64,000 bases of DNA from Agreia sp. Leaf283 (lineage in GTDB: Bacteria > Actinomycetota > Actinomycetes > Actinomycetales > Microbacteriaceae), in the NCBI RefSeq assembly GCF_001422485.1, contig NZ_LMNF01000001.1, positions 905,050 through 969,049 of the forward strand, given 5' to 3'. Below, piece after piece: positions 1 through 64,000 of this stretch. The notes beneath the pieces were generated by a model that saw only the letters and a program-made list of their open reading frames with translations, did not search any database and was not told the DNA's origin. A program made the translations under genes and the position numbers. Each line of letters opens with the position of its first letter. Within the stretch, counting starts at the first letter, position 1.

Positions 1-68
1 TCAAGACCGACGCCGTCAAGGCCGGCCTCCTCGTCGGAATCGCCAAGATCACCGTCAACACCAAGTAA
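1..68 (+). CDS. C-terminal end of an unidentified protein (cut by window edge)
   Basis: The first complete codon is at position 3 and the frame runs to a TAA at 66-68, giving about 21 residues that end in AKITVNTK. The stretch has normal high-GC codon use for this genome. Too little is present to name a family. A palindromic repeat array starts 8 bases after the stop, which fits a 3' gene end. Confidence 0.5.
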   Translation, partial: KTDAVKAGLLVGIAKITVNTK

Positions 69-76
69 CACCCCCT

Positions 77-237
77 CGTTCGTCGAGCCTGTCGAGACGC
101 ACACCCTTCGACAGGCTCAGGGAACGAACCTCGTTCGTCGAGCCTGTCGAGACGCAGCCCCTTCGACAGGCTCAGGGAACGAACCCCGTTCGTCGAGCTG
201 TCGAGACGCACACCCTTCGACAGGCTCAGGGAACGAA
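77..237. repeat. Three tandem palindromic repeats, about 52 nt each
   Basis: Three near-identical units start at about 77, 132 and 187. Each has a left arm CGTTCGTCGAGCCTGTCGA and a right arm TTCGACAGGCTCAGGGAACG, so each can fold into a long hairpin. Copy 3 lacks one C in the left arm. Single half-units recur at 17930-17953 and 29453-29475, so this is a dispersed repeat family. There are no unique spacers, which separates it from a CRISPR array. Confidence 0.85.
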
Positions 238-271
238 GAATGGCCCGCCACATCAGTGGCGGGCCATTCTT
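236..271. terminator. Rho-independent-type hairpin, probably bidirectional
   Basis: AAGAATGGCCCGCCAC pairs perfectly with GTGGCGGGCCATTCTT around an ATCA loop (16 bp stem). It lies 13 bases beyond the stop of the leftward gene ending at 285 and carries T-rich flanks on both strands. Confidence 0.8.
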
Positions 272-284
272 CGTGTGCGGTCAG

Positions 285-773
285 CTAGTCGAGGTTGACC
301 TTGGCGTTCTCGCTGCCGCCTCCGACGGAGCCGGTGACCTTCGACTTCACGAAGCTGATCACCGAGGCGATGCGGCCCCCGGGGCTGTCCCAGTACTCGG
401 CGCCGGAGGCGGAGAATTTGACCAGGGTCACATTCGGGTCCTCGGGGCCGTCGGGGAACCAGGCCTCGACGAACGGGTTCCAGTACTCCTTGAGCCGGGC
501 CGGGTCATCCAGTTGCTTCGCCGTTCCGGTCAGCGAGACCCATGTGTCGTTCGAGGCGAACGAGACTCCGGCCACGGGGTTCACCTCGAGCTCCGCGACC
601 TCGTGGGAGTCGCGGGCCACGATGAACCAGAGGTCGCCGTCGAACTCGGCCTCCTGCACGGTGAGGGGGCGCGCGACGAGTTCGCCGAGCGTGTTGACGG
701 TGGTCACCATCGCGAAGCGGAAATCCTTGATGAGCTCGGCGACCTTGGCGACGTCGGCGGGTGAATCGGACAT
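285..773 (-). CDS. Pyridoxamine 5'-phosphate oxidase-like FMN-binding split-barrel protein
   Basis: The 162-residue product resembles the general stress protein 26 branch of the PPOX-like split-barrel family, small cytoplasmic flavin-binding proteins of mostly unknown substrate. Visible features are an N-terminal helix, a core with FRFAMVTTVNTLGELVARP, a DLWFIVARDS strand and a SLTGTAKQLDD segment typical of the barrel. The start is set at ATG 773 because AAAAGGAGAC lies just upstream; an upstream in-frame ATG at 872 would run into the riboswitch of the divergent gene. The last 25 residues are Gly/Ser-rich and charged. The specific cofactor cannot be read from the sequence. Confidence 0.85.
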   Translation of the reverse strand: MSDSPADVAKVAELIKDFRFAMVTTVNTLGELVARPLTVQEAEFDGDLWFIVARDSHEVAELEVNPVAGVSFASNDTWVSLTGTAKQLDDPARLKEYWNPFVEAWFPDGPEDPNVTLVKFSASGAEYWDSPGGRIASVISFVKSKVTGSVGGGSENAKVNLD

Positions 774-848
774 GATATTTGTCTCCTTTTGTAGGTACTC
801 GTCCAGCTTCATGCAGTGCGCGAGAGCACGACAGGGGATAGACTTGAG

Positions 849-955
849 CCTGCAAGGGGAGTATTCCCGCACGGCTGACTCGTCAGTACGGATCCATCGA
901 CGGGTTCCGGGCAGCCGGCCTTCAGATCTCTGAGGGTGGAAGAGACCTTGGTCCG
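849..955 (+). promoter_or_regulatory. yybP-ykoY-type manganese riboswitch (candidate)
   Basis: The leader of the TerC gene contains GCAAGGGGAGTA at about 852-863, CTCGTCA at 880-885, a GC-rich internal hairpin, and CTGAGGGTGGAAGAGACCTT at 930-949. The GGGGAGTA and AGACCTT blocks are the conserved strands of the yybP-ykoY aptamer, and their AAGG/CCTT ends pair to close the P1 stem. This family senses Mn2+ and often precedes TerC/Alx-type genes (established knowledge). A ribosome site GGAG sits 16 nt after the aptamer. I did not run a covariance model. Confidence 0.75.
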
Positions 956-982
956 ACTACACCCGAACGTGGAGTTACCCCT

Positions 983-1996
983 ATGCAGATCACCCCTCTC
1001 ATCTGGCTGATCACTATCGCCGTGACGATCGCCTTCTTCGTCTTCGAATTCTTCGTGCACGTGCGCAAGCCGCACGAGCCCACCATCGCCGAGTCCGCTC
1101 GCTGGTCGGTCTTCTACATCAGCCTCGCCCTGCTCTTCGGTGTCGGCATCGGCATGGTCTCCGGCTGGAACTTCGGCGGCGAGTACTTCGCCGGCTACCT
1201 CACTGAGAAGGCACTGTCGATCGACAACCTCTTCGTCTTCCTCATCGTGATGACCGGATTCGCCGTCCCCAAGGCGTTCCAGCAGAAGGTGCTGATGATC
1301 GGCATCATCATCGCGCTCATCATGCGCGGCGCCTTCATCGCCGTGGGCGCCACGTTGATCGAGAACGTGTCGTGGATCTTCTACATCTTCGGCGCCCTGC
1401 TGCTGGTGCTCGCCTACCGCCAGGCGTTCAGTGACCACGAGTCAGACCCGGCCAACGGCAAGATCGTGAAGTTCGCCCGCAGGGTGCTGCCGATCACCGA
1501 CGACTACCACGGCGACAAGATCGCCGTGAAGATCGACGGCAAGCGCTTCTTCACACCCATGCTTCTCACCATCGTGGCCATCGGCTTCATCGACCTGGTG
1601 TTCGCGGTCGACTCGATCCCCGCCATCTACGGTCTCACCAACGAGGCGTACATCGTCTTCACCGCCAACGCTTTCGCACTCATGGGTCTGCGCCAGCTGT
1701 ACTTCCTCATCGGCGGCCTGCTCGAGCGCCTCGTCTACCTCGCCCAGGGCCTGGCGGTCATCCTCGCCTTCATCGGCGTGAAGCTCGTGTTCCACGCCCT
1801 GCACGTCAACGAGCTTCCGTTCATCAACGGCGGTCAGCACGTGGAGTGGGCGCCCGAGATCCCGATCTGGTTCTCGCTCGTGTTCATCGGCCTCACCATC
1901 GCCGTCGCCACGGTGCTCAGCCTGCGCAAGACGCGCGGCGACGCCCGACGAGACGAGGTCGAGGTCGCCGAAGACGCGAAAGAGGGCCGGCTCTAG
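983..1996 (+). CDS. terC: TerC/Alx-family integral membrane protein
   Basis: This 337-residue protein has about eight hydrophobic segments and the two TerC signature blocks, EKALSIDNLFVF in the first half and DLVFAVDSIPAI in the second; their acidic residues sit inside membrane helices. TerC/Alx proteins are linked to manganese export and to metallation of secreted enzymes (family knowledge), which agrees with the Mn2+-type riboswitch in the leader. The length is typical and the C-terminus is a charged cytoplasmic tail. GGAG at 971-974 supports the ATG at 983. The TAG stop is shared, as CTAG, with the convergent hydrolase gene. Confidence 0.93.
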   Translation: MQITPLIWLITIAVTIAFFVFEFFVHVRKPHEPTIAESARWSVFYISLALLFGVGIGMVSGWNFGGEYFAGYLTEKALSIDNLFVFLIVMTGFAVPKAFQQKVLMIGIIIALIMRGAFIAVGATLIENVSWIFYIFGALLLVLAYRQAFSDHESDPANGKIVKFARRVLPITDDYHGDKIAVKIDGKRFFTPMLLTIVAIGFIDLVFAVDSIPAIYGLTNEAYIVFTANAFALMGLRQLYFLIGGLLERLVYLAQGLAVILAFIGVKLVFHALHVNELPFINGGQHVEWAPEIPIWFSLVFIGLTIAVATVLSLRKTRGDARRDEVEVAEDAKEGRL

Positions 1997-2910
1997 ACCG
2001 CAGGGCCGCTCGCGCGGAGCGCATTCCGGATGCGTGCCACGACGACGGCGCGCGCGTCGCGCCCCACGACGGTCGGCAGCAACGGGAACACGTGCACCTG
2101 CCCGACTCCCTCGTGATAGTCGAGCTCGACCCCGGCGCCCGCCGCCTTCTCGACGAGGAGACGGGCGTCGGGGTTCAGCACGTCGCGCGTTCCCGAGAAC
2201 AGGGTGATCGGACCGAGGCCCGTGAGATCGCCGAAGAGCGGGCTCACGACCGGGTCGAGCAGATCGCGGTCACCGCGCCAGTACTCGGCCAGAACCTTGC
2301 CGCCCGGGGTCGCGAGCCACGGATCGCTGGGCTGAACCCGCGGGATCTCGGGGTTGCTCCACGTGAGATCCAGGGCCGGTGAGATGAGGATCGTCTGGGC
2401 GAGAGTGATATCGTGGTCGTCGCGCAGGGCGAGGGCCGCAGACAGCGAGATCTGGCCGCCCGCGGAGTCGCCCGCGATGCTCGCGCTGCCGAAGCGATCG
2501 ATGTTGCGTCGAACGAGATCGACGACGAACGCCGCAGTGTCGGCCGCCGTTCCGAAGGGGATCAGCGGGTAGATCGGGAGGGTGACGGTGGTGTTCGCCT
2601 CGGCCGCGATCTGCGCCGCGAGATTCCAGTGCTGGCTCACGATCTCGTTGACCCAGCCGCCCCCGTGCACGTAGACGAGGCTGCCGACCGGCGTTCCGAC
2701 GCGCGGCGCGACCGTGTACACGGGCCAGCCGTCGCGATGCTCGACGTCGACACGAACATCCGGATGCAGGCGGCCGGGCGGGGCGTACGACGCCGGCCTG
2801 AGCTCGCGGGCGCGCACGTGGCGCCTGGCCTCGTCGGCCGAGACGAAGATGCGGTTGGCGCGCGCGAGTCGCAGGGCGGGAGCGACAATGCCGCTCGGGA
2901 GGGTGACCAT
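1993..2910 (-). CDS. Alpha/beta hydrolase, HSL/acetyl-esterase type
   Basis: The 305-residue product carries the oxyanion motif YVHGGGW near residue 80, the nucleophile elbow GDSAGG near residue 150, an Asp in SGTRDVLNPDA and a late His in QVHVFPLL, in the order expected for the hormone-sensitive-lipase family of carboxylesterases. It lacks a signal peptide and is probably cytoplasmic. The chosen ATG at 2910 follows AGGAG closely and lies 5 bases after the stop of the upstream TPR gene, so the three leftward genes from 3921 to 1993 probably form one operon. The substrate is unknown. Confidence 0.9.
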   Translation of the reverse strand: MVTLPSGIVAPALRLARANRIFVSADEARRHVRARELRPASYAPPGRLHPDVRVDVEHRDGWPVYTVAPRVGTPVGSLVYVHGGGWVNEIVSQHWNLAAQIAAEANTTVTLPIYPLIPFGTAADTAAFVVDLVRRNIDRFGSASIAGDSAGGQISLSAALALRDDHDITLAQTILISPALDLTWSNPEIPRVQPSDPWLATPGGKVLAEYWRGDRDLLDPVVSPLFGDLTGLGPITLFSGTRDVLNPDARLLVEKAAGAGVELDYHEGVGQVHVFPLLPTVVGRDARAVVVARIRNALRASGPAV

Positions 2911-2915
2911 GACTC

Positions 2916-3455
2916 CTATTGTGGAGTGCGTTCCTGTGCTGCCGCGTCGAGGTCGCGCAGGTAGTCGGCGTTGCCGCGGAGGGCGGGTTCGTAGCGGTCG
3001 ATGTCGGGCGAGTGGATGCGATCGGCCGCCAATGAGAGCAGCTCGGCGACGGCCGCATCGCTGCGTGACGCCGCGTGCAGCGAGAGCGCAAGGAACACGC
3101 GCACCGAGTCGGAGTCGGGGTAGTCGGAGCGCGCCTCGCGGAGTATGGCGATCGACTCGTCGAAGAGTCCGAGGTTTCGCAGGGTGCTGCCGTATTGCAG
3201 CAGGCAACGACGGCGCGTGTCGCCCTGCAGGCCGGCGGTGAGGGCGCGTTCGTAGAAACCGCGAGCCCGTTGCTCGTCGCCCGCGGTGTCGTAGGCCCCG
3301 CCGACCTCATAGATGGCTTGGGGGTGATCGGGATACCTCGCCAGCAGCTCGGTGAAGTACTCGATCGTCGGGGCCATGTCGTCGCGGTCGCGACGCGCGT
3401 ATCCCTCGGCGATCGCCGCGTCGAGCTCGGTCTGCGTCTCGTCAACCGAAGACAA
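2916..3455 (-). CDS. Tetratricopeptide-repeat protein
   Basis: This 179-residue soluble protein contains about four helix-turn-helix TPR units, with typical residues in PDHPQAIYEVGGAYDTAGD and LGLFDESIAILREARSDYP. TPR folds bind other proteins. The start is TTG at 3455, preceded by GGGAG at a good distance, and it overlaps the end of the upstream SRPBCC gene by 14 bases, so translation is probably coupled. Residues 1-20 are acidic. The partner is unknown; the position between a hydrolase and an SRPBCC protein does not define one. Confidence 0.85.
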   Translation of the reverse strand: MSSVDETQTELDAAIAEGYARRDRDDMAPTIEYFTELLARYPDHPQAIYEVGGAYDTAGDEQRARGFYERALTAGLQGDTRRRCLLQYGSTLRNLGLFDESIAILREARSDYPDSDSVRVFLALSLHAASRSDAAVAELLSLAADRIHSPDIDRYEPALRGNADYLRDLDAAAQERTPQ

Positions 3456-3921
3456 GCGCGTCTCCCGTTTCGAGCAGCGACTTGAGGCTCGAGAACACCA
3501 TCGGCCACCCCTCGGTGACTCCGGCGAGGATCGCGCTGCCCGAGGTGAAGCCGGTGTGGGTCACCGTGAGCTTCGCCTGCGCGCCGAACGGCTCGACGTC
3601 GAACGTCGCGGTGGAGCGTTCCTCGGCTGCCATGGAGGCGCCGAGATCGTCGTCGTCGCCGACCGCGAGCACGAACTCGTCGGTGATGGTGTGCCAGGTG
3701 AACGAGAGGCGATGCGGAGCCTCGGCTTCGAGGATCACCTGCTCGGGGTCTGCGATCGTGGCGCCGGCGACCTGCCAGGTCATGCTCGACCCCGGCATCC
3801 AATCGGTGATGTGTGTGACGCCCCAGAACTGGCTCGCCGACGACGGATCGGTGATGGCCTGCCAGATGCGTTCCGGAGTCGCGCGAATGTAGATCGTGTA
3901 GGTGAATGATTCGGCTGACAT
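3442..3921 (-). CDS. SRPBCC / AHSA1-family protein
   Basis: The 159-residue sequence begins with the YTIYIRATPERIWQAITDP strand-helix typical of AHSA1-like START-fold proteins and continues through TWQVAGATI, LSFTWHT and a C-terminal GWPMVFSSLKSLLE helix. These proteins form a hydrophobic cavity that binds a small ligand. It is first in a leftward operon with the TPR and hydrolase genes. The ATG at 3921 is the first codon that gives the family N-terminus. A longer form starting at 3999 would add an Arg-rich stretch unlike the family. Confidence 0.88.
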   Translation of the reverse strand: MSAESFTYTIYIRATPERIWQAITDPSSASQFWGVTHITDWMPGSSMTWQVAGATIADPEQVILEAEAPHRLSFTWHTITDEFVLAVGDDDDLGASMAAEERSTATFDVEPFGAQAKLTVTHTGFTSGSAILAGVTEGWPMVFSSLKSLLETGDALVFG

Positions 3922-3997
3922 GCTCCCGACGGTAGCGGATGCGCGCGGGCGCCGACAGAGAGCACCGGATGTCGGTGGCCGGGTCGACACTGTGCGC

Positions 3998-4438
3998 ATG
4001 ACATTCCTGACCCCTCCGATAGATATCCTCCTGCAAGCCTTTTTCGATACGAAAGTGCAGCGCGCGAAACCGGAGAGGAGGCAGCGTCTGGGCGACGTCG
4101 ACGCCCGGCTGCGTCAGTACCTCGAGACCGAAATACCGAGTCGGCTGTGCTCGGACTGCCAAGCCCTCATCGTCGCGGAGCGACAGTTCGACCCGCACAA
4201 TGTCGTGGCTCGACTGTTCGACGCGGGCGTGCTGCTCGCCGCATTGCCGGGATTCCTGGCGCCGCATCGTCTTGCACTCGATTCAGCAGCCAGACGAACT
4301 CAGTTCGAGGTCGTTCGAGGCCTCGGCCGCATGCTCGTCAACGACGAACTGGTCGACGTAGACGACTACGAGGCGTTCGAGGCCGCCATCTCAAGGGTCG
4401 TCCAGCGCCCTCCCTACCGCGGTCGTCGCCGGTGGTGA
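3998..4438 (+). CDS. Hypothetical protein
   Basis: A 146-residue product that I do not recognise. It opens with MTFLTPPIDILLQAF and has two cysteines in SRLCSDCQALIV, then a hydrophobic helix VLLAALPGFL. The middle is basic (AKPERRQRL). The start is placed at ATG 3998 because upstream codons overlap the divergent SRPBCC gene and encode Arg-rich sequence. Its first 60 bases are more AT-rich than the surroundings. No domain could be assigned; the reading frame has normal third-position GC later on, which supports its being coding. Confidence 0.5.
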   Translation: MTFLTPPIDILLQAFFDTKVQRAKPERRQRLGDVDARLRQYLETEIPSRLCSDCQALIVAERQFDPHNVVARLFDAGVLLAALPGFLAPHRLALDSAARRTQFEVVRGLGRMLVNDELVDVDDYEAFEAAISRVVQRPPYRGRRRW

Positions 4439-4481
4439 CAGGGCGCTGGTGATGCGTGCGCGAGCGACGTAGTCTTCCGCC

Positions 4482-4868
4482 ATGCCAATACAATCCTCTG
4501 CCTCGAGAATCGGGGCCCTCGAGCCCGGTGAGATCTTCGTCTTCGGTTCGAACGCGAGCGGGCATCACGGCGCCGGCGCCGCGGCGCAGGCGCAGCGCGA
4601 CTTCGGCGCCGTGTGGGGCGAGGGCCATGGGCTGCACGGCCAGTCGTATGCGATCGACACGATGAGCGGACTCGGTGTTCTCGAGCGCGAGATCGGCACG
4701 TTCGTCGAGTTCGCCGAGACGCGCCCCGAGCTCACCTTCCTGGTCACCGAGATCGGCTGCGGCATCGCCGGGTACACGCCGGCCGAGGTGGCGCCGCTCT
4801 TCGCGCGTGTGCCGTTGAACGTGCGGCTGCCGGAGTCGTTCGTCCGTGAACTGAACCCAGGCCGGTAG
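4482..4868 (+). CDS. VFGSN-motif protein resembling the A1S_2505 phage-type family
   Basis: The 128-residue product has the block GEIFVFGSNASGHHGAGAA, then GEGHGLHGQSYAI and a VTEIGCGIAGYTPAEVAPLF segment. This pattern matches small proteins named after Acinetobacter A1S_2505 that are found in phages and bacterial chromosomes; the Gly-rich loops resemble nucleotide or ADP-ribose binding folds such as macrodomains (inference). It is transcribed toward the toxin-antitoxin pair, with 9 bases between the stops. No other phage gene is present. The function is unknown. Confidence 0.7.
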   Translation: MPIQSSASRIGALEPGEIFVFGSNASGHHGAGAAAQAQRDFGAVWGEGHGLHGQSYAIDTMSGLGVLEREIGTFVEFAETRPELTFLVTEIGCGIAGYTPAEVAPLFARVPLNVRLPESFVRELNPGR

Positions 4869-4877
4869 GGGCGGGCG

Positions 4878-5264
4878 TCAGACCCTGATCGTCGACACGG
4901 GGTAGTCGAGGATCCTGTCGTCGGAGGTCACCAGTGTGAATCCCTCGGAGAGTGCCTGAGCAACGAGCATTCGATCGAATGGATCGCGGTGCAGGTCAGG
5001 CAGGCCTGCGAGCACCGCAGCATGCGCGGCTGTAATGGGCAGGTCGACATAACCGTTCGCCTGGAGCCCTGAGCGCAGTGCCTCCACGTCGACATCGAAG
5101 TCGGGTCGCGCAAGCGAGTTCTTGATCGAGATCTCCCAGTGCGTGGCGGCGCTGACGACGAGTGCGTTCTCGGAGGACTCCAGCAGTGCGCGAGCTCGTG
5201 GCGTCAGGCGAGGGCTGTCGGTGGCAGCCCAGAGCACCACGTGCGTGTCGAGTAACAGCCTCAT
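4878..5264 (-). CDS. PIN-domain toxin of a type II toxin-antitoxin system (VapC-like)
   Basis: The 128-residue PIN domain has the acidic residues expected for a Mg2+-dependent RNase: D6 in LLLDTHVVLW, E in HWEISIKNSLA, and the DPFDRMLVAQAL helix followed by VTSDD. The length is typical. Its ATG overlaps the antitoxin stop by 4 bases, so the two are co-translated. In this family the toxin cleaves tRNA or rRNA and is held inactive by its antitoxin. The tRNA or rRNA target cannot be predicted from the sequence. Confidence 0.93.
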   Translation of the reverse strand: MRLLLDTHVVLWAATDSPRLTPRARALLESSENALVVSAATHWEISIKNSLARPDFDVDVEALRSGLQANGYVDLPITAAHAAVLAGLPDLHRDPFDRMLVAQALSEGFTLVTSDDRILDYPVSTIRV

Positions 5265-5506
5265 TCGTCAGCGGAGAACATCGCCGCGATGTCGTTTTCG
5301 GCGAGAGTGTCTGTGTCATCGGGAAATACGGCCGTCGATGAGAGAAAGCCGATTCGTCGCTGAATGACGTGCTCAGCGGCACTCAACGACACGAGCTTTG
5401 CAACAGGTCGGCCCGCTTTGGCGATGATGATCGCCTCGCCTGCTTCGGCAGCTGCCACGAGGCGTGAGAAGTGTGTTTTGGCATCGTGCATGTTCACTGT
5501 TCTCAC
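5261..5506 (-). CDS. Phd/YefM-family antitoxin
   Basis: The 81-residue product starts NMHDAKTHFSRLVAAAEAGE and contains IIIAKAGRPVAKLV, the classic Phd/YefM DNA-binding fold, followed by a flexible toxin-neutralising tail rich in acidic residues. The start is GTG 5506, preceded by GGAAGAGGAGTGCC; an internal ATG at 5491 is an alternative. The gene lies immediately before the PIN toxin, and tandem repeats in the promoter at 5523-5550 are the likely autoregulatory sites. Confidence 0.9.
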   Translation of the reverse strand: MRTVNMHDAKTHFSRLVAAAEAGEAIIIAKAGRPVAKLVSLSAAEHVIQRRIGFLSSTAVFPDDTDTLAENDIAAMFSADE

Positions 5507-5522
5507 GGCACTCCTCTTCCTC

Positions 5523-5550
5523 AGCTTAGTCCGGTTAGCCTAGTCCGGTT
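5523..5550 (-). promoter_or_regulatory. Tandem 14-bp operator repeats upstream of the toxin-antitoxin operon
   Basis: On the minus strand two adjacent 14-mers read AACCGGACTAGGCT and AACCGGACTAAGCT, differing at one base. They end 17 bases before the antitoxin GTG. Phd/YefM proteins repress their own promoters by binding repeated sites (family knowledge), so this is the probable operator. The 266 bases from 5551 to 5816 hold no convincing gene; they include a short hairpin at 5637-5660. Confidence 0.65.
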
Positions 5551-5816
5551 CGCTGCGAGTGCCGTGCTGAGTGGCTACAGTGGAATCTGTGAGTTCCTCT
5601 TGGTCATCGGCGTCGCCTCTCGGGCGTGAGGGGGTTGCCGGCGGTTTTCTCGCCGGCATCAGATAGCCCCGTTCCTCAGCCGCTTGCGTTCGACGCAGGC
5701 GGCCAAGCGGTGTGCGAACCGGCCGAGGCCGGGCACGTTCTGTGTGCGCACGCCGTCCGAATGGACATCCACCCGACGGCTTCGAGTCGCGGGTCGACAC
5801 TGATTGGCTACTCATC

Positions 5817-6308
5817 ATGTTTTCCCTGAACGAAAAAACCATCCGCGACTCGTTCGTGAACGCGTCCCGTAAAGAACTCTCCGACCTCACACTGCCCGAG
5901 GACTTCGCCGAGATCGACTGGGCGAAGCTCGACTACTTCGGCTGGAACGACCCGAAGCGCCCCCGTCGCGCCTACGTCGTGGTTCCCGTCGGCGACGTCG
6001 CTATCGGCGTGCTGCTGCGGCGGGCCGACGCGAAGCCCGCATCCCGAGCTCAGTGCTCGTGGTGCCAAGACGTGCAGCTGCCCAACGACGTCGTGTTCTT
6101 CAGTGCCCGTCGCGCGGGCGCGGCCGGGCGCAACGGCGATACCGTCGGAACGCTCGTGTGCTCGGAGTTCGAGTGCTCGCGCAACGTGCGCAAGCGCCCG
6201 ACCATGGCGTACATCGGCTTCGACATCGAGGCCGCGCGCCTCGATCGCATCGCAACGCTGCAGATCCGCGCGGCCTCCTTCGCAGAAGACATCAGCGCGA
6301 CCGCCTGA
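5817..6308 (+). CDS. FBP-domain protein with C-terminal treble-clef zinc finger (EF-G-binding type)
   Basis: The 163-residue product has an N-terminal helical part and a C-terminal domain with two cysteine pairs, CSWC near residue 80 and CSEFEC near residue 122, followed by RNVRKRPTMAYIGFDIEA. This is the arrangement of the FBP C-terminal treble-clef zinc finger, which is related to FusB-type proteins that bind elongation factor G and rescue it from fusidic acid. Whether this one confers resistance cannot be told from the sequence. The ATG at 5817 is the only start that gives the family N-terminus. Confidence 0.8.
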   Translation: MFSLNEKTIRDSFVNASRKELSDLTLPEDFAEIDWAKLDYFGWNDPKRPRRAYVVVPVGDVAIGVLLRRADAKPASRAQCSWCQDVQLPNDVVFFSARRAGAAGRNGDTVGTLVCSEFECSRNVRKRPTMAYIGFDIEAARLDRIATLQIRAASFAEDISATA

Positions 6309-6323
6309 CACGCCCCGCGCGCT

Positions 6324-6379
6324 GAGGTGCGGGAATCGGTCGCTTCGGCACAGGTCGAAGCGACCATTCTCCGCACCTC
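6324..6379. repeat. 56-nt intergenic palindrome, class I copy A
   Basis: The outer arms GAGGTGCGG/CCGCACCTC and inner arms GGTCGCTTCG/CGAAGCGACC are separated by a small conserved internal loop. It lies 15 bases after the FBP gene and before the convergent gene ending at 6397, a terminator-like position. The element at 54833-54888 is the same length, with compensating base changes in the inner stem. Confidence 0.8.
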
Positions 6380-6396
6380 GGTGGCGTGTGGCGGCG

Positions 6397-6717
6397 TCAC
6401 GCCCGGTCGCGGCGCTCCTGGTGCATCTCGGCGAGCATGCGGTCGTGGAGTTCCGACTCCGACGAGTCGTTCGGGTCCATTCCGAAGAGCCACGTGAGGC
6501 CGCGCAATCCTCGGTTGTCGGTGCCGATCAGTGCGATCGAGATCGTCTCGCGCGCATCCGCCTCGCCGCGTGCCCAAACGAGGGTCTCGGTGAACGTCGC
6601 ATCCGACACGTCCATCGTGCGCACGGCGCCGTCGGGAACGGTCGCGAAGTAGACGCGGAAGAGCGAGGAGTGCTCCTCCCACGTGCTGTCGCGCTCGTCG
6701 GAATCCACGATATTCAT
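6397..6717 (-). CDS. Conserved hypothetical protein
   Basis: A 106-residue soluble product beginning MNIVDSDERDSTWEEHSSLF, with predicted beta-strands FRVYFATVPDG and TETLVWARGEADARETISIA, and an acidic C-terminal helix ending HQERRDRA. I do not recognise a named domain. The start at ATG 6717 was chosen over upstream codons that overlap the promoter of the divergent VOC gene. It is convergent with the FBP gene across palindrome A. Confidence 0.6.
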   Translation of the reverse strand: MNIVDSDERDSTWEEHSSLFRVYFATVPDGAVRTMDVSDATFTETLVWARGEADARETISIALIGTDNRGLRGLTWLFGMDPNDSSESELHDRMLAEMHQERRDRA

Positions 6718-6783
6718 GGCGTCGAGCCTAGAGGGGCGGCATCCGACGGACGTACCCTTGCAGCACGAGACAAGGAGGTCGTC

Positions 6784-7119
6784 GTGACGATATCGCGCCT
6801 GCTCGCCCAGATGACGGTGAGCGATTCCGCGCAGTCCATTCCCTGGTACTCCCTGCTGTTCGGGCGCGGGCCTGACGCGCATCCCATGGACGGACTCGTC
6901 GAGTGGCACCTCGCCGACACGTTCGGCGTGCAGGTGTGGGTCGAGCCCGAGAGAGCCGGCACCTCGTGCATGGTGCTCGACGACGACGATCTGGATGCGC
7001 GGCTTCGGCTGCTCGACGGTGCCGGCATCGAGAACGGCGGCATCAGACCCGCGTCGTCCTCTCGGATCCTGCCCGTCGTCGACCCCGACGGCAACCGCAT
7101 CGTGTTCACGGGAAAGTAG
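6784..7119 (+). CDS. VOC (glyoxalase/bleomycin-resistance fold) family protein
   Basis: The 111-residue single-module product opens MTISRLLAQMTVSDSAQSI and ends with LPVVDPDGNRIVFTGK, the hallmark C-terminal strand-turn of the vicinal-oxygen-chelate fold. Key metal-binding positions are not all conserved: the usual early His or Glu is replaced by Gln and the last ligand is Val-Asp, so it may be a ligand-binding or antibiotic-binding member, not a metalloenzyme (inference). The start is GTG 6784 with a strong AAGGAGG at 6772-6778. Confidence 0.85.
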   Translation: MTISRLLAQMTVSDSAQSIPWYSLLFGRGPDAHPMDGLVEWHLADTFGVQVWVEPERAGTSCMVLDDDDLDARLRLLDGAGIENGGIRPASSSRILPVVDPDGNRIVFTGK

Positions 7120-7137
7120 CCAGGGAGCTGGGGCCCG

Positions 7138-9489
7138 TCACTTCAGCCCGCAGCGGGAGTCGGCGCACTGGATCACCGTGCCGGCCCATTGCTCCTCACG
7201 ATTGTCCGGCTTGACGTAGCCCGCGTCTTGACTGGTCGGGGCCACGTCTTGCTTGACGTCACCGACGAGCCTGTCGCCCACGGCGATGATCGGGTTGCCC
7301 CGCGCATCAAGGCTCAGCGAGAGCGCGTCGGACGACCAGAGGTCTTCGCCCTGAGCCAGCGTGGCGATCGAACGTGACTCGAGATCGGTGCAGCCCGCGT
7401 CGGCGCAGTCGAGCAGGTCGAGGGATGCGCGCCGCTCGTCGACGAAGGCGATCAGAGGGCGGCCGCTCTCGTCGATGGCGAAGGACGGAGTGCGAGAGCC
7501 CGCGTCGTAACCACTCAGATCGCTGGTGCCGGTCGAAGAGCAGGTGGGGTCGGCGCAGGTGATGAGCCGGAGTTCCGAGCTGTCTTCGGGACGGGAGAGG
7601 ATGACGGGAAGGCCGTCGGCCCCAAGTTCGATCTGGGCACCGAACGTGATGTCGTAGCCCATGCTGGACGGATACTCACTCTCGACCGCAGCAGCCAGAG
7701 GGGGAGCTTCGACGCGAGGCTCGGCGCCATCGGCCTTCGCCGAGATCACCCGGAGAGCGGGGATCGGTACGTCCGAGCGCGAATCGAAGCGGTCCGCGAG
7801 GGTCACTACGGCGGTTCCGTCCTCGGTGACGACGACGTCGATGGATGCTCTGCTCGGAGCCTGGCCGATCCATTCGAGCGACGTCGTCGTCGTAGTGGTG
7901 GACGAGCACGCGTCGTCGTCGCAGAAGATGATCCACACCGTCGCCACGGGCGGCCCGCCGGTGCGCCGCGCCACAGCGGCGATCACCGGATGCTCGCCGT
8001 CGTCGGAGACGGCGACCGCGCTGCGGTCGGCCACGGTTCGGGAGTCGAGCTCGTCGTCTTCATCGAACGTCGAATCGAGCCCGGCCACGGTCGTGCGGTC
8101 TCCGGGCGGCAGCTGGGAGGGCAGCTCCTCGGCAGTCGTCGCGTCATCCCACTCGCGCAGCTCATCGGCGCTCGTCGAGATCGCGTCGAGCTCGAACCGG
8201 TTGTCGGCGATGTCCTCTTCGTCTCCGACGAACCTCCACTGTGCGGTGAAGAGACCGCCGTCGTCGGTGCCGACGGTGGCGGTCGACAGGGAGGACGACA
8301 TGGTGAGGACCGGCGAACAGGTCGCGCCCTCGCACAGTTTCAGGGTGTTGAGGTCATAGCCGGGGTTGCCGCCCAGCACGGCGGTGCGATCGTCGCCCAC
8401 GGATACGATGCTCACCGAATCCTTGAATTCGGTCACTGTTCCGGCTGAATACGACACGAATCCCCACGGGTTCACGAGCGCGAGCGGCGCCGCGAGCAGG
8501 GCGGGAACCAGCAGCACGGCCAGCCCGACGAGCGCGCCCCCGCGCGTGCCGGCATCCGGCTCTGGAGCTGCCCACGACGGCGCCGCGTGCGGCACGATGG
8601 GCTCGGTTCCGATACGGGCGCGGGACTCCTCGCGAACGATCACCGCGCGCACCGCGATGGCCGTCATGAGCAGAACGAACACGGTGGGAACGATGAGACC
8701 GACCGCGACGGCGACCATCCCGGACAGCAGCGACTGGGGAATGAGATCGGCGAGCAGTTTCAGGCCGACACCGACGCCGATTGTGAGGGCGGCAGCGATG
8801 ACAAGAGTGACTCTCGGCGTGCGATCCTCTGCTCGTCCCGACACGATGTCGCGCCCGGAGCGCCATGCCCGCGCGAGTGCCGTTCCCCATGACGTGTCGC
8901 CCAGCACGATCTGCGGCCACGCCAGAAGCAGCGGGGCGGTGACGATCAGAGCGATGAGCACGACGACGAGGCCGGCGATCGTCCAGAGCGGGGCGATGAT
9001 GAGCGCGATGGATGCGGCCACGGCCGCGACGAAGAGGGCGAGCGCGCCGACGAACGCCAGCGCGACGAGGCCGGGGCGGCGGGCGGCACGACGCCAGGCG
9101 CCGCGCGCCGGGAGGCTCGAGTCCGTGGCGTTCGCGATGAGCGAGTGCGTCGCCGCGGTGATGCCGAACGCGTGGCCCGCGCACAGGAGGATCGCGGCGA
9201 CCACGGAGGCCACGAGAACCGCGGTCGACGAGGCCAGCTGGGTGAGGTTGCCGTTCACGATCACCACCGCGTCGCGCGGCACGATCGTGAGGGCGACCAC
9301 TGTGGCCAGGATCACGGAGACCGCCACCGGAACCGCGTAGGCGAGTGCCGGCGCCGGCGACAGGAAGGCCAGCTCGAACGTGCGGGGCGGTCCGTACATG
9401 CGGCGCAGGGCGTCGCGCTGCGGGTCGCGGGAGGGCTGGGGCGTTGCGGCCTGTGAGGCGGGTGTGGTCTGTGGGACTGAATCGGGCAC
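7138..9489 (-). CDS. Large membrane protein with extracytoplasmic CxDxxC-repeat domain
   Basis: This 783-residue protein has a Pro/Gln-rich N-terminus, about seven membrane segments between residues 45 and 290 and one near residue 330, then about 440 residues outside the membrane. The outer domain repeats a strand with two cysteines at least five times: LKLCEGATCS, IIFCDDDACSS, LITCADPTCSS, LLDCADAGCTD and VIQCADSRCG. Regular spacing and alternating beta pattern suggest a beta-propeller-like fold with a disulphide in each blade (inference). I recognise no enzyme motif. The start is GTG 9489, without a strong ribosome site. Confidence 0.7.
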   Translation of the reverse strand: MPDSVPQTTPASQAATPQPSRDPQRDALRRMYGPPRTFELAFLSPAPALAYAVPVAVSVILATVVALTIVPRDAVVIVNGNLTQLASSTAVLVASVVAAILLCAGHAFGITAATHSLIANATDSSLPARGAWRRAARRPGLVALAFVGALALFVAAVAASIALIIAPLWTIAGLVVVLIALIVTAPLLLAWPQIVLGDTSWGTALARAWRSGRDIVSGRAEDRTPRVTLVIAAALTIGVGVGLKLLADLIPQSLLSGMVAVAVGLIVPTVFVLLMTAIAVRAVIVREESRARIGTEPIVPHAAPSWAAPEPDAGTRGGALVGLAVLLVPALLAAPLALVNPWGFVSYSAGTVTEFKDSVSIVSVGDDRTAVLGGNPGYDLNTLKLCEGATCSPVLTMSSSLSTATVGTDDGGLFTAQWRFVGDEEDIADNRFELDAISTSADELREWDDATTAEELPSQLPPGDRTTVAGLDSTFDEDDELDSRTVADRSAVAVSDDGEHPVIAAVARRTGGPPVATVWIIFCDDDACSSTTTTTTSLEWIGQAPSRASIDVVVTEDGTAVVTLADRFDSRSDVPIPALRVISAKADGAEPRVEAPPLAAAVESEYPSSMGYDITFGAQIELGADGLPVILSRPEDSSELRLITCADPTCSSTGTSDLSGYDAGSRTPSFAIDESGRPLIAFVDERRASLDLLDCADAGCTDLESRSIATLAQGEDLWSSDALSLSLDARGNPIIAVGDRLVGDVKQDVAPTSQDAGYVKPDNREEQWAGTVIQCADSRCGLK

Positions 9490-9525
9490 CTACAGGACAC
9501 TAACAGCGGCACGAATTCCCACACA

Positions 9526-9540
9526 GGGGGAGAACTCCCC
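9526..9540. promoter_or_regulatory. GGGGAGAACTCCCC palindrome in a divergent promoter region
   Basis: GGGGAG-AA-CTCCCC lies midway in the 71-bp space between the large membrane-protein gene and the UvrA-like gene. A nearly identical site is at 26903-26918, again between a leftward membrane-protein gene and a rightward gene. It may be an operator for a shared regulator. Confidence 0.45.
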
Positions 9541-9560
9541 ATACCCCCCATACGATTGAG

Positions 9561-12014
<2,454 letters not shown>

Positions 12015-12936
12015 GGGGCATCCGACTCGTCGAACTCGTCAGGCGCGCGCAGCCGGGCCAGCAGATGCTCTATGGCGAACCCCGCCGGGGAGTCGGGTTC
12101 GCACACGATCACGTTCATGAAGAGTCCGTCGGGAACGTCGAGCACCTGGAACGGGAGCTCGACCCATCCGTAACCCTCGACGAAGTTGGGGGCGAGTCCC
12201 GACGAGAACGGTCGGGCCTCGTGGGCGGCCCACATGGCCGCGAAGTCGGGGTCGGGCGTGAGCTTCGCGACCAGCTGCTGCAGGCGGGGGTCGTCGGGGT
12301 CGGCGTGGAAGCGCAGGGCGGCGACGGTGTCGCTCGCGGTGTCGCGCCAACGCTCGTTCGACCGATTCTCGGCCGGGGTTCCGAACATCATCTCGACGTA
12401 GTTGTTTCCCGGCACCACGTAGCCGGGCGACAGCGCCGCTGCGAGCGTGTTGACGAACAACAGGTCCTGGTTGCGATCGAAGATGACCGCCGCCGTGCCC
12501 GCCCACTGGTCGAGCATCGAGCGCAGAAGCTCACTGACCTCGTGATCGGGCCGCACCGGTCGGGTGTCGAACGGAGACGGCAGGGCGAGTCTGTAGAGGT
12601 AGCTCCGTCCGCTCTCGTCGAGGTCGAGCGCGCGAGCCAAGGCGTCGAGCACCTGTTCGGAGATCCTGTGGTTCTGTCCCTGCTCGATGCGCACGTAGTA
12701 CTCGAGGCTGATACCCGCGCGCTCGGCGACCTCCTCGCGCCGGAGCCCTTGCACCCGTCGCTGCGGATCGGGCGGCAGGCCCACGTCTTCGGGCTTGAGG
12801 GCGGAACGTCGAGCACGCAGGTACTCCGCGAGAACCACCTGCTTTGCCGTCATGGGCTCCAGCATACGAGCATTCTGGAGTGGCCATGAAAGAAAGGCGC
12901 GGGATGCGATCGATCGCATGCGGTGAGAGAAAAATA

Positions 12937-12963
12937 TTGGCACTCTCGAGGGTCGAGTGCTAA
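12937..12963. promoter_or_regulatory. CIRCE operator (HrcA site) upstream of hsp20
   Basis: TTGGCACTC-N9-GAGTGCTAA matches the CIRCE consensus TTAGCACTC-N9-GAGTGCTAA at 17 of 18 arm positions. It is 56 bases before the Hsp20 start, so HrcA repression of this gene is very likely. Confidence 0.92.
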
Positions 12964-12977
12964 TTTAGTTGTCACAA

Positions 12978-12998
12978 GTTGAGTCAACCCGACTCAGG
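12978..12998. promoter_or_regulatory. HAIR-like operator (HspR site) upstream of hsp20
   Basis: GTTGAGT-N7-ACTCAGG matches the HAIR consensus CTTGAGT-N7-ACTCAAG at 12 of 14 arm positions with the exact 7-base spacer. It lies between the CIRCE element and the ribosome site, which points to dual HrcA and HspR control. Confidence 0.75.
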
Positions 12999-13018
12999 TT
13001 CAAGAAAGGGGAATCCTC

Positions 13019-13450
13019 ATGGCAATGTCTTTTGATCCTTTCAGCGAGCTCGACCGGCTCACCGGTGACCTGCTGCACTTCCGCCCGGGGCCGAAGTTCA
13101 TGCCCGTCGATCTGTACAGGGAAGGCGACCAGTACGTGCTGAGCGCCGACCTGCCCGGAGTCGATCCGGGCTCCGTCGATGTCGATGTCGACGGGCAGCT
13201 GCTGACCATCCGTGCGCAGCGCACGGCCGCCGCGCACGACGGGGTCAAGTGGCTCACCCGCGAACGACCGAACGGCGACTATCTGCGGCAGTTCAGCCTG
13301 GGCGACGGAGTCGACTCCGAGAAGATCTCCGCGAGCTACGACAACGGAGTCTTGTCGGTGATCATCCCCGTGAGCGAGAGAGCGAAGCCGCGCAAGATCG
13401 AGGTCAAGGCCGCTCAGGCCGCCGACGACCACAAGACGCTGACCGTCTGA
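13019..13450 (+). CDS. Small heat-shock protein, Hsp20/alpha-crystallin family
   Basis: The 143-residue chaperone has the alpha-crystallin domain from about residue 28 to 125: MPVDLYREGDQYVLSADLPG, the ERPNGDYLRQFSLGD strand and the ASYDNGVLSVIIPV block, followed by an acidic and basic tail. It binds unfolding proteins without ATP. The I-X-I-type end is replaced by KTLTV. AAAGGGGA gives a good ribosome site for ATG 13019. Upstream CIRCE and HAIR-like sites show heat-shock control, and a hairpin terminator follows. Confidence 0.96.
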   Translation: MAMSFDPFSELDRLTGDLLHFRPGPKFMPVDLYREGDQYVLSADLPGVDPGSVDVDVDGQLLTIRAQRTAAAHDGVKWLTRERPNGDYLRQFSLGDGVDSEKISASYDNGVLSVIIPVSERAKPRKIEVKAAQAADDHKTLTV

Positions 13451-13482
13451 CCGTCGACGCGCGAACAGCAGAGCGCCAGAGG

Positions 13483-13510
13483 AGGGGCGGGCCGAGTGCC
13501 CGCCCCTTTG
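13483..13510 (+). terminator. Rho-independent terminator of hsp20
   Basis: AGGGGCGGGC pairs with GCCCGCCCCT around a short CGAGT loop and is followed by TTG. It lies 33 bases after the hsp20 stop. The rest of 13511-13652 holds no gene and probably carries the next promoter. Confidence 0.85.
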
Positions 13511-13652
13511 ACGTGCCGTCGCCGAGCGTCGCGAGCCTGCGAGTCGGATCGGCGACACGCTCTGACCGGCGTTTCATCAGGCTGCTCCGGGGTTCTGCCC
13601 AGAGCGGTCCTGCATGCTGGACGACCCAGACCGTTCGAATGAAAGGCCCGAG

Positions 13653-14513
13653 ATGAGCACCCTCCAGCGATTGATGAAGATGGCGTCGAAGGCACTCGAT
13701 TCGTCAGGGCAGTCCAGCTCGTCGCGGTCGGGTGGAACCGACTGGCGCGACCTCGTGCGCACCGCCGCAGACAAGGTCACGGGCGATGCTCGCCCGACCA
13801 CCTCGACACATCAGCCGAGCGCGACCGGCGGGGCCACGCATCCGACGCCGTCTCGGGTTCAGGATGCGCCGGTGCACGACGTGCCCGTCTACGGCACGCC
13901 CACGGGTGCGCCGGTGCAAGACGCGGCGCCCGGACAGGCCGCCGCGAGCCCGGAGGACCGGGCCGCGATCGCCCGCTACGACTACCTGCTGAAGACCGCG
14001 ATGCCCGAGCAGCTCGAGCAGGTGCACCGCGATGCGTTCGCGCGGCTCACGCCGGCGCAGCGACAGCAGGTCGAGTCGCGGCTACGCGATGAGCTTCCCG
14101 TCGGCGAGCAGCCGGCGTCGTCGTCGCCCGACGATCTGGCGCGCTCGGCCGTGCGCGGAGAGGCGCACAAGCCCGGGTTCCTGCGTGGGCTCTTCGCGAA
14201 GCCCGGAGTCGCCGGGGCCGCCGGTGCGGTGGCGGGAGTCGGAGTCGGCGCCGTCGCGGGCGGGCTTCTCGCGGCTGTCGCCGGGGGAGCAGTGCTCAGC
14301 AGCGTCGCAGGCCCCCTGCTCGAGCAGGCCTCGGGCATGGGAGTCGACTTCGAGGCCCTCGGCGGGCTCGAGGGGCTCGAGGGTGGACTCGGCGACGTGG
14401 CGTCCGGCGCGGGCGACTACGCGAGCGGAATCGGCGACCACCTCTCCGAGCTGGGCTCGAACTTCGAGATCCCCGGACTGGGTGGGCTCGGGGGTCTCTT
14501 CGGCCGCGACTAG
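13653..14513 (+). CDS. Hypothetical protein with glycine-zipper hydrophobic segment
   Basis: This 286-residue protein starts MSTLQRLMKMASKALDSSGQ, has a Ser/Thr/Pro-rich linker to about residue 100, a conserved helical middle (YDYLLKTAMPEQLEQVHRD, FARLTPAQRQQVESRLRDEL), a Gly/Ala/Val-rich hydrophobic hairpin AGAVAGVGVGAVAGGLLAAV near residues 190-220, and a Gly/Leu-rich acidic tail. The hydrophobic part resembles glycine-zipper membrane segments. Similar proteins occur widely in Microbacteriaceae, but I know of no proven function. GAAAGG before ATG 13653 supports the start. Confidence 0.7.
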   Translation: MSTLQRLMKMASKALDSSGQSSSSRSGGTDWRDLVRTAADKVTGDARPTTSTHQPSATGGATHPTPSRVQDAPVHDVPVYGTPTGAPVQDAAPGQAAASPEDRAAIARYDYLLKTAMPEQLEQVHRDAFARLTPAQRQQVESRLRDELPVGEQPASSSPDDLARSAVRGEAHKPGFLRGLFAKPGVAGAAGAVAGVGVGAVAGGLLAAVAGGAVLSSVAGPLLEQASGMGVDFEALGGLEGLEGGLGDVASGAGDYASGIGDHLSELGSNFEIPGLGGLGGLFGRD

Positions 14514-14548
14514 CCGCTGCAGCACGTGGTCCGTGCCAGTCTGGACCC

Positions 14549-16213
14549 GTGACTGAACTTCTCGTCGTTCTGGTGGCCGCGTTCGCCGTGATCGTGGCGT
14601 CGACCCTGCTGGGCCCGCGGCTCGGCATCGCGTCGCCGCTGATCCTCGTCGCGATCGGCGTCGGGGCCAGCTTCCTTCCCGTCTTCGACACGATCGAGAT
14701 CGAACCCGAGTGGATCCTGGCGGGGGTTCTTCCGCCCCTGCTCTACTCGTCGGCCGTGTCGATGCCGGCCATGAATTTCCGGCGCGAGTTCGGCGCGATC
14801 AGCGGCCTGTCGGTCGCGCTGGTCATTGCGAGCTCGCTCGTTCTGGGCGTGTTCTTCATGCTGGTGATCCCCGACCTCGGCTTCGCCTGGGGCGTGGCGC
14901 TCGGGGCGATCGTCAGCCCGACCGACGCGGTGGCCACGTCGATCGTCAAGCAGACCTCGGTGTCGAAGCGGGTCGTGGCAATGCTCGAGGGCGAGAGCCT
15001 GCTCAACGATGCGACCGCGCTCGTGCTGCTGCGCACCGCAATCGTGGCCACCGCCGCGTCGTTCTCGTTCTGGGCTGCGGCCGGCACCTTCGCGTACTCC
15101 GTGGTGATCGCCATCATCGTCGGCGGCCTGGTCGGCTGGGGCAACCTGGTTGTGCGCAAGCGGGTCACCGATCCCACGGTGAACACCGTCATCTCGTTCA
15201 TCGTGCCCTTCGCCGCGGCCGTGCCCGCCGAGCTGCTCGGCGCATCCGGTCTGGTGGCCGCAGTGGTGGCCGGACTCGTCACGGGCATCCGGGCGCCGCG
15301 CTACCTCTCGGCGCAGAACCGGTTGTCTGACTCTCAGAACTGGCGCACGGTCGAGCTCGTGCTCGAGGGCGCGGTCTTCCTGACGATGGGTGTTCAGGTC
15401 TCGTCGATCGTGGCCAACGTCGAGCGCGATCACGCCGGAGTCGGCCCCGCGGTTCTCATCGCGGCAGGCGCCCTGGTGCTGACGGTCGTGGTGCGCGCGG
15501 CCTACGTGGCTCCGCTGCTGTGGTGGCTCTCGACCCTGCGCAACCGCAACGCGAAGATGCAGGACAGGCTGCTCGAGATGCGCGAGAAGATGAGCACACC
15601 CGAGGGGGCCGAGCAGATGTTCGGCGAGGCGAACGGGCGCCGCCGCCGGGCATCCGACAACCAGATCGAGCGGCTGGGTCGTCGCATCGTGCAGTCGCTG
15701 GCCGATATCACGTACTTCCGCAACGCTCCGCTCGGGTGGCGGGATGGCACGGCCGTCGTGTGGGCCGGCATGCGCGGGGCCGTCACGGTGGCTGCGGCGC
15801 AGACTCTGCCCGACGACACCCCGCAGCGGTCGGTGCTCGTGCTCATCGCGTTCGCGGTGGCTGTGATGTCGCTGCTCGTGCAGGGCGGCACGATCGGACC
15901 GCTGCTGCGCGCGATCTCGTCGGTGGTCGATCAGGCGGCGGTCGATGAGAAGACGAACGCCGAGCGGACGCGGCTGATGCAGCTGATGAGAACGAGTGCG
16001 GGTGCCGTGCCGCCGGCGCCGCCCGTGGAGCAGACGGTGCAGGGCTTCATCTCAGCGAAGGAGCACGAGCTGAGTGTGATCGCGGCGCAGAGGTCGGCGC
16101 TCCTCGAGGCCCGCGACCACGGCACCTTCGACGCCGACGTTCTCGCGTACGCGTTGCAGATCCTCGACGGGTCTCAGATCGCGCTCGAGTTGCGCGGAGG
16201 CCCGAAGGGCTGA
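14549..16213 (+). CDS. CPA1-family Na+/H+ antiporter
   Basis: The 554-residue protein has about 12 membrane segments over residues 1-430 and a charged cytoplasmic tail. The CPA1 core is visible in GAIVSPTDAVATSIVKQTSV and EGESLLNDATALVLLRTA (ion-binding Asp of the ND motif) and in WAGMRGAVTVAAAQTLPDD. It exchanges Na+ or K+ for H+ at the cytoplasmic membrane. The start is GTG 14549 with no clear ribosome site, so a leaderless transcript is possible. Its stop codon lies inside the loop of a 10-bp terminator hairpin. Confidence 0.94.
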   Translation: MTELLVVLVAAFAVIVASTLLGPRLGIASPLILVAIGVGASFLPVFDTIEIEPEWILAGVLPPLLYSSAVSMPAMNFRREFGAISGLSVALVIASSLVLGVFFMLVIPDLGFAWGVALGAIVSPTDAVATSIVKQTSVSKRVVAMLEGESLLNDATALVLLRTAIVATAASFSFWAAAGTFAYSVVIAIIVGGLVGWGNLVVRKRVTDPTVNTVISFIVPFAAAVPAELLGASGLVAAVVAGLVTGIRAPRYLSAQNRLSDSQNWRTVELVLEGAVFLTMGVQVSSIVANVERDHAGVGPAVLIAAGALVLTVVVRAAYVAPLLWWLSTLRNRNAKMQDRLLEMREKMSTPEGAEQMFGEANGRRRRASDNQIERLGRRIVQSLADITYFRNAPLGWRDGTAVVWAGMRGAVTVAAAQTLPDDTPQRSVLVLIAFAVAVMSLLVQGGTIGPLLRAISSVVDQAAVDEKTNAERTRLMQLMRTSAGAVPPAPPVEQTVQGFISAKEHELSVIAAQRSALLEARDHGTFDADVLAYALQILDGSQIALELRGGPKG

Positions 16214-16223
16214 CCTTCGGGCC
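16199..16223. terminator. Perfect 10-bp hairpin spanning the antiporter stop codon
   Basis: GGCCCGAAGG pairs with CCTTCGGGCC around GCTGA, and that loop holds the TGA stop of the antiporter. The next gene is convergent and ends 13 bases later, so the hairpin may serve both strands. Confidence 0.65.
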
Positions 16224-16235
16224 CCACGGAGCGGA

Positions 16236-16550
16236 CTAGCCGAGCTGCTTCAACGCTTCGACGGTTCCGCCCCAGTTGTGGCTCGAGATGGCGTCGGCGA
16301 AGGTCGAGTCTCCTCGGCCCGTGCCCAGGTTCTCGCCGGATGCGTCGTCGACGACGTCGACACGGTGGCCCTTCTCGGGGCCGTCGCCGCTGCCCTCTTC
16401 GACGAATTCGATGCGCAGCGCCCGTCCGTCGAGGCGTCCGGTGACCACGGCGCCGGTCTCGGTGTCCTTCGAGCTGTCGGTCATGAACGGCCCCGCTCCG
16501 AGGGTGGCGAGCGACTCGTTGACCTGGTTGATGAGTGAAGAGGTGTTCAT
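16236..16550 (-). CDS. Hypothetical protein
   Basis: A 104-residue acidic soluble product starting MNTSSLINQVNESLATLGAG and containing a predicted beta-hairpin GAVVTGRLDGRALRIEFVEE and a late HNWGGTVEALKQLG helix. I do not recognise a family. TAGGAGCACC directly before ATG 16550 is a good ribosome site, which makes the gene likely real. It is convergent with the antiporter. Confidence 0.65.
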   Translation of the reverse strand: MNTSSLINQVNESLATLGAGPFMTDSSKDTETGAVVTGRLDGRALRIEFVEEGSGDGPEKGHRVDVVDDASGENLGTGRGDSTFADAISSHNWGGTVEALKQLG

Positions 16551-16637
16551 GGTGCTCCTAATCGTTGACGAGGCATCAGGCTAACGACGTCGGAGCGTGT
16601 GCATCCAGCCCTTGACGAGCGAGGATCGCACCTCGAA

Positions 16638-17087
16638 TCAGCCCGCGTCGCGCTTCTCGTAGGCGTCGAAGATGCCCTTCGCACTCTGCATGTCGAGGGG
16701 CATCGAGGTGTGCTCGTGCGTGATCTTCCACTCGCCGTCGCGCTTCTCGAGGGTGACCGTGATGCGGTTCATCATCGAGTCGACCTGCTCGCCATCGGCC
16801 GTGACTTCGGCGTAGCGCACGGCAGCGTGGGCGAAGGCGACGTCGTCGCGCACGGTGGCGACGACCTCGGTGAAGCGCGCCTCGCACAGCTTGTCGCCGA
16901 GGCTCTCGAACCACATCGTCACCATCGGACGCCACGCGTCGACACCGGCGAACTCCCACATGCCCCACGCGTCGAAGACGAGGGTGTCGTGCGCGTAGAG
17001 CTCGAGAAAGCTCTCGACGTCTTTGGAGAGCACCCGTGAGGTGTAGTTCTCGAACAGCGTCGTGATGGGATTGGATTCGAGGGGCAT
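16638..17087 (-). CDS. SnoaL/NTF2-like protein
   Basis: The 149-residue product fits the NTF2-like fold: an N-terminal helix LFENYTSRVLSKDVESFLEL, the loop YAHDTLVFDAWG, a helix with VTMWFESLGDKL, and curved strands DDVAFAHAAVRYAEV and NRITVTLEKRDGEWKITHEH. Members bind or convert small molecules or act as calcium-kinase-association-type domains. It lies 4 bases downstream of the ABC permease gene on the same strand and may be co-transcribed with the exporter. No catalytic set is evident. Confidence 0.85.
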   Translation of the reverse strand: MPLESNPITTLFENYTSRVLSKDVESFLELYAHDTLVFDAWGMWEFAGVDAWRPMVTMWFESLGDKLCEARFTEVVATVRDDVAFAHAAVRYAEVTADGEQVDSMMNRITVTLEKRDGEWKITHEHTSMPLDMQSAKGIFDAYEKRDAG

Positions 17088-17091
17088 GTGA

Positions 17092-17958
17092 TCATCCTGC
17101 CGTTCTGTAGCGGATCATGGTGAGCGGGCCGAACACGGCGACCAGCCCCGCGCACCACAGGAGCGTGATGCTCAACTCGCCCGACGCATCCATGCCGCCC
17201 ATGAAGTCGCGCACGGCGGTGACCAGGTGCGACACCGGGTTCACTTCGACGAACGCCTGCAGCCAGGTCGGAAGCGTCGACGGCTCGATGAAGATGTTGC
17301 TCGCGAAGGTGAGGGGCGTGATCACGAGCATGCTCACGCCCATCACGGCGCCGGGGGTGCGGAGGACGAGGGCGAAGAAGGTCCAGAGCCAGCTGAAGCT
17401 GAACGCGAAGACCAGGATCAGCAGCACCGCCATCAGCACCCCGGCGACTCCTCCTTCGGGTCGGTAGCCCAACGCGAGTCCGAGCGAGATCGTGACTGCC
17501 GCCGAGATCGTGTAGCGCACGGCGTCGCCGAGCAGCATTCCGACGAGAGCAGAGGGGCGCCAGATGGGCAGCGAGCGGAAGCGGTCGAAGACGCCCCTGT
17601 CGATGTCGGTGCGCAGGGTCGACCCCGTGTACATCGTGATCATGATGACGCCCTGCACGAGCAGGCCGGGCAGCACGTACTGCAGGTACCCGCCCACGCT
17701 TCCGGCGATCGCGCCGCCGAACAGGAATGTGAACAGCAGCGTGAACATCACGGGGAACACGGTGACGTCGAACAGCTGCTCGGGCACGTGCTTGATCTTG
17801 AGCAGCGCCCGCCAGCCGAAGGTGAGCGATGTCGAGAGCGGCCCGGGCGGATTCGGTCGTTCGACGTCGGCCAGGGCGGCGCGCATCGCCGCCGCGAGCG
17901 ATTCCGCGCTCGCGGGTACGACATCTGGTCGTTCGTCGAGTTTGTCGAGACGCGTCAT
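17092..17958 (-). CDS. ABC-2-type transporter permease (DrrB-like)
   Basis: The 288-residue protein has a cytoplasmic N-terminus of about 65 residues and six membrane segments, the ABC-2 pattern of daunorubicin-resistance DrrB permeases, with the [14 protein letters not shown] block before the last segment. It exports a lipophilic compound in partnership with the ATPase encoded just upstream. Its ATG overlaps the ATPase stop by 4 bases. Residues 2-10 (TRLDKLDER) are encoded by a half-copy of the dispersed palindromic repeat seen at 77-237. Confidence 0.93.
17930..17953. repeat. Half-unit of the dispersed palindromic repeat inside a coding region
   Basis: This 24-bp stretch matches the left arm of the repeats at 77-237 at 22 of 24 bases. 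It falls within codons 2-10 of the ABC permease gene, so the N-terminus of that protein appears to derive from the repeat. Confidence 0.7.
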
Positions 17959-18923
17959 GCTGCGGCCTCCTCGTCTGTCTGCGATTCGGATGTGTGCCCG
18001 GTCAGCGCGAGGAAGACCTCGTCGAGTGATGGCTGGCCGAGCGAGAACTGGGCCAGCTCGATGTTCTCGTCGGCCAGCGCCGTGAGGGCGGCGGTGACGA
18101 TGGCCGGATCGGCGACGGTCGCGCTGACGGCGGCCGGATCGACCTCGTTTCGGATCTCGACATGCAAGACCCGCGCGAGAACAGCGGATGCCCGTGGCCG
18201 GTCCGCCGGGTGCATCACCCGCACGTGCAACGCACCGTTGCCGACCCTGGCCTTGAGTTCGCTCGAGGTGCCCTCGGCGATGACTCGACCGGTGTCGATC
18301 ACGCTGATGCGGTCGGCGAGCTGGTCGGCCTCGTCGAGGTACTGCGTGGTGAGCAGCACCGTGGTGCCCGACGACACCATGGCCCGGATGATGTCCCACA
18401 CCTCGTTGCGGCTGCGCGGATCGAGGCCGGTCGTCGGCTCGTCGAGGAACAGCAGCTCGGGGGTGACGACGATGCTCGCGGCGATGTCGATGCGGCGACG
18501 CATGCCGCCGGAGTACTTCTTGACCTGCTTGTCTCGCGCATCCGACAGCCCGAACGCGCTGAGCAGTTCGTCTGCCCGGCGTGTGGCGCGGGCGCCGGTG
18601 TAGCCGAAGAGGCGGCCGATGAGGCGCAGATTCTCGGCTCCCGTGAGGTCTTCGTCGACCGATGCGAACTGCCCGGTCAGGCTGACTCGACGACGCACCT
18701 CGTTCGCCTCGGTCATGATGTCGCGACCCAGAACGCGGGCCGTGCCCGAATCCGGCTTGGTGAGGGTGGCCAGCATGCGGATCGTCGTGGTCTTGCCTGC
18801 ACCGTTGGGACCGAGAAAGCCGTGCACGCCACCGCGGGGTATCGCCAGGTCGATGCCGTCGACGGCGACGGTCTTCTTGAATCTTTTCACGAGCGCATGC
18901 GTCTCGATCGCGAGTTCGGCCAT
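17955..18923 (-). CDS. ABC transporter ATP-binding protein (DrrA-like)
   Basis: The 322-residue ATPase has Walker [13 protein letters not shown] near residue 38, the signature [12 protein letters not shown], Walker [13 protein letters not shown] and the H-loop position replaced by Q in [16 protein letters not shown], as is usual in the DrrA group. The last 90 residues form the DrrA-type C-terminal domain, [18 protein letters not shown]-like, which helps recruit the permease. AGGAGAG precedes ATG 18923. It is the first gene of a leftward exporter operon, and the operator at 18955-18969 links it to the PadR gene at 20351. Confidence 0.95.
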
Positions 18924-18954
18924 GCGGCTCTCCTGAGGGGTCGGCGTCGACGTT

Positions 18955-18969
18955 ATTCCTAGTAGGAAT
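18955..18969. promoter_or_regulatory. PadR-type operator, copy 1
   Basis: ATTCCTAGTAGGAAT is a near-perfect inverted repeat in the 70-bp space between the ABC exporter genes and ltrA. The same sequence, with two changes, lies 30 bases before the PadR gene at 20307-20321. Confidence 0.75.
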
Positions 18970-18993
18970 ATTGTAAACAGGAATCGACAGTTA

Positions 18994-20298
18994 ATGCACG
19001 CAATGCGATGCGAGCGGCATGATGTCATCGTGACGTCCATCCCGCATTTCGCACACAGCCTCCGCCGCATGACCGGTCGGGACCCGCAGCAGGCCCACCG
19101 CGCGGCGACTCCGCTCGAGCTGCTCTTCGACCTGACGTTCGTCGTGGCCTTCGGTGTGGCCAGCTCGCAGACGGCCCATCTGCTGTCCGAGGGGCACGTC
19201 GGACCCGCGCTGCTCGGATTCGGCTTCGCTCTGTTCGCGATCTCGTGGGCGTGGATCAACTTCTCGTGGTTCGCGTCGGCCTACGACACCGACGACTGGT
19301 TGTTCCGGGTGCTGACGATGGTGCAGATGATCGGCGTCATCGTTCTCGCGCTGGGCCTCCCCGTGCTGTTCGAGTCGTTGGATCACGGGGACCGCCTCGA
19401 CAACACCATCGTCGTGCTGGGCTACGTGATCATGCGCGTGGCGCTCGTGCTGCAGTGGCTTCGCGCAGCCGCCCAGGATCCGGCGCGCAAGGTCGTCGCG
19501 CTCAGCTATGCCAAGAACATCGCCCTCATTCAGATCGGATGGGTGGTCGTCGCCATCCTGCCGATTCCGATCGGAGTGGCGATCCCGATCTCACTGGTGC
19601 TGTTCGCGGCCGAGATGGCCGCGCCCGTCTTCGCCGAGGGCAAGGGTGTGCGATCGGGGGTGGGCTCCACGCCGTGGCACGCGCACCACATCGCGGAGCG
19701 CTACGGGCTGCTGGCGATCATCACGCTCGGCGAAGTGGTGCTCGGCACGGTGACCGCGGCGACCGCCGTGATAGACGAGTCGGGGTGGAACGGCGAGACC
19801 GCCATCCTCGTGATCACGGGGGTCGGCCTGGCGTTCGGTCTCTGGTGGACCTACTTCATCCTCGATGCCGGCGCTGTTCTGCAGAAGTTCAGGTCACGCG
19901 CGTTCGTCTGGGGTTATGGCCACCTGCTGATCTTCGCGTCGATCACGGCAACGGGCACCGGGCTGCACCTCGTGGAGTACCTGATCGAGCACCATACGGA
20001 GATCGGCATCGTCGGCACCGTGCTCTCCGTCGCCATTCCGGTGTTCGTGTTCATGATCACGTCGTTCGCCCTGTATGCCTGGCTGATGCGTTCTCTCGAC
20101 CCGCTCCACATCGTCCTGGTCGCCATCAGCGCGGCGTTTCTGGCCGGAGGTGTCATCGCGGCGGCGGCGGGTGCATCGATCGGCGTCTGCCTTATGCTCG
20201 TCACGCTCAGCCCCTATGTCGTGGTCGTCGGCTACGAGACGATCGGCCACCGGCACCAGGCGGCGCAACTCGCCCGGGTGCTCGCCGCCACAGAATAG
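18994..20298 (+). CDS. ltrA: Low temperature requirement protein A family membrane protein
   Basis: The protein (434 residues from ATG 18994; 422 from the GTG at 19030) has about eleven membrane segments and the LtrA signature [21 protein letters not shown] near residue 40, plus [23 protein letters not shown]. LtrA was first linked to growth at low temperature in Listeria; its transport role is unproven. The start is uncertain because neither candidate has a strong ribosome site. Position between the exporter and the PadR gene, with the same operator on both sides, suggests one regulon. Confidence 0.88.
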
Positions 20299-20306
20299 CC
20301 CTGATT

Positions 20307-20321
20307 GTTCCTAGCAGGAAT
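20307..20321. promoter_or_regulatory. PadR-type operator, copy 2
   Basis: GTTCCTAGCAGGAAT matches the site at 18955-18969 at 13 of 15 positions. It lies 30 bases before the PadR start, next to a second small palindrome AACCTAAGGTT at 20333-20343, and probably mediates autoregulation. Confidence 0.75.
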
Positions 20322-20350
20322 GTCCGTGTCGGGAACCTAAGGTTGCATTC

Positions 20351-20899
20351 ATGGTGAATCGCGCTCTGTCGCCCACGGCGTACGCGCTGCTGGGCCTGCT
20401 CGTCTTCGATCGCGAGAACCCCGAGGGGATGACGGGCTACGAGCTCAAGCAGCGCGCCGACTTCACCCTGCGCTACTACTGGGTGAGTCCGGCGATGAGC
20501 CAGATCTACACCGAGCTGCGCAAGCTCTCCGAAGCCGAGTTCGTCGAGACGGCGCCCTCCGACGGGCCGACGCGCTATCGCGTGACCGAGCTCGGCGAGG
20601 AACAGCTGCAGACCTGGCTCTTCCACGGTGAGGTCGGTTTCCCCATCCTCAAGCACCCCGTGGCGCTGCGATTGCTCATGGGTCGGCTGTCGACGCCCGA
20701 TCAGCTGGGCTCCATGCTCGAGACGCACCTGGATGACCTGGCCGCGCGCCGGGCCGACCTGCAGGGTGTGCGAGACATGCTCGGCGACGAGCATCGCGTT
20801 CGCTACGCCGCGATGGTGGCCGACTGGGGCCTCGCCTACTACGACAGCGAGGCGCAGATCGTGGCCGGACTGCGTGAACAGCTCGACGGCATGGACTGA
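20351..20899 (+). CDS. PadR-family transcriptional regulator
   Basis: The 182-residue product has the PadR winged helix at residues 7-80 (LSPTAYALLGLLVFD, GYELKQRADFTLRYYW, SQIYTELRKLSEAEFVE and TRYRVTELGEEQL) and a C-terminal helical dimerisation part. PadR proteins usually repress genes for export or degradation of toxic compounds. Operators on both sides of ltrA make the drrAB-like exporter, ltrA and its own gene the likely targets. The gene ends 3 bases from a convergent hydrolase gene. Confidence 0.93.
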   Translation: MVNRALSPTAYALLGLLVFDRENPEGMTGYELKQRADFTLRYYWVSPAMSQIYTELRKLSEAEFVETAPSDGPTRYRVTELGEEQLQTWLFHGEVGFPILKHPVALRLLMGRLSTPDQLGSMLETHLDDLAARRADLQGVRDMLGDEHRVRYAAMVADWGLAYYDSEAQIVAGLREQLDGMD

Positions 20900-20902
20900 G
20901 CG

Positions 20903-21568
20903 CTACTCCGCCAGCGCGGCGAGCTCGGCCATCACGCGCGGGTGCGCGAGCACGCGGAAGTGCCCGCCCGTGTCGAGCCGCACGTTCTTGGCTCCGACCA
21001 GTTCGCTGCCAGCGGGAACGTGCGGATCGAACTCCCCGTACACCGACACGATGCGCGAGTTCACCGACTCGTCGTGGGCCAGCGCGAGGATCGTCGCGTT
21101 CTTCGGCGAGAAGATGCGCAGGCTGGGAAGCACCATGAACCGGGCATAGAACGATCCTCCGAAGGGCGCGGCGACGGCGAGCATCGACTCTATTCGCGCG
21201 GCCTCCCTCCCCGCCGTCATGGCGTATTTGCCGATGAGCCCGCCTTTGCTGTGCGAGACGACCACGACGCCCCGCAGGTCGTGGGTGGCCAGAAACGCCG
21301 AAACGAGATCGGCAGCCTCGACGACGGGCCGGTTGTTCCAGTTCAGTGCATCGACTACGTACACCGGATGCCCGCGGTCATGCATCGCGCGGATCAGCGG
21401 CTGCATAAAACGCCAGGTCTCGTACACGCCGGGAATGACCACGATCGGCTTCGCCTCTCCCGAGCGGAACGAGGCGGGGTCGGTTCTGCCGAGGATCGCC
21501 CGCGCCTGCCAATAGAGGGCGTAGACGTAGTCGCGTGCCCACCACCCGGCGATGCGCAGCGGCCTCAC
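20903..21568 (-). CDS. Alpha/beta-fold hydrolase (lipase-like)
   Basis: The 221-residue protein has the oxyanion block IVVIPGVYETW near residue 42, the nucleophile elbow SHSKGG near residue 105, an Asp in YGEFDPHVPAGSE and a His in TGGHFRVLAHP near the end, the layout of esterase/lipase proteins. The cap domain seems short. The start is GTG 21568, which overlaps the stop of the upstream hydrolase gene by 4 bases, so the two are co-translated. The substrate is unknown; an N-terminal WWARDYVYALYW segment may touch the membrane. Confidence 0.87.
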   Translation of the reverse strand: MRPLRIAGWWARDYVYALYWQARAILGRTDPASFRSGEAKPIVVIPGVYETWRFMQPLIRAMHDRGHPVYVVDALNWNNRPVVEAADLVSAFLATHDLRGVVVVSHSKGGLIGKYAMTAGREAARIESMLAVAAPFGGSFYARFMVLPSLRIFSPKNATILALAHDESVNSRIVSVYGEFDPHVPAGSELVGAKNVRLDTGGHFRVLAHPRVMAELAALAE

Positions 21569-22365
21569 GATCGCGATCCCGACACGGCGGCGTGCACCGA
21601 CGACGCGAGCTCTCCCGCGACGAAACTGCGGAGCGCGCCCGCCACGGCTCGGGGAGCCGTGTACTGCACGACGTGCCTATTGCGGGGAACCGTTGCGAGG
21701 CATCCGATCGGCGCTCGCGCGACGAGCCGTCGGCACCAGTCCTCGCTCGCGATCGGGTCATTGCCGCCGCGCAGAACCAGCAGCGGCTGGGTGAGCGACG
21801 TGACCCGCTCGTCGATCGGGTAGGTCAGCATGGGCTTCGACTGCGCGAGAAAGTAGACGGGGCCGCAGCGCAGGTAGTCGAGAAAGACCACGGCGTTGGT
21901 CAGGGGCGGTTCGCCCAGGATGTCGACGGCCAGCGCTCGGGACTGCGCGAGCAGCGAGCGGTGCCTCGAGTCGGAGACCGGTCCGATGATCGCGACGTGA
22001 GACGCGAGGTCGGGCCGGAGGAGAGCGAGTTCGACCACCCACTGCGCGCCCATCGAGTGACCGACGAGCACGACGTCGCGCAGTGCGAGCTCGTCGAGTG
22101 AGCGAGCCAGCAGCAAGGCCATCTCGCGCACGGTTGGCGAGAAGCTCGGCTTGAGCGTACCGCCGAATCCGGGCAGGTCGAGCGAGTAGACAGGGCCGTC
22201 GCTCTCGAGCTCGTGATGCAGCCGGGAGAAGTAACGGTGCGAGGTGCCGATGCCGTGCACGAGCACGATCGCGGGTCCCGCTCCGGATGCTGACACCGCG
22301 TCGCTCGCGTGCGTGTCACCGACGAATGCTCGGATGCCGGTGGTCAGGGTGCGAGCGGAGGGCAT
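21565..22365 (-). CDS. Alpha/beta-fold hydrolase
   Basis: The 266-residue product has the HG oxyanion motif VLVHGIGTSHRYF near residue 35, the elbow GHSMGA near residue 102, the acid in RGGNDPIASEDW and the catalytic His in PRNRHVVQYTAP, all in canonical order. It resembles carboxylesterases and meta-cleavage-product-type hydrolases. It is first in a two-gene leftward operon with another hydrolase. Bases 22366-22461 carry no evident gene. Confidence 0.88.
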   Translation of the reverse strand: MPSARTLTTGIRAFVGDTHASDAVSASGAGPAIVLVHGIGTSHRYFSRLHHELESDGPVYSLDLPGFGGTLKPSFSPTVREMALLLARSLDELALRDVVLVGHSMGAQWVVELALLRPDLASHVAIIGPVSDSRHRSLLAQSRALAVDILGEPPLTNAVVFLDYLRCGPVYFLAQSKPMLTYPIDERVTSLTQPLLVLRGGNDPIASEDWCRRLVARAPIGCLATVPRNRHVVQYTAPRAVAGALRSFVAGELASSVHAAVSGSRS

Positions 22366-22461
22366 TCCCTCACGGTAGGCCGTCGCGATGGATGTGCGGG
22401 GTGGCGTTGACCGCGGGGAGTGGGTCGGGTAGGCGGCACTTGATCAGAACGGGGTCAGCTT

Positions 22462-23376
22462 CTATGCGCCGGGGACTCCGGCTTCGTGGATGGCCGCGCC
22501 GTAGCAGCCGCCCGTCTGCCAGTCGTAGGGCTGGTCGGCCGACAACCGCGGGCCGTAGAGGGCGACGAACGCGTCGTCCATATCCGACTGTGATGTGTCT
22601 CCGTCTCCAGCCAGTGGATTCACGTCGAACGCGCCTCCGTTGAATTGGATCGCGCCGTCTGGCCTGACGTTGTCGGAGATGTCGAAGGTGAATCCCCGGT
22701 CGTTCATGCACGACGTGATGGAGGCGTCGATGGCCTCCGCGGTCGCCGCATCGAACCCCGAGGCGAAGCCCGGAGTCTCGCCGGCGTAGCCATAGGGCTG
22801 CTCGGGCGGGTAGGCCATCGAGTTGTAGAGCTCGGTGATCTTCGCGAGCTCGGCGTCGGTGAAGCCTGTCGAGTCGTCATCGAGGAGCCCCGCCTTGTGA
22901 ACTGCCTCTCCGTAGCAGCCGCCCGACGTCCAGTCGTAGTGGGGGAGCAGGTTGTCGGGAGAGCCGTAGAGGGACCCCTGCTCGCTCTGGTCGAAGCCTT
23001 CGGGCATCGGATTGAACCCGGTCGAGACGAATCCGATCACCGAGCCCGTTTCCGGCGCCAGCGCGAACTGGTAGCTGTACCCGTGCGTGGTCATGCAGAT
23101 CTTGATCGCCGTCTGAACGCGGATGTAGGTGTCTCGATCGTGCTCGTCGGTATAGCCGGGCAACCCTGCGATCAACTCGGCTGGAAGGTTCGAGACCACC
23201 GGCTCGGCAGGTGCGTCCTCTGAGAGCGCGGAGTCGATGGTGGTCTGGAGAGCGGGAGTCGAGGCCGACTCGAGGAGGGCGTGCGACTCGACGACTCCGA
23301 CTCCGATGAAGACGGCGGTCGCGACGATGCCGATGCCCGCGACGGCTGCGATGATCGCGGCGATCCGGCGCTTCAT
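22462..23376 (-). CDS. Exported or membrane-anchored protein with two internal repeats
   Basis: The 304-residue protein begins MKRRIAAIIAAVAGIGIVAT, an uncleaved anchor or signal peptide. Its outer part holds two copies of one module: a Cys-containing helix (KICMTTHGYSYQF, then TSCMNDRGFTFDI) and, 60-70 residues later, a block with a second Cys (DWTSGGCYGEAVHKAG, then DWQTGGCYGAAIHEAG). The paired cysteines probably form a disulphide in each module. I recognise no named family. Its ATG overlaps the upstream membrane-protein stop by 4 bases in an operon led by a PadR regulator. Confidence 0.75.
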   Translation of the reverse strand: MKRRIAAIIAAVAGIGIVATAVFIGVGVVESHALLESASTPALQTTIDSALSEDAPAEPVVSNLPAELIAGLPGYTDEHDRDTYIRVQTAIKICMTTHGYSYQFALAPETGSVIGFVSTGFNPMPEGFDQSEQGSLYGSPDNLLPHYDWTSGGCYGEAVHKAGLLDDDSTGFTDAELAKITELYNSMAYPPEQPYGYAGETPGFASGFDAATAEAIDASITSCMNDRGFTFDISDNVRPDGAIQFNGGAFDVNPLAGDGDTSQSDMDDAFVALYGPRLSADQPYDWQTGGCYGAAIHEAGVPGA

Positions 23377-24113
23377 CGTGCGCTTCCTTCTTCTGACGCG
23401 GAGGCGAGGGGCGGCCGTACCGCCCTGCTGCTCGGCCACCACCAGAGCGCGGCTGCGGCGAAGAACAGGCCCAATGCGCCGACGAGGGCGTACTTCGGAA
23501 GAGGCCAGAGCTCGGAGAAGTACATGAACGAGTTGACCGCCGCGCTGCCGTAGAGCAGACCGTGGAATCCGAACTGCACGACGGCCGCCTGCGCGATCAT
23601 CAGGGCGAGTGCGCCCGCGAACCGGGCGCGTTTCCACCCGAGGAGGATCAGGCCGACGGTGGACAGCAGAAGCGACAGGACGAGCGCCCCACTGAGCGCG
23701 GTGACCACGGTATCGCCCGTGACCGCGAGGTAGGACACAACGCGGGTCAGCGTGAACGCTCCGAAGACGACGACTCCCAATCCGACCGTGACCGTGATCG
23801 CGAGAGCGGCGTTGTCGTTGCGCCTGAGGCGGAATTCCAGGGGGTCGTGCACGCGGGCCTCTCGCAGTTGCGCACGCCGCCAGCGGAGGTCGTCGACCAT
23901 GCCGCGCAGGCGGCGTCGGCGGATGCTGCGGGCCACCTCGTCGGGTTGCAGGCCGACCGATTCCGCCCAGACGACGTGTTCGTACAGGTCGGAGGTCAGC
24001 TCGTCGAGCCGATCATTCGTGGCCTGTCGATCGATGCCCCGGGTGTACCAGGCGGCCCAGCGCAGAACATGCGCGGTCATTCGCCGGTAGTCGGCCGTGC
24101 GTGCGACGCTCAT
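23373..24113 (-). CDS. Membrane protein with N-terminal helical domain
   Basis: The 246-residue protein has a 100-residue soluble start with helices DRLDELTSDLYEHVVWAESVG and RSIRRRRLRGMVDDLRWRRA, similar to the N-terminal part of DUF1700-like proteins that are often encoded next to PadR regulators, then four or five membrane segments and a Trp-rich last helix. It overlaps both neighbours by 4 bases (ATGA), so PadR, this gene and the exported repeat protein form a tightly coupled operon. The function is unknown; envelope-stress sensing is a guess. Confidence 0.72.
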   Translation of the reverse strand: MSVARTADYRRMTAHVLRWAAWYTRGIDRQATNDRLDELTSDLYEHVVWAESVGLQPDEVARSIRRRRLRGMVDDLRWRRAQLREARVHDPLEFRLRRNDNAALAITVTVGLGVVVFGAFTLTRVVSYLAVTGDTVVTALSGALVLSLLLSTVGLILLGWKRARFAGALALMIAQAAVVQFGFHGLLYGSAAVNSFMYFSELWPLPKYALVGALGLFFAAAALWWWPSSRAVRPPLASASEEGSAR

Positions 24114-24517
24114 GCCAGCCCTCCCGCGTCGATGCCCAGAAGCGGAACCCCCGGAATGACGCCACCGGCACGAGCGCGCCGACGTTCGGCCACGGCATCC
24201 GCGCCGAGGGCCAGCGCCTCCGCGCGATAGGCCTTCTCGCCCTCGCCCGTCACCGTGTAGAGGCGGCGCCGAGGCCGGTTCTCGGCGTCGGCGGCTGCCG
24301 AGTCCTCCCACGTCGACTCGAGGAGCCCGGAGTCCTTCATGCGGCCGAGCGCCTTGTAGAGCGTGCCGTGGGCCGTCAGTTCGGTGCCGGAGTGATCGGA
24401 CAGTGCGCGAGCGAGAGCGAAGCCGTAGAAGGTGCCGTCGCTCGCCTGCAGCGCGAGGCCGCATTCGAGCACATCGAACTCGATGGGAAAGAGTCGTCCT
24501 GGTTTACGTTTGGCCAT
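24110..24517 (-). CDS. PadR-family transcriptional regulator
   Basis: The 135-residue product has a PadR-type winged helix: FDVLECGLALQASDGTFYGF, AHGTLYKALGRMKDSGLLES and RRLYTVTGEGEKAY. It lacks the long C-terminal domain of the PadR at 20351 and belongs to the short subfamily 2. It is first in the operon that encodes a membrane protein and an exported repeat protein. The palindrome AGGAAG-N4-CTTCCT 11 bases upstream is the likely operator. Confidence 0.9.
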   Translation of the reverse strand: MAKRKPGRLFPIEFDVLECGLALQASDGTFYGFALARALSDHSGTELTAHGTLYKALGRMKDSGLLESTWEDSAAADAENRPRRRLYTVTGEGEKAYRAEALALGADAVAERRRARAGGVIPGVPLLGIDAGGLA

Positions 24518-24528
24518 ACGTCCACCAT

Positions 24529-24544
24529 AGGAAGCTATCTTCCT
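24529..24544. promoter_or_regulatory. AGGAAG-CTAT-CTTCCT operator upstream of a PadR gene
   Basis: A perfect 6-bp inverted repeat with a 4-base spacer lies between the DoxX stop and the PadR start. The adjoining TTTAAGCAAG also occurs in the promoter region at 49255-49264. Confidence 0.6.
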
Positions 24545-24558
24545 TTAAGCAAGAACTC

Positions 24559-24969
24559 TTATTTGGCCGTGCGCGTCGACCACCACGCCCACGCGATCAG
24601 CAGGGGCTGGCCGAACAGGCGCCCGACGCGCTTGGCGTCGGAATCGAGACCGAACGCATCCCGGTGGTGGATCGCCTGTGCGATGTTGCCGGGGAAGATC
24701 GCGGTGAAGAAGGCCGCTGCCAGGCCGCCTACCCGCTCGCGCTGCGAGCGCGGAGCGAAGAGCAGTGCCGCGCCGAGCGTGATCTCGGCCACGCCGCTCA
24801 ACAGCACCGTCGTGTCCTCTTTCAAGGGGACGAACTCGGGCACCTGCGCGCGGAAGTCGTCGCGGGCGAAGGTGAGGTGGCTGGTGCCGGCGAGAACGAG
24901 GATGGCGCCGAGCGCGATGCGGGCTGCGGTGCGGCCCTTCGAGGCGGGCTTGTCGAGCTGTTTCGTCAT
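24559..24969 (-). CDS. DoxX-like family membrane protein
   Basis: The 136-residue protein has four membrane segments and the DoxX-like pattern ARIALGAILVLAGTSHLTFAR, SGVAEITLGAALL and AIFPGNIAQAIHHRDAFGLD. DoxX proteins are small membrane partners in thiosulphate or oxidative-stress metabolism; the exact role here is unknown. CGAGGAGCC precedes ATG 24969. The 170 bases up to 25139 hold no gene that I can see. Confidence 0.85.
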   Translation of the reverse strand: MTKQLDKPASKGRTAARIALGAILVLAGTSHLTFARDDFRAQVPEFVPLKEDTTVLLSGVAEITLGAALLFAPRSQRERVGGLAAAFFTAIFPGNIAQAIHHRDAFGLDSDAKRVGRLFGQPLLIAWAWWSTRTAK

Positions 24970-25139
24970 GGGGCTCCTCGGGTGAATCGAATGGTCTCAC
25001 TCGACGATACGCCTCGCATCCTGATGACGGTCGGCGGGCCGGCAGGCGCGACAGCCGGATGCGCCGGGTCGGCTATCACCGCATCGCCCGTATATCTATG
25101 GGTCGGCGACGATCGGTTGCTTCTCCGTACATTGGCGGA

Positions 25140-25346
25140 ATGAAGAAGTTCATCGCTCACTCCCTCGTCGCGACTGCCGCCCTGCTCCTGCTCGCCGGAT
25201 GTACGGGCGAGGCTCAGGATACCGACTACATCGGCACCGCCACTCCGACCCCGTCGGTATCGGAGACCCCGACCCCCACACCCACCCCCACGCCGACGGA
25301 GACGCCGACACCGACGCCGACCCCTGCGGAGCCGGACAACATCTGA
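25140..25346 (+). CDS. Small lipoprotein with Thr-Pro repeat tail
   Basis: The 68-residue product has a type II signal peptide with lipobox LLAGC (Cys near residue 21). After it comes a low-complexity stretch of about twelve TP pairs, interrupted by E, and the end AEPDNI. It is predicted to sit on the outer face of the membrane as an extended stalk. There is no folded domain. The start at ATG 25140 is fixed by the signal peptide, though the ribosome site is weak. Confidence 0.7.
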   Translation: MKKFIAHSLVATAALLLLAGCTGEAQDTDYIGTATPTPSVSETPTPTPTPTPTETPTPTPTPAEPDNI

Positions 25347-25392
25347 CCCGGGCGCGACCCGGCCGTCGGTGCGGCGCGATAGCCTGCGAAGC

Positions 25393-26331
25393 ATGAAATA
25401 CGTGCCCCTCGGAACAACCGGCCTGACCGTCTCCCAGCACATTCTGGGGCTGATGCGCATTCCCGAGCTGTCGGCATCCGAGATTCGCACGCTCGTGGGC
25501 GACGCCCGAGCCGAGGGCATCACCTTCTTCGACCATGCAGACATCTACGGCTCGGGCGGAAGCCCCGAGCACGTGTGCGAGAGCCTGTTCGCCGACGCGC
25601 TGAACTACACGTCGGCCGAGCGCGAGCAGATGGTGCTGCAGACCAAGTGCGGCATCCGCCCGGGCTACTTCGACTTCTCGGCCGAGCACATCGTCGACTC
25701 GGTGAACGGATCGCTGACGGCGCTCAAGACCGACTACCTCGACCTTCTGCTGCTGCACCGTCCCGACGCGCTCGTCGAGCCCGATGAGGTGGCCGCCGCG
25801 TTCGAGCAGCTGCACTCCGAGGGCAAGGTGCGGCATTTCGGCGTCTCGAACCATACGCCCGGCCAGATCGAGCTGCTGAAGAAGTCCGTTGCGCAGCCGC
25901 TCGTGGTGAACCAGCTGCAGCTGAGCATCCCCCACGCTCCGTCGATCACCTCGGGGCTCGCCATGAACATGGCGCATTCCGAGCAGTCGGTCGATCGGCA
26001 CAACGGCGTTCTCGACTACTGCCGCCTCAACGACATCACGGTGCAGGCGTGGTCGCCGTTCCAGTCGGGCGGCACCGGTGGTGTCTTCATCGGAGACCGT
26101 GAGAACTACCCCGAGCTGAACGACGTGCTCGACGACCTCGCCGCCGTCTACGGAGTGACGCCCACCGCCATCGCCGCCGCGTGGATCACCCGGCATCCGG
26201 CGCGCATTCAGCTCGTGCTCGGAACGACCAAGGGCTCGCGGGTGCGCGAGGCGGCCGCCGGCTCGGAGATCGAGCTGACCAGGCCGGAGTGGTATCGGTT
26301 GCTGGTGGCGGGCGGGGCGCTGCTGCCCTAG
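25393..26331 (+). CDS. Aldo/keto reductase, YdhF-like
   Basis: The 312-residue TIM barrel has the AKR catalytic set: D and Y in FDHADIYGSG near residue 50, K in QTKCGIRPGYFDFS and H in LLLHRPDALVEP. The NADPH site is in the C-terminal TTKGSRVREA. It best fits the YdhF-type oxidoreductases. MKYVPLGTTGLTVSQ is the usual family start. The stop is shared as CTAG with the convergent DUF4870-like gene. The substrate is unknown. Confidence 0.92.
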   Translation: MKYVPLGTTGLTVSQHILGLMRIPELSASEIRTLVGDARAEGITFFDHADIYGSGGSPEHVCESLFADALNYTSAEREQMVLQTKCGIRPGYFDFSAEHIVDSVNGSLTALKTDYLDLLLLHRPDALVEPDEVAAAFEQLHSEGKVRHFGVSNHTPGQIELLKKSVAQPLVVNQLQLSIPHAPSITSGLAMNMAHSEQSVDRHNGVLDYCRLNDITVQAWSPFQSGGTGGVFIGDRENYPELNDVLDDLAAVYGVTPTAIAAAWITRHPARIQLVLGTTKGSRVREAAAGSEIELTRPEWYRLLVAGGALLP

Positions 26332-26867
26332 CGGATGAACGGGATCGCGATGCGGTTGCGCAGCACGGTGCGCTTGTTCGCCGCGACGAGTCCCATGATG
26401 ATCACCACGAGGTGCGCGATGCCGAGGGCGAGGAAGAGCACGACGGGGATGCCGATGGGGAAGAATCCCGTGCTGTCGTCGCCGCGGGTCGCGAGCATGA
26501 TGGCGAAGAAGAGAAAGTCGAGCACGATGTACGCGATGAGGCTGAGGCCCCAGTTCGCGGCCTGGCGCGCGTTCTCGGCGGCGAGCTCGCCCTTCGTCTT
26601 CTGCGAGGGGTACATCGCCGCCATCACGATTCCGGCAACCAGCAGGCTCAGATAAGGGATCGGGATGTAGGCGAGAAAGCCGAGTCCGTAGGCAAGAGCG
26701 CCCGTGGGGGCAGCCGCGAGTGGCTGCGAATAGCCCGCCGGCAGATTCGGCTGCTGCCCGACCTGAGGATACGGCTGCTGGTACGCCGACTGGTAGGAGC
26801 TGGGCGCCGGCTCGGGCTGGCCGGGAGTCTGGGGTGGCAGGGATTCGTAAGAGGATCCGGTTGTCAT
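26328..26867 (-). CDS. DUF4870-like membrane protein
   Basis: The 179-residue protein has a Pro/Gln/Tyr-rich cytoplasmic N-terminus of about 55 residues, then three or four membrane segments; NARQAANWGLSLIAYIVLDF is the typical DUF4870 helix. The disordered P/Q/Y-rich start resembles that of actinobacterial small membrane proteins involved in envelope organisation, but no function is known. The palindrome TGGGGAGAAGTCCCCA lies 36 bases upstream. Confidence 0.83.
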   Translation of the reverse strand: MTTGSSYESLPPQTPGQPEPAPSSYQSAYQQPYPQVGQQPNLPAGYSQPLAAAPTGALAYGLGFLAYIPIPYLSLLVAGIVMAAMYPSQKTKGELAAENARQAANWGLSLIAYIVLDFLFFAIMLATRGDDSTGFFPIGIPVVLFLALGIAHLVVIIMGLVAANKRTVLRNRIAIPFIR

Positions 26868-26902
26868 GGTTCCACGCTATAGATCGGCCCGCGCATCGAG
26901 AA

Positions 26903-26918
26903 TGGGGAGAAGTCCCCA
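26903..26918. promoter_or_regulatory. TGGGGAGAAGTCCCCA palindrome in a divergent promoter region
   Basis: This site matches the one at 9526-9540 in 12 of 14 central positions. Both lie between a leftward membrane-protein gene and a rightward gene. Confidence 0.45.
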
Positions 26919-26956
26919 CTCATGAGCCTGTCCGCGGTCGCGACTACGCTGGACGG

Positions 26957-27703
26957 ATGCTCACCGCCGGGGTCGATCTCGCCGCCGAGAACAAGGGAAC
27001 CGCCCTCGCGGTGATCGAGTGGTCGGGCGCCCGGGCCACGCTCGCGGAGCTTACGCTCGGCGTCGGCGACGCGGCGATCGCCGATGCTGCCACGGCGGTC
27101 GACAAGCTCGGCATCGACTGCGCCTTCGGCTGGCCCGACGAGTTCGTGAGCTTCGTCGTCGCCAACGCCGACCATGAATCCGTCGATGGACTCGAGGTCG
27201 ACGGAGGCATGGACTGGCGCCGCACTCTCGCCTACCGCGAGACCGATCGCGAGGTGCGAGCCAAGACGGGCCGCTGGCCGCTCAGCGTGTCGACCGACCG
27301 ACTCGGCCTCACCGCGATGCGGTGCGCAGGTCTGCTCGGCCGCATCCAGGCTCGGGGCGTCGAGGTCGACCGCTCGGGCGCCGGCGTCGTGGTCGAGATC
27401 TATCCCGGCGCGAGCCTCAGGCTCTGGGGGTTCGACACCACCGGGTACCGGGTGGGCGCGACGGCCCGCGAGCTGCTGCTGGCGCAGATTCTGGATGCCG
27501 CCCCCTGGCTCGACCTGCAAGGTTCCGCCGATCTCATGGTGCGGTCGGGCGACGCCTTCGACGCCGTGATCGCGGCCCTCGCTTCGCGGAGTGCGGCGCT
27601 CGGCCACTACGACGCTCCGGCGCCGGAGCAGCTGGCCCGCGCGCGCCGCGAGGGCTGGACCGCCCTCCCGACGGCCCCGCTCTCCGCACTCCACCCTGCG
27701 TAA
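26957..27703 (+). CDS. DUF429-family protein (RNase H-like fold)
   Basis: The 248-residue product starts TAGVDLAAENKGTALAVIEW, with an acidic Asp at the position typical of RNase H-like nucleases, and contains CAFGWPDEFVSFV, RETDREVRAKTGRWPLSVST and the late SGDAFDAVIAALASR motif that define DUF429. Members are predicted nucleases, with no proven substrate. ATG 26957 follows GGACG only, a weak ribosome site. A 69-base palindromic element begins directly after the stop. Confidence 0.85.
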   Translation: MLTAGVDLAAENKGTALAVIEWSGARATLAELTLGVGDAAIADAATAVDKLGIDCAFGWPDEFVSFVVANADHESVDGLEVDGGMDWRRTLAYRETDREVRAKTGRWPLSVSTDRLGLTAMRCAGLLGRIQARGVEVDRSGAGVVVEIYPGASLRLWGFDTTGYRVGATARELLLAQILDAAPWLDLQGSADLMVRSGDAFDAVIAALASRSAALGHYDAPAPEQLARARREGWTALPTAPLSALHPA

Positions 27704-27772
27704 CCGCGCCCGCCCGGCGCATCCGCTGCCGGACGGCCGGGCGCGGATGGCCCCAGCGGGAGCGGATGCGGC
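27704..27772. repeat. Intergenic palindrome, class III copy 1
   Basis: In reverse complement this element is about 85% identical over 67 bases to the one at 43600-43671, sharing CCCGCTGGGG, GCGCCCGG and GCGGATGCGCCG blocks. It fills the space between the convergent DUF429 and regulator genes. Confidence 0.75.
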
Positions 27773-27782
27773 GCGGGGCGAA

Positions 27783-28640
27783 CTAGTGGAGCGCGGCTGC
27801 CATCGTCACACGCAGGAAGTCGAGCTTCGCCGCGGCCTCCGACGCCGCCGGTGCGGTGTACGCGACGATGCGCAGATCGGTTCCGGCGACACTGAAGACA
27901 TCGCAGTCGAGGGCGATGTCGCCCACCAGCTCGTTGCTCACGACCTTGCTCTCGGACTCGTGCTCGCCCACGATCCCGCTCTCCCACAGCACCCGGAACT
28001 CCTCGCTCGTCGAGAGCAGTTCGGCGATAAGGGCGCGCACCCCGCGGTCTTCGGGGTACCGGCCCGCCACCCGGCGCAGGTCGGCGACGAGAGACGCGCC
28101 GAAGGCATCCACGCTGCCGGAACGGCTCACGATTCTGCCGCCGCCGTCGCCGAGCATGAGGTTGCCGAAGTGCGCGCGAAGCAGATTCGGCCTGCCCGAC
28201 GCGGGGCGCACCGGCTCGCCGAGCAGCGCGGTCCACAGCGGGCTCCAGCTCAGCAGATCCCACGATGCGGTGAAGACGGCGACGGGAATCTCGCCGAGCC
28301 GTGCCACGAGCCGCTGCACGCCCGGAGGAATGTGCGCCGGCACCTGGTGCGGTGACGGAGGAAGCAGGCCCGCCAGAACGAACAGGTGGTCGCGCTCCGC
28401 ATCGGTGAGCTGAAGGGCTCTGGCCAGCGACGAGGCCACCTGCTCCGACGGCCTGCGAGCACGGCCCTGCTCGAGGCGCACGATGTAGTCGACGCTGAGC
28501 CCGGCGAGCGAGGCGAGCTCTTCGCGCCGCAGACCCGCAGCGCGGCGGGAGTCGCCGGCGGGGAAGCCGACGTCGAGGGGAGAGAGCCGATCGCGCCACG
28601 CACGAAGGAGGGACCCGAGATCGCCGTGCGCATCCTGCAT
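27783..28640 (-). CDS. XRE-type regulator with MmyB-like ligand-binding domain
   Basis: The 285-residue protein has the family HTH (GLRREELASLAGLSVDYIVR near residue 36) and a C-terminal MmyB-like domain with AVFTASWDLLSWSPLWTALL and LRAHFGNLML. It is a paralogue of the regulator at 11960. It is divergent from an SDR gene 102 bases away, and in this family that neighbour is usually the regulated target. An imperfect palindrome, TGGCCGTC...GACGGGCCA, occurs at 28681-28706. Confidence 0.92.
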   Translation of the reverse strand: MQDAHGDLGSLLRAWRDRLSPLDVGFPAGDSRRAAGLRREELASLAGLSVDYIVRLEQGRARRPSEQVASSLARALQLTDAERDHLFVLAGLLPPSPHQVPAHIPPGVQRLVARLGEIPVAVFTASWDLLSWSPLWTALLGEPVRPASGRPNLLRAHFGNLMLGDGGGRIVSRSGSVDAFGASLVADLRRVAGRYPEDRGVRALIAELLSTSEEFRVLWESGIVGEHESESKVVSNELVGDIALDCDVFSVAGTDLRIVAYTAPAASEAAAKLDFLRVTMAAALH

Positions 28641-28742
28641 TCACTCAGTGTGCCAGCGGTCCGCCCGGGCTGGGTGGTACTGGCCGTCCGTACGCTGAGA
28701 CGGGCCACGACAGCCGCGCACGGTCGGCGCAGACTTCTGGGC

Positions 28743-29435
28743 ATGACAACAACACTGATCACCGGGGCCAACAAAGGCCTCGGCCACGAGACAGCCCGCC
28801 GACTCATCGAGGCCGGCCACACCGTGTGGATGGGCGCACGTGACGAGACCCGCGGCCGCACGGCCGCCGACGAGTTGGGCGGACGGTTCATTCCGATCGA
28901 CGTGACGAGCGACTCATCGGTCGCCGCCGCCGTCGACACGATCGTCGAGGCGGGAGGAATCGACGTGCTCGTGAACAACGCCGGCATCTCGCAGCCCTAC
29001 GTGCCCGCCGAGGAGTTGACCCCCGATGACGCGACGCGCGTGTTCGAGACCAACGTCGTGAGCATCGTGCGCATGACCCGCGCGTTCCTGCCCGTGCTCC
29101 GCGGCTCCGACGAGGCGACCATCGTGAACGTCTCGAGCGGGATGGGCTCGTTCGCGTCTGTGCTGAGCCCGGATCACATCGAATCGACCATTATCGCGCC
29201 GATCTACCAGTCGTCGAAGTCGGCGGTCACGATGCTCACGGTGCAGTACGCGAAGGCGTACCCCGAGATCCGCATCAACGCGGCCGACCCCGGCTACACG
29301 GCCACCGACTTCAACAACAACAGCGGCCCGCAGACCGTGACCGAGGGCACGGATGCGATCGTAGAGCTCGCAACCCGCGGCGGCGAGGGGCCGACGGGCA
29401 CCTTCATCAACAGAGACGGAGTGGCCGCCTTCTAG
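28743..29435 (+). CDS. Short-chain dehydrogenase/reductase
   Basis: The 230-residue classical SDR has the NADP-binding TLITGANKGLGHETARRL at the start, the NNAG motif in VLVNNAGISQPY near residue 80, catalytic Ser in NVSSGMGS near residue 130 and YxxxK in YQSSKSAV near residue 157, with DPGYTATDFN after it. It resembles carbonyl-reductase-like members. The divergent MmyB-type regulator probably controls it. The substrate is unknown. Confidence 0.93.
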   Translation: MTTTLITGANKGLGHETARRLIEAGHTVWMGARDETRGRTAADELGGRFIPIDVTSDSSVAAAVDTIVEAGGIDVLVNNAGISQPYVPAEELTPDDATRVFETNVVSIVRMTRAFLPVLRGSDEATIVNVSSGMGSFASVLSPDHIESTIIAPIYQSSKSAVTMLTVQYAKAYPEIRINAADPGYTATDFNNNSGPQTVTEGTDAIVELATRGGEGPTGTFINRDGVAAF

Positions 29436-29452
29436 GAGCCGCGCCGCCGCGT

Positions 29453-29475
29453 CGTTCCCTGAGCTTGTCGAAGGG
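29453..29475. repeat. Half-unit of the dispersed palindromic repeat
   Basis: CGTTCCCTGAGCTTGTCGAAGGG matches, as reverse complement, the right arm of the array at 77-237. It lies 18 bases after the SDR gene. Confidence 0.75.
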
Positions 29476-29560
29476 CGGCCTCCTCCTGGCGCAGGCGCAA
29501 GGGGTGGGGCCTCCCGCCGCTCGCACAGGTAATCTGGCGGGATCGGGAGGGGGTCGCGCC

Positions 29561-31306
29561 ATGGCCGACGACAAGAAGAAGAACGACGGGTTGACCGAGC
29601 GCGGCGCATCGCGTCGCAACTTTCTGCGAACGGCCGGCATCGGGGTCGCCGGCCTTGCGGTGGGCGGAGCCGCCGTCGGCGGCGTGACCGCCGGCATCCG
29701 ATCGTCTGAGGCCGATGCCGACGACCTCGGCTTCACGCCGCTGCCCGTTCGCAGCGAGCCGGGCTTCGACCATGTGGTGGTGGTCATGTTCGAGAACCGC
29801 TCGTTCGACCACATGCTGGGATGGCTCTACGAGTCGGGGCAGGAGCCCGCCGGGCAGACCTTCGACGGCCTGCACCAGGGGTCGTACAGCAATCCGGGCG
29901 AGTCGGGCGAGGCCGTGCCCGCCCACGTCTACAGCGGGCCGACCGACCAGATCATGGCGCAGCCCGATCCCGACCCCGGCGAGTTCTACCCGCACGTGAA
30001 CACGCAGCTCTTCGGCACGATCGACCCCGAGAGCAACGCCGACCTGAAGAATCCGCTCAGGGAGCCCTGGAATCTTCCGAAGGACACGTCGAAGCCGCAG
30101 AACAACGGCTTCGTGAAGGACTACATCGTCAACTCCACGCTTTCGCGCGGACGCAAGCCCACCCCCGACGAATACGCCGTGGTGATGGGAGGCTTCTCGC
30201 CCACGATGCTGCCCGTGCTCTCGGCCCTCGCGAAGAACTTCGGGGTCTACGACCACTGGCACGCGGCGGTGCCGTCGCAGACATTCTGCAACCGCTCGTT
30301 CTTTCACGCGAGCACGTCGCACGGCTATGTCACGAACGCCGAGGGTGCGGGCATCGGCAAATGGCTGGATGCGCCGGCCGTGCCGACCGTGTTCACCCGG
30401 CTCGAGGACGCGGGCAAGTCGTGGCGCGTGTACTACGACGCGCAACAGGTGGTCTCGCTCACCGGGCTGCTGAGCGCGCCGTCGATCGAGAAGTACTGGA
30501 AGAGCAACTTCCGCAGCATGGAGCAGTTCCACGACGACGCCGCGAAGGGCAACCTGCCCGACTACGCCTTCGTCGAGCCGCGCATGGTCTTCGACCACAA
30601 CGACATGCACCCGCCGGTGGTGCGGCCCTCGAAAGACCGAGAAGACCCGGAGACGCCCGAGATGGCGTCTGCCTTTTCCGATATGCGCGCGGGGGAGCAG
30701 CTGCTCGGCGAGGTCTACACGGCGGTCAAGAACGGCGCCTCGGCCACCGGATCGAACGCGATGAACACCGTGCTGCTCGTGACCTTCGACGAGCACGGTG
30801 GACTCTACGACCACGTCGCGCCGCCGACCGCGGTTCCTCCGGTGAAGAACGAGAAGCCCGGAGAGATGGGCTTCACCTTCGATCGCCTCGGGCTGCGGGT
30901 TCCCACGATCGTGGTGTCGGCGTACACCAAGGCCGGTTCGGTGATCAATGACGAGATGCACCATGGGTCGCTTGCGAAAACCCTCGCCGAGCTCCACGGA
31001 CTCGACCCGCTCACCGAGCGCGACGCATCCGCCACCCCGATCTTCAACGCGGTGAATCTCACGAAGCCGCGGCAGCCCGCGCTCTGGCCGACGGTCACGC
31101 CGGCGTACGTTCCGCCGAACCCCGAGGCGAATCCGCGCGCGGACAAAGACAAGGACCGCACCCGCCCGCTGACCCCTCCGGCGCTGGGCCTGATCGGGAT
31201 TCTGCTCGCGAAGTACGAGCCGGGTGCACCCCTGCCTGACAACTACGCCGACGCCTACGACGTGCTCGTGAAGCACGGAGACGGCCTGTTCGGAGTGCGC
31301 GACTGA
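29561..31306 (+). CDS. Tat-exported phosphoesterase of the phospholipase C / acid phosphatase family
   Basis: The 581-residue protein has a twin-arginine signal, RRNFLRTAGIGVAGLAVGG, near residues 17-36. The mature part begins the PF04185-type fold with VVVVMFENRSFDHMLGWL, where the ENRSFD residues coordinate the catalytic metals, and continues with ITTP-equivalent and VTFDEHGGLYDHV blocks that hold the second metal site. The family includes non-haemolytic phospholipases C and AcpA-type acid phosphatases. GGGAGGGGGTC before ATG 29561 supports the start. A folded, secreted metal enzyme fits the use of Tat. Confidence 0.92.
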   Translation: MADDKKKNDGLTERGASRRNFLRTAGIGVAGLAVGGAAVGGVTAGIRSSEADADDLGFTPLPVRSEPGFDHVVVVMFENRSFDHMLGWLYESGQEPAGQTFDGLHQGSYSNPGESGEAVPAHVYSGPTDQIMAQPDPDPGEFYPHVNTQLFGTIDPESNADLKNPLREPWNLPKDTSKPQNNGFVKDYIVNSTLSRGRKPTPDEYAVVMGGFSPTMLPVLSALAKNFGVYDHWHAAVPSQTFCNRSFFHASTSHGYVTNAEGAGIGKWLDAPAVPTVFTRLEDAGKSWRVYYDAQQVVSLTGLLSAPSIEKYWKSNFRSMEQFHDDAAKGNLPDYAFVEPRMVFDHNDMHPPVVRPSKDREDPETPEMASAFSDMRAGEQLLGEVYTAVKNGASATGSNAMNTVLLVTFDEHGGLYDHVAPPTAVPPVKNEKPGEMGFTFDRLGLRVPTIVVSAYTKAGSVINDEMHHGSLAKTLAELHGLDPLTERDASATPIFNAVNLTKPRQPALWPTVTPAYVPPNPEANPRADKDKDRTRPLTPPALGLIGILLAKYEPGAPLPDNYADAYDVLVKHGDGLFGVRD

Positions 31307-31427
31307 GGTCGTGCTGCGCTCCACAGGAGGTTCTGCGAAGTCAAGCCTTCTGCAGAAGATCGTCTTCTCGACCACGCTCGAGGGTGAGCGAGCATCGTGC
31401 TCGCCCACTCCACTCAAAGGACGACCC

Positions 31428-31562
31428 GTGTTTCTTCGACTTCTCCCGTTCATTCTGTCGATCGCTGCCAAGCAGCTCAAGAAGCGCCAGGCAGCCGATG
31501 CCAGGGGAGGAAAGTCGACCGGCCGGAGCCGGAGCCGCGGGCGCGGACGTCGTCGTCGCTAG
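31428..31562 (+). CDS. Small basic protein with hydrophobic N-terminus
   Basis: A 44-residue product from GTG 31428, preceded by AAAGGACGACCC. It opens FLRLLPFILSIAAKQLKKRQ, a possible amphipathic or membrane helix, and ends in an Arg/Ser/Gly-rich tail RSRSRGRGRRRR. The design suggests membrane or nucleic-acid contact, but the function is unknown. An imperfect hairpin at 31383-31412 precedes it. It is a plausible gene because of its ribosome site and lack of competing frames, though it may be spurious. Confidence 0.5.
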   Translation: MFLRLLPFILSIAAKQLKKRQAADARGGKSTGRSRSRGRGRRRR

Positions 31563-31590
31563 TTTCCCCCCCCTATTACAGGACGCTTCG

Positions 31591-32169
31591 TCAGTCCGTC
31601 GGTGTGTCGTCGGTCGACACCCGGAGTGTCGTCGATTCGTCCTGTCGAACGGTGGAGGGCTCCTCGAGGTGAGCGGCCAGCGCGCGCATCGCGTCGTCGA
31701 GGGCCGCGAGCTGCTCAGATGTCAGGGCGCTGACGAACAGCCTCTGCACCGAGTGGAGGTGCGGTGACGACGCTCGGCGAAAGGTGCGGGCTCCCTCGTC
31801 GGTGAGCACGACCCACGCTCCGCGGCTGTCGTCGGATGCCCGCTCCCGCGCGATCAGCGCGCGCCGCTCCATGCGACCGAGGTGGTGCGAGAGGCGGCTG
31901 CGCTCCCAGCCGATCTGCTCGGCCAGCGGCGACGAGCGCAGCCGGTGGTCGGGCTGCTCCGAGAGGGCGAGCAGCACGCCGTAGTCGCCCGACGAGACAC
32001 CGGATGCCTGCTGCAGCTCGGCCTCGATGTGCCGCTTCACGAGATCGGTCGTCTCGGTGAAGGTGCGCCAGGCCCGTAGCTCGTCGCGGGTCGGCGACTT
32101 CCGACCGGCGGATGGGCGCCCGGACCGGCGGCCGGCGCCGCGCTCGCCGTCGTCCTCGGGAATATTCAC
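31591..32169 (-). CDS. MarR-family transcriptional regulator
   Basis: The 192-residue product has an Arg/Gly-rich start and a MarR winged helix: YGVLLALSEQPDHRLRSSPL, GWERSRLSHHLGRMERRAL and a DSRGAWVVLTDEG wing. The chosen start is GTG 32169 with GGAG 4 bases before it. An upstream ATG at 32190 lies inside the operator palindrome at 32184-32195 and has no ribosome site. It is divergent from the LLM oxidoreductase gene and probably represses it. The Ser/Thr-rich tail after residue 170 is unusual. Confidence 0.9.
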   Translation of the reverse strand: MNIPEDDGERGAGRRSGRPSAGRKSPTRDELRAWRTFTETTDLVKRHIEAELQQASGVSSGDYGVLLALSEQPDHRLRSSPLAEQIGWERSRLSHHLGRMERRALIARERASDDSRGAWVVLTDEGARTFRRASSPHLHSVQRLFVSALTSEQLAALDDAMRALAAHLEEPSTVRQDESTTLRVSTDDTPTD

Positions 32170-32183
32170 GACGCTCCATTCAT

Positions 32184-32195
32184 TTGACATGTCAA
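32184..32195. promoter_or_regulatory. TTGACATGTCAA operator for the divergent MarR/LLM pair
   Basis: A perfect 12-bp palindrome lies between the MarR start and the LLM gene start at 32219. Its TGACA/TGTCA half-sites match those in the MarR region at 34454-34496. Confidence 0.7.
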
Positions 32196-32218
32196 TTAGA
32201 TCATCAAAGGACGCGATC

Positions 32219-33247
32219 ATGGCTGACATCGAATTCGGGCTCGACACCTTCGGAGACATTCCGCAGACCGACACGGGAGAACTCGCCTCCCACGCGCAGG
32301 CGATCAGGCACGTGGTCGCCGAGGCCGTGCTGGCCGACCAGCTCGGCATCGAGGTCTTCGCCGTCGGTGAGCACCACCGGCCGGAGTACGCCATCTCGAG
32401 TCCCGAGACCGTGCTGGCGGGTATCGCCACGCAGACCGAGCGCATCCGGCTGAGTTCGGGCGTGACGGTTCTGAGCTCCGACGACCCCGTTCGCGTGTTC
32501 CAGCGCTTCGCCACCGTCGACGCCCTCTCGAATGGGCGCGCCGAGGTGATCCTGGGCCGGGGCTCGTTCACCGAGTCGTTCCCCCTCTTCGGCTACGACA
32601 TGAGCGACTACGACACCCTCTTCGAAGAGAAGATCGAGCTGTTCTCGCGCCTGCTCACCGAGCGGCCCGTGAGCTGGAGCGGCACGACCCGCGCAGCGCT
32701 TCACGACGCCGACGTCTTTCCGAAGACCGAGTCGGGGCACCTCTCGACCTGGGTCGGCGTGGGCGGCTCGCCCCAGTCGGTCGTGCGTACCGCGCAGTAC
32801 GGCTTCCCCCTGATGCTGGCCATCATCGGCGGCAGCCCCGAACGGTTCGCGCCCTACACCGATCTCTACCGACGCGCGGCCGAGCAGTTCGGCACCACGG
32901 CGCATCCGATCGGCATGCACTCGCCGGGTTTCATCGCCCGCACCGACGACGAGGCCAAAGAGATCTTCTTTCCGCACTACAAGGTGATGCGCGACCGCAT
33001 CGGAGCCCTGCGCGGCTGGCCGCCCGTGACCCGCGCCGAGTTCGAGAACGAGGTCGAGCACGGCTCGATGTACGTGGGCTCGCCCGAGACGGTCGCCCGT
33101 CGCATGGCGAGCGCGATCGCTACGCTGGGGGCCGGGCGATTCGACCTGATCTACTCGGCCGGCACCACCCCGATGAGCGACCGGATGCGTGCGGTCGAGC
33201 TCTACGGAACCGAGGTCGTTCCCCTCGTCCGCGACATCCTGGCCTGA
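32219..33247 (+). CDS. LLM-class flavin- or F420-dependent oxidoreductase
   Basis: The 342-residue TIM barrel shows the luciferase-like pattern: IEFGLDTFGDI, FAVGEHHRPEYAISSPETVLA near residue 48, VTVLSSDDPVRVFQRFATVD and NGRAEVILGRGSF. The C-terminal GSPETVARRMA is typical of the Atu2307/SP_0267 branch. Members use FMNH2 or coenzyme F420. The next gene, 11 bases downstream, is an F420-reductase-like dehydrogenase, which hints at a reduced-cofactor supply pair. The TTGACATGTCAA site upstream suggests control by the divergent MarR. Confidence 0.9.
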   Translation: MADIEFGLDTFGDIPQTDTGELASHAQAIRHVVAEAVLADQLGIEVFAVGEHHRPEYAISSPETVLAGIATQTERIRLSSGVTVLSSDDPVRVFQRFATVDALSNGRAEVILGRGSFTESFPLFGYDMSDYDTLFEEKIELFSRLLTERPVSWSGTTRAALHDADVFPKTESGHLSTWVGVGGSPQSVVRTAQYGFPLMLAIIGGSPERFAPYTDLYRRAAEQFGTTAHPIGMHSPGFIARTDDEAKEIFFPHYKVMRDRIGALRGWPPVTRAEFENEVEHGSMYVGSPETVARRMASAIATLGAGRFDLIYSAGTTPMSDRMRAVELYGTEVVPLVRDILA

Positions 33248-33258
33248 GAGGCGCACCC

Positions 33259-33936
33259 ATGCATTCCTTGACCGAACCGAAGCAGGCGACCATCGGCATC
33301 CTCGGCGCCGGAAAAGTGGGCACCGTGCTCGCCCGTCTCGCGATCGCAGCCGGGTACCCCGTGCTGATCGCGAGCTCGCGGCCGCCCGCCGCGATCGAGC
33401 TCACGATCGACGTGCTGGCGCACGGCGCCGAGGCGACGACGGCATCGGATGCCGCGGGCCGGGCCGACATCGTCATCCTGGCTCTTCCGCTGGGCAAGGC
33501 CCTGCCCCTCGACGGGGTCGAGACCCTGCCGGTCGACGAGCTGCGCGGAAAGATCGTGATCGACGCCATGAACTACTGGTGGGAGGTCGACGGCGTTCGC
33601 CCGGATCTGACCGGTGACGACGTCACGACCAGCGAGCTCGTGGCGACAGCCCTGCCCGGTTCACGCCTGGTGAAGGCGTTCAATCACATGGGCTACCACG
33701 ACCTCGACGAGGGCGCGCGGCCCGCGGGCGACCCGGATCGCAAGGCGATCGCGCTCTCGGGAGATGACGTGGCGGCCAACGACGTGGTCGCCGACCTGAT
33801 CGACTCTCTCGGCTTCGACCCCGTCGACCTGGGTGCGCTGGCCGAGGGTGCGGTGCTGCAACCGGGGCGCGAGCTGTTCGGCGCGAACCTCAGCGCCTCC
33901 GAGATCCGCGACGTCGTGGAGCGGGCCGCCGCCTGA
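33259..33936 (+). CDS. NADPH-dependent F420 reductase-like NAD(P)-binding protein
   Basis: The 225-residue Rossmann protein begins ATIGILGAGKVGTVLARLA (glycine-rich dinucleotide loop), followed by PVLIASSRPP, DIVILALPLGKALPL and VKAFNHMGYHDL, the pattern of the COG2085 family that includes Fno. It is probably co-transcribed with the LLM oxidoreductase. Whether it reduces F420, a flavin, or another ferric or quinone substrate cannot be decided from the sequence. Confidence 0.88.
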   Translation: MHSLTEPKQATIGILGAGKVGTVLARLAIAAGYPVLIASSRPPAAIELTIDVLAHGAEATTASDAAGRADIVILALPLGKALPLDGVETLPVDELRGKIVIDAMNYWWEVDGVRPDLTGDDVTTSELVATALPGSRLVKAFNHMGYHDLDEGARPAGDPDRKAIALSGDDVAANDVVADLIDSLGFDPVDLGALAEGAVLQPGRELFGANLSASEIRDVVERAAA

Positions 33937-33971
33937 GGTCAGGCGCCCTGTGCGCGGTGCTCCATCCGGCC

Positions 33972-34036
33972 GAGCGCGCCGTTATCGGGCGAACGCGCCG
34001 TCGGCGCAGGAGCGTTCGCCGAATAAGGGCGCGCTC
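33972..34036. repeat. 65-nt intergenic palindrome, class II copy D
   Basis: The outer arms are GAGCGCGCC/GGCGCGCTC and the inner arms GGCGAACGC/GCGTTCGCC, with TTAT/ATAA between them. It stands between convergent genes, 35 bases after the first stop. The element at 48369-48433 has the same length and layout. Confidence 0.85.
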
Positions 34037-34070
34037 GACCATCAGGTTTCGACACGCGTGAGCCGGAGGG

Positions 34071-34436
34071 TCAGGCCTTGTCGTGCAGGGTGATGGCGTA
34101 GCCGTCGGGGTCAGCGAAGGTGAAGGTGCGACCGAAGGGACCGTCGACGCGTGCCGAGGTGATGGTGAATCCGTCGGCCATGAGGGTGTCGTGGATCTGC
34201 TGGGCGTCGGGCGCGTGCATCCAGACGCCGATGCCGAGGCCGAGCTGCGCGCCCGAGTTCAGGTCGACGCCGGGCATCGCGTCGCGCACGGCGAAGGCCG
34301 CGGGCGTCGTGCCGAAGACGATGGCGTGGGGCGGGCCGGGCTGGCGCGTGAGACCGAGGTGCTTCTCGTAGAACGCGGCGGACGCCTCGATGTCGCGGAC
34401 CTGCAGTGAGATGAAGCCGGGGCCGGATGCGGTCAT
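34071..34436 (-). CDS. VOC-family protein (glyoxalase/bleomycin-resistance fold)
   Basis: The 121-residue product shows FISLQVRDIEASAAFYEKHLG at the start and TFTFADPDGYAITLHDK at the end, the two beta-alpha-beta VOC modules. The start at ATG 34436 has GAAGGAGAAC upstream. An ATG 15 bases earlier would place the ribosome site inside the gene. It is divergent from a MarR gene, and paired ATGTCA-N6-TGACAT operators lie between the two. A likely role is resistance to, or conversion of, a small toxic compound sensed by that MarR. Confidence 0.9.
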   Translation of the reverse strand: MTASGPGFISLQVRDIEASAAFYEKHLGLTRQPGPPHAIVFGTTPAAFAVRDAMPGVDLNSGAQLGLGIGVWMHAPDAQQIHDTLMADGFTITSARVDGPFGRTFTFADPDGYAITLHDKA

Positions 34437-34453
34437 GATGTTCTCCTTCATTG

Positions 34454-34496
34454 ATGTCAGTTTGTTGACATCCCCAGTATGTCAGAATATTGACAT
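34454..34496. promoter_or_regulatory. Two ATGTCA-N6-TGACAT operators in a MarR promoter
   Basis: Copies lie at 34454-34471 and 34479-34496, centre to centre 25 bp. The second overlaps the MarR start codon. Both are perfect in the arms, which marks them as probable binding sites for the MarR protein encoded next to them. Confidence 0.8.
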
Positions 34497-34938
34497 GAGT
34501 CAAGACGGTGCGGGAATCGAGCTGGAGACGTCGTTGGGGTACCTGATGAAGGAGGTCTCGAGTGCGCTGCGCACCGCCATGGAGGCCGTGCTGCGTCCGC
34601 TCGGCATGAGTGTCACGCACTACTCCTGCCTCGAACTGCTCGCCCAGCGGCCGGGGCTGTCCAACTCCGAGCTCGCGCGTGGCACCTTCGTGACGAGGCA
34701 GGCGATGAACGTGCTGCTGCAGACGCTCGAGGCTGACGGGCTCGTCACGCGATCAGAGCAGCCTGCCTCCGGGCGCGCCCTGCCGACGCAGCTCACGGCG
34801 GCCGGAAGGGCCCAGCTCGCCACGGCCAGCGCCGCGGTCAGGGGAGTCGAGGACCGCATGAAGTCGGGCCTCGCGCCGGCCGAACAGGTCGCGCTGCGAA
34901 CGATGCTGTCGACCTGCGCGGCATCGCTGCGGTCCTAG
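34495..34938 (+). CDS. MarR-family transcriptional regulator
   Basis: The 147-residue protein has a MarR fold: LGYLMKEVSSALRTAMEAVL, YSCLELLAQRPGLSNSELAR, FVTRQAMNVLLQTLEADGLV and the wing SGRALPTQLTAAG. The ATG at 34495 lies within the second operator and has no ribosome site, so the mRNA may be leaderless. It is divergent from a VOC gene. Its stop is shared as CTAG with the convergent membrane-protein gene. Confidence 0.9.
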   Translation: MSQDGAGIELETSLGYLMKEVSSALRTAMEAVLRPLGMSVTHYSCLELLAQRPGLSNSELARGTFVTRQAMNVLLQTLEADGLVTRSEQPASGRALPTQLTAAGRAQLATASAAVRGVEDRMKSGLAPAEQVALRTMLSTCAASLRS

Positions 34939-35315
34939 GCGGGGTCCGAGAGCATCGCTGTGATCAGGGTGATGCCGCCGAACACGAACACGACAAGCGC
35001 GATGGATGCGAGGGCAGACGCCACCGCCGCCTGCAGCGCCCACGCACGCGCCCGCGGGACGAGGCACACGAGCAGCAGCACCGCCGTCGGTGCGACCAGA
35101 CACGCGATGAGCCCGGCGTCGGAGATGATCACGCCGAGCAGCTGGAGGATCAGGTAGCAGAGGGGCACTCCGGCGACGCCGACGATGGCTCCGACGGCGA
35201 TCGCACCGGCCCGCAGCCGCCTCGGCCCGCGGGGTCCGCGCTGTCCGCGGGGTCCGCGCGAGACGGGCTCGGGAGGACCGGGCTGGCTGTCGGGCGCGTT
35301 CGAGGTCGCGGGCAT
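34935..35315 (-). CDS. Small membrane protein with Arg-Gly-Pro N-terminus
   Basis: The 126-residue product has a Pro-rich, basic cytoplasmic start with repeated RGPRG units, then three membrane segments (AIAVGAIVGVAGVPLCYLIL, LIACLVAPTAVLLLVCLV and LASIALVVFVFGGITLITAM). I recognise no family. The stop is shared with the convergent MarR gene. The 157 bases from 35316 to 35472 hold a GC-rich leader in which I see no known riboswitch. Confidence 0.65.
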   Translation of the reverse strand: MPATSNAPDSQPGPPEPVSRGPRGQRGPRGPRRLRAGAIAVGAIVGVAGVPLCYLILQLLGVIISDAGLIACLVAPTAVLLLVCLVPRARAWALQAAVASALASIALVVFVFGGITLITAMLSDPA

Positions 35316-35472
35316 GCGCCCATCCTCTCCCGATCGGGTGGTCTCACGCCATGGTCAGGCCGGGTTCGATACGATGCTGAGGCACGCGCAGCGGAGCGCC
35401 GTCGTGTGGCCAGCGCCGATCCTCACCGACCGGGGCCTGTGTCCTCCATGCCGATAGAGAAGTTGAAAGTAC

Positions 35473-36312
35473 ATGACAGCATCGACCATCGACCCCCAGA
35501 TCGCGCGTTCCTGGCTGCTCGTCTCGGGCATCCGTTCTGAGGACTTCGACCCGGCCGCCGACTCGCGCGCCGACCAGATCATCCTCGACATCGAAGACGC
35601 CGTCGACCCGAAACTGAAGGCGGATGCGCGAACGTCGGTCATCGACTGGCTCAGCGCTGGCGGCGCCGGCTGGGTGCGCATCAACGACCGCACCACCGAG
35701 TTCTGGTCCGACGACGTCGACGGCCTCAAGGGCGTGCCGGGGCTGTCGGGCGTGATGCTCGCCAAGACGGAGTCGGCCGAACAGGTCACCGAGACGTTCG
35801 ATCGACTCGGCGGCACCGTGCCCGTTCTCGCCCTCGTCGAATCGGCACTCGGCATCGAGGAGGCGCCGGCCATCGCTCGCGCCCGCGGCGCGTTCCGCCT
35901 CGGCTTCGGCAGCGGCGACTACCGCCGCGACACGGGCACGAGCGCCGACGACCTGGCCATGGCCTATCCGCGCTCGCGCCTCGTCGTGGCGAGCCGCATC
36001 GGCAACCTGCCCGGCCCCATCGACGGCCCGACGGTCGGCAGCAACCACCCGGTGCTGCGCCAGAAGTCCGAGCACGCCGTGGCCATGGGCCTAACCGGAA
36101 AGCTGTGCCTCGACCTCGACCAGCTCTCGGTCATCAACGAGACGATCAGCCCCACGGTGTCGGATGCGACGTGGGCGCGCGACTTCCTCGACGACTTCGA
36201 GTCGCGGGGCCGGGTCATCCGCGACGGCAGCGACCTGCCGAGGCTCGGACGCGCCGAGAAGATCGACCGCCTCGCGCGGGCCTTCGGCATCGTGCCGATC
36301 GCGCGCCGCTAG
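35473..36312 (+). CDS. HpcH/HpaI aldolase / citrate lyase beta-like (CitE-like) protein
   Basis: The 279-residue TIM barrel has the metal-binding blocks of CitE-like CoA-ester lyases: DQIILDIEDAVDP near residue 35, WVRINDRTTEFW near residue 60, a VLALVESALGI block near residue 120, and GFGSGDYRRD. No citrate lyase alpha or gamma gene is nearby, so it is a stand-alone CitE homologue, a group that includes malyl- and citramalyl-CoA lyases and thioesterases. The substrate is unknown. The ribosome site before ATG 35473 is weak. Confidence 0.87.
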   Translation: MTASTIDPQIARSWLLVSGIRSEDFDPAADSRADQIILDIEDAVDPKLKADARTSVIDWLSAGGAGWVRINDRTTEFWSDDVDGLKGVPGLSGVMLAKTESAEQVTETFDRLGGTVPVLALVESALGIEEAPAIARARGAFRLGFGSGDYRRDTGTSADDLAMAYPRSRLVVASRIGNLPGPIDGPTVGSNHPVLRQKSEHAVAMGLTGKLCLDLDQLSVINETISPTVSDATWARDFLDDFESRGRVIRDGSDLPRLGRAEKIDRLARAFGIVPIARR

Positions 36313-37334
36313 ACCGCGCTCGAGCTCGCCCAGAGGTTGATGTCGCGGTCGCCGGCCAGTTCGTCGATCTTCGCGAGTTCCTCGCTCGTGAACGCGAGGT
36401 TCTGCACGGCGGCCAGGTTGTCGTCGAGCTGCTTCACCGACGACGCTCCGATGAGAACCGAGGTCACGCGCTCGTCGCGCAGCGCCCACGAGAGCGCCAG
36501 CTGGGCGAGGGTCTGACCTCGGCCTGAGGCGATGTCGTTGAGGGCCCGAACCCGCCCGAGCGTCTCGTCGGTAAGCATCCGCTTCTGCATCGAGCCGCCT
36601 CGCGCGCCGCGCGAATCGGCCGGGATGCCGTCGAGGTAGCGGTCGGTGAGCAGGCCCTGGGCGAGCGGAGAGAATGCTATGCAGCCGACGCCGAGCTCGC
36701 CGAGGGTGTCGAGCAGGCCGTCCTCGATCCAGCGGTTGAACATGGAGTACGAGGGCTGGTGGATCAGCAGCGGCGTGCCGAGATCGGCGAGGATGCGCGC
36801 CGCCTCGAGCGTGCGCTCGGGCGAGTAGCTCGAGATGCCGGCGTAGAGGGCGCGACCCGACTGCACCGCAGTATGCAGGGCGCCCATCGTCTCTTCGAGG
36901 GGAGTGTCGGGGTCGGCGCGGTGGCTGTAGAAGATGTCGACGTAGTCGATGCCCATGCGAGCGAGGGACTGATCGAGCGAGGCGAGCAGATACTTGCGCG
37001 ATCCGTGGTCGCCGTAGGGTCCGGGCCACATGTCGTAGCCGGCCTTGGTCGAGAGCACGAGCTCGTCGCGGTAGGGCGCGAAGTCCTCTGCGAACATGCG
37101 GCCGAAGTTGGTCTCGGCGCTGCCATAGGGCGGGCCGTAGTTGTTGGCCAGGTCGAAGTGGGTCACGCCGGAGTCGAATGCGCGGCGGAGGATCGCGCGC
37201 TGCGTCTCGATGGCCACGTCGTCGCCGAAGTTCTGCCAGAGTCCGAGCGAGACGGCGGGAAGTTTGAGGCCGCTTCGCCCCGTGCGTCGGTAGGGGAAGC
37301 TGTCGTAGCGCGAGTCTGAGGCGAGGTAGGTCAT
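36309..37334 (-). CDS. Aldo/keto reductase, YghZ (glyceraldehyde-3-phosphate reductase) type
   Basis: The 341-residue protein has FDLANNYGPPYGSAE (catalytic D and Y near residue 57), the STKAGYDMWPGPYGD block with the catalytic K and the YghZ-specific insert, and FYSHRADPDTPLEETM with the catalytic H. The end includes GASSVKQLDDNLAA for NADPH. It probably reduces short aldehydes such as methylglyoxal or L-glyceraldehyde 3-phosphate (family knowledge). MTYLASDSRYD is the usual start; a GTG at 37352 is an alternative. Confidence 0.93.
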   Translation of the reverse strand: MTYLASDSRYDSFPYRRTGRSGLKLPAVSLGLWQNFGDDVAIETQRAILRRAFDSGVTHFDLANNYGPPYGSAETNFGRMFAEDFAPYRDELVLSTKAGYDMWPGPYGDHGSRKYLLASLDQSLARMGIDYVDIFYSHRADPDTPLEETMGALHTAVQSGRALYAGISSYSPERTLEAARILADLGTPLLIHQPSYSMFNRWIEDGLLDTLGELGVGCIAFSPLAQGLLTDRYLDGIPADSRGARGGSMQKRMLTDETLGRVRALNDIASGRGQTLAQLALSWALRDERVTSVLIGASSVKQLDDNLAAVQNLAFTSEELAKIDELAGDRDINLWASSSAV

Positions 37335-37491
37335 TACTCGATGATGGGTCACCCGACGCGAAAGCCGCTACCGCTTGCGATGTCGGAAAAAAGTTCTGAA
37401 GAGGTGCATCCAAACGCATGGGTTCGACAGAAGTGGTCTGTGTAAGCAGTTTTCTCTTCGCCCCCGATCGGGGCTCGACCAGGAGGTATCC

Positions 37492-38322
37492 ATGCGCAAG
37501 ACCCTCATCGCCGGCATCGCAGCCGGTGCGTTCATCGCAGCCGCAGCCGCTCTTCCCGCATCCGCGGCCGAAGGCGACGCACAACTCTCGGTGCTGCACG
37601 CGGTTCCGGGCGTCACCGTCGACGTCTACGTGAACGGAGCCCTGACCCTCGACGACTTCACGCCGGGCACGCTCGCCGGACCCCTGCCGTTGCCGGCCGG
37701 AACCTACTCGGTGGCCATCACGGCATCCGATGCCGCCGACGCGAGCGCCCCGGTGATCGGACCGGTCGACCTGCCCCTCGCGGCGAACGGCAACTACACC
37801 GCCGTGGCCCACCTCGACGCGTCGGGCAACCCCACCGCAACCCTGTTCACGAACGACACAGCCACCCTCGCCGCCGGCGAGGGACGCCTGACCGTGCGCC
37901 ACGTCGCCGCCGCTCCCGCGGTCGACGTTCTCGCCGGAGGCAGCCCCGTGATCACGAACCTCGCAAACCCGGGCGAGTCCGTGCTCACACTTCCCGCCGG
38001 CACCGTGTCGGCGTCGGTCGCCGCCACAGGAACCACCGACCCTGTGATCGGCCCGGCCGACGTCGACGTGGCCGAGGGAACGAACACCATCGTCTACGCG
38101 TGGGGCAGCCTCGCCGACGGCAACCTGGCGCTCGCGGTGCAGACCATCGGCGGACTGCACTCGAACCCGGGCGGTGTTCCCGCCGGTAACGCGGGCCTCG
38201 TCGCCACCAACCAGCCAGGAGACTCCACCGGTCTGCTGGTCGGCGGGGCGCTCGCCCTGCTGCTCGCGGCGCTTGCAATCACCGCCGTGCGCAGCCGGGC
38301 GCTTGCCAAGGTCGAGCGCTGA
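37492..38322 (+). CDS. DUF4397-domain cell-surface protein
   Basis: The 276-residue protein has a Sec signal peptide (KTLIAGIAAGAFIAAAAALP, cut near ASA-AEG), two DUF4397 beta-sandwich modules (LSVLHAVPGVTVDVYVNG and LTVRHVAAAPAVDVLAGG), a linker, and a C-terminal membrane segment plus SRALAKVER. The end looks like a sorting signal, but the expected LPXTG is absent; the equivalent position reads NQPGDSTG. AGGAGG before ATG 37492 is strong. It is first in a cluster with a class F sortase, an ECF sigma factor and an anti-sigma factor. Confidence 0.88.
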   Translation: MRKTLIAGIAAGAFIAAAAALPASAAEGDAQLSVLHAVPGVTVDVYVNGALTLDDFTPGTLAGPLPLPAGTYSVAITASDAADASAPVIGPVDLPLAANGNYTAVAHLDASGNPTATLFTNDTATLAAGEGRLTVRHVAAAPAVDVLAGGSPVITNLANPGESVLTLPAGTVSASVAATGTTDPVIGPADVDVAEGTNTIVYAWGSLADGNLALAVQTIGGLHSNPGGVPAGNAGLVATNQPGDSTGLLVGGALALLLAALAITAVRSRALAKVER

Positions 38323-39044
38323 CCGGCAGGCACTCCCTCGCGACCGCGGTTCGGGCACACGCAGCCCGGGCCGCGGTCATCGGCGCGCTCGCGTGCGCCT
38401 CGATGCTTCTGATCACCGGATGCGGCGCCGCCGCCGACGCCCCCGCCACCCCGACGCCGGCCGGCGTCGCGCGGTCGGCGACACCCACGGCGACACCCGC
38501 ACCGACGCCGAGCGCGACGGGCGCGCCGACCGGGCCCGCGGCATCCGGCGTACCCCTGACCGACGCGAGCCTGGGGGCCCACCCCGCCGAGCCCGTCGTG
38601 CAGCCGGCCAGGGTGCAGGTGCCGTCGCTCGGCATCGACGTGACGGTGTCGCCCGAGGGAGTCGACGCGACCGGGGCGCTCGCGCTCTCCGACGACCCCG
38701 CGATCGCCTCGTGGTACCGCTACGGACCGACCCCGTGGAGCACGGCCGGAACCGCCGTGATCGCCGCCCACGTCGACTCGTTCGACTACGGCGTCGGCCA
38801 GTTCGCCCTGCTGCTGGATGCCCCGGTCGGCACGGAGATCGTGACCACCTCGGTCGATGGCCGGGTCGCCCGCTTCTCGGTTCAGGAGGTGTCGATGATC
38901 GACAAGACCGGCGTCGACTGGAACGCCGTCTTCGACCGCTCAGGCCCGCACCGTCTGGCGCTCATCACCTGCGGGGGAGAGTTCAACTACGATACGGGTC
39001 ACTACCTCAGCAACGTGATCGTCACCGCGGTACCGATCGCGTGA
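38319..39044 (+). CDS. Class F sortase with lipoprotein-type signal (probable CTG start)
   Basis: The mature domain has sortase residues: the His in VIAAHVDSF, the Cys in ALITCGGEF and an Arg in the strand that follows the Cys region, typical of class F. The N-terminus is Pro/Thr-rich after a lipobox LLITGC. The only ATG before it (38403) leaves six residues, too few for a signal peptide. In frame upstream, basic residues and VIGALACASMLLITGC form a normal signal, with CTG 38319 overlapping the stop of the previous gene and AAGG 7 bases before. It probably attaches the DUF4397 protein to the wall. Confidence 0.82.
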   Translation: MTGRHSLATAVRAHAARAAVIGALACASMLLITGCGAAADAPATPTPAGVARSATPTATPAPTPSATGAPTGPAASGVPLTDASLGAHPAEPVVQPARVQVPSLGIDVTVSPEGVDATGALALSDDPAIASWYRYGPTPWSTAGTAVIAAHVDSFDYGVGQFALLLDAPVGTEIVTTSVDGRVARFSVQEVSMIDKTGVDWNAVFDRSGPHRLALITCGGEFNYDTGHYLSNVIVTAVPIA

Positions 39045-39059
39045 TGGGGGTGGCGACGT

Positions 39060-39650
39060 ATGCTCGAGGTGTCCACAAGGAAGCCGCACACTGACGTGAC
39101 CGACACATCGATCGACGAGAGCGCGCTGGTCGACGCCTTCTGCTCGGGTGACGACCGGGCTCTGGCCGGCGTCTACGAGCGCTGGTCGTCGCTCGTCTAC
39201 ACGCTGGCGCTGCGCTCGCTGGGCGACGCGCGCGACGCGGAGGACGTGACCCAGAAGGTGTTCGTCGCCGCGTGGCGCGGCCGCTCGGGCTACGACCCCG
39301 ACAGGGCGAGCATGGGCGGCTGGCTCGTGGGAATCACACGGCACTGCATCGCTGACGCCCACGAGGCGCGCAGCCGGATGCGCCGGGCCGATGAGGCGCA
39401 CGCTCTCGAGAGCGACGCCGCGACCGTCGACGACACGGCGGAGGTGGCGGACAGGTTGATGATGGCCGACGAGCTCGCGCGGCTCGACCCCGTGCCGCGC
39501 ACGATCATGCGGCTGGCCTTCTTCGCCGACCTGACTCATGCCCAGATCGCCGACAGGCTCGGGCTTCCGCTCGGAACCGTGAAAAGTCATATCCGTCGAA
39601 GTCTGTCTCGGCTACGAATACGTTTGGAGGTGAACGATGACACATATTGA
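39060..39650 (+). CDS. ECF-family RNA polymerase sigma factor (SigK-like)
   Basis: The 196-residue protein has region 2 ([40 protein letters not shown]) and region 4 ([38 protein letters not shown]) with the short linker typical of ECF factors. It overlaps the anti-sigma gene by 14 bases, which resembles the SigK-RskA pair of mycobacteria that controls secreted antigens. The DUF4397 and sortase genes upstream are its likely targets (inference). The start at ATG 39060 has only a weak ribosome site. Confidence 0.93.
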
Positions 39651-40440
39651 TGCCGATGAACTGGCGCTGATCTCGCTGGGCGAGGTGGCGCCGAGCGCCG
39701 TCGAGGCCGAGCACCTGGCCTCGTGTGCCTCGTGCGCCGCCGAACTGCGCGAGCTGTCGACGGTGGTGCACCGGGGCCGGTCTGCGCACGGCGAGTCGCT
39801 CGTCGAACCGTCGCCCGCGGTGTGGGAGCGCATCCGCACGCAGATCGTCGCCGATGCGGATGTCGCCGCCGACGCTCAGGCCGCGGCGGGCCCTGAGATG
39901 TCGCAGAGGGCTGCTTCGCGCGCCGAGAAGTCGCCATCTGCGGCATCTCGGCCGGCCTCCGAGCGTGCTCGCAGGCGCTGGCGCACGCGCATGGTGGTTC
40001 CGCTGGCCGTCGCCGCCCTCGTGGTGGGGCTCGTCGCAGGAACCGGAGTCGGCATCTGGTGGCAGTCCGCCCAGAGCGCGAACACCGGAGTCGTGGTCGC
40101 GGGTGCCGAGCTGGACCCGTTCCCCGACTGGGCGGATGCGCACGGCAGCGCGGTGGTCGAGGTTCTGGCCGATGGCACGCGTCAGGTCGTGGTCGACATC
40201 GACACGGCAGGGCAGAGCGGCCCCGCAGACGACCGGCTGCGCGAGGTGTGGCTCATCTCTACAGACGGAACCGCGCTCGTGAGCATCGGCTTCCTCGACG
40301 GGGCCGAGGGCAGGTTCGAGCTGCCGGCGGGCGTCGACCTCGCGACGTACTCCCTCGTCGACGTCTCGGCCGAGCCCGACGACGGAGACACCACGCACTC
40401 GGGCGACTCGATCGTGCGAGGCGAGCTGCGCAGCATCTGA
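39637..40440 (+). CDS. RskA-type anti-sigma factor
   Basis: The 267-residue membrane protein has an N-terminal zinc-binding anti-sigma region, [17 protein letters not shown] near residue 30 (HxxxCxxC), a linker, one membrane segment [20 protein letters not shown] near residues 117-136 and an extracytoplasmic RskA domain ([49 protein letters not shown]-like). It holds the ECF factor at the membrane until regulated proteolysis. It starts inside the sigma gene, so both are translated in step. Confidence 0.93.
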
Positions 40441-40441
40441 G

Positions 40442-40476
40442 CGGGGCCCGGGCTCCTGGAGGGGAGCCGGGCCCCG
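40442..40476. terminator. Strong GC-rich terminator hairpin
   Basis: CGGGGCCCGGGCTCC pairs with GGAGCCGGGCCCCG around a short loop. It starts right after the anti-sigma stop and lies 7 bases from the convergent gene end, so it can terminate both. Confidence 0.8.
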
Positions 40477-40482
40477 TCCGCG

Positions 40483-40770
40483 CTACTCGGCAGTGCGGTC
40501 GACGTCGCCCGCGGTGTCGCTGTCTTTGTTTGTGTCACCGGTGTTCGAGATGTCGACGGCGCCGTCGGATCCGTTGCCGTTGCCCTCGGTGCGGGGGCGG
40601 GTCTTGCCCTCGTCGACGGCGCGGATGCTGCGGAGGTCGTCGTCGAGCCCCGCGTTGCGGTTCGCATCCGCCTCGGCGTGATCGCGGCGTCCGGCCTCCT
40701 TCTCCTCTTCGGTCGCTTCGGTGGCGCCGTCCATGATGGGCGCGTCCTGGGTCTTCTTGTTGTCGGTCAT
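40483..40770 (-). CDS. Acidic, probably disordered small protein
   Basis: The 95-residue product starts MTDNKKTQDAPIMDGATEAT and is almost entirely charged or polar (Asp, Glu, Lys, Asn, Thr), with no hydrophobic core. Such proteins are often stress-induced in soil actinobacteria, but I recognise no family. It is divergent from an SDR of the type found in general-stress regulons, 172 bases away. The start at ATG 40770 avoids an upstream promoter overlap. Confidence 0.6.
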   Translation of the reverse strand: MTDNKKTQDAPIMDGATEATEEEKEAGRRDHAEADANRNAGLDDDLRSIRAVDEGKTRPRTEGNGNGSDGAVDISNTGDTNKDSDTAGDVDRTAE

Positions 40771-40942
40771 ATCCGAATCGTACGTCCGGGTGCTCCCGGG
40801 CACGGGTGGCTTGCACGGCCGCAGAACATCTGGGTCGAATCCGGGTTCCGGGGGCCGGTGTGCGCGGCGTCAACCCCATCGGGGTGAATCGGATGCCGCG
40901 GGTAGCGTCGCTGGAACGCGTCTCACCCCCGAAAGGATCGCC

Positions 40943-41836
40943 ATGACCGACCAGTACACCTTCCAGGATCCGTCCGCCATGTACTCCGACATCGACACGA
41001 CGGCCCAGTACCAGCTGGGCGCCGGACTCGACGTGAAGCTGAACAACAGGGCCGACCACGGCGAGCAGAGCTACCGGGGATCCGGTCGACTCATCGGACG
41101 CAAGGCCCTCATCACCGGCGGCGACTCGGGCATCGGCGCGGCCGTGGCGATCGCCTTCGCCCGCGAGGGCGCCGACGTCGTCATCTCGTACCTCGCCGAA
41201 GAGCAGCCGGATGCCGACAGGATCCTCGAGCTCGTGCGCGAGGCCGGGCGCACCGGAGTAGGCATTCCGGGCGACATTACCGACCCCGCACACTGCCGCG
41301 CTCTCGTCGATCAGGCGGTCGAGGAGCTCGGCGGCCTCGACATCGTGGTGAACAATGCGGCGAAGCAGCAGCACGCGGAGTCCCTGGTCGACATCAGCGA
41401 CGAGCAGTTCGACGAGACCATGAAGACCAACGTCTACGCCACGTTCTGGATCACCAAGGCCGCACTCCCGCATCTCCAGCCCGGCGCAACCATCATCACC
41501 ACCTCGTCGAACCAGGCGTACACCCCGAGCGAGAACCTCGTCGACTATGCGACGACGAAGGCCGCGGTCAACACGTTCTCGAAGGCGCTGGCGCAGCAGC
41601 TTGCTCCGAAGGGCATCCGCGTGAACATCGTCGCCCCCGGACCCATCTGGACGCCCCTGCAGACGGCGGGCGGCCAGATCATCGAAGAGCTTCCCGAGCT
41701 CGGACAGGACACTCCCATCGGCCGCATCGGACAGCCCGCCGAGCTCGCTCCGGCCTACGTGTTCCTCGCGTCGCCGGAGTCGAGCTACGTGATCGGCGAG
41801 ACGCTCACGGTCAACGGAGGCAAGCCCACTCCGTGA
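40943..41836 (+). CDS. Short-chain dehydrogenase/reductase (YghA/YhdF type)
   Basis: The 297-residue SDR has an N-terminal extension of about 50 residues (YTFQDPSAMYSDIDTTAQYQ) that is typical of the YghA/YhdF group, then KALITGGDSGIGAAVA for NADP, VVNNAAKQQH, catalytic Ser in TTSSNQAY and Tyr/Lys in YATTKAAVN, and an end TVNGGKP. GAAAGGA precedes ATG 40943. Members are often induced by general stress. Its 3' end overlaps the convergent tatB frame by 52 bases. Confidence 0.93.
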   Translation: MTDQYTFQDPSAMYSDIDTTAQYQLGAGLDVKLNNRADHGEQSYRGSGRLIGRKALITGGDSGIGAAVAIAFAREGADVVISYLAEEQPDADRILELVREAGRTGVGIPGDITDPAHCRALVDQAVEELGGLDIVVNNAAKQQHAESLVDISDEQFDETMKTNVYATFWITKAALPHLQPGATIITTSSNQAYTPSENLVDYATTKAAVNTFSKALAQQLAPKGIRVNIVAPGPIWTPLQTAGGQIIEELPELGQDTPIGRIGQPAELAPAYVFLASPESSYVIGETLTVNGGKPTP

Positions 41837-42375
41837 GCTGACTGGGTCTGACGCGGCTTCTCTCGGGCGGGCGTCGAGTTGCCCGATTCCGCCGCCTCGA
41901 GTAGATGCGACGCGGCGGAATCAGGCAACTCGCTCGCTCGCTGGGGTGACTCCACCGCATTGACGCGGGCGAGCAGCGCCTGCTGCCAACCGGTCGCCGG
42001 TGCGGCCGGTCGCAGCGGCGGGGTGGATGCCTCGGACCGGGCATCCGACGCCGGTTCGGCCGGGGCGGGGTCGACGGCCGGCTCCGAGCCGACAGGCGGG
42101 GCGGGGTCGTCGCGCGGGGTCGGGTCGACGGCCAGCGCCTCCTGCACGATGCGGCGAGGGTCGTACTGTCGGGGGTCGAGCCTTCTCCACTCCGCCGGAT
42201 CGAACTCGGGGCCGAGCTCCTCCGCGGCCCGAGCCTTCGCGCCGTCGAGAAACGCGCGAACGGTCGTGACGAATGAGGCGAGCTTCTCGGCGTAGTGGGG
42301 CAAGCGCTCAGGGCCGATGATGATCGCGGCGATGATGCCGATCACGACCAGCTTGTCGAGGGTGAGTCCGAACAC
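41785..42375 (-). CDS. tatB: Twin-arginine translocase subunit TatB
   Basis: The 196-residue protein opens FGLTLDKLVVIGIIAAIIIG, a membrane helix followed by PERLPHYAEKLASFVTTVRA, the amphipathic helix that defines TatB. The middle is Pro/Asp-rich. The start is GTG 42375 with AAAGGAG. The last 50 or so residues are translated through the 56-nt palindrome at 41876-41931 and into the convergent SDR gene, so the true C-terminus is probably an extension gained after loss of an earlier stop. TatB hands cargo to TatC in the membrane. Confidence 0.9.
   Translation of the reverse strand: MFGLTLDKLVVIGIIAAIIIGPERLPHYAEKLASFVTTVRAFLDGAKARAAEELGPEFDPAEWRRLDPRQYDPRRIVQEALAVDPTPRDDPAPPVGSEPAVDPAPAEPASDARSEASTPPLRPAAPATGWQQALLARVNAVESPQRASELPDSAASHLLEAAESGNSTPAREKPRQTQSAHGVGLPPLTVSVSPIT
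41876..41931. repeat. 56-nt intergenic palindrome, class I copy C
   Basis: The outer arms are GAGTTGCC/GGCAACTC and the inner arms ATTCCGCCGC/GCGGCGGAAT. The length equals that of copies A and B. It lies 39 bases after the SDR stop and inside the 3' part of the tatB reading frame. Confidence 0.8.
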
Positions 42376-42388
42376 GGGGTGCTCCTTT

Positions 42389-42470
42389 CGGTCGGTCGGT
42401 CGGTCGGGCGGAGGCCAGGCGGTCAGCCGGTCGGGGACGGGCGGTCAGGCGGCGGGGCAGGCGGGGGTCG
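42389..42470. repeat. GGTC-rich low-complexity stretch
   Basis: Between tatB and tatC there are four or more GGTC units in a row, followed by GGCGG/GGTCAGG variants. It contains no reading frame of note. It could be a site of slipped-strand change that alters the space between tatC and tatB. Confidence 0.6.
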
Positions 42471-42477
42471 GCGCCTG

Positions 42478-43284
42478 TCAGGCGTCGACGAGATTGCGGT
42501 CGATGTCGAGTTCGCGGTCGATGTCCGCGTCGCGATAGTGTGCCGTGTCGTCGGTCAGCAGTCGGGCGCGTCGCTTCGCGGCGACGCGGTCGTGCAGCAC
42601 CGCGATCAGCGCTGCGGCGGCGAACAGGGCCGCCATGGGAACGGCCAGCAGGAACATCGTGGCGATGTCGGCGGAGGGTGTGGCGATGGCGCTGAACACC
42701 AGAATGCCGAGGATCACGATCCGCCAGCTCGACACCACAGTCCTGCCCGGAAGCACGCCGACCGCGTTGAGCAGCACCACGAACACGGGCAGAACGAAGG
42801 CCACGCCCACGGCGAGAACGAGCTTCATCACGAAGTCCACGTAGTACGAGGCCACGAGCACCGTGCTGTCATCGGTCGAGGCAATGCCGGCCAGCAGCTC
42901 GACGACGTGCGGGAACAGGAGGAAGCCCGTGACGCATCCGATGACGAAGAGCGGCACGGCCGCGACGAAGAAGCCCAGCGTGTAGTTCTTCTCGCGGCGG
43001 GTGAGCCCGGGCAGGAAGAAGGCGAAGACCTGATGCAGCCAGACCGGGCTCGACAGGGCCGCCCCGGCGAAGAGGGCGATGCGCAGCTTCAGGTCGAAGG
43101 CCGCGCTGATGCTGTCGTAGTTCAGGCTGGCGTTGCGCGAGAGGGCCAGCGCTTCGATGGGCGTGCGCAGGATCTCGAGGATCTGGTCGCTGAGAAGGTA
43201 CCCCGCGGCGGCTCCGACGAGCAGCGCGAGCAGGATGCGGAACAGACGCGTGCGCGCCTCGCGCAGATGCTCGATGAGCGTCAT
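42478..43284 (-). CDS. tatC: Twin-arginine translocase subunit TatC
   Basis: The 268-residue protein has six membrane segments and begins MTLIEHLREARTRLFRILLA, the conserved signal-binding N-terminus of TatC; ALSSPVWLHQVFAFFLPGLT and ATPSADIATMFLLAVPM are further family blocks. It recognises the twin-arginine signal. AGAGAGG precedes ATG 43284. It lies between tatA and tatB. The C-terminal tail is long and charged (DTAHYRDADIDRELDIDRNL). Confidence 0.95.
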   Translation of the reverse strand: MTLIEHLREARTRLFRILLALLVGAAAGYLLSDQILEILRTPIEALALSRNASLNYDSISAAFDLKLRIALFAGAALSSPVWLHQVFAFFLPGLTRREKNYTLGFFVAAVPLFVIGCVTGFLLFPHVVELLAGIASTDDSTVLVASYYVDFVMKLVLAVGVAFVLPVFVVLLNAVGVLPGRTVVSSWRIVILGILVFSAIATPSADIATMFLLAVPMAALFAAAALIAVLHDRVAAKRRARLLTDDTAHYRDADIDRELDIDRNLVDA

Positions 43285-43343
43285 CCGGCCTCTCTCGGCC
43301 CGGCCCGCCCTGCTGCCGCGTGAGCGGCGTGAGCCGCTCACGG

Positions 43344-43562
43344 TCAGAGCCGGTCTGCGGGAACGGGCGCATCCACGGTCGTCGCCGAGGTCGCAGGGGC
43401 GTCTGCGGCGGCGGACCCGTCGCGGGATTCGGACTTGAGGATGCGGGCCGACTGCCCGACGCTCTTCGCGAGCGCCGGCAGTTTGCTGGCTCCGAAGAAG
43501 AGCAGCACGACGGCGAGGAGGATGAGCGCGTGCCATCCGGTGAGGTTCTGGAGCAGTCCCAT
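43344..43562 (-). CDS. tatA: Twin-arginine translocase subunit TatA
   Basis: The 72-residue protein has the TatA layout: a short membrane helix ALILLAVVLLFFGASKLPAL, then an amphipathic helix AKSVGQSARILKSE and an Ala/Pro-rich tail. TatA forms the translocation pore. It starts at ATG 43562, after AAGAAGG. It follows the intradiol dioxygenase-like gene with 109 bases between, most of them taken by a palindromic element. Confidence 0.94.
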   Translation of the reverse strand: MGLLQNLTGWHALILLAVVLLFFGASKLPALAKSVGQSARILKSESRDGSAAADAPATSATTVDAPVPADRL

Positions 43563-43599
43563 GAGGGGCCTTCTTTCGTGTGTGAGGTGGAGGAGGTGA

Positions 43600-43671
43600 G
43601 CGTCCGCGCCCGCTGGGGTCATGTGCGCCCGGTCGACGGGCCGCGGATGCGCCGAACGGGCGCGGATGCGG
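43600..43671. repeat. Intergenic palindrome, class III copy 2
   Basis: This element is about 85% identical to the reverse complement of 27704-27772. Outer strands TCCGCGCCCG and CGGGCGCGGA pair. It begins directly after the stop of the dioxygenase-like gene, as its partner does after the DUF429 gene. Confidence 0.75.
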
Positions 43672-44652
43672 CTAGTTGGCGGGGCCGCCGCCGCCGCTGG
43701 GCGCGGCGCCTGCGGTGGGTGCGGTGCTCGTGTCGACGCGAACGGTGAGCGCGACCTGGTAGCCGTTCGTCGCATCCCCCGTCACGGTCGCGAGCTGCAG
43801 GGCGCCGCCGTCGTCACCGAACACGTTGTCGCTGTCGAGGCTGACCTTCGACAGGTTCGAGCTCGAGCCGTCGTAGCCCGAGAGGGCGTACACGGTGTCG
43901 CACACGTCTTGTGGCAGGGCGACCTGCGAGGTCGCGATGGCGTTGGCCGAGTCGGTGATGTCGCCGATCGCGGGGTAGACCTCGAAGTGGATGTGGGGCC
44001 AGCGGCCTGAGTAGCAGGCGGGGAAGATCGAGGTGTACGACACGGTTCCGTTGCCGTCGGCGACCTGCACGCCGCGCAGGTAGGTCTCGTTCTCGACGCC
44101 CGACGAGTACATCGAGTAGTTGCCGTCGGCATCGCAGTGCCAGACGTAGACGGCGACGTTCGCGAACGGGGCGTCGTTGTTGGCCATGTCGAGGATGGTC
44201 AGGCTGAGCGCGATGGGAACGCCGGCTGCGGTGGTGCCGCCACCGAGGCTCGAGCGGATGTCGCTGCGCACGATGCCTGACTCCTCGAGCACGTCGGCGC
44301 CGTTCGAGCCGTCGCCGGGGTACGGGCCGGCGGTCTCGTCGGGGATCTCGCCGGCGGGCACCGCGGTCGTGGATGCCGCGGCCGTGCTGCTCGTGGTGGG
44401 CGTGGTCGTCGGGGTGGCGGTGGCCGTCGCGGTGCCTGCCGCGCTCGAGCCGGAGCCGCCCGTGGAGCAGGCCGCGAGGGCGACGGCTCCGGCGCCGAGT
44501 CCGAGCATGCTCAGAACGACGCGGCGGCTGACGAGCGTGCGGATGTCGAAGGCGACGCCCTGGTCGACGACCTCCTCGTCTGCGCGGTCGAGGAGTCGGC
44601 CCTCGTAGGCCGGCCCCTGCGGGGTGAGTTCTGGTTCGGGGATCCTGCTCAT
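43672..44652 (-). CDS. Tat-exported intradiol ring-cleavage dioxygenase-like lipoprotein
   Basis: The 326-residue protein has a twin-arginine signal with lipobox, SRRVVLSMLGLGAGAVALAA before CSTGG (near residues 42-66), then a Thr/Ala-rich linker. The folded part resembles catechol dioxygenases: IPDETAGPYPGDGSNG, NVAVYVWHCDADGNYSMYSS, TSIFPACYSGRWPHIHFEVY. Tyr and His residues of the Fe(III) site are present in YSGRWPHIH. Linear homologues are secreted in actinobacteria with unknown substrates. It lies directly upstream of tatA, tatC and tatB and would need Tat for export. Confidence 0.88.
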   Translation of the reverse strand: MSRIPEPELTPQGPAYEGRLLDRADEEVVDQGVAFDIRTLVSRRVVLSMLGLGAGAVALAACSTGGSGSSAAGTATATATPTTTPTTSSTAAASTTAVPAGEIPDETAGPYPGDGSNGADVLEESGIVRSDIRSSLGGGTTAAGVPIALSLTILDMANNDAPFANVAVYVWHCDADGNYSMYSSGVENETYLRGVQVADGNGTVSYTSIFPACYSGRWPHIHFEVYPAIGDITDSANAIATSQVALPQDVCDTVYALSGYDGSSSNLSKVSLDSDNVFGDDGGALQLATVTGDATNGYQVALTVRVDTSTAPTAGAAPSGGGGPAN

Positions 44653-44667
44653 GACTGCCTCTCGGGG

Positions 44668-44694
44668 TGACGTTTGCTTCGTTCTGAAACGTCA
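44668..44694. promoter_or_regulatory. TGACGTTT-N11-AAACGTCA inverted repeat upstream of the dioxygenase/tat operon
   Basis: Perfect 8-bp arms lie 16 bases before the start of the dioxygenase-like gene. The position fits an operator or activator site for the whole leftward unit. Confidence 0.55.
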
Positions 44695-44755
44695 GTCTTC
44701 GGGGCGGTGCTATGCGATTGCTATGAGGCGGCTAGGGGGTGGGTATGAGCTGAAG

Positions 44756-45295
44756 CTAGTGCAGTTCGTCGCTCGAGACGACGGTCGCGAAACTGCCGTC
44801 GAGCGCGGCCATGAATGACGCGTGCACCGTGGCCCCCGGAACGACGGTCTCGCCGAAACTGAGATCGGGCGCGGTGCACGCGTCGCTCACCACCGTGACC
44901 TCGAAGCCCAGTTCGCTGGCGGCTCGCGTCGTCGAGTCGATGCACATGCTGCTCATCATGCCCACGATCACGAGTTCGGTGACGCCCTCGTCGACGAGCA
45001 GCTCCTGAAGTCCCGTTCCGATGAAGCTGTTGGGCTCGTGCTTCTCGAGCACGATCTCGTCGCCGCTCGGCGCGACGAGCGGGTGGATGCCGATGCCCGG
45101 CGTGCCGGGGCGGAAGAAGGTGGCGTCGGGCTCGGTCGACACGTGGAAGATGTGCACGACGGTCTCGCCGGATGCGCGGAAGTCGTCGAGCACAGTGCCG
45201 GCGACGGCGGCCGCGGCATCCGGTTCGACGAGGGGAAACGCGCCCCCGGGGAAGTAGTCGAGCTGGATGTCCACGATGAGCAGTGCGCGAGTCAT
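44756..45295 (-). CDS. Isochorismatase-family cysteine hydrolase
   Basis: The 179-residue product has the family triad: D in LLIVDIQLDYF near residue 9, K in IVLEKHEPNSFIGTGL and C in VIVGMMSSMCIDSTTRAASE. The length and the MTRALLIVDIQ start fit small nicotinamidase-like amidohydrolases. The exact amide is unknown. ATG 45295 has a weak ribosome site. The 171 bases from 45296 to 45466 contain promoter sequences for the divergent lipoprotein. Confidence 0.92.
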   Translation of the reverse strand: MTRALLIVDIQLDYFPGGAFPLVEPDAAAAVAGTVLDDFRASGETVVHIFHVSTEPDATFFRPGTPGIGIHPLVAPSGDEIVLEKHEPNSFIGTGLQELLVDEGVTELVIVGMMSSMCIDSTTRAASELGFEVTVVSDACTAPDLSFGETVVPGATVHASFMAALDGSFATVVSSDELH

Positions 45296-45434
45296 TCGCC
45301 CAGTATGCCGCTCCTCGCGTCGTGCGTGCGCGGGTGCGCCAGGCATGAACCTGACTGTTCTCCGTGCCCGTGAGCTTTGTCGGGTTACCCGCACCCGACT
45401 TGGGGCCCCTTCTCAGTTGCGATCCTCAAAATAC

Positions 45435-45446
45435 TTGTCATGACAA
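45435..45446. promoter_or_regulatory. TTGTCATGACAA palindrome upstream of a lipoprotein gene
   Basis: A perfect 12-bp palindrome 20 bases before the chosen start at 45467. Its TGTCA/TGACA half-sites recur in the two MarR regions at 32184 and 34454. Confidence 0.5.
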
Positions 45447-45466
45447 CTAATAGAGGAACCCTCAGT

Positions 45467-46414
45467 ATGGTCACACGGGTGGCGGCGGCCGTTGCGGGCG
45501 TCGCGATTCTTGCCGGATGCTCGTCGGCCGGCTCGGCTTCGTCGGCCGGCGAGACGGCGTCCGGCCCGACGGAGACCGCGGTGGCGAGTTCGACCTCGAA
45601 CGGCGGTACGAGCGCCGACCGCGCGGATTCGGATGTCGAAGCCGCCAACAAGAAGACGGTGCTCACCCTCATCGAGGATGTCTTCCCGGATCCGGCGTCG
45701 GCGTCGGCGAAGACCGAGGCCGACGCTGTCGTCGCTCCTGATGCGGTCGCACACGGAGCGGGTCTTGCGGCCGGACCGGATGGCCTGCTCGACCAGTTCG
45801 CGGCGACGCACACGCGCGTCGCCAATGCCCAAGCGGTCGTCAAGCACGAGGCGGCAGACGGTGACCTCGTGGCCGTGCACTGGCAGGTGGCCTCCGACCC
45901 GAACGACGAGAGAAGCGGAGAGGCCGCCGTCGACCTCTTCCGGGTGACCGACGGCACGATCGTCGAGCGGTGGTCGTTCTCGCAGCCGATCCCGACGGGC
46001 ACCCCGGCGAGCGGCAATACGAACACTATGTTCAGCGACCTCTACGCGAACGCAGCCGAGCCGGGCTCGGTGACCGAAGCGCAGGAGGAGAGCAACAGAA
46101 CGTTCGCCGTCGACGCCTATAACACCCTCTTCCGCGATCAGGACGTATCCGTGCTCGATACCTCGTTCGATCCGAACTACCTGCAGCACAACTCCGTGGC
46201 TCCCAATGGCACGGCTGCGCTCAAAGGTTTCTTCTCGGGCTCCGCGACCTTCCCGCCGCAGGAGTCCTCGATCTCGCTATCGGATGGCGACCTCGTATGG
46301 ACCTTCTCGCAGAGCGCCGGTGCGACAGCGAGCGATCCATTCCTGGCCGCAGACATCTTCCGGGTAGACGACAAGCTCATTCGCGAGCACTGGGATGTGG
46401 TGCCGACGAGCTGA
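45467..46414 (+). CDS. Lipoprotein with two NTF2/SnoaL-like domains
   Basis: The 315-residue product begins MVTRVAAAVAGVAILAGCSS, a lipoprotein signal, then a Ser/Thr-rich linker. Two SnoaL-like modules follow: NKKTVLTLIEDVFPDP to VERWSFSQPIP, and NRTFAVDAYNTLFRDQDVSV to IREHWDVVP. Both end with the EHW/ERW strand of predicted SnoaL-like aldol-condensation or ester-cyclase-like proteins. The start follows GAGGAACC; an ATG at 45440 lies inside the operator palindrome. The gene overlaps the convergent MFS gene by 38 bases. Confidence 0.82.
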   Translation: MVTRVAAAVAGVAILAGCSSAGSASSAGETASGPTETAVASSTSNGGTSADRADSDVEAANKKTVLTLIEDVFPDPASASAKTEADAVVAPDAVAHGAGLAAGPDGLLDQFAATHTRVANAQAVVKHEAADGDLVAVHWQVASDPNDERSGEAAVDLFRVTDGTIVERWSFSQPIPTGTPASGNTNTMFSDLYANAAEPGSVTEAQEESNRTFAVDAYNTLFRDQDVSVLDTSFDPNYLQHNSVAPNGTAALKGFFSGSATFPPQESSISLSDGDLVWTFSQSAGATASDPFLAADIFRVDDKLIREHWDVVPTS

Positions 46415-47714
46415 ACTCCGAGGCGGGGGATCGCCTCTCCATCTGCCGCCACGGGCCGCCGAGCAGGGGGCTCAGAGTGACCAGAGTGTACGCGACCGCG
46501 ATGATTCCGAAGGCCCAGGAGAGTCCGATGGTGTCGGCCGCGATCCCTCCGAGCAGCGCTCCGAAGGGCACGCCGGCCCAGGCCCCTGCGTTGACCAGCC
46601 CGAACACGCGGCCGCGCATGTGCTCGGGAACGCGCTCGAGCTCGACTGTTCCAAGGATCGGGTTGAGCGAACCGGCGGCGAGTCCGGCCAGGGCGGTGAC
46701 CCCGATCAGCACGGGCAGGGGAGCCCCGAGCGCGAAGGCGGCGCTCGACGGGCCGCCCGCGATCGCGAAGCACGCCGCGAGGGTGACCCGACGCCCGACG
46801 CGATGCGCCACGAATCCGAAGGCGATGTTGCCGAGCAGTGCGCATCCGCCCATCACCGCGACGAGCACGCCCAGCGCGGCAGCGCCGCCGAGCCGGTCAT
46901 TCGCATACAGGGGCAGCAGGGTCGAGCCGCGCGCGGCATCCATCAGGTTCGTGATCAGTACGAGGCCGACGATCAGACGCATCAGCGGGTCGTGGATGAC
47001 GAATCGCAGCCCCACGGCCAGGTCGCGCCAGTAGCCGCTCGGCTCCTCGGGCGACTCCGCGTCGGCCGGCGCAGCGGCAGCACCCGCAGCAGCAGCGGCG
47101 GCAGCAGCGGCGGCAGCGGGTACCGCCGCGACGAAGAGCCAGGTGAGCAGGGCGGAGACGGCGAAGGTGGCGGCGTTCACGAAGAGTGCCGCAATCGGGC
47201 CCATGAGGGCGACGAGCAGCCCGGCGACCGTGGCGCCGATCATGCGGGCGAGGCGCTCCGAGCCGTCGAGCAGGCCGACGCTGCGCTCGAGCCGGATGCC
47301 GGCCCGCTCGGTGAGCCGCGGCAGCATCACCCGGCGCGCGGTCTGGCCGGGGGTGTCGAGCAGGCCTCCGGCGAAGACCAGCAGCAGCAGGGCCCAGAAC
47401 GGCAGGCCGACGGTGAGCGCGAGCACGGGGATCGACAGCACCGTCGCTCCGCTGACGATGTCGGCGACGATCGCCGCCCGCCGGGGTCCGACCCGGTCGA
47501 CGACCACGCCTCCGAGCGCGCCGCCGACCACGACCGGAAGGGTGGAGAAGAACGCCGCGACTCCGACCTCGACGCCCGTGCCGCCGAGGCCGAGCACGTA
47601 GAAGGGGATGGCGAACGCCGTGATCACGTTGCCCGTCTGCGAGATGGCGTGGGCGGCGAGCAACGCGGAGAGGGAGCCGACGGCGCGGCGCCTCTCGGTC
47701 GCGGTCGTCGTCAC
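46377..47714 (-). CDS. MFS efflux transporter
   Basis: The 445-residue protein has 12 membrane segments in two halves, separated by a loop with an 11-residue Ala run and AESPEEPSGYWRDL. Motif A-like residues occur in GGVVVDRVGPRRAAIV. It resembles the macrolide-efflux and enterobactin-exporter branch of MFS. The start is GTG 47714, overlapping the stop of the upstream ArsR regulator by 4 bases. The regulator and the 40-bp palindrome upstream probably control both. The cargo is unknown. Confidence 0.9.
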   Translation of the reverse strand: MTTTATERRRAVGSLSALLAAHAISQTGNVITAFAIPFYVLGLGGTGVEVGVAAFFSTLPVVVGGALGGVVVDRVGPRRAAIVADIVSGATVLSIPVLALTVGLPFWALLLLVFAGGLLDTPGQTARRVMLPRLTERAGIRLERSVGLLDGSERLARMIGATVAGLLVALMGPIAALFVNAATFAVSALLTWLFVAAVPAAAAAAAAAAAGAAAAPADAESPEEPSGYWRDLAVGLRFVIHDPLMRLIVGLVLITNLMDAARGSTLLPLYANDRLGGAAALGVLVAVMGGCALLGNIAFGFVAHRVGRRVTLAACFAIAGGPSSAAFALGAPLPVLIGVTALAGLAAGSLNPILGTVELERVPEHMRGRVFGLVNAGAWAGVPFGALLGGIAADTIGLSWAFGIIAVAYTLVTLSPLLGGPWRQMERRSPASEFSSSAPHPSARE

Positions 47715-48298
47715 GGCCGACGGTAGGTCTGATAGACGACCGAAACGGGCTCGGCGCCGCGGCCTGCGGATGCGCCGTGCGCCTCGCTCACCTCGGCATA
47801 GCGGGCGACGACCGCCTCGAGCTCGGCAGTCAGGGCGGCGAGTTCGTCGACCGTGAGGTTCAGCATTCTGTCGCTGCTCGTGCCGGCCTCGACCCACGCG
47901 CGGGGAAGCGAGGGCAGCGAATCGACGTAGTCGGAGAAGCGTGCGGCATAGGCCTGCCCGACCGATTTCTGCAGCGCCGACGATGCCGCCGCCTTGTCGG
48001 GATCGTCGAGCAGCTCGGCGGTGTCCCAGCTGGTGAGGGGGGCGGTCGCCCTCCACCACCTTTCACGCCGGTCACGCGTCTGCGGCTCGGCCGGCTCGAT
48101 GAGATCGATGGATGCCAGCTTCGCGAGATGGTAGCTCACGGTGCCCGGCGCCTCGTCGACGACGTCTCCGAGCTGCGCCGCGGTCTGCGGGCCGCGCTCG
48201 CGCAGCAGGCCGAGCAGCCTCAGGCGGGTCGGATGCGCCAGCACCCGCATCGAGGCGGCGGACGTGAGCGTGCTGCGGGTGGGATCGGTGGGGGTCAC
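47711..48298 (-). CDS. ArsR-type winged-helix regulator
   Basis: The 195-residue protein has an N-terminal winged helix: RVLAHPTRLRLLGLLRERGP, AAQLGDVVDEAPGTVSYHLAKL and WWRATAPLTSW. It lacks the metal-binding Cys pair of metal sensors. The C-terminal 90 residues form helices that probably serve in dimerisation or ligand binding. The start is GTG 48298. It is co-translated with an MFS exporter, and a 40-bp palindrome lies 12 bases before it. Confidence 0.9.
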   Translation of the reverse strand: MTPTDPTRSTLTSAASMRVLAHPTRLRLLGLLRERGPQTAAQLGDVVDEAPGTVSYHLAKLASIDLIEPAEPQTRDRRERWWRATAPLTSWDTAELLDDPDKAAASSALQKSVGQAYAARFSDYVDSLPSLPRAWVEAGTSSDRMLNLTVDELAALTAELEAVVARYAEVSEAHGASAGRGAEPVSVVYQTYRRP

Positions 48299-48309
48299 GA
48301 CCTCAGACT

Positions 48310-48349
48310 ATAAACACAAGAACTATTGCGCAACAGTTCTTGTGTTTAT
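48310..48349. promoter_or_regulatory. 40-bp near-perfect palindrome (ArsR/MFS operator)
   Basis: Fifteen-base arms ATAAACACAAGAACT and AGTTCTTGTGTTTAT flank a central TTGCGCAA, with only one mismatched pair. It is AT-rich in a 70% GC region and lies just before the regulator start. Confidence 0.85.
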
Positions 48350-48368
48350 GGGGGCAGGCTGCTGGGTC

Positions 48369-48433
48369 GAGCGCGCTCCTGGCGGGCGAGCGCGCCTCCG
48401 GTGGTGGCGCGCCCGCCCGCCGATAGCGCGCTC
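48369..48433. repeat. 65-nt intergenic palindrome, class II copy E
   Basis: The outer arms are GAGCGCGCT/AGCGCGCTC and the inner arms CGGGCG/CGCCCG and GCGCGCC/GGCGCGC. It has the same length and alignment as 33972-34036 and stands 38 bases beyond the stop of the small regulator gene on the minus strand. Confidence 0.85.
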
Positions 48434-48471
48434 GGGCATCGATCGGTCGTGCAGGGTGAGGCTCACGTGGT

Positions 48472-48783
48472 CTAGGAGAGTCCCTGCGCGATCTCGCGCA
48501 GCGTCGCCAGGTGGGCCTTCCACGCGGCGCGTCCTTCGCGCGTGAGGGTGAGCGAGGTGCGCGGCATCTTTCCTGCGAACGACTTGCCCACTGCCAGGTA
48601 TCCGGCCCCCTCGAGCAGGGAGACCTGCTTGCTCAGGGCGGAGTCGGTGATCTCGACGACGTCGCGAACCTCTTTGAATGACAGCGTCGACGCCCGATCG
48701 AGCGCGGCCACGATCGAGAACCGCACCGGGTTCTGCAGCAGCTCGTCGAGTCGGTGCCGTGGGTGCTGCTCGATCGCGGTCAC
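48472..48783 (-). CDS. Winged-helix regulator (HTH_37 / MarR-like)
   Basis: The 103-residue product is almost all DNA-binding domain: RHRLDELLQNPVRFSIVAAL, KEVRDVVEITDSALSKQVSLLEG-type recognition helix and SFAGKMPRTSLTLTREG wing. The spacing fits the HTH_37 family. Its GTG start overlaps the stop of the upstream membrane-protein gene by 4 bases. In this family the regulator is co-transcribed with a membrane protein and represses its own operon; direct repeats at 49242-49273 are the likely sites. Confidence 0.9.
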   Translation of the reverse strand: MTAIEQHPRHRLDELLQNPVRFSIVAALDRASTLSFKEVRDVVEITDSALSKQVSLLEGAGYLAVGKSFAGKMPRTSLTLTREGRAAWKAHLATLREIAQGLS

Positions 48784-49211
48784 GAGCGTGCCTCTCGTGC
48801 GGCGCACGCCATGGTGACGACCAGGATGAGCGCCGAGGTGATGCCCGACGCGAGCACAGAACCGTGAGCCCAGATCACCACGGAGATTGCTGCGGCATAC
48901 GTCACGAACCAGCTCGCGATATACGCGGTCCAGCGGCGTCCGCGCGCGAACGCCGAGCGGCCACGGATGGTGATCATGAAGAACATGATGAGCGCGAACG
49001 TCGCCGTCAGCGTGCCGAAGTATGCCAGGCCGAACGCGTTCCCGGTCGTGAGGCCCATGGCGAGCGTACCCATCGAGGTGGCGACGCCGAGCGCGAGGAT
49101 GAACGTGATGTACGGCCAGCGCGTGGCGTTGTGGGCGGAACGGCTGAGGTGCTCTGCGCGATCGAGAAGCGCCTGTGCTTCGGCCGGGGCTACGGGGGTG
49201 GTGTCGCTCAT
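48780..49211 (-). CDS. Four-helix membrane protein of unknown function
   Basis: The 143-residue protein starts MSDTTPVAPAEAQALLDRAE and has four membrane segments (WPYITFILALGVATSMGTL, GLAYFGTLTATFALIMFFM, YIASWFVTYAAAISVVIWA, ITSALILVVTMACAA). Such proteins are common beside HTH_37 regulators and have no known activity. CAAGGAGATCACC before ATG 49211 is a strong ribosome site. Confidence 0.78.
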   Translation of the reverse strand: MSDTTPVAPAEAQALLDRAEHLSRSAHNATRWPYITFILALGVATSMGTLAMGLTTGNAFGLAYFGTLTATFALIMFFMITIRGRSAFARGRRWTAYIASWFVTYAAAISVVIWAHGSVLASGITSALILVVTMACAAREARS

Positions 49212-49241
49212 GGTGATCTCCTTGTCGTTGCCTCCAGTCTC

Positions 49242-49273
49242 GCAACTACTTTCCATTTAAGCAAGTACTTTCC
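49242..49273. promoter_or_regulatory. Direct repeats GGAAAGTACTTGC / GGAAAGTAGTTGC (minus strand)
   Basis: Two 13-mers with one mismatch are separated by TTAAAT, 31 bases before the membrane-protein start. They probably bind the regulator encoded second in the operon. Similar sequence (TTTAAGCAAG) lies next to the PadR operator at 24545. Confidence 0.6.
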
Positions 49274-49364
49274 GGTGATCGTGCCGATAAGGAAGAACTG
49301 AGCGGAATTCTCGGATCCTTGGAACAATGGAGCGACGATCGCACATCGTGCATGGGGGAATTCA

Positions 49365-50540
49365 GTGTCATCAGTCCAGAGTGTGACCCGCCGCGACGCC
49401 ATCGCGCAGTACGACATCGTCGGCGCATCCCCGCAGACCGACCTGCAGGGGCTCGCCGAGCTGGCCGCGCTCATGTGCGGCGTCCCGACCGCCGTCATCA
49501 ACCTCATCGACGACACGAACCAGTACCAGGTGGCGGCCACGGGCTTCGAGCCGTCGGTGTGCACGATCGAGGAGTCGATGTGCGCGGTGGCCCTGCGCAC
49601 GCCCGGCCTCACCGTGGTGCCGGACGCGACTCTCGACGCGCGCTTCGCATCCAACCCGTTCGTCACGGGAGACCTGGCAAACGTGCGTTTCTACGCGTCG
49701 AGCCCGCTGATCACCCCGGCGGGCGTGCCCATTGGAACCATCTGCATCTTCGATGAGATCACGCGCGACCTCACCGACGAGATCGCGCACAGCCTCGATC
49801 TGATCGCGCATCAGATCGTCGACGTTCTCGAGCTGCGCCGCATCACCCGCGACCTGGAGTCGTCGAACGAGCAGCTCGAGCGATTCGCCGGCCAGGTCAG
49901 CCACGACCTGCGCAATCCGCTCACGGCGGTGGCCGGGTTCATCGAACTCGCAGCAGACAGCCCCGCGGTGGTCGCCGCACCCGAGGTCGCCGCCGCGCTC
50001 TTCCGGGCGGATGCGGCCGCCACCCGCATGGACAGCATGATCGCCGACCTGCTCGATTTCGCGCGGCTCGGGGGCGCCCGTCCGCGCCGCCAGCAGCTCG
50101 AGCTGAGCGAACTCATCGGCGCCGTGCTCGACGACCTCGACCAGGCGATCCGCATCACCGAGTCCGTCGTCTCGGTCGATGCCGACGCGCAGATCTCCGG
50201 CGACCCGACCCTGCTCGGCGCCCTGTTCCAGAACCTCATCGCCAACGCCGTGAAGTTCAGTCACGCCGCCGGGGTCGACCCGCGTGTCGAGGTTCGGGCT
50301 CACGCGCTGGATGGCACCTGGCGCATCACGGTCGACGACAACGGCCCCGGCGTTCCGGAGGACCAGCGCGAGCGCGTGTTCGGCCTGATGGAACGCAACA
50401 CGTCGGGCGACACCCCGGGCCTCGGCATCGGCCTCTCGACGTGCCGCCGCATCGTGGATGCTCACGGCGGCACGATCGGCATCGACCGGTCGCCGCTGGG
50501 TGGCGCGAGCGTGTGGGTGCTGCTGCCGCGCTCGGCGTAG
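49365..50540 (+). CDS. GAF-domain sensor histidine kinase
   Basis: The 391-residue protein has an N-terminal GAF domain (residues 25-150, with ALMCGVPTAVINLIDDTNQY and VRFYASSPLITPAGVPIGTI), a HisKA domain with the phosphorylated His near residue 180 (GQVSHDLRNPLTA) and an ATPase domain (NLIANAVKFS, DDNGPGVP, GLGIGLSTC). It has no membrane segment and no response-regulator gene nearby, so it is an orphan cytoplasmic kinase. The start is GTG 49365, after GGGGGAA. It may sense redox, light or a small ligand through GAF. Confidence 0.93.
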   Translation: MSSVQSVTRRDAIAQYDIVGASPQTDLQGLAELAALMCGVPTAVINLIDDTNQYQVAATGFEPSVCTIEESMCAVALRTPGLTVVPDATLDARFASNPFVTGDLANVRFYASSPLITPAGVPIGTICIFDEITRDLTDEIAHSLDLIAHQIVDVLELRRITRDLESSNEQLERFAGQVSHDLRNPLTAVAGFIELAADSPAVVAAPEVAAALFRADAAATRMDSMIADLLDFARLGGARPRRQQLELSELIGAVLDDLDQAIRITESVVSVDADAQISGDPTLLGALFQNLIANAVKFSHAAGVDPRVEVRAHALDGTWRITVDDNGPGVPEDQRERVFGLMERNTSGDTPGLGIGLSTCRRIVDAHGGTIGIDRSPLGGASVWVLLPRSA

Positions 50541-50541
50541 C

Positions 50542-51264
50542 TCAGGCCTGGGCGATGGCCCTGTCGAGCCACTCGACCAGCACCTGTCGCTCGGCCGAGC
50601 TCAGGGCGTCGAGGTCGGGAGCGACCGCCCGGAATGCTACGGCGGCCGTGAGGCGATCGTCGGAGACCGGCCCCGGCGCATCCGTGAGGATCTGGCTGAG
50701 CGCCGCGTCGTACATGGCGTCGGGCAGGCCGGCATCGCGGAGCTCCGGCGGAGTCGCGAGCATGGTCTGGATCGTGCCGATGCCCGCTGCCTGAATGATT
50801 CCGACCGCGCGGTTCTCGCCGACGCGGAGCCTGCCGGCGGCGGCGACGCGGTGCACGCGGGCCTCGAGAACGCGCCGGCCAGACTGGGCGGCGGGGGAGC
50901 CCTCGACTCGAGCGGGGTCGCTGAGCAGGCGGAACAGCACCGGATTCGAGAGTCCGAAGTCGATCTGCGTGTCCCAGCCATGGCGCAGGTCGTCGAGCGG
51001 GTCGACGTCGTCGTCGGCGGCCGCCTGCACAATGGCGGCCTTCGTGGCGACGAACTCGCTCATCACGTGCTCGGCGACGGATTCGAGGAGTCCGTCCTTA
51101 TCTCCGAACAGGCGATAGATCGCCGGCGCCTGAACGCCGGCCCGCACTGCGACGGCTCGCGTCGTGACCGCTGCCGGCCCGTCGTTCTGCAGCAGATGCG
51201 CTGCGGCGTCGATGATGCGGGCGCGCGTATCGGCCTGGCCGCTCGCTCGGTTCGCCTTCTCCAC
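50542..51264 (-). CDS. TetR-family transcriptional regulator
   Basis: The 240-residue protein has the TetR HTH near residues 10-55 (ARIIDAAAHLLQNDGPAAVT, AVRAGVQAPAIYRLFGDKDG) and a helical ligand domain. The start is GTG 51264. It is divergent from an NmrA/quinone-reductase-like gene and the inverted repeat GATAACA-N6-TGTTATC 8 bases upstream is its probable operator. The gene ends 1 base after the kinase gene. The ligand is unknown; quinone-like electrophiles would fit the neighbour. Confidence 0.92.
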   Translation of the reverse strand: MEKANRASGQADTRARIIDAAAHLLQNDGPAAVTTRAVAVRAGVQAPAIYRLFGDKDGLLESVAEHVMSEFVATKAAIVQAAADDDVDPLDDLRHGWDTQIDFGLSNPVLFRLLSDPARVEGSPAAQSGRRVLEARVHRVAAAGRLRVGENRAVGIIQAAGIGTIQTMLATPPELRDAGLPDAMYDAALSQILTDAPGPVSDDRLTAAVAFRAVAPDLDALSSAERQVLVEWLDRAIAQA

Positions 51265-51272
51265 GTAACGAC

Positions 51273-51292
51273 GATAACAGTCGGGTGTTATC
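51273..51292. promoter_or_regulatory. GATAACA-N6-TGTTATC operator of the TetR/NmrA pair
   Basis: A perfect 7-bp inverted repeat lies just before the TetR start. Looser TGTTA and ATAACA half-sites near 51307 and 51333 lie closer to the divergent gene. Confidence 0.72.
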
Positions 51293-51352
51293 ACAAAGTG
51301 TTTCCGGTGTTACTGTTTAACCGATTTCATCGATAACACGAAAGGCTCACCC

Positions 51353-52219
51353 ATGATCATCGTCACCGGAGCAACCGGAGCCCTCAATGGCGCAACCGTC
51401 GACCACCTCCTCGAGCGCGTCGCGGCGAGCGACATCGTCGTCGCGGTGCGCGACACCGCCAAGGCCCAGCGCTTCGCCGACCTCGGCATCGAGGTGCGGC
51501 GCGCCGACTACGCAGATCCGGCCTCGCTCGCGCCGGCCTTCGACGGGGCGGACCAGCTGCTGCTCGTCTCGTCGAGCGACCAGAAGGCCGACGCGGTGAG
51601 CCTGCATCGCGCCGCCGTCGACGCCGCCGTGCGGGTCGGAGTCGGGCGCATCCTCTATACGAGCCACCAGGGCGCCGCCCCCGACACGCCCTTCGGGCCG
51701 GGCCGCGACCACGCCGCCACCGAGCGGCTGCTGGCCGCATCCGGAATCGCCTGGACCTCGCTGCGCAACGGCTTCTACGCGCACTCCCTCGCGTGGAGCC
51801 TCGGCGACTGGCGCGAATCCGGTGTCGTCACCGTTCCCGTCGACGGCCCGATGTCGTGGACCGCGCGCGAGGATTCGGCCGAGGCGGCCGCGGTGATCCT
51901 CGCGTCGAACGGCGGCCATGACGGAGCCGTGACCCTCACGGCGAGCGCGGCGCCCACGTTCGCAGGCATCGCGGCGATGGCATCGGATGCGACGGGTCGG
52001 CCCGTGCGCATTCGCGAGCTCGGCGACGACGCCTGGGTGGCTGCGCAGGTCGCGGCCGGTCAGCCGGAGTTCGTGGCGCGCTTCATGCTGGGCATGTATC
52101 AGGCCGCCCACGGGGGATTCTTCGCCGGGACCGACCCCCTTCTCGCGACTCTGCTCGGTCGGGAGCCGCGGACTGTTCAGCAGGTCCTCGGCCTCGATGG
52201 CATGCAGAACGCTCACTAG
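51353..52219 (+). CDS. NAD(P)-binding atypical SDR (NmrA/QorB-like quinone reductase type)
   Basis: The 288-residue protein starts MIIVTGATGALNGATVDHLL, the glycine-rich NADP loop, then VRDTAKAQRFADLGIEVRRA, ADQLLLVSSSD and GRILYTSHQGA, and matches the QorB/NmrA-like extended group without a catalytic YxxxK. CGAAAGG precedes ATG 51353. A QorB-like role in quinone reduction is likely but unproven. The divergent TetR protein probably represses it. Confidence 0.9.
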   Translation: MIIVTGATGALNGATVDHLLERVAASDIVVAVRDTAKAQRFADLGIEVRRADYADPASLAPAFDGADQLLLVSSSDQKADAVSLHRAAVDAAVRVGVGRILYTSHQGAAPDTPFGPGRDHAATERLLAASGIAWTSLRNGFYAHSLAWSLGDWRESGVVTVPVDGPMSWTAREDSAEAAAVILASNGGHDGAVTLTASAAPTFAGIAAMASDATGRPVRIRELGDDAWVAAQVAAGQPEFVARFMLGMYQAAHGGFFAGTDPLLATLLGREPRTVQQVLGLDGMQNAH

Positions 52220-52221
52220 TC

Positions 52222-52248
52222 GGATACATAAATGTGTAGATTGGATCC
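52222..52248 (+). promoter_or_regulatory. GGATACA-N14-GGATCC motif, copy 1
   Basis: GGATACA at 52222 and GGATCC at 52243 are 21 bases apart, two helical turns. The same pair with the same spacing stands at 56700 and 56721, before the other half of the catabolic cluster. Confidence 0.6.
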
Positions 52249-52288
52249 TATTCAGCGAGGCTCGCGCCTCCGACGTGAGGAGCCCCGA

Positions 52289-53311
52289 GTGATCCAGACC
52301 GTACTCGGGCCCGTCGAGGCGGCCGCGCTCGGCTCGGTCTCGATGCACGAGCATCTGCTGACCGACGCCAGCGCGCTGCAGCGCCCCGGGGTCGAGGCGC
52401 TCGACCCCGACCAGCCCGTCACAGCCGATCTCGCCGCCGCCCTGCGCTGGAGCCAGCTGGCGCTCGCCGACAACCTGCGGCTCGACGACCTCGATCTGCT
52501 GGCCGACGAGGTCGCGGGCGGCGCGCGCGCCGGACTCGGGGCCGTGGTCGACCTCAGCTCGCTCGGCTTCGGCCCCGATCACGCGCGTCTTCCCGAGCTC
52601 GCCCGCCGCGGCGGCATGCACGTCGTCGCCGGCTACGGCGCGTACCTTCCCCGTCTGCTGCCCGAGTGGTACCTGGCCCTCGACGAAGACGGGCGCACGG
52701 CGCTGTTCGAGCGGGCCCTGACCGACGCGGTGCCGGGCGCCGACTATCGCGCCGGCATCCTCGGCCTCATGGGAACGACCGGCGCGTTCTCGACCCCCGA
52801 CGGCGACGAGGAGCGTCGCAGCCTCACCGCCGCGGGCCGGGCCGCGCTCGCGACCGGCTCTGCGATCAGCGTGCGGCTCGCCGCCGACGCGCGCAACGGG
52901 CTCGTCGTGCTCGAGCATCTCACCTCCCTCGGTGTGGAGCCCCAGCGAGTGGTGTTCACCACCGTCGACGAGTTCCTCGACCTGCCCTATCTGCGCGACC
53001 TCGGCCAGGCCGGCTCGGTGCTCGAGATGTGCTTCGGCAACGAGGGCTCGCACGTCGGCCGCATCCGCAATGCGAGCGACCCGCAACGACTGGATGCCCT
53101 CGGCTCGCTTCTCGAAGACGCCCCCGACACGCGCTGGGTGCTCGGGCACAGCACCTGGACGAAGGGGCAGCTGCGCCGGTTCGGCGGACACGGCCTCGAC
53201 CATCTGAGCGCGCGGGTCGTGCCGGCGCTGAGGCTTCTCGGAGTCTCCGACGATGTGCTCCATCGCATGACCGTGCTCGAGCCGGCCCGGCTCCTCGACC
53301 TTTCCGACTGA
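52289..53311 (+). CDS. Phosphotriesterase-family protein with degenerate metal site
   Basis: The 340-residue protein starts VIQTVLGPVEAAALGSVSMH and keeps the HEHLL block of PTE-like amidohydrolases near residue 20. The other ligands appear lost: the bridging Lys/Glu position reads GILGLMGTTG, the first late His reads ISVRLAADA, the second reads VVFTTVDEF, and the final Asp region reads VLGHSTWTK. It may be a pseudo-enzyme or use another mechanism. The start is GTG 52289, after GAGGAG. It is followed 26 bases later by an aldehyde dehydrogenase gene. Confidence 0.82.
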   Translation: MIQTVLGPVEAAALGSVSMHEHLLTDASALQRPGVEALDPDQPVTADLAAALRWSQLALADNLRLDDLDLLADEVAGGARAGLGAVVDLSSLGFGPDHARLPELARRGGMHVVAGYGAYLPRLLPEWYLALDEDGRTALFERALTDAVPGADYRAGILGLMGTTGAFSTPDGDEERRSLTAAGRAALATGSAISVRLAADARNGLVVLEHLTSLGVEPQRVVFTTVDEFLDLPYLRDLGQAGSVLEMCFGNEGSHVGRIRNASDPQRLDALGSLLEDAPDTRWVLGHSTWTKGQLRRFGGHGLDHLSARVVPALRLLGVSDDVLHRMTVLEPARLLDLSD

Positions 53312-53337
53312 CCAGAACCCACCACCCGGAGGACCCC

Positions 53338-54792
<1,455 letters not shown>

Positions 54793-54832
54793 CCCTCGCG
54801 CGCCTCCCCTCGCTGGACGCCACGGCCTCACC

Positions 54833-54888
54833 GAGGTGCGGGAAGTGGCCGCCTCATCCGTCGACGAAGCGGCCACTCTCCGCACTTC
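54833..54888. repeat. 56-nt intergenic palindrome, class I copy B
   Basis: The outer arms are GAGGTGCGG/CCGCACTTC and the inner arms GGCCGC/GCGGCC. Compared with copy A, a T-A pair in the inner stem is replaced by C-G. It lies 40 bases after the ALDH stop, before the convergent MFS gene. Confidence 0.8.
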
Positions 54889-54930
54889 AGTGCGTCACGC
54901 GACCGGCGCGTGGGCGGGGGCGGGCTTCGC

Positions 54931-56148
54931 TCAGACGAGCGGCGGCTCCACCGCGGGGGCCACGCCGCGGCCGCCCTCGAGCCGTCTGCTCAGAATCGGG
55001 ATGGCGGCGAGCTGCAGCACGGCGAGGATGACCAGCGCCTCGCGTGATCCGAGGGTCGAGACGAGAAGGCCGCCGACGAGCGAGCCCGTCGCGTAGCCGG
55101 CGCTCGTGAAGGCGGAGAAGACGCCCACGCCTGTGGCCCGTCGCGCAGGATCGAGCCGTTGCGTCGACAGCAGCGTGAGCGCGGGGAACAGCGGCGAGTA
55201 CCCGACGCCGATGAGGACGGCGCCGACCGCCGCAGACGGGAAGTCGCTGGCGAACGCCAGAACCGCGAGGCCCGCGGCCAGCACCGCCAGGCTGATGCGG
55301 GCGGTGATGGTCGCGCCGATGCGATCGGGCAGTCCTCCGAGAAGCAGGCGCGACGCCACGACGCTGAGCGCGAAGACGGTGAACACGTTCGCGGCTCCGA
55401 AGAGGCCCTGCGCCTCGACCCCGTGGCCGATCAGGTGCGCGATGAGGAAGGCGATGAGGAAGCCCTCGGCGGCCCAGGCGAGAAATCCCACGCTTCCGGG
55501 GCGCAGGAGGGTCGCGATCAGGGGCCTGCCGGCCGGCGCCGGCTCGGCGCGGTCGACGACCGCGCGAGGCGGGGCACTGCCGTCGCGCGCCAGCATGGCC
55601 AGGAACAGGCCCGCGAGCTGCACGACCACCGCGGTCGCCCAGACCGCCCGGTAGCCGAAGGTCTGCAGCAGGTTCTCGCCGATCACGGGGCCGAGCGCCA
55701 GGCCCACCCACACGCTCAGCCCGAAGAAGCCGAGTGCTCGGCCCCGTTCTCCAACCGGGGTCTCGGCCACCACCCAGGCGGTCAGGGCCGTCGCGACCGC
55801 CGCGTTGCCGGCGCCGAAGACGATACGGCTCGCGGCCAGGCTCGGCACGGTCAGCAGCACCAGCACGAGAAGCAGTCCGGCGGCGCTGAGAACGGCCGCG
55901 CCCGCGATCACGCGCCGGGGTCCCCAGCGGTCGGTGAGTGCCCCGGCGATGGGCATCGCGATGATCGAGGCGAAGGCGGCCAGCGACACGAGCAGCCCGC
56001 CGACGGCGGCGTCCGCCCCCAGCTGCTGCTGCGCGAGGCGGGGGATGACGGGGGTGGTGGCGCCGTTGACGATGTGTCCGGCCGTAGAGGCCAGAACCAG
56101 CGTCCAGAACGCGATCCCCTTCGTGCCGGTCTCGCGAAGGGGCCTCAC
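54931..56148 (-). CDS. MFS transporter
   Basis: The 405-residue protein has 12 membrane segments and the motif A variant GALTDRWGPRRVIAGAAVLS near residue 75. It starts with GTG 56148, overlapping the RidA-like gene stop by 4 bases. It probably imports the substrate, or exports a product, of the surrounding catabolic genes. It has no large central loop. The cargo is unknown. Confidence 0.9.
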   Translation of the reverse strand: MRPLRETGTKGIAFWTLVLASTAGHIVNGATTPVIPRLAQQQLGADAAVGGLLVSLAAFASIIAMPIAGALTDRWGPRRVIAGAAVLSAAGLLLVLVLLTVPSLAASRIVFGAGNAAVATALTAWVVAETPVGERGRALGFFGLSVWVGLALGPVIGENLLQTFGYRAVWATAVVVQLAGLFLAMLARDGSAPPRAVVDRAEPAPAGRPLIATLLRPGSVGFLAWAAEGFLIAFLIAHLIGHGVEAQGLFGAANVFTVFALSVVASRLLLGGLPDRIGATITARISLAVLAAGLAVLAFASDFPSAAVGAVLIGVGYSPLFPALTLLSTQRLDPARRATGVGVFSAFTSAGYATGSLVGGLLVSTLGSREALVILAVLQLAAIPILSRRLEGGRGVAPAVEPPLV

Positions 56149-56651
56149 CCGGTGGTGTCGAGCGGCCGGCACTCGAGGCTGAGCCACAGCTCGAAGCACG
56201 CGCTACGAGAGAGGGCGGTGGCGCCGATCGACGCGCGGCCCATGCGGCCGGCGTCGGGCCCGAACACGTCGAGCAGCAGATCGCTCGCCGCGTTGGACAC
56301 CTCGTTGAGCAGCGTGAAGCCGGGAGGGCAGAGCACGAAGCAGAGGCCGCGCGAGAGCGCCACGACCTCGTCGAGGCTGCCGAGCGCGTAGCGGATCATG
56401 CCCAGTGCGTTCACTGCCGTGTAGCGGGCCGCCTCGCGAGCCTGTTCCAGGGTGATGTCGACGCCGACGCTTCCGCCGTGCAGCATCTCGCCGCTCCGGG
56501 ACTCCGGGGTGATTCCGCTGAGTTCGAGCAGGTTGCCGGTGCGGTGGAACGCGCGCAGCGAGCTGCCGTAGCGGCCGCCGTAGGGAGGGTCGGAGTAGTC
56601 GGGGATCTCGAGGCCGAGCTCGAGTGCTCGTGCCTCTGCGGAGTGCGTCAT
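56145..56651 (-). CDS. RidA/YjgF-family protein
   Basis: The 168-residue protein fits the YjgF/RidA fold with a longer start: LLELSGITPESRSGEMLHGG, the helix LEQAREAARYTAVNALGMIR, SLDEVVALSRGLCFVLCPPG and the end ATALSRSACFELWLSLEC. The usual active Arg of RidA is replaced by Ser in ALSRSACFELWL, so it may be a non-deaminase member. RidA proteins remove reactive imines formed by PLP and flavin enzymes, which fits the amino-transferase-like and amine oxidase genes next door. GAGGAAG precedes ATG 56651. Confidence 0.85.
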   Translation of the reverse strand: MTHSAEARALELGLEIPDYSDPPYGGRYGSSLRAFHRTGNLLELSGITPESRSGEMLHGGSVGVDITLEQAREAARYTAVNALGMIRYALGSLDEVVALSRGLCFVLCPPGFTLLNEVSNAASDLLLDVFGPDAGRMGRASIGATALSRSACFELWLSLECRPLDTTG

Positions 56652-56699
56652 GTGTCTTCCTCGTGCCGGGCGTCCAGCGTAACCGCCGGTGGCGTAAGT

Positions 56700-56737
56700 G
56701 GATACAACCTGATTAGTATGGGATCCATTATGCATCC
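56700..56737. promoter_or_regulatory. GGATACA-N14-GGATCC motif, copy 2, with GGATCCATTATGCATCC palindrome
   Basis: GGATACA at 56700 and GGATCC at 56721 keep the 21-base spacing seen at 52222. The second box is part of a 17-bp near-palindrome. It lies in the divergent promoter region between the RidA-like and class V PLP-enzyme genes. Confidence 0.65.
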
Positions 56738-56767
56738 AATCTGATGCCATGAGGAAGGAGCCGCGAC

Positions 56768-58009
56768 ATGACCATCGGTCTCGAGGGCGATACCAGCGCC
56801 TCGCTGCGGGCACGTCCGATCGACGTGTCGGCCGAGCGTTCTCGCACGATCGGCGCGGCGGGTCGCCACTACTTCAACGCGGCCGGATCCGGACTCATGA
56901 CCGATGCCGTCATCGAGGCCATGGTGATGCACCTCCGTCTCGAGCAGCGCATGGGCGGATACGAGGCCGCGACTCTCAGAGCGCCCGAGCTGGCGGCGGG
57001 CTACGAGGCCGCCGCGGCTCTGCTCGGCGCCCGGCCCGACGAGATCGCCTTCTTCGACAGCGCCACCTCCGGCCTGCGCGCCGTCTTCGACGCGCTGCGT
57101 CTCGGCGACGGCGACACCGTTCTTGCCCCTCGCTCGAGCTACGTCAGCCAGGCGCTCCGGATGCTCGCCCTCAGCCGGTACGACGGCGTGCGGCTTCGGA
57201 TCATCGAGACGGATGGCACGGGCGCGATGGACCTCGACGCCCTCGAGAGCGAGCTCGCGTCGGCCCCCGGGCGCACCGTCATCAGCGCCGTGCACATCCC
57301 CACCTCATCGGGGCTGGTGGAGCCCGTCGCCGAGATCGGTGCACTCGGCCGCCGCTACGGCGCACTCACCGTGCTCGACGCGACCCAGTCGGTGGGCCAC
57401 CTCGAGATCGACGTGACGCTGCTCGACTGCGACGCGCTCGTGACCACCGGCCGTAAGTACGTGCGCGGTCCCCGGGGTACCGGATTCGTGTACCTGCGCG
57501 CCGGGATGCTCGACGGCATAGGAGGCTGGGCACCCGACGTGCGAGGCTCGGTATGGACCGGGGCGGAGGAGTGGACGATGGACGACACCGCTCGCCGGCT
57601 CGAGACGTGGGAGTTCTCGGTCGCCGCGCGCCTGGGACTGGGCGTCGCGTTGAGCGAGGCGATCGAACGCGGGGTCGCGCAGACCGAGGCTCACCTGGTC
57701 TCCTCCGGCACGCGCCTGCGCGACGGTCTCGCCGACATCGCCGGCGTCTCCGTCACCGACCCGCGAGCGTCGCCCTCCGGACTGGTGACGTTCACCGTAG
57801 ACGGGGTCGCGGGCAAAGGGGTCAGCGCCCAGCTGCGCGAGGCCCGTATCGACTCCATCTCCGTACCCGCCGGGCATGCTCAATGGGATCTCGGCGCACG
57901 CGGCCTCGCGAGCGTCGTGAGGGTGTCACCCCACGTCTACAACGACGACGACGACACGGCGGCGCTGCTCCGGCACGTGGCTGGCATCGCACGGGAGGCG
58001 AGCCGATGA
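56768..58009 (+). CDS. Class V aminotransferase / cysteine-desulphurase-like PLP enzyme
   Basis: The 413-residue enzyme has FNAAGSGLMTDAVIEAMVMH near the start, FFDSATSGLRAVFDAL, a PLP Asp/Gln in VLDATQSVGHLEIDV near residue 208 and the Schiff-base Lys in VTTGRKYVRGPRGTGFVYL near residue 225. It is similar to isopenicillin-N-epimerase-like and EgtE-type C-S lyases. GAGGAAGGAG lies upstream of ATG 56768. It is first in a five-gene rightward operon with 4-bp overlaps. The substrate is unknown. Confidence 0.9.
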   Translation: MTIGLEGDTSASLRARPIDVSAERSRTIGAAGRHYFNAAGSGLMTDAVIEAMVMHLRLEQRMGGYEAATLRAPELAAGYEAAAALLGARPDEIAFFDSATSGLRAVFDALRLGDGDTVLAPRSSYVSQALRMLALSRYDGVRLRIIETDGTGAMDLDALESELASAPGRTVISAVHIPTSSGLVEPVAEIGALGRRYGALTVLDATQSVGHLEIDVTLLDCDALVTTGRKYVRGPRGTGFVYLRAGMLDGIGGWAPDVRGSVWTGAEEWTMDDTARRLETWEFSVAARLGLGVALSEAIERGVAQTEAHLVSSGTRLRDGLADIAGVSVTDPRASPSGLVTFTVDGVAGKGVSAQLREARIDSISVPAGHAQWDLGARGLASVVRVSPHVYNDDDDTAALLRHVAGIAREASR

Positions 58010-59097
58010 CTCTTCGCGACGTCGTCGTTCTCGGCCTCGGAATCCACGGATCGGCCGCCGCGTTCGAGCTCGCCCAGCGCGGGCTCGACGTCGTCGGCAT
58101 CGAGCAGTTCGAGTCGGGTCATGTGCGCGGGTCGTCGCACGGCGCGACCCGCATGATCCGCCGCGCCTACCCGCATCCGGTCTGGAACGACTTGGTCGAC
58201 CGCGCCTACCTCGGCTGGGACCGTTGGAACCTCGCGGCCGGTCGCCCGTTCGTGACCACCACGGGTGGGCTTTACGCGCACGACGGAGCGCCGACCCTGC
58301 AGGGCGGACACAGCCGACCCGTGGCCGAGGAGGAGCGCAAGACGATCGCCCCGTCGTTCGCGCCCCCAGCCGACTTCGGAGTCGTGCACGATCCCGACGC
58401 CGGCGTGATCGACGCGGCCGGCGCCCTCGCCTTCGCCCGCGCGGGCGCCCGAGCCGCCGGTGCCGAGCTGAGATTCGGCGAAACGGTGCTCGATTACAGC
58501 GTCGACGCGAGAGTGGTGACCGTGCGCACGTCGGCCGAGACGATCCGCGCCAGACGACTCGTTCTCGCGGGCGGAGCCTGGGCGCCCGCACTTGTTCCCC
58601 AGGCGGCGAGCTTCTTCGAGGTGTGGCGCATCGTCACGCTCACCGTTGCCGCCGGCCAGGCCGTCGCCCAGCCCCCGGCGCTCGGCTGCTTCTCGGTCGA
58701 CCTGCCAGAGGGGCTCGTGTTCGGCCTCCCCGAGGCATCGGGCTCGGGAGCCAAGATCGGCATCGACGCCGGCCCGGTCTGGAACCCGGATGTGCCCGTC
58801 GCCCCGCCGACCGACGCCGAGGTGCGGCAGCTGGCCGAGCTGCTCGGCCGCTTCGTACCCGGAATCGACACCACGCAGGGCGAGGCCGTCGCCTGCCTCT
58901 ACACGATGACGCCCGACAAGCGCTTCGTCGTGGGCGCCCTGCCCGGAACGCCCGAGGTCGTACTGGCCTCGGCCTGCTCCGGCCACGGCTTCAAGTTCGG
59001 CCCGGCCATCGGCGAGGCGGTCGCCGACCTCGTGACCGGCGTGGCTCGACCCGACCTCGACTTCGTCAGCCCCGCCCGCATGGAGGCCCACGTATGA
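58006..59097 (+). CDS. FAD-dependent oxidase, sarcosine / N-methyl-amino-acid oxidase (MSOX/SolA) type
   Basis: The 363-residue flavoenzyme begins with the FAD loop VVVLGLGIHGSAAAFELAQR and GSSHGATRMIRRAYPHP, the active-site loop of MSOX. CLYTMTPDKRFVVG near residue 298 places a Cys at the position that carries covalent flavin in MSOX, and ACSGHGFKFGPAIGEAV is the end block. It should oxidise a secondary amine or N-methyl amino acid to an imine or aldehyde plus H2O2. Its ATG overlaps the PLP-enzyme stop. Confidence 0.9.
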   Translation: MTLRDVVVLGLGIHGSAAAFELAQRGLDVVGIEQFESGHVRGSSHGATRMIRRAYPHPVWNDLVDRAYLGWDRWNLAAGRPFVTTTGGLYAHDGAPTLQGGHSRPVAEEERKTIAPSFAPPADFGVVHDPDAGVIDAAGALAFARAGARAAGAELRFGETVLDYSVDARVVTVRTSAETIRARRLVLAGGAWAPALVPQAASFFEVWRIVTLTVAAGQAVAQPPALGCFSVDLPEGLVFGLPEASGSGAKIGIDAGPVWNPDVPVAPPTDAEVRQLAELLGRFVPGIDTTQGEAVACLYTMTPDKRFVVGALPGTPEVVLASACSGHGFKFGPAIGEAVADLVTGVARPDLDFVSPARMEAHV

Positions 59098-60623
59098 CCA
59101 CCGACACGCCTCGTTCGGCGGCCCGTATCGCCGTGGCCGCACCGCACCCTGCCGCGCTCGAAGCGGCATCCGAGGCCGTAGCCGCGGGAGGCGACGCCAT
59201 CGACGCGGCCCTCGCGGCCGCGGCGGCGCTGACCGTCGTCTACCCGCACCAGTGCGCGATCGGCGGTGACCTCGTAGCGCTCGTGCGTCGCCCCGACGGC
59301 AGCGTGACCGCGGTGCTCTCGGCCGGCGCCGCCCCGGCCGCGATCGACGTCGCGGCACTGTCGCGCCACGAGCGGATGCCCAAACAGGGCGCGCAGACCG
59401 TGACCGTTCCGGGCGTGGTCGCCGGATGGCGGGCCCTCGATGCGCTCGGCGGACGCCTCGGCCTCGCGGCCCCGCTGCAGCGTGCGGCGCGCCTCGCCGC
59501 CGACGGCTTCGCCGTGTCGAAGGGCCTGGCCCGCGCCGTCGCGATCCGCCGAGAGGAGCTGCTGGCAGACGAGGGCACGCGCGACATCTTCGGCGACGGG
59601 CGGGGCGGGCTCGCGATCGAGGGCGACCTCATCGTGCAGCCCGCGCTCGCGGCCACGCTCGACGAGCTCGCTCTCGATCCCGGCGCCTTCTACGAGGGAC
59701 GCATCGCCTCCTCCCTGGCCGCGCGGTTGCGCACGCTGGGCGGAGCGCACACCGAGGCCGACTTCGCCGCGCACGAGGCCGAGATCGCAGAACCGGTCAC
59801 GTCGTCGCTGGGCGGCGCGCGCTGGTGGGTGGCCCCGCCGCCCAGCCAGGGCGTCGTGCTGCTCGGCATCCTGCCCGAGGCGCTCGACGGCGACACGGCC
59901 GAGCTCGTGGGTGCCGTGCACAGGGCGGCGCTCATCCGGCAGGCGCAGCTCGGCGATCCGCGCGGGGGCCCGATCGACGTCGACGCGATGCTGCGCCCTA
60001 GTTTTGGGGCGTACGAGGGCGCGCTTCCCCGCGCCGGCCGAGCGCTCGGAGACACCGTCGCCGTGACCGCCGCAGGCTCCGACGGAACCGTCGTGACTCT
60101 CATTCAGAGCGTCTACCAGCTCTTCGGCTCGGGCATCCTCGACCCCGAGACGGGCGTGCTGCTGCACAACCGGGGCTCGGCATTCAGCACCGACCCCGCG
60201 CATCCGGGGCATGTCGGGCCCGGCCTGCGGCCGCCGCACACCCTGCTGCCCGTGATCGCGCAGACCGACGAACTCGTGGTCGGACTCGGCTGCCAGGGCG
60301 GCAGCGCCCAGCCCTGGATCCTCTCGCAGCTCGTGCGCGACCTCATCGACCCCTCCGCAGCTCCGGTCGGCACGCTCGGCCGGCCGCGGTTCATCATCGG
60401 CGCCCGCGACATCGGCCACGAGGTCATGACGCTGGTCGCCGAGCCCGGGATGCGCGTGGCCGCGGAGGCCGCGCACGATCTCGGCCTGCCCGTGGTCACC
60501 ACCGACGGTCTCATCGACGACGCCGGCCACGTGCAGGTGGTGCGCCTGCACGCCGACGGACGCCTCGACGCCGCGAGCGATCCCCGCGCCGACGGGCGAG
60601 CCGTCGTGTTCGACGCCCCCTGA
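59094..60623 (+). CDS. Gamma-glutamyltransferase-family Ntn hydrolase
   Basis: The 509-residue precursor has VAAGGDAIDAALAAAAALTV and YPHQCAIGGDLVALV at the start and the autoprocessing site at GD-T near residue 321 (nucleotides about 60054), followed by DGTVVTLIQSVYQLFGSGIL. The usual TTH after the cleavage is TVA here, so the nucleophile is kept but the next two residues differ. There is no signal peptide, so it is cytoplasmic. It may hydrolyse gamma-glutamyl amides. It overlaps the oxidase gene by 4 bases. Confidence 0.88.
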   Translation: MTTDTPRSAARIAVAAPHPAALEAASEAVAAGGDAIDAALAAAAALTVVYPHQCAIGGDLVALVRRPDGSVTAVLSAGAAPAAIDVAALSRHERMPKQGAQTVTVPGVVAGWRALDALGGRLGLAAPLQRAARLAADGFAVSKGLARAVAIRREELLADEGTRDIFGDGRGGLAIEGDLIVQPALAATLDELALDPGAFYEGRIASSLAARLRTLGGAHTEADFAAHEAEIAEPVTSSLGGARWWVAPPPSQGVVLLGILPEALDGDTAELVGAVHRAALIRQAQLGDPRGGPIDVDAMLRPSFGAYEGALPRAGRALGDTVAVTAAGSDGTVVTLIQSVYQLFGSGILDPETGVLLHNRGSAFSTDPAHPGHVGPGLRPPHTLLPVIAQTDELVVGLGCQGGSAQPWILSQLVRDLIDPSAAPVGTLGRPRFIIGARDIGHEVMTLVAEPGMRVAAEAAHDLGLPVVTTDGLIDDAGHVQVVRLHADGRLDAASDPRADGRAVVFDAP

Positions 60624-60655
60624 ACCAGCCCATCCCACCACCCGAAGGAAGCCCC

Positions 60656-62635
60656 ATGACCGCCCACGTTCTCGATCCCCTCACCTCAGCCGAGATCGCC
60701 TCGTTCGTCGCAGCGGTGCGTGCCAGCGACCGCATCGGCGCGCGTCCCCGCTTCTGGGGCATCTCGCTCGACGAGGAGAAGGCGAAGGCGCTGAAGCCGG
60801 GCGACGCGCGACCCGTGCGGCTCGTCGTGATGAACCCCGACGCACACGCATCCTGGGAGGTGCGCGGCTGGACGGCCGGCCCGACGAACGACGCGATCGT
60901 CGAGGTGTGGTCGGATGTCGACCACCGGCGCCCCGGGGTGTCGAGCGACGAGGCGCGCCTGATCGCGCGGGCGGCACGCGACTCGCCCCTGCTGGTCGAG
61001 GCGCTCGCGAAGCGCGGCATCACCGACACGTCGCTGGTCTGGGTCGACCCCGAGTCGATCACGGGCTTCGTGCCCGACGACCTCGCCGATCGCCGACTGA
61101 GCTGGGGAACCGTCTGGTACCGGGAGTTCCCGGAGGACAACGGCTACGCCCGCCCCGTCGCGGGGCTCGTGCCCATTCTCGACCTCGACACCCTCGAGGT
61201 GATCCGCATCGAGGACCATGGTGTGATCCCCATGGCGAGCGAGACAGGCGTGTACACGCCCGGAACCTGGGGGCCGAACCGCACTGTGGCGCCTCTGGAT
61301 GTCGTGCAGCCCGAGGGCCCCGGCTTCACCATCGAGGGCCGGCAGGTGACGTGGCAGAACTGGTCGTTCCGCGTGGGCTTCAGCCACCGCGAGGGGCTCG
61401 TGCTGCACGAGGTGAGCTACCGCGACGGCGACACGGTGCGACCGGTCATCGACCGGGCGGCCGTCAACGAGATGTACGTGCCGTACCTCGACAGCGACCC
61501 CACCGCCTACCGCAAGAACTTCTTCGACTGGGGCGAGTACGGCGCGGGGCCGCTGACCGCGAGCCTCGAGCTCGGCTGCGACTGCCTCGGCGAGATCCGC
61601 TACTTCGACGTGGAATACCTCGACGGCCTCGGCGAACCGCAGACGATCGCGAACGGCATCTGCATCCACGAGGAGGATGACTCGATCCTCTGGAAGCACG
61701 TCAACACCCGCACGGGCAGCGCCGAGGTGCGCCGCAGCCGCCGACTCGTCATCTCGAGCTTCGCCACGGTCGCGAACTACGACTACGGCTTCTACTGGTC
61801 GCTCTATCAGGACGGCTCGATCGAGCTCGAGGTGAAGCTCACCGGCCTCATGTCGGTGTCGGGCATCGCCGACGGCGAGCGCCCCCGCTACGGCCGACTG
61901 GTCGCCCCGAACGTGCAGGCCCCCACCCACCAGCACTACTTCGCGGTACGCCTCGACATGGCGATCGACGGCGCCCTGAACCGCCTCGTCGAGGTGCACG
62001 CCGAGCCGGAGCCCGACGAGGCCCTGAACCCCTGGGGCAACGCCTGCATCGCGGTCGAGACGCCGATCTCGTCGGAGGCGCTCGGAGCGCGGCGGGCCGA
62101 CCCGGCGAAGGCCCTGCACTGGAGGGTCGAGAGCGAATCGGCGGTGAACCGCTACGGCGACAGCACCGCCTACCGGCTCGCCATCCAGAACACGGCCCAG
62201 CTCTACGCCCGGCCCGGCAGCGTCGTCGAGCGCAAGGCTCCCTTCGTGGCGCAGCACCTCTGGGCCAGCGCGTTCGACCCCGAGCAGCGCTTCATCGCCG
62301 GCGAGTACCCCAACCAGGGCGAGCTCGGCGACGACGGCGTGCACGTGTGGCAGCAGGCCGACCGCTCGCTCGAGAACGAGAGGCTCGTGCTCTGGCCCGT
62401 GCTCGGCGTGCATCACTTCCCCCGCCCGGAGCAGTGGCCGATCATGCCGGTCGACCGCATCACGCTGCGACTCGAGCCCGACGGATTCTTCGACCGCAAT
62501 CCCTCGCTCGACGTGCCGCCGTCGGCGATGTCCGACCACTGCGCCGCGCCGAACGCGGAGCACGACCACGATCATGCCGGGCACGATCATGCCGGGCACG
62601 ACCACCAGCAGCACGGCCACGAGGGAGGCCGCTGA
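60656..62635 (+). CDS. Primary-amine oxidase (copper/TPQ) with His-rich C-terminal tail
   Basis: The 659-residue enzyme has the N3 and catalytic domains of bacterial copper amine oxidases. The TPQ precursor Tyr is in ATVANYDYGFYW near residue 378 and the catalytic Asp is in YVPYLDSDPTAYRKNFFDWG near residue 280; copper ligands are the HQHYF pair near residue 424 and a His in the LGVHHFPRPEQWPIMP block. The last 25 residues contain about ten His in HDHAGHD repeats, a probable copper-binding tail. It converts a primary amine to an aldehyde, NH3 and H2O2. GAAGGAAG precedes ATG 60656. Confidence 0.95.
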   Translation: MTAHVLDPLTSAEIASFVAAVRASDRIGARPRFWGISLDEEKAKALKPGDARPVRLVVMNPDAHASWEVRGWTAGPTNDAIVEVWSDVDHRRPGVSSDEARLIARAARDSPLLVEALAKRGITDTSLVWVDPESITGFVPDDLADRRLSWGTVWYREFPEDNGYARPVAGLVPILDLDTLEVIRIEDHGVIPMASETGVYTPGTWGPNRTVAPLDVVQPEGPGFTIEGRQVTWQNWSFRVGFSHREGLVLHEVSYRDGDTVRPVIDRAAVNEMYVPYLDSDPTAYRKNFFDWGEYGAGPLTASLELGCDCLGEIRYFDVEYLDGLGEPQTIANGICIHEEDDSILWKHVNTRTGSAEVRRSRRLVISSFATVANYDYGFYWSLYQDGSIELEVKLTGLMSVSGIADGERPRYGRLVAPNVQAPTHQHYFAVRLDMAIDGALNRLVEVHAEPEPDEALNPWGNACIAVETPISSEALGARRADPAKALHWRVESESAVNRYGDSTAYRLAIQNTAQLYARPGSVVERKAPFVAQHLWASAFDPEQRFIAGEYPNQGELGDDGVHVWQQADRSLENERLVLWPVLGVHHFPRPEQWPIMPVDRITLRLEPDGFFDRNPSLDVPPSAMSDHCAAPNAEHDHDHAGHDHAGHDHQQHGHEGGR

Positions 62636-64000
62636 TGTCGCACCTCGCCGACTGGAGCGCGACCCGGCTCGCGAGCTCGATCGCGTCGGGCGACGTCTCG
62701 GCCGTGGAGGTGATGCGGGCCCACCTCGAGCGCATCGAGGAACGCAACCCCGACATCCGGGCCGTCGTCTCGCAGCAGCCCGACTCGGTGTCGCTGGCCG
62801 CTGCGGAGGAGGCGGACCGGCGCACGGCGAGCGCGAAGGCGGCCGGCGAGCCGCTGCCGCCCCTGCACGGCCTGCCGACCGCGGTCAAAGACCTGATGGA
62901 TGTCGCGGGCCTGCCCACGACGAACGGCTCGGCCGCGTTCGCCGACGCCCCGCCCGCCCAGCACGACAGCGTGCTCGCGACGCTTCTGCGGGAGGCCGGA
63001 GCGCTCATCATCGGCAAGACGAACACCCCGGAGATGGGCCAGGGCGTTCTCACGTTCAACCCCGTGTTCGGCACCACGGTCAACCCGTGGGACACGACCC
63101 GGCACGCGGGCGGATCGAGCGGCGGAGCAGCCGCGGCACTCGCAGCCCGCATGCTCCCGATCGCCGACGGCTCCGACAGCGGCGGCAGCCTGCGCTATCC
63201 GGCCGCGTTCTGCAACGTCGTCGGCGTGCGCCCGACCCCGGGCCGTGTGGCCAGCGGGCGCACCGGCAACGCCTGGACGCCGCACGGCGTCACCGGACCG
63301 ATGGCCCGTGACTCGGCCGACGCCGCGCTCTTCCTCGATGCGCTCTCGGTCGAGAAGGGCGTCTGGCCCCTGTCGTCGCTCCCCGTGCATGCGGCACGTC
63401 CCGTCGAGCTCGACGGGCTGCGCATTGCCTGGAGCGCCGACGCGGGAGGGCTGCCGATCGATCCGGATGTCGCCGCCGTGCACGCCGCGTTCGCCGAGCA
63501 ACTGGCGGGCCTCGGCGCGATCGTCGAGCCGGGGGAACCCGACTTCGCGGGCGCCGACGAGGCCTGGGAGACGATCGAGACGTTCGAGTTCTTCCTCGGC
63601 GGCCGCCACGCGGTCGATGCCGGCGCCACCGGATTCCGCCCCGACTACCTGCGCAACGTCGAGCAGGGCCGCCAGACGTCGGCGACCCAGCTCGCAGACG
63701 CCTACGAGCGGCGTACGCGGGCGTTCCGCGACACGACCGCGCTGCTCGAGCGCTACGACGTGATCGTGCTGCCCGCCACGCCGGTCGCGGCTCCGGATGC
63801 CGGGCTCGAGTGGGTGGAGACGGTCGACGGCACCCGTTTCGAGCGCTACTTCACCTGGCAGATGCTCGCGAACCGCCTGACCCTCACGGCGCATCCGGTG
63901 GTCGTCACCTCGGCCGGCTTCACCGCCGACGGGCTCCCCGTGGGCGTGCAGGTCGTCGGCCGGCACGGCCGCGAGCTGCAGCTGCTCGCGGTGACGCGGG
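62635..64000 (+). CDS. Amidase signature family hydrolase (C-terminal end beyond window)
   Basis: At least 455 residues are present. The Ser-Ser-Lys triad is visible: Lys in LPTAVKDLMDVAG near residue 84, the Gly/Ser loop HAGGSSGGAAAALA near residue 160 and the nucleophile in ADGSDSGGSLRYPAAFCNVV near residue 183. It begins at an ATG that shares one base with the amine oxidase stop (TGATG). It may release an amine from an amide, or hydrolyse a product amide, in the same pathway. The gene has only a few residues left to run, judging from the usual family length. Confidence 0.92.
   Translation, partial: MSHLADWSATRLASSIASGDVSAVEVMRAHLERIEERNPDIRAVVSQQPDSVSLAAAEEADRRTASAKAAGEPLPPLHGLPTAVKDLMDVAGLPTTNGSAAFADAPPAQHDSVLATLLREAGALIIGKTNTPEMGQGVLTFNPVFGTTVNPWDTTRHAGGSSGGAAAALAARMLPIADGSDSGGSLRYPAAFCNVVGVRPTPGRVASGRTGNAWTPHGVTGPMARDSADAALFLDALSVEKGVWPLSSLPVHAARPVELDGLRIAWSADAGGLPIDPDVAAVHAAFAEQLAGLGAIVEPGEPDFAGADEAWETIETFEFFLGGRHAVDAGATGFRPDYLRNVEQGRQTSATQLADAYERRTRAFRDTTALLERYDVIVLPATPVAAPDAGLEWVETVDGTRFERYFTWQMLANRLTLTAHPVVVTSAGFTADGLPVGVQVVGRHGRELQLLAVTR

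What the first reader, a model, noticed from the sequence alone, without database searches (positions are those of the whole stretch)
52222..64000. Candidate amine or gamma-glutamyl-compound catabolic system
Copper amine oxidase, MSOX-type flavin oxidase, GGT-like Ntn hydrolase, class V PLP enzyme, amidase, RidA-like protein, MFS transporter, ALDH and a degenerate PTE-like protein are grouped in two units that share a promoter motif. The set would cover import, deblocking, oxidative deamination, imine removal and aldehyde oxidation. I know of no described pathway with this exact set.
Basis: inference. Interest (0 to 1): 0.75.

Follow-up and report, generated by a model that had tools for sequence, protein, structure and literature searches.

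The report
Actinobacterial amine–guanidine catabolic regulon
A set of bacterial genes for breaking down some still unknown nitrogen-rich compound shares one DNA switch signal, is kept together in many related bacteria, and appears to feed the known pathway that recycles guanidine.

Summary
The two genes upstream (TetR, NmrA) match nothing in 80 loci. The shared promoter motif is real: a palindrome, TTGGATCCAA, also in front of a conserved GntR gene just outside the window. Its perfect form occurs at 3 sites in the 3.98-Mb genome, all in this cluster.

The window shows only part of the regulon, which runs about 14 kb further (importer, hydrolases, lactonase) up to a urea/guanidine-carboxylase operon. 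The gamma-glutamyl reading is not supported here: the GGT-like protein is of acylase type and the genome lacks the glutamylating synthetase, though relatives have one plus a Rieske oxygenase. Carboxyguanidine-deiminase-type genes co-occur with the cluster (7 of 9 against 23 of 290 genomes). In two Jiangella genomes they lie in one operon with cluster genes and no carboxylase was found. Best reading: an undescribed pathway for a guanidine-bearing amine. The substrate is unknown.

The parts
52240..52251 (.). Operator ATTGGATCCTAT in front of PTE-ALDH
   Evidence: 1 mismatch to ATTGGATCCAAT; one of 6 places in the genome with at most 1 mismatch; sequence
52289..53311 (+). PTE-like protein with HxH kept but other metal-ligand positions apparently replaced
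   Evidence: PF02126 97 bits; H20 and H22 invariant in 15 of 15 aligned; loss of the other ligands judged by eye from the family pattern as recalled
53338..54792 (+). Aldehyde dehydrogenase
   Evidence: PF00171 605 bits; ALDH in 51 of 74 distinct loci
54931..56148 (-). MFS transporter
   Evidence: PF07690 158 bits; in 13 of 74 distinct loci
56145..56651 (-). RidA-like protein
   Evidence: PF14588 28 bits, below cut-off 35; in 18 of 74 distinct loci
56698..56707 (.). First site of a conserved operator pair (GTGGATACAA)
   Evidence: 2 mismatches; 21 bp from the next site; near-identical pair in Rathayibacter loci
56719..56728 (.). Second operator site (TGGGATCCAT)
   Evidence: 2 mismatches
56768..58009 (+). 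Class V PLP enzyme, distant relative of EgtE and cysteine desulfurases
   Evidence: PF00266 146 bits; EgtE model 168 against cut-off 400; D204, K230, R385 invariant in 9 of 9
58006..59097 (+). MSOX/MTOX-type flavin amine oxidase
   Evidence: PF01266 147 bits; MTOX model 236 against cut-off 257; fused to the PLP enzyme in 21 of 74 distinct loci
59094..60623 (+). GGT-like Ntn hydrolase of the acylase type
   Evidence: PF01019 284 bits; best solved relatives 2nlz and 2i3o; T321, at the place of the recalled nucleophile, invariant in 9 of 9
60656..62635 (+). Copper amine oxidase with His-rich tail
   Evidence: NF008559 741 bits against cut-off 651; NFFDWGEYG, Y164 and R166 in 71 of 71 aligned (window plus 70, six of these from duplicate genomes)
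62635..64000 (+). Amidase, continues outside the window to coordinate 64047 (L008:1685-3097)
   Evidence: PRK07486 subfamily 387 bits, below cut-off 465; in 17 of 74 distinct loci

Best explanation
The window holds the first part of one GntR-controlled catabolic regulon for a nitrogen-rich, amino-acid-like amine that probably carries a guanidine-type unit. Shown by computation: the genes are conserved together and share the operator TTGGATCCAA, which also lies at the GntR gene, the AmHy1-CDA genes, the ABC importer and the lactonase gene. Inferred: GntR represses the regulon until the compound or a product binds it. The compound enters through the Opp-type ABC importer or the MFS carrier. Amidase, GGT-like acylase, amidohydrolases and lactonase free or open it. 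The PLP enzyme and the flavin oxidase, fused in many relatives, act in turn on its amino-acid part, and the RidA-like protein clears the imine. The copper amine oxidase turns a primary amine into an aldehyde, which ALDH oxidises. The remaining N-C-N fragment goes through carboxyguanidine deiminase-type proteins and allophanate hydrolase to ammonia and CO2. In many relatives a glutamyl-amine synthetase plus Rieske oxygenase is added.
For: Linkage: PLP+MSOX+CuAO in 63 of 74 distinct loci, from Microbacteriaceae, Micromonospora, Streptomyces, Jiangella, Kineosporia, Nocardioides and others. Boundary: TetR and NmrA match nothing in 80 loci.

Regulation: perfect operator at 3 sites in the genome, all in L008 (before GntR/DUFm, AmHy1 and the ABC binding protein); 12-mer with at most 1 mismatch at 6 places, 5 of them in one 25-kb stretch.

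Unlinked parts follow: AmHy1 orthologues at 83% identity or more are in 8 of 9 PLP-positive genomes and 1 of 290 others. In two Rathayibacter and one Salinibacterium genome they sit in a second locus with the importer and the same operator.

Guanidine link: UAAP2 in 7 of 9 PLP-positive against 23 of 290 other family genomes (p=1.6e-6, not corrected for relatedness); 4 of 4 against 38 of 380 in a class-wide draw, the window's own genome being one of the 4. In Jiangella RidA, PTE, UAAP1, UAAP2 and allophanate hydrolase lie in line, mostly overlapping, behind 2-mismatch operator-like sites; no full-length urea/guanidine carboxylase was found in either genome at E 1e-100.

Fusion: PLP and MSOX in one protein in 21 loci.
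Against: No substrate, expression or binding data. Every step order is inferred. Guanidine genes also occur in three genomes of the same genus that lack the cluster (G077, G238, G278), so adjacency there could be positional. Two of 9 PLP-positive family genomes (G191, G195) have neither UAAP2 nor a full-length carboxylase. Four genomes without the PLP enzyme have a 56-60% AmHy1 relative. No riboswitch reached its threshold in seven loci. The guanidine operon of this genome has no operator site with up to 2 mismatches in front. The operator is missing at 1 mismatch from many regions: RidA|PLP 4 of 17, GntR|CuAO 3 of 7, '-|PTE' 1 of 5. The RidA-like protein is below its Pfam cut-off. Eight more distant PLP hits (L101, L103-L106, L108-L110) and L030 were left out of the counts; L030 has no other cluster gene.
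Confidence: 0.6

Rival explanations
1. A general amine-scavenging regulon: copper amine oxidase, ALDH and hydrolases release nitrogen from many amines and amides, and the guanidine genes are neighbours only because nitrogen-scavenging genes cluster.
For: Hydrolase content varies between lineages. The genome has two more copper amine oxidases elsewhere. Guanidine genes occur without the cluster in the same genus.
Against: A specific GntR and an operator nearly confined to this cluster; core order conserved over many genera; UAAP and allophanate genes in line with PTE in Jiangella without a carboxylase; PLP-oxidase fusion points to dedicated successive steps.
Confidence: 0.22
2. A gamma-glutamylated amine pathway like putrescine or aniline breakdown: the amine is glutamylated, oxidised and freed by the GGT-like protein.
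For: 39 of 74 distinct loci carry a glutamine-synthetase-like protein and 45 a Rieske oxygenase. The synthetase is closest among solved structures to NpaA1, which glutamylates aromatic amines (PMC11335346, abstract and passages read).
Against: The window's genome has neither gene. The GGT-like protein misses the gamma-glutamyltransferase cut-off and carries an NRG motif shared with acylase-type relatives 2nlz and 2i3o.
Confidence: 0.1
3. A creatinine- or N-methylhydantoin-like route: cyclic amidine opened by CDA, creatininase, hydantoinase and isochorismatase-type enzymes, with the MSOX-type protein as sarcosine oxidase.
For: CDA in 26, creatininase-type in 20, isochorismatase-type in 15 of 74 distinct loci; hydantoinase A/B in one Jiangella operon.
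Against: The models tested miss their functional cut-offs: creatininase 134 of 235; soxA model 163 of 480. Copper amine oxidase, PLP enzyme, GGT-like and Rieske have no role in it.
Confidence: 0.08

Closest known systems
Guanidine carboxylase pathway (Gca, CgdAB, AtzF)
   Same: UAAP1, UAAP2, allophanate hydrolase and a full-length carboxylase are encoded next to the regulon in this genome. That CgdAB are proteins annotated for urea metabolism rests on the title of Schneider et al. 2020 in the reference lists of PMC12508155 and PMC9800807 (passages read); that UAAP1/2 are those proteins is recalled.
   Different: Here it is attached to a large amine catabolic regulon; in two Jiangella genomes no carboxylase was found, so the fragment would have to come from upstream steps.
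1-Naphthylamine/aniline glutamylation systems (NpaA1, AtdA1)
   Same: Synthetase next to a Rieske oxygenase in relatives; 415-bit match to the NpaA1 structure.
   Different: Absent from this genome; the tunnel loop has a conserved K-D (38 of 38) where, by my alignment, NpaA1 has a Phe; the Rieske is of the phthalate/LigXa type.
Arthrobacter phenylethylamine oxidase (AGAO)
   Same: Closest solved copper amine oxidase (456 bits); NYDY and His positions kept.
   Different: NFFDWGEY and YARP in place of NYFDTGEY and WAHP, invariant in 71 of 71 except the A of YARP.
Hercynylcysteine sulfoxide lyase EgtE / cysteine desulfurases
   Same: Class V family, PLP lysine.
   Different: 168 bits against a cut-off of 400; no ergothioneine genes were noticed beside it.
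Creatinine degradation via N-methylhydantoin (recalled)
   Same: Similar enzyme families: CDA, hydantoinase, isochorismatase-type hydrolase, MSOX-type oxidase.
   Different: No equivalog-level match in the models tested; many extra enzymes.

Membership tests
Gamma-glutamyltransferase | NCBIfam equivalog TIGR00066 cut-off | tested here: not met
   213 bits against 358
Gamma-glutamyltransferase | Gamma-glutamyl pocket residues (recalled from E. coli GGT) | tested here: inconclusive
   HNRGSAF and PPHT in place of the recalled pattern; NRG motif shared with 2nlz and 2i3o; no structure model possible
Gamma-glutamyl amine pathway | Glutamyl-organic-amine synthetase in the genome | tested here: not met
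   Best own hit 32% identity, E 1.2e-43, against E 2.4e-228 or better in the three relatives that have it
Primary amine oxidase (copper, TPQ) | PRK11504 subfamily cut-off and NYDY/His positions | tested here: met
   741 bits against 651; motifs in 71 of 71
N-methyl-L-tryptophan oxidase | NF008425 cut-off | tested here: not met
   236 bits against 257
EgtE | TIGR04343 cut-off | tested here: not met
   168 bits against 400
Phosphotriesterase | Pfam PTE gathering score | tested here: met
   97 bits against 22
Phosphotriesterase | Binuclear metal site (HxH, Lys, His, His, Asp; pattern recalled) | tested here: inconclusive
   HxH invariant in 15 of 15; other positions look replaced by different conserved residues, judged by eye
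Guanidine carboxylase pathway | UAAP1, UAAP2, carboxylase and allophanate hydrolase together | tested here: met
   L130/L008 next to the regulon: carboxylase TIGR02712 1771 bits, UAAP1 TIGR03425 288 bits. UAAP2 and allophanate hydrolase of this genome were not scanned themselves: UAAP2 is 79% identical to the L044 protein that passes (316 of 285); the hydrolase is 64-65% identical to the Jiangella proteins that pass
Guanidine carboxylase pathway | Asp rather than Asn at the specificity position; riboswitch | tested here: inconclusive
   Residue not tested; no Rfam match at the gathering threshold in 7 loci
Single GntR regulon | Binding of GntR to the operator | not testable with these tools
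   Only the motif and its place are shown

The most novel reading that the evidence does not exclude
An undescribed actinobacterial pathway (an island of about 50 kb in its fullest form seen here, in one Jiangella and one Microbacteriaceae genome) takes apart a natural compound that joins a primary amine, an amino-acid part and a cyclic acylguanidine (for example a 2-aminoimidazolone or a 2-amino-4-oxopyrimidine such as a pterin or deazaguanine). Ring opening releases carboxyguanidine directly, which goes to CgdAB and allophanate hydrolase without free guanidine and, in Jiangella, without a carboxylase. Two hydrolase-fold proteins with altered metal sites (PTE-like, AmHy1) are dedicated new enzymes in it.
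Probability: 0.25. Interest if true: 0.82.

Novelty: new variant of a known kind. Interest (0 to 1): 0.6.

Why it matters
It ties some twenty protein families that are annotated only in general terms (copper amine oxidase, MSOX, GGT-like, PLP, RidA, amidohydrolases) to one regulated pathway with a defined candidate operator, so one inducer search could name them together. It offers a specific role for a group of actinobacterial amine oxidases. If carboxyguanidine is made directly, it would be an unrecognised source of nitrogen for the carboxyguanidine deiminase and allophanate hydrolase pair, and a clue to a compound not yet known as a bacterial food.

Tried and rejected
Rejected: 'Rieske/synthetase and amidase/RidA are mutually exclusive alternatives'. 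In 10-kb flanks it looked so (p about 1e-6), but Salinibacterium G143 (second locus), Jiangella and the Microbacteriaceae genome G608 carry both. The pattern came from short flanks.

Rejected: histamine or imidazoleacetate breakdown, considered from memory; the paper search listed no matching gene set (listing only). Vitamin B6, nicotine, betaine, benzoxazolinone and folate routes were weighed from memory only; none explains copper amine oxidase, PLP enzyme and UAAP genes together. Folate/pterin is kept only as one example in the novel case.

Rejected as orthologues: plasmid copies of the PLP enzyme in Rhizobium and Streptomyces (the 15 of 60 records listed are at most 41% identical). I opened two of the 60 and saw no other core gene annotated (PLSDB annotation is incomplete). 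Rieske-synthetase pairs occur on plasmids of Methylobacterium and Cupriavidus without the core in 12-kb flanks; I opened two of 40 records. AmHy1 has no plasmid match at E 1e-30.

Led nowhere: GGT on plasmids (two hits at 36-37%); Rfam (none). Of the 21 places in the genome with up to 2 mismatches to the 12-mer, 15 lie outside the cluster; I looked at five of these and recognised no related genes; ten were not looked at.

Counting notes: one search found 116 relatives and kept the best 80. I analysed 72 of these 80 plus L022-L029, that is 80 loci; six are the same genomes twice, so 74 are distinct. Amidase was first counted in 18 loci; one of these (L071) is an allophanate hydrolase, so it is 17. 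Genes were called by my own codon-usage script trained on seven window genes, so starts and small genes may be wrong. The early co-occurrence table and the exclusivity test include the duplicates.
Full report
1. What is there. The window is G000:C1:905050-969049 of a 3.98-Mb genome. The amidase runs past the window end to window coordinate 64047.

2. It continues. Downstream (L008) come GntR (3174-3866, minus), a small membrane protein with no Pfam match, AmHy1 (Amidohydro_2), a CDA-like deaminase, a YtcJ-like amidohydrolase, an Opp-type ABC importer (binding protein scanned; permease and ATPase parts by similarity), an Xaa-Pro-dipeptidase-like amidohydrolase, an alpha/beta hydrolase and a metallo-beta-lactamase-type gene at L008:16168-16974, which ends 13.9 kb beyond the window and is named from its Agreia relative (82% identical, related to AHL lactonases). 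Then follow a TetR-like gene (named by reading, not scanned), allophanate hydrolase, urea carboxylase, UAAP2, UAAP1 and a permease (L008, L130).

3. Conservation. In a draw of 299 family genomes the PLP enzyme is in 10, one of them only 39% identical. I read the surroundings of the nine relatives: eight keep PLP, MSOX, GGT and CuAO in this order (one with a cyclase gene between); L030 keeps nothing else. A scan of the species-genome contigs found 116 relatives and kept 80 loci. I analysed 72 of these plus the eight, leaving out L101, L103-L106, L108-L110 (35-37% identity, mostly Bacteroidota) and L030. Without six duplicates, 74 distinct loci remain: PLP 73, MSOX 66, CuAO 66, GntR 59, GGT 51, ALDH 51, Rieske 45, synthetase 39, AmHy1 31, CDA 26, PDR reductase 23, alpha/beta hydrolase 22, PTE 20, creatininase-type 20, RidA 18, cyclase 18, amidase 17, isochorismatase-type 15, MFS 13, UAAP2 6. 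Many loci end within 10 kb of the PLP gene, so these are lower bounds. In 21 of them PLP and MSOX are one protein.

4. Regulation. The palindrome TTGGATCCAA appears with at most 1 mismatch in 85 of 124 promoter regions (shuffles: mean 0.8, maximum 4), or 75 of 109 without duplicates and without this genome. By type: GntR|other 16 of 16, GntR|PDR 11 of 11, GntR|DUFm 9 of 9, other|PLP 12 of 15, |PTE 5 of 6; weaker are GntR|CuAO 3 of 7, |GntR 4 of 8, other|PTE 1 of 5 and RidA|PLP 4 of 17, the last with the spaced pair of 2-mismatch sites instead. In the own genome the perfect 10-mer occurs 3 times, all in L008. The 12-mer with at most 1 mismatch occurs at 6 places: 5 in C1:957289-982110 and one with no recognised related gene nearby. 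With up to 2 mismatches 21 places appear against 4 for the reversed control pattern; 6 of the 21 are in the cluster. In Rathayibacter the GntR gene lies in a second locus while the first keeps the site pair. That GntR binds this motif is inference.

5. Unlinked parts follow the core. AmHy1 orthologues (83% or more) are in 8 of 9 PLP-positive genomes and in 1 of 290 others; four more of the others have a 56-60% relative. In G045, G171 and G143 AmHy1 lies away from the core, each time with CDA, importer, AmHy2 and the same operator. This is the strongest sign that both halves serve one pathway.

6. Guanidine link. UAAP2 is in 30 of 299 family genomes, but in 7 of the 9 with the PLP orthologue (p=1.6e-6 by genome, 7e-4 by genus, not corrected for relatedness). 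In a class-wide draw it is in 42 of 384, and in all 4 with the PLP enzyme, one of these the window's own. Six of 74 distinct loci hold UAAP2 in the fetched flanks of up to 10 kb (four Curtobacterium, one Nocardioides, one Kineosporia). In Jiangella G409, on a contig other than the core's, RidA-PTE-UAAP1-UAAP2-allophanate hydrolase lie in line, overlapping by 4 bp at three of the four junctions. G483, on the core's contig, has the same order with an oxidase and hydantoinase A/B inserted. Palindromes with 2 mismatches to the operator lie in front in both. Allophanate hydrolase (662 and 666 against 511), UAAP1 and UAAP2 pass their cut-offs. At E 1e-100 the carboxylase search found nothing in G409 and only biotin-carboxylase-sized parts in G483; of the other ten cluster genomes searched, eight have a full-length match and G191 and G195 only parts. 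Both Jiangella assemblies are in many contigs, so a gap cannot be excluded. In Rathayibacter G045 a perfect operator lies between cyclase and lactonase genes close to its UAAP operon. CgdAB as carboxyguanidine deiminase, and the Asp/Asn difference between guanidine and urea carboxylases, come from passages of PMC12508155, PMC9800807 and PMC12186494. Against: three same-genus genomes have UAAP2 without the cluster, and G191 and G195 have the cluster without UAAP2.

7. Clues to the substrate. PLP R385 and MSOX R49/R52 are invariant in 9 of 9; that they bind carboxylate is recalled from related enzymes. The copper amine oxidase has an invariant Arg (R166) and Trp (W292, beside the recalled catalytic Asp) in 71 of 71, where phenylethylamine oxidase has His and Thr. 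The relatives' synthetase has Lys-Asp in the loop of the amine tunnel (38 of 38, one genome twice) where my alignment puts a Phe that PMC11335346 describes. Together these suggest an amine that carries a carboxylate. AmHy1 has DAYNT where related amidohydrolases usually have HxH (recalled; 95% or more of 35; 14 of 14). None of this names the compound.

8. Mechanism and verdict. The order proposed (import, hydrolytic opening, PLP/flavin oxidation of the amino-acid part, amine oxidase and ALDH on the primary amine, N-C-N fragment to ammonia) is inference from family chemistry. Shown: one conserved gene set with one operator motif, tied to carboxyguanidine/allophanate genes. Six paper searches aimed at such a cluster showed no description; two returned nothing, the rest were judged from listings, and one search listed only 10 of 19. 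They cover only the held open-access library, so 'undescribed' is limited to it. I rate it a new variant of a known kind: a new catabolic regulon built of known enzyme families, with a possibly new entry into guanidine metabolism.

Noticed in passing
L073:9950-12391 and 20 further loci: The PLP enzyme and the MSOX-type oxidase are one protein of about 730-935 aa.
   Followed up: partly
window:62558-62632: The copper amine oxidase ends in a His-rich tail; 30 of 71 aligned sequences have at least 6 His in the last 30 residues. It may bind copper.
   Followed up: no
L160:6873-11628 and L148:6576-15931: Jiangella carries UAAP1, UAAP2 and allophanate hydrolase while no full-length urea/guanidine carboxylase was found in the genome.
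   Followed up: partly
L008:4718-5479: AmHy1 is among the most conserved proteins of the set (82% in L029, where the core proteins are 47-69%) and lacks the usual HxH metal motif.
   Followed up: partly
L010:7704-9701 and L011:8488-10527: Two further copper amine oxidases in the genome: one beside what read like an aminotransferase and ALDH, one beside a small membrane protein that by eye resembles the DUFm proteins following the cluster's amine oxidase.
   Followed up: no
L144:10571-13431 and L145:10597-13431: A Rieske oxygenase next to a related synthetase (about 50% identical) also occurs on plasmids of Methylobacterium and Cupriavidus without the amine oxidase core in the annotated flanks.
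   Followed up: no
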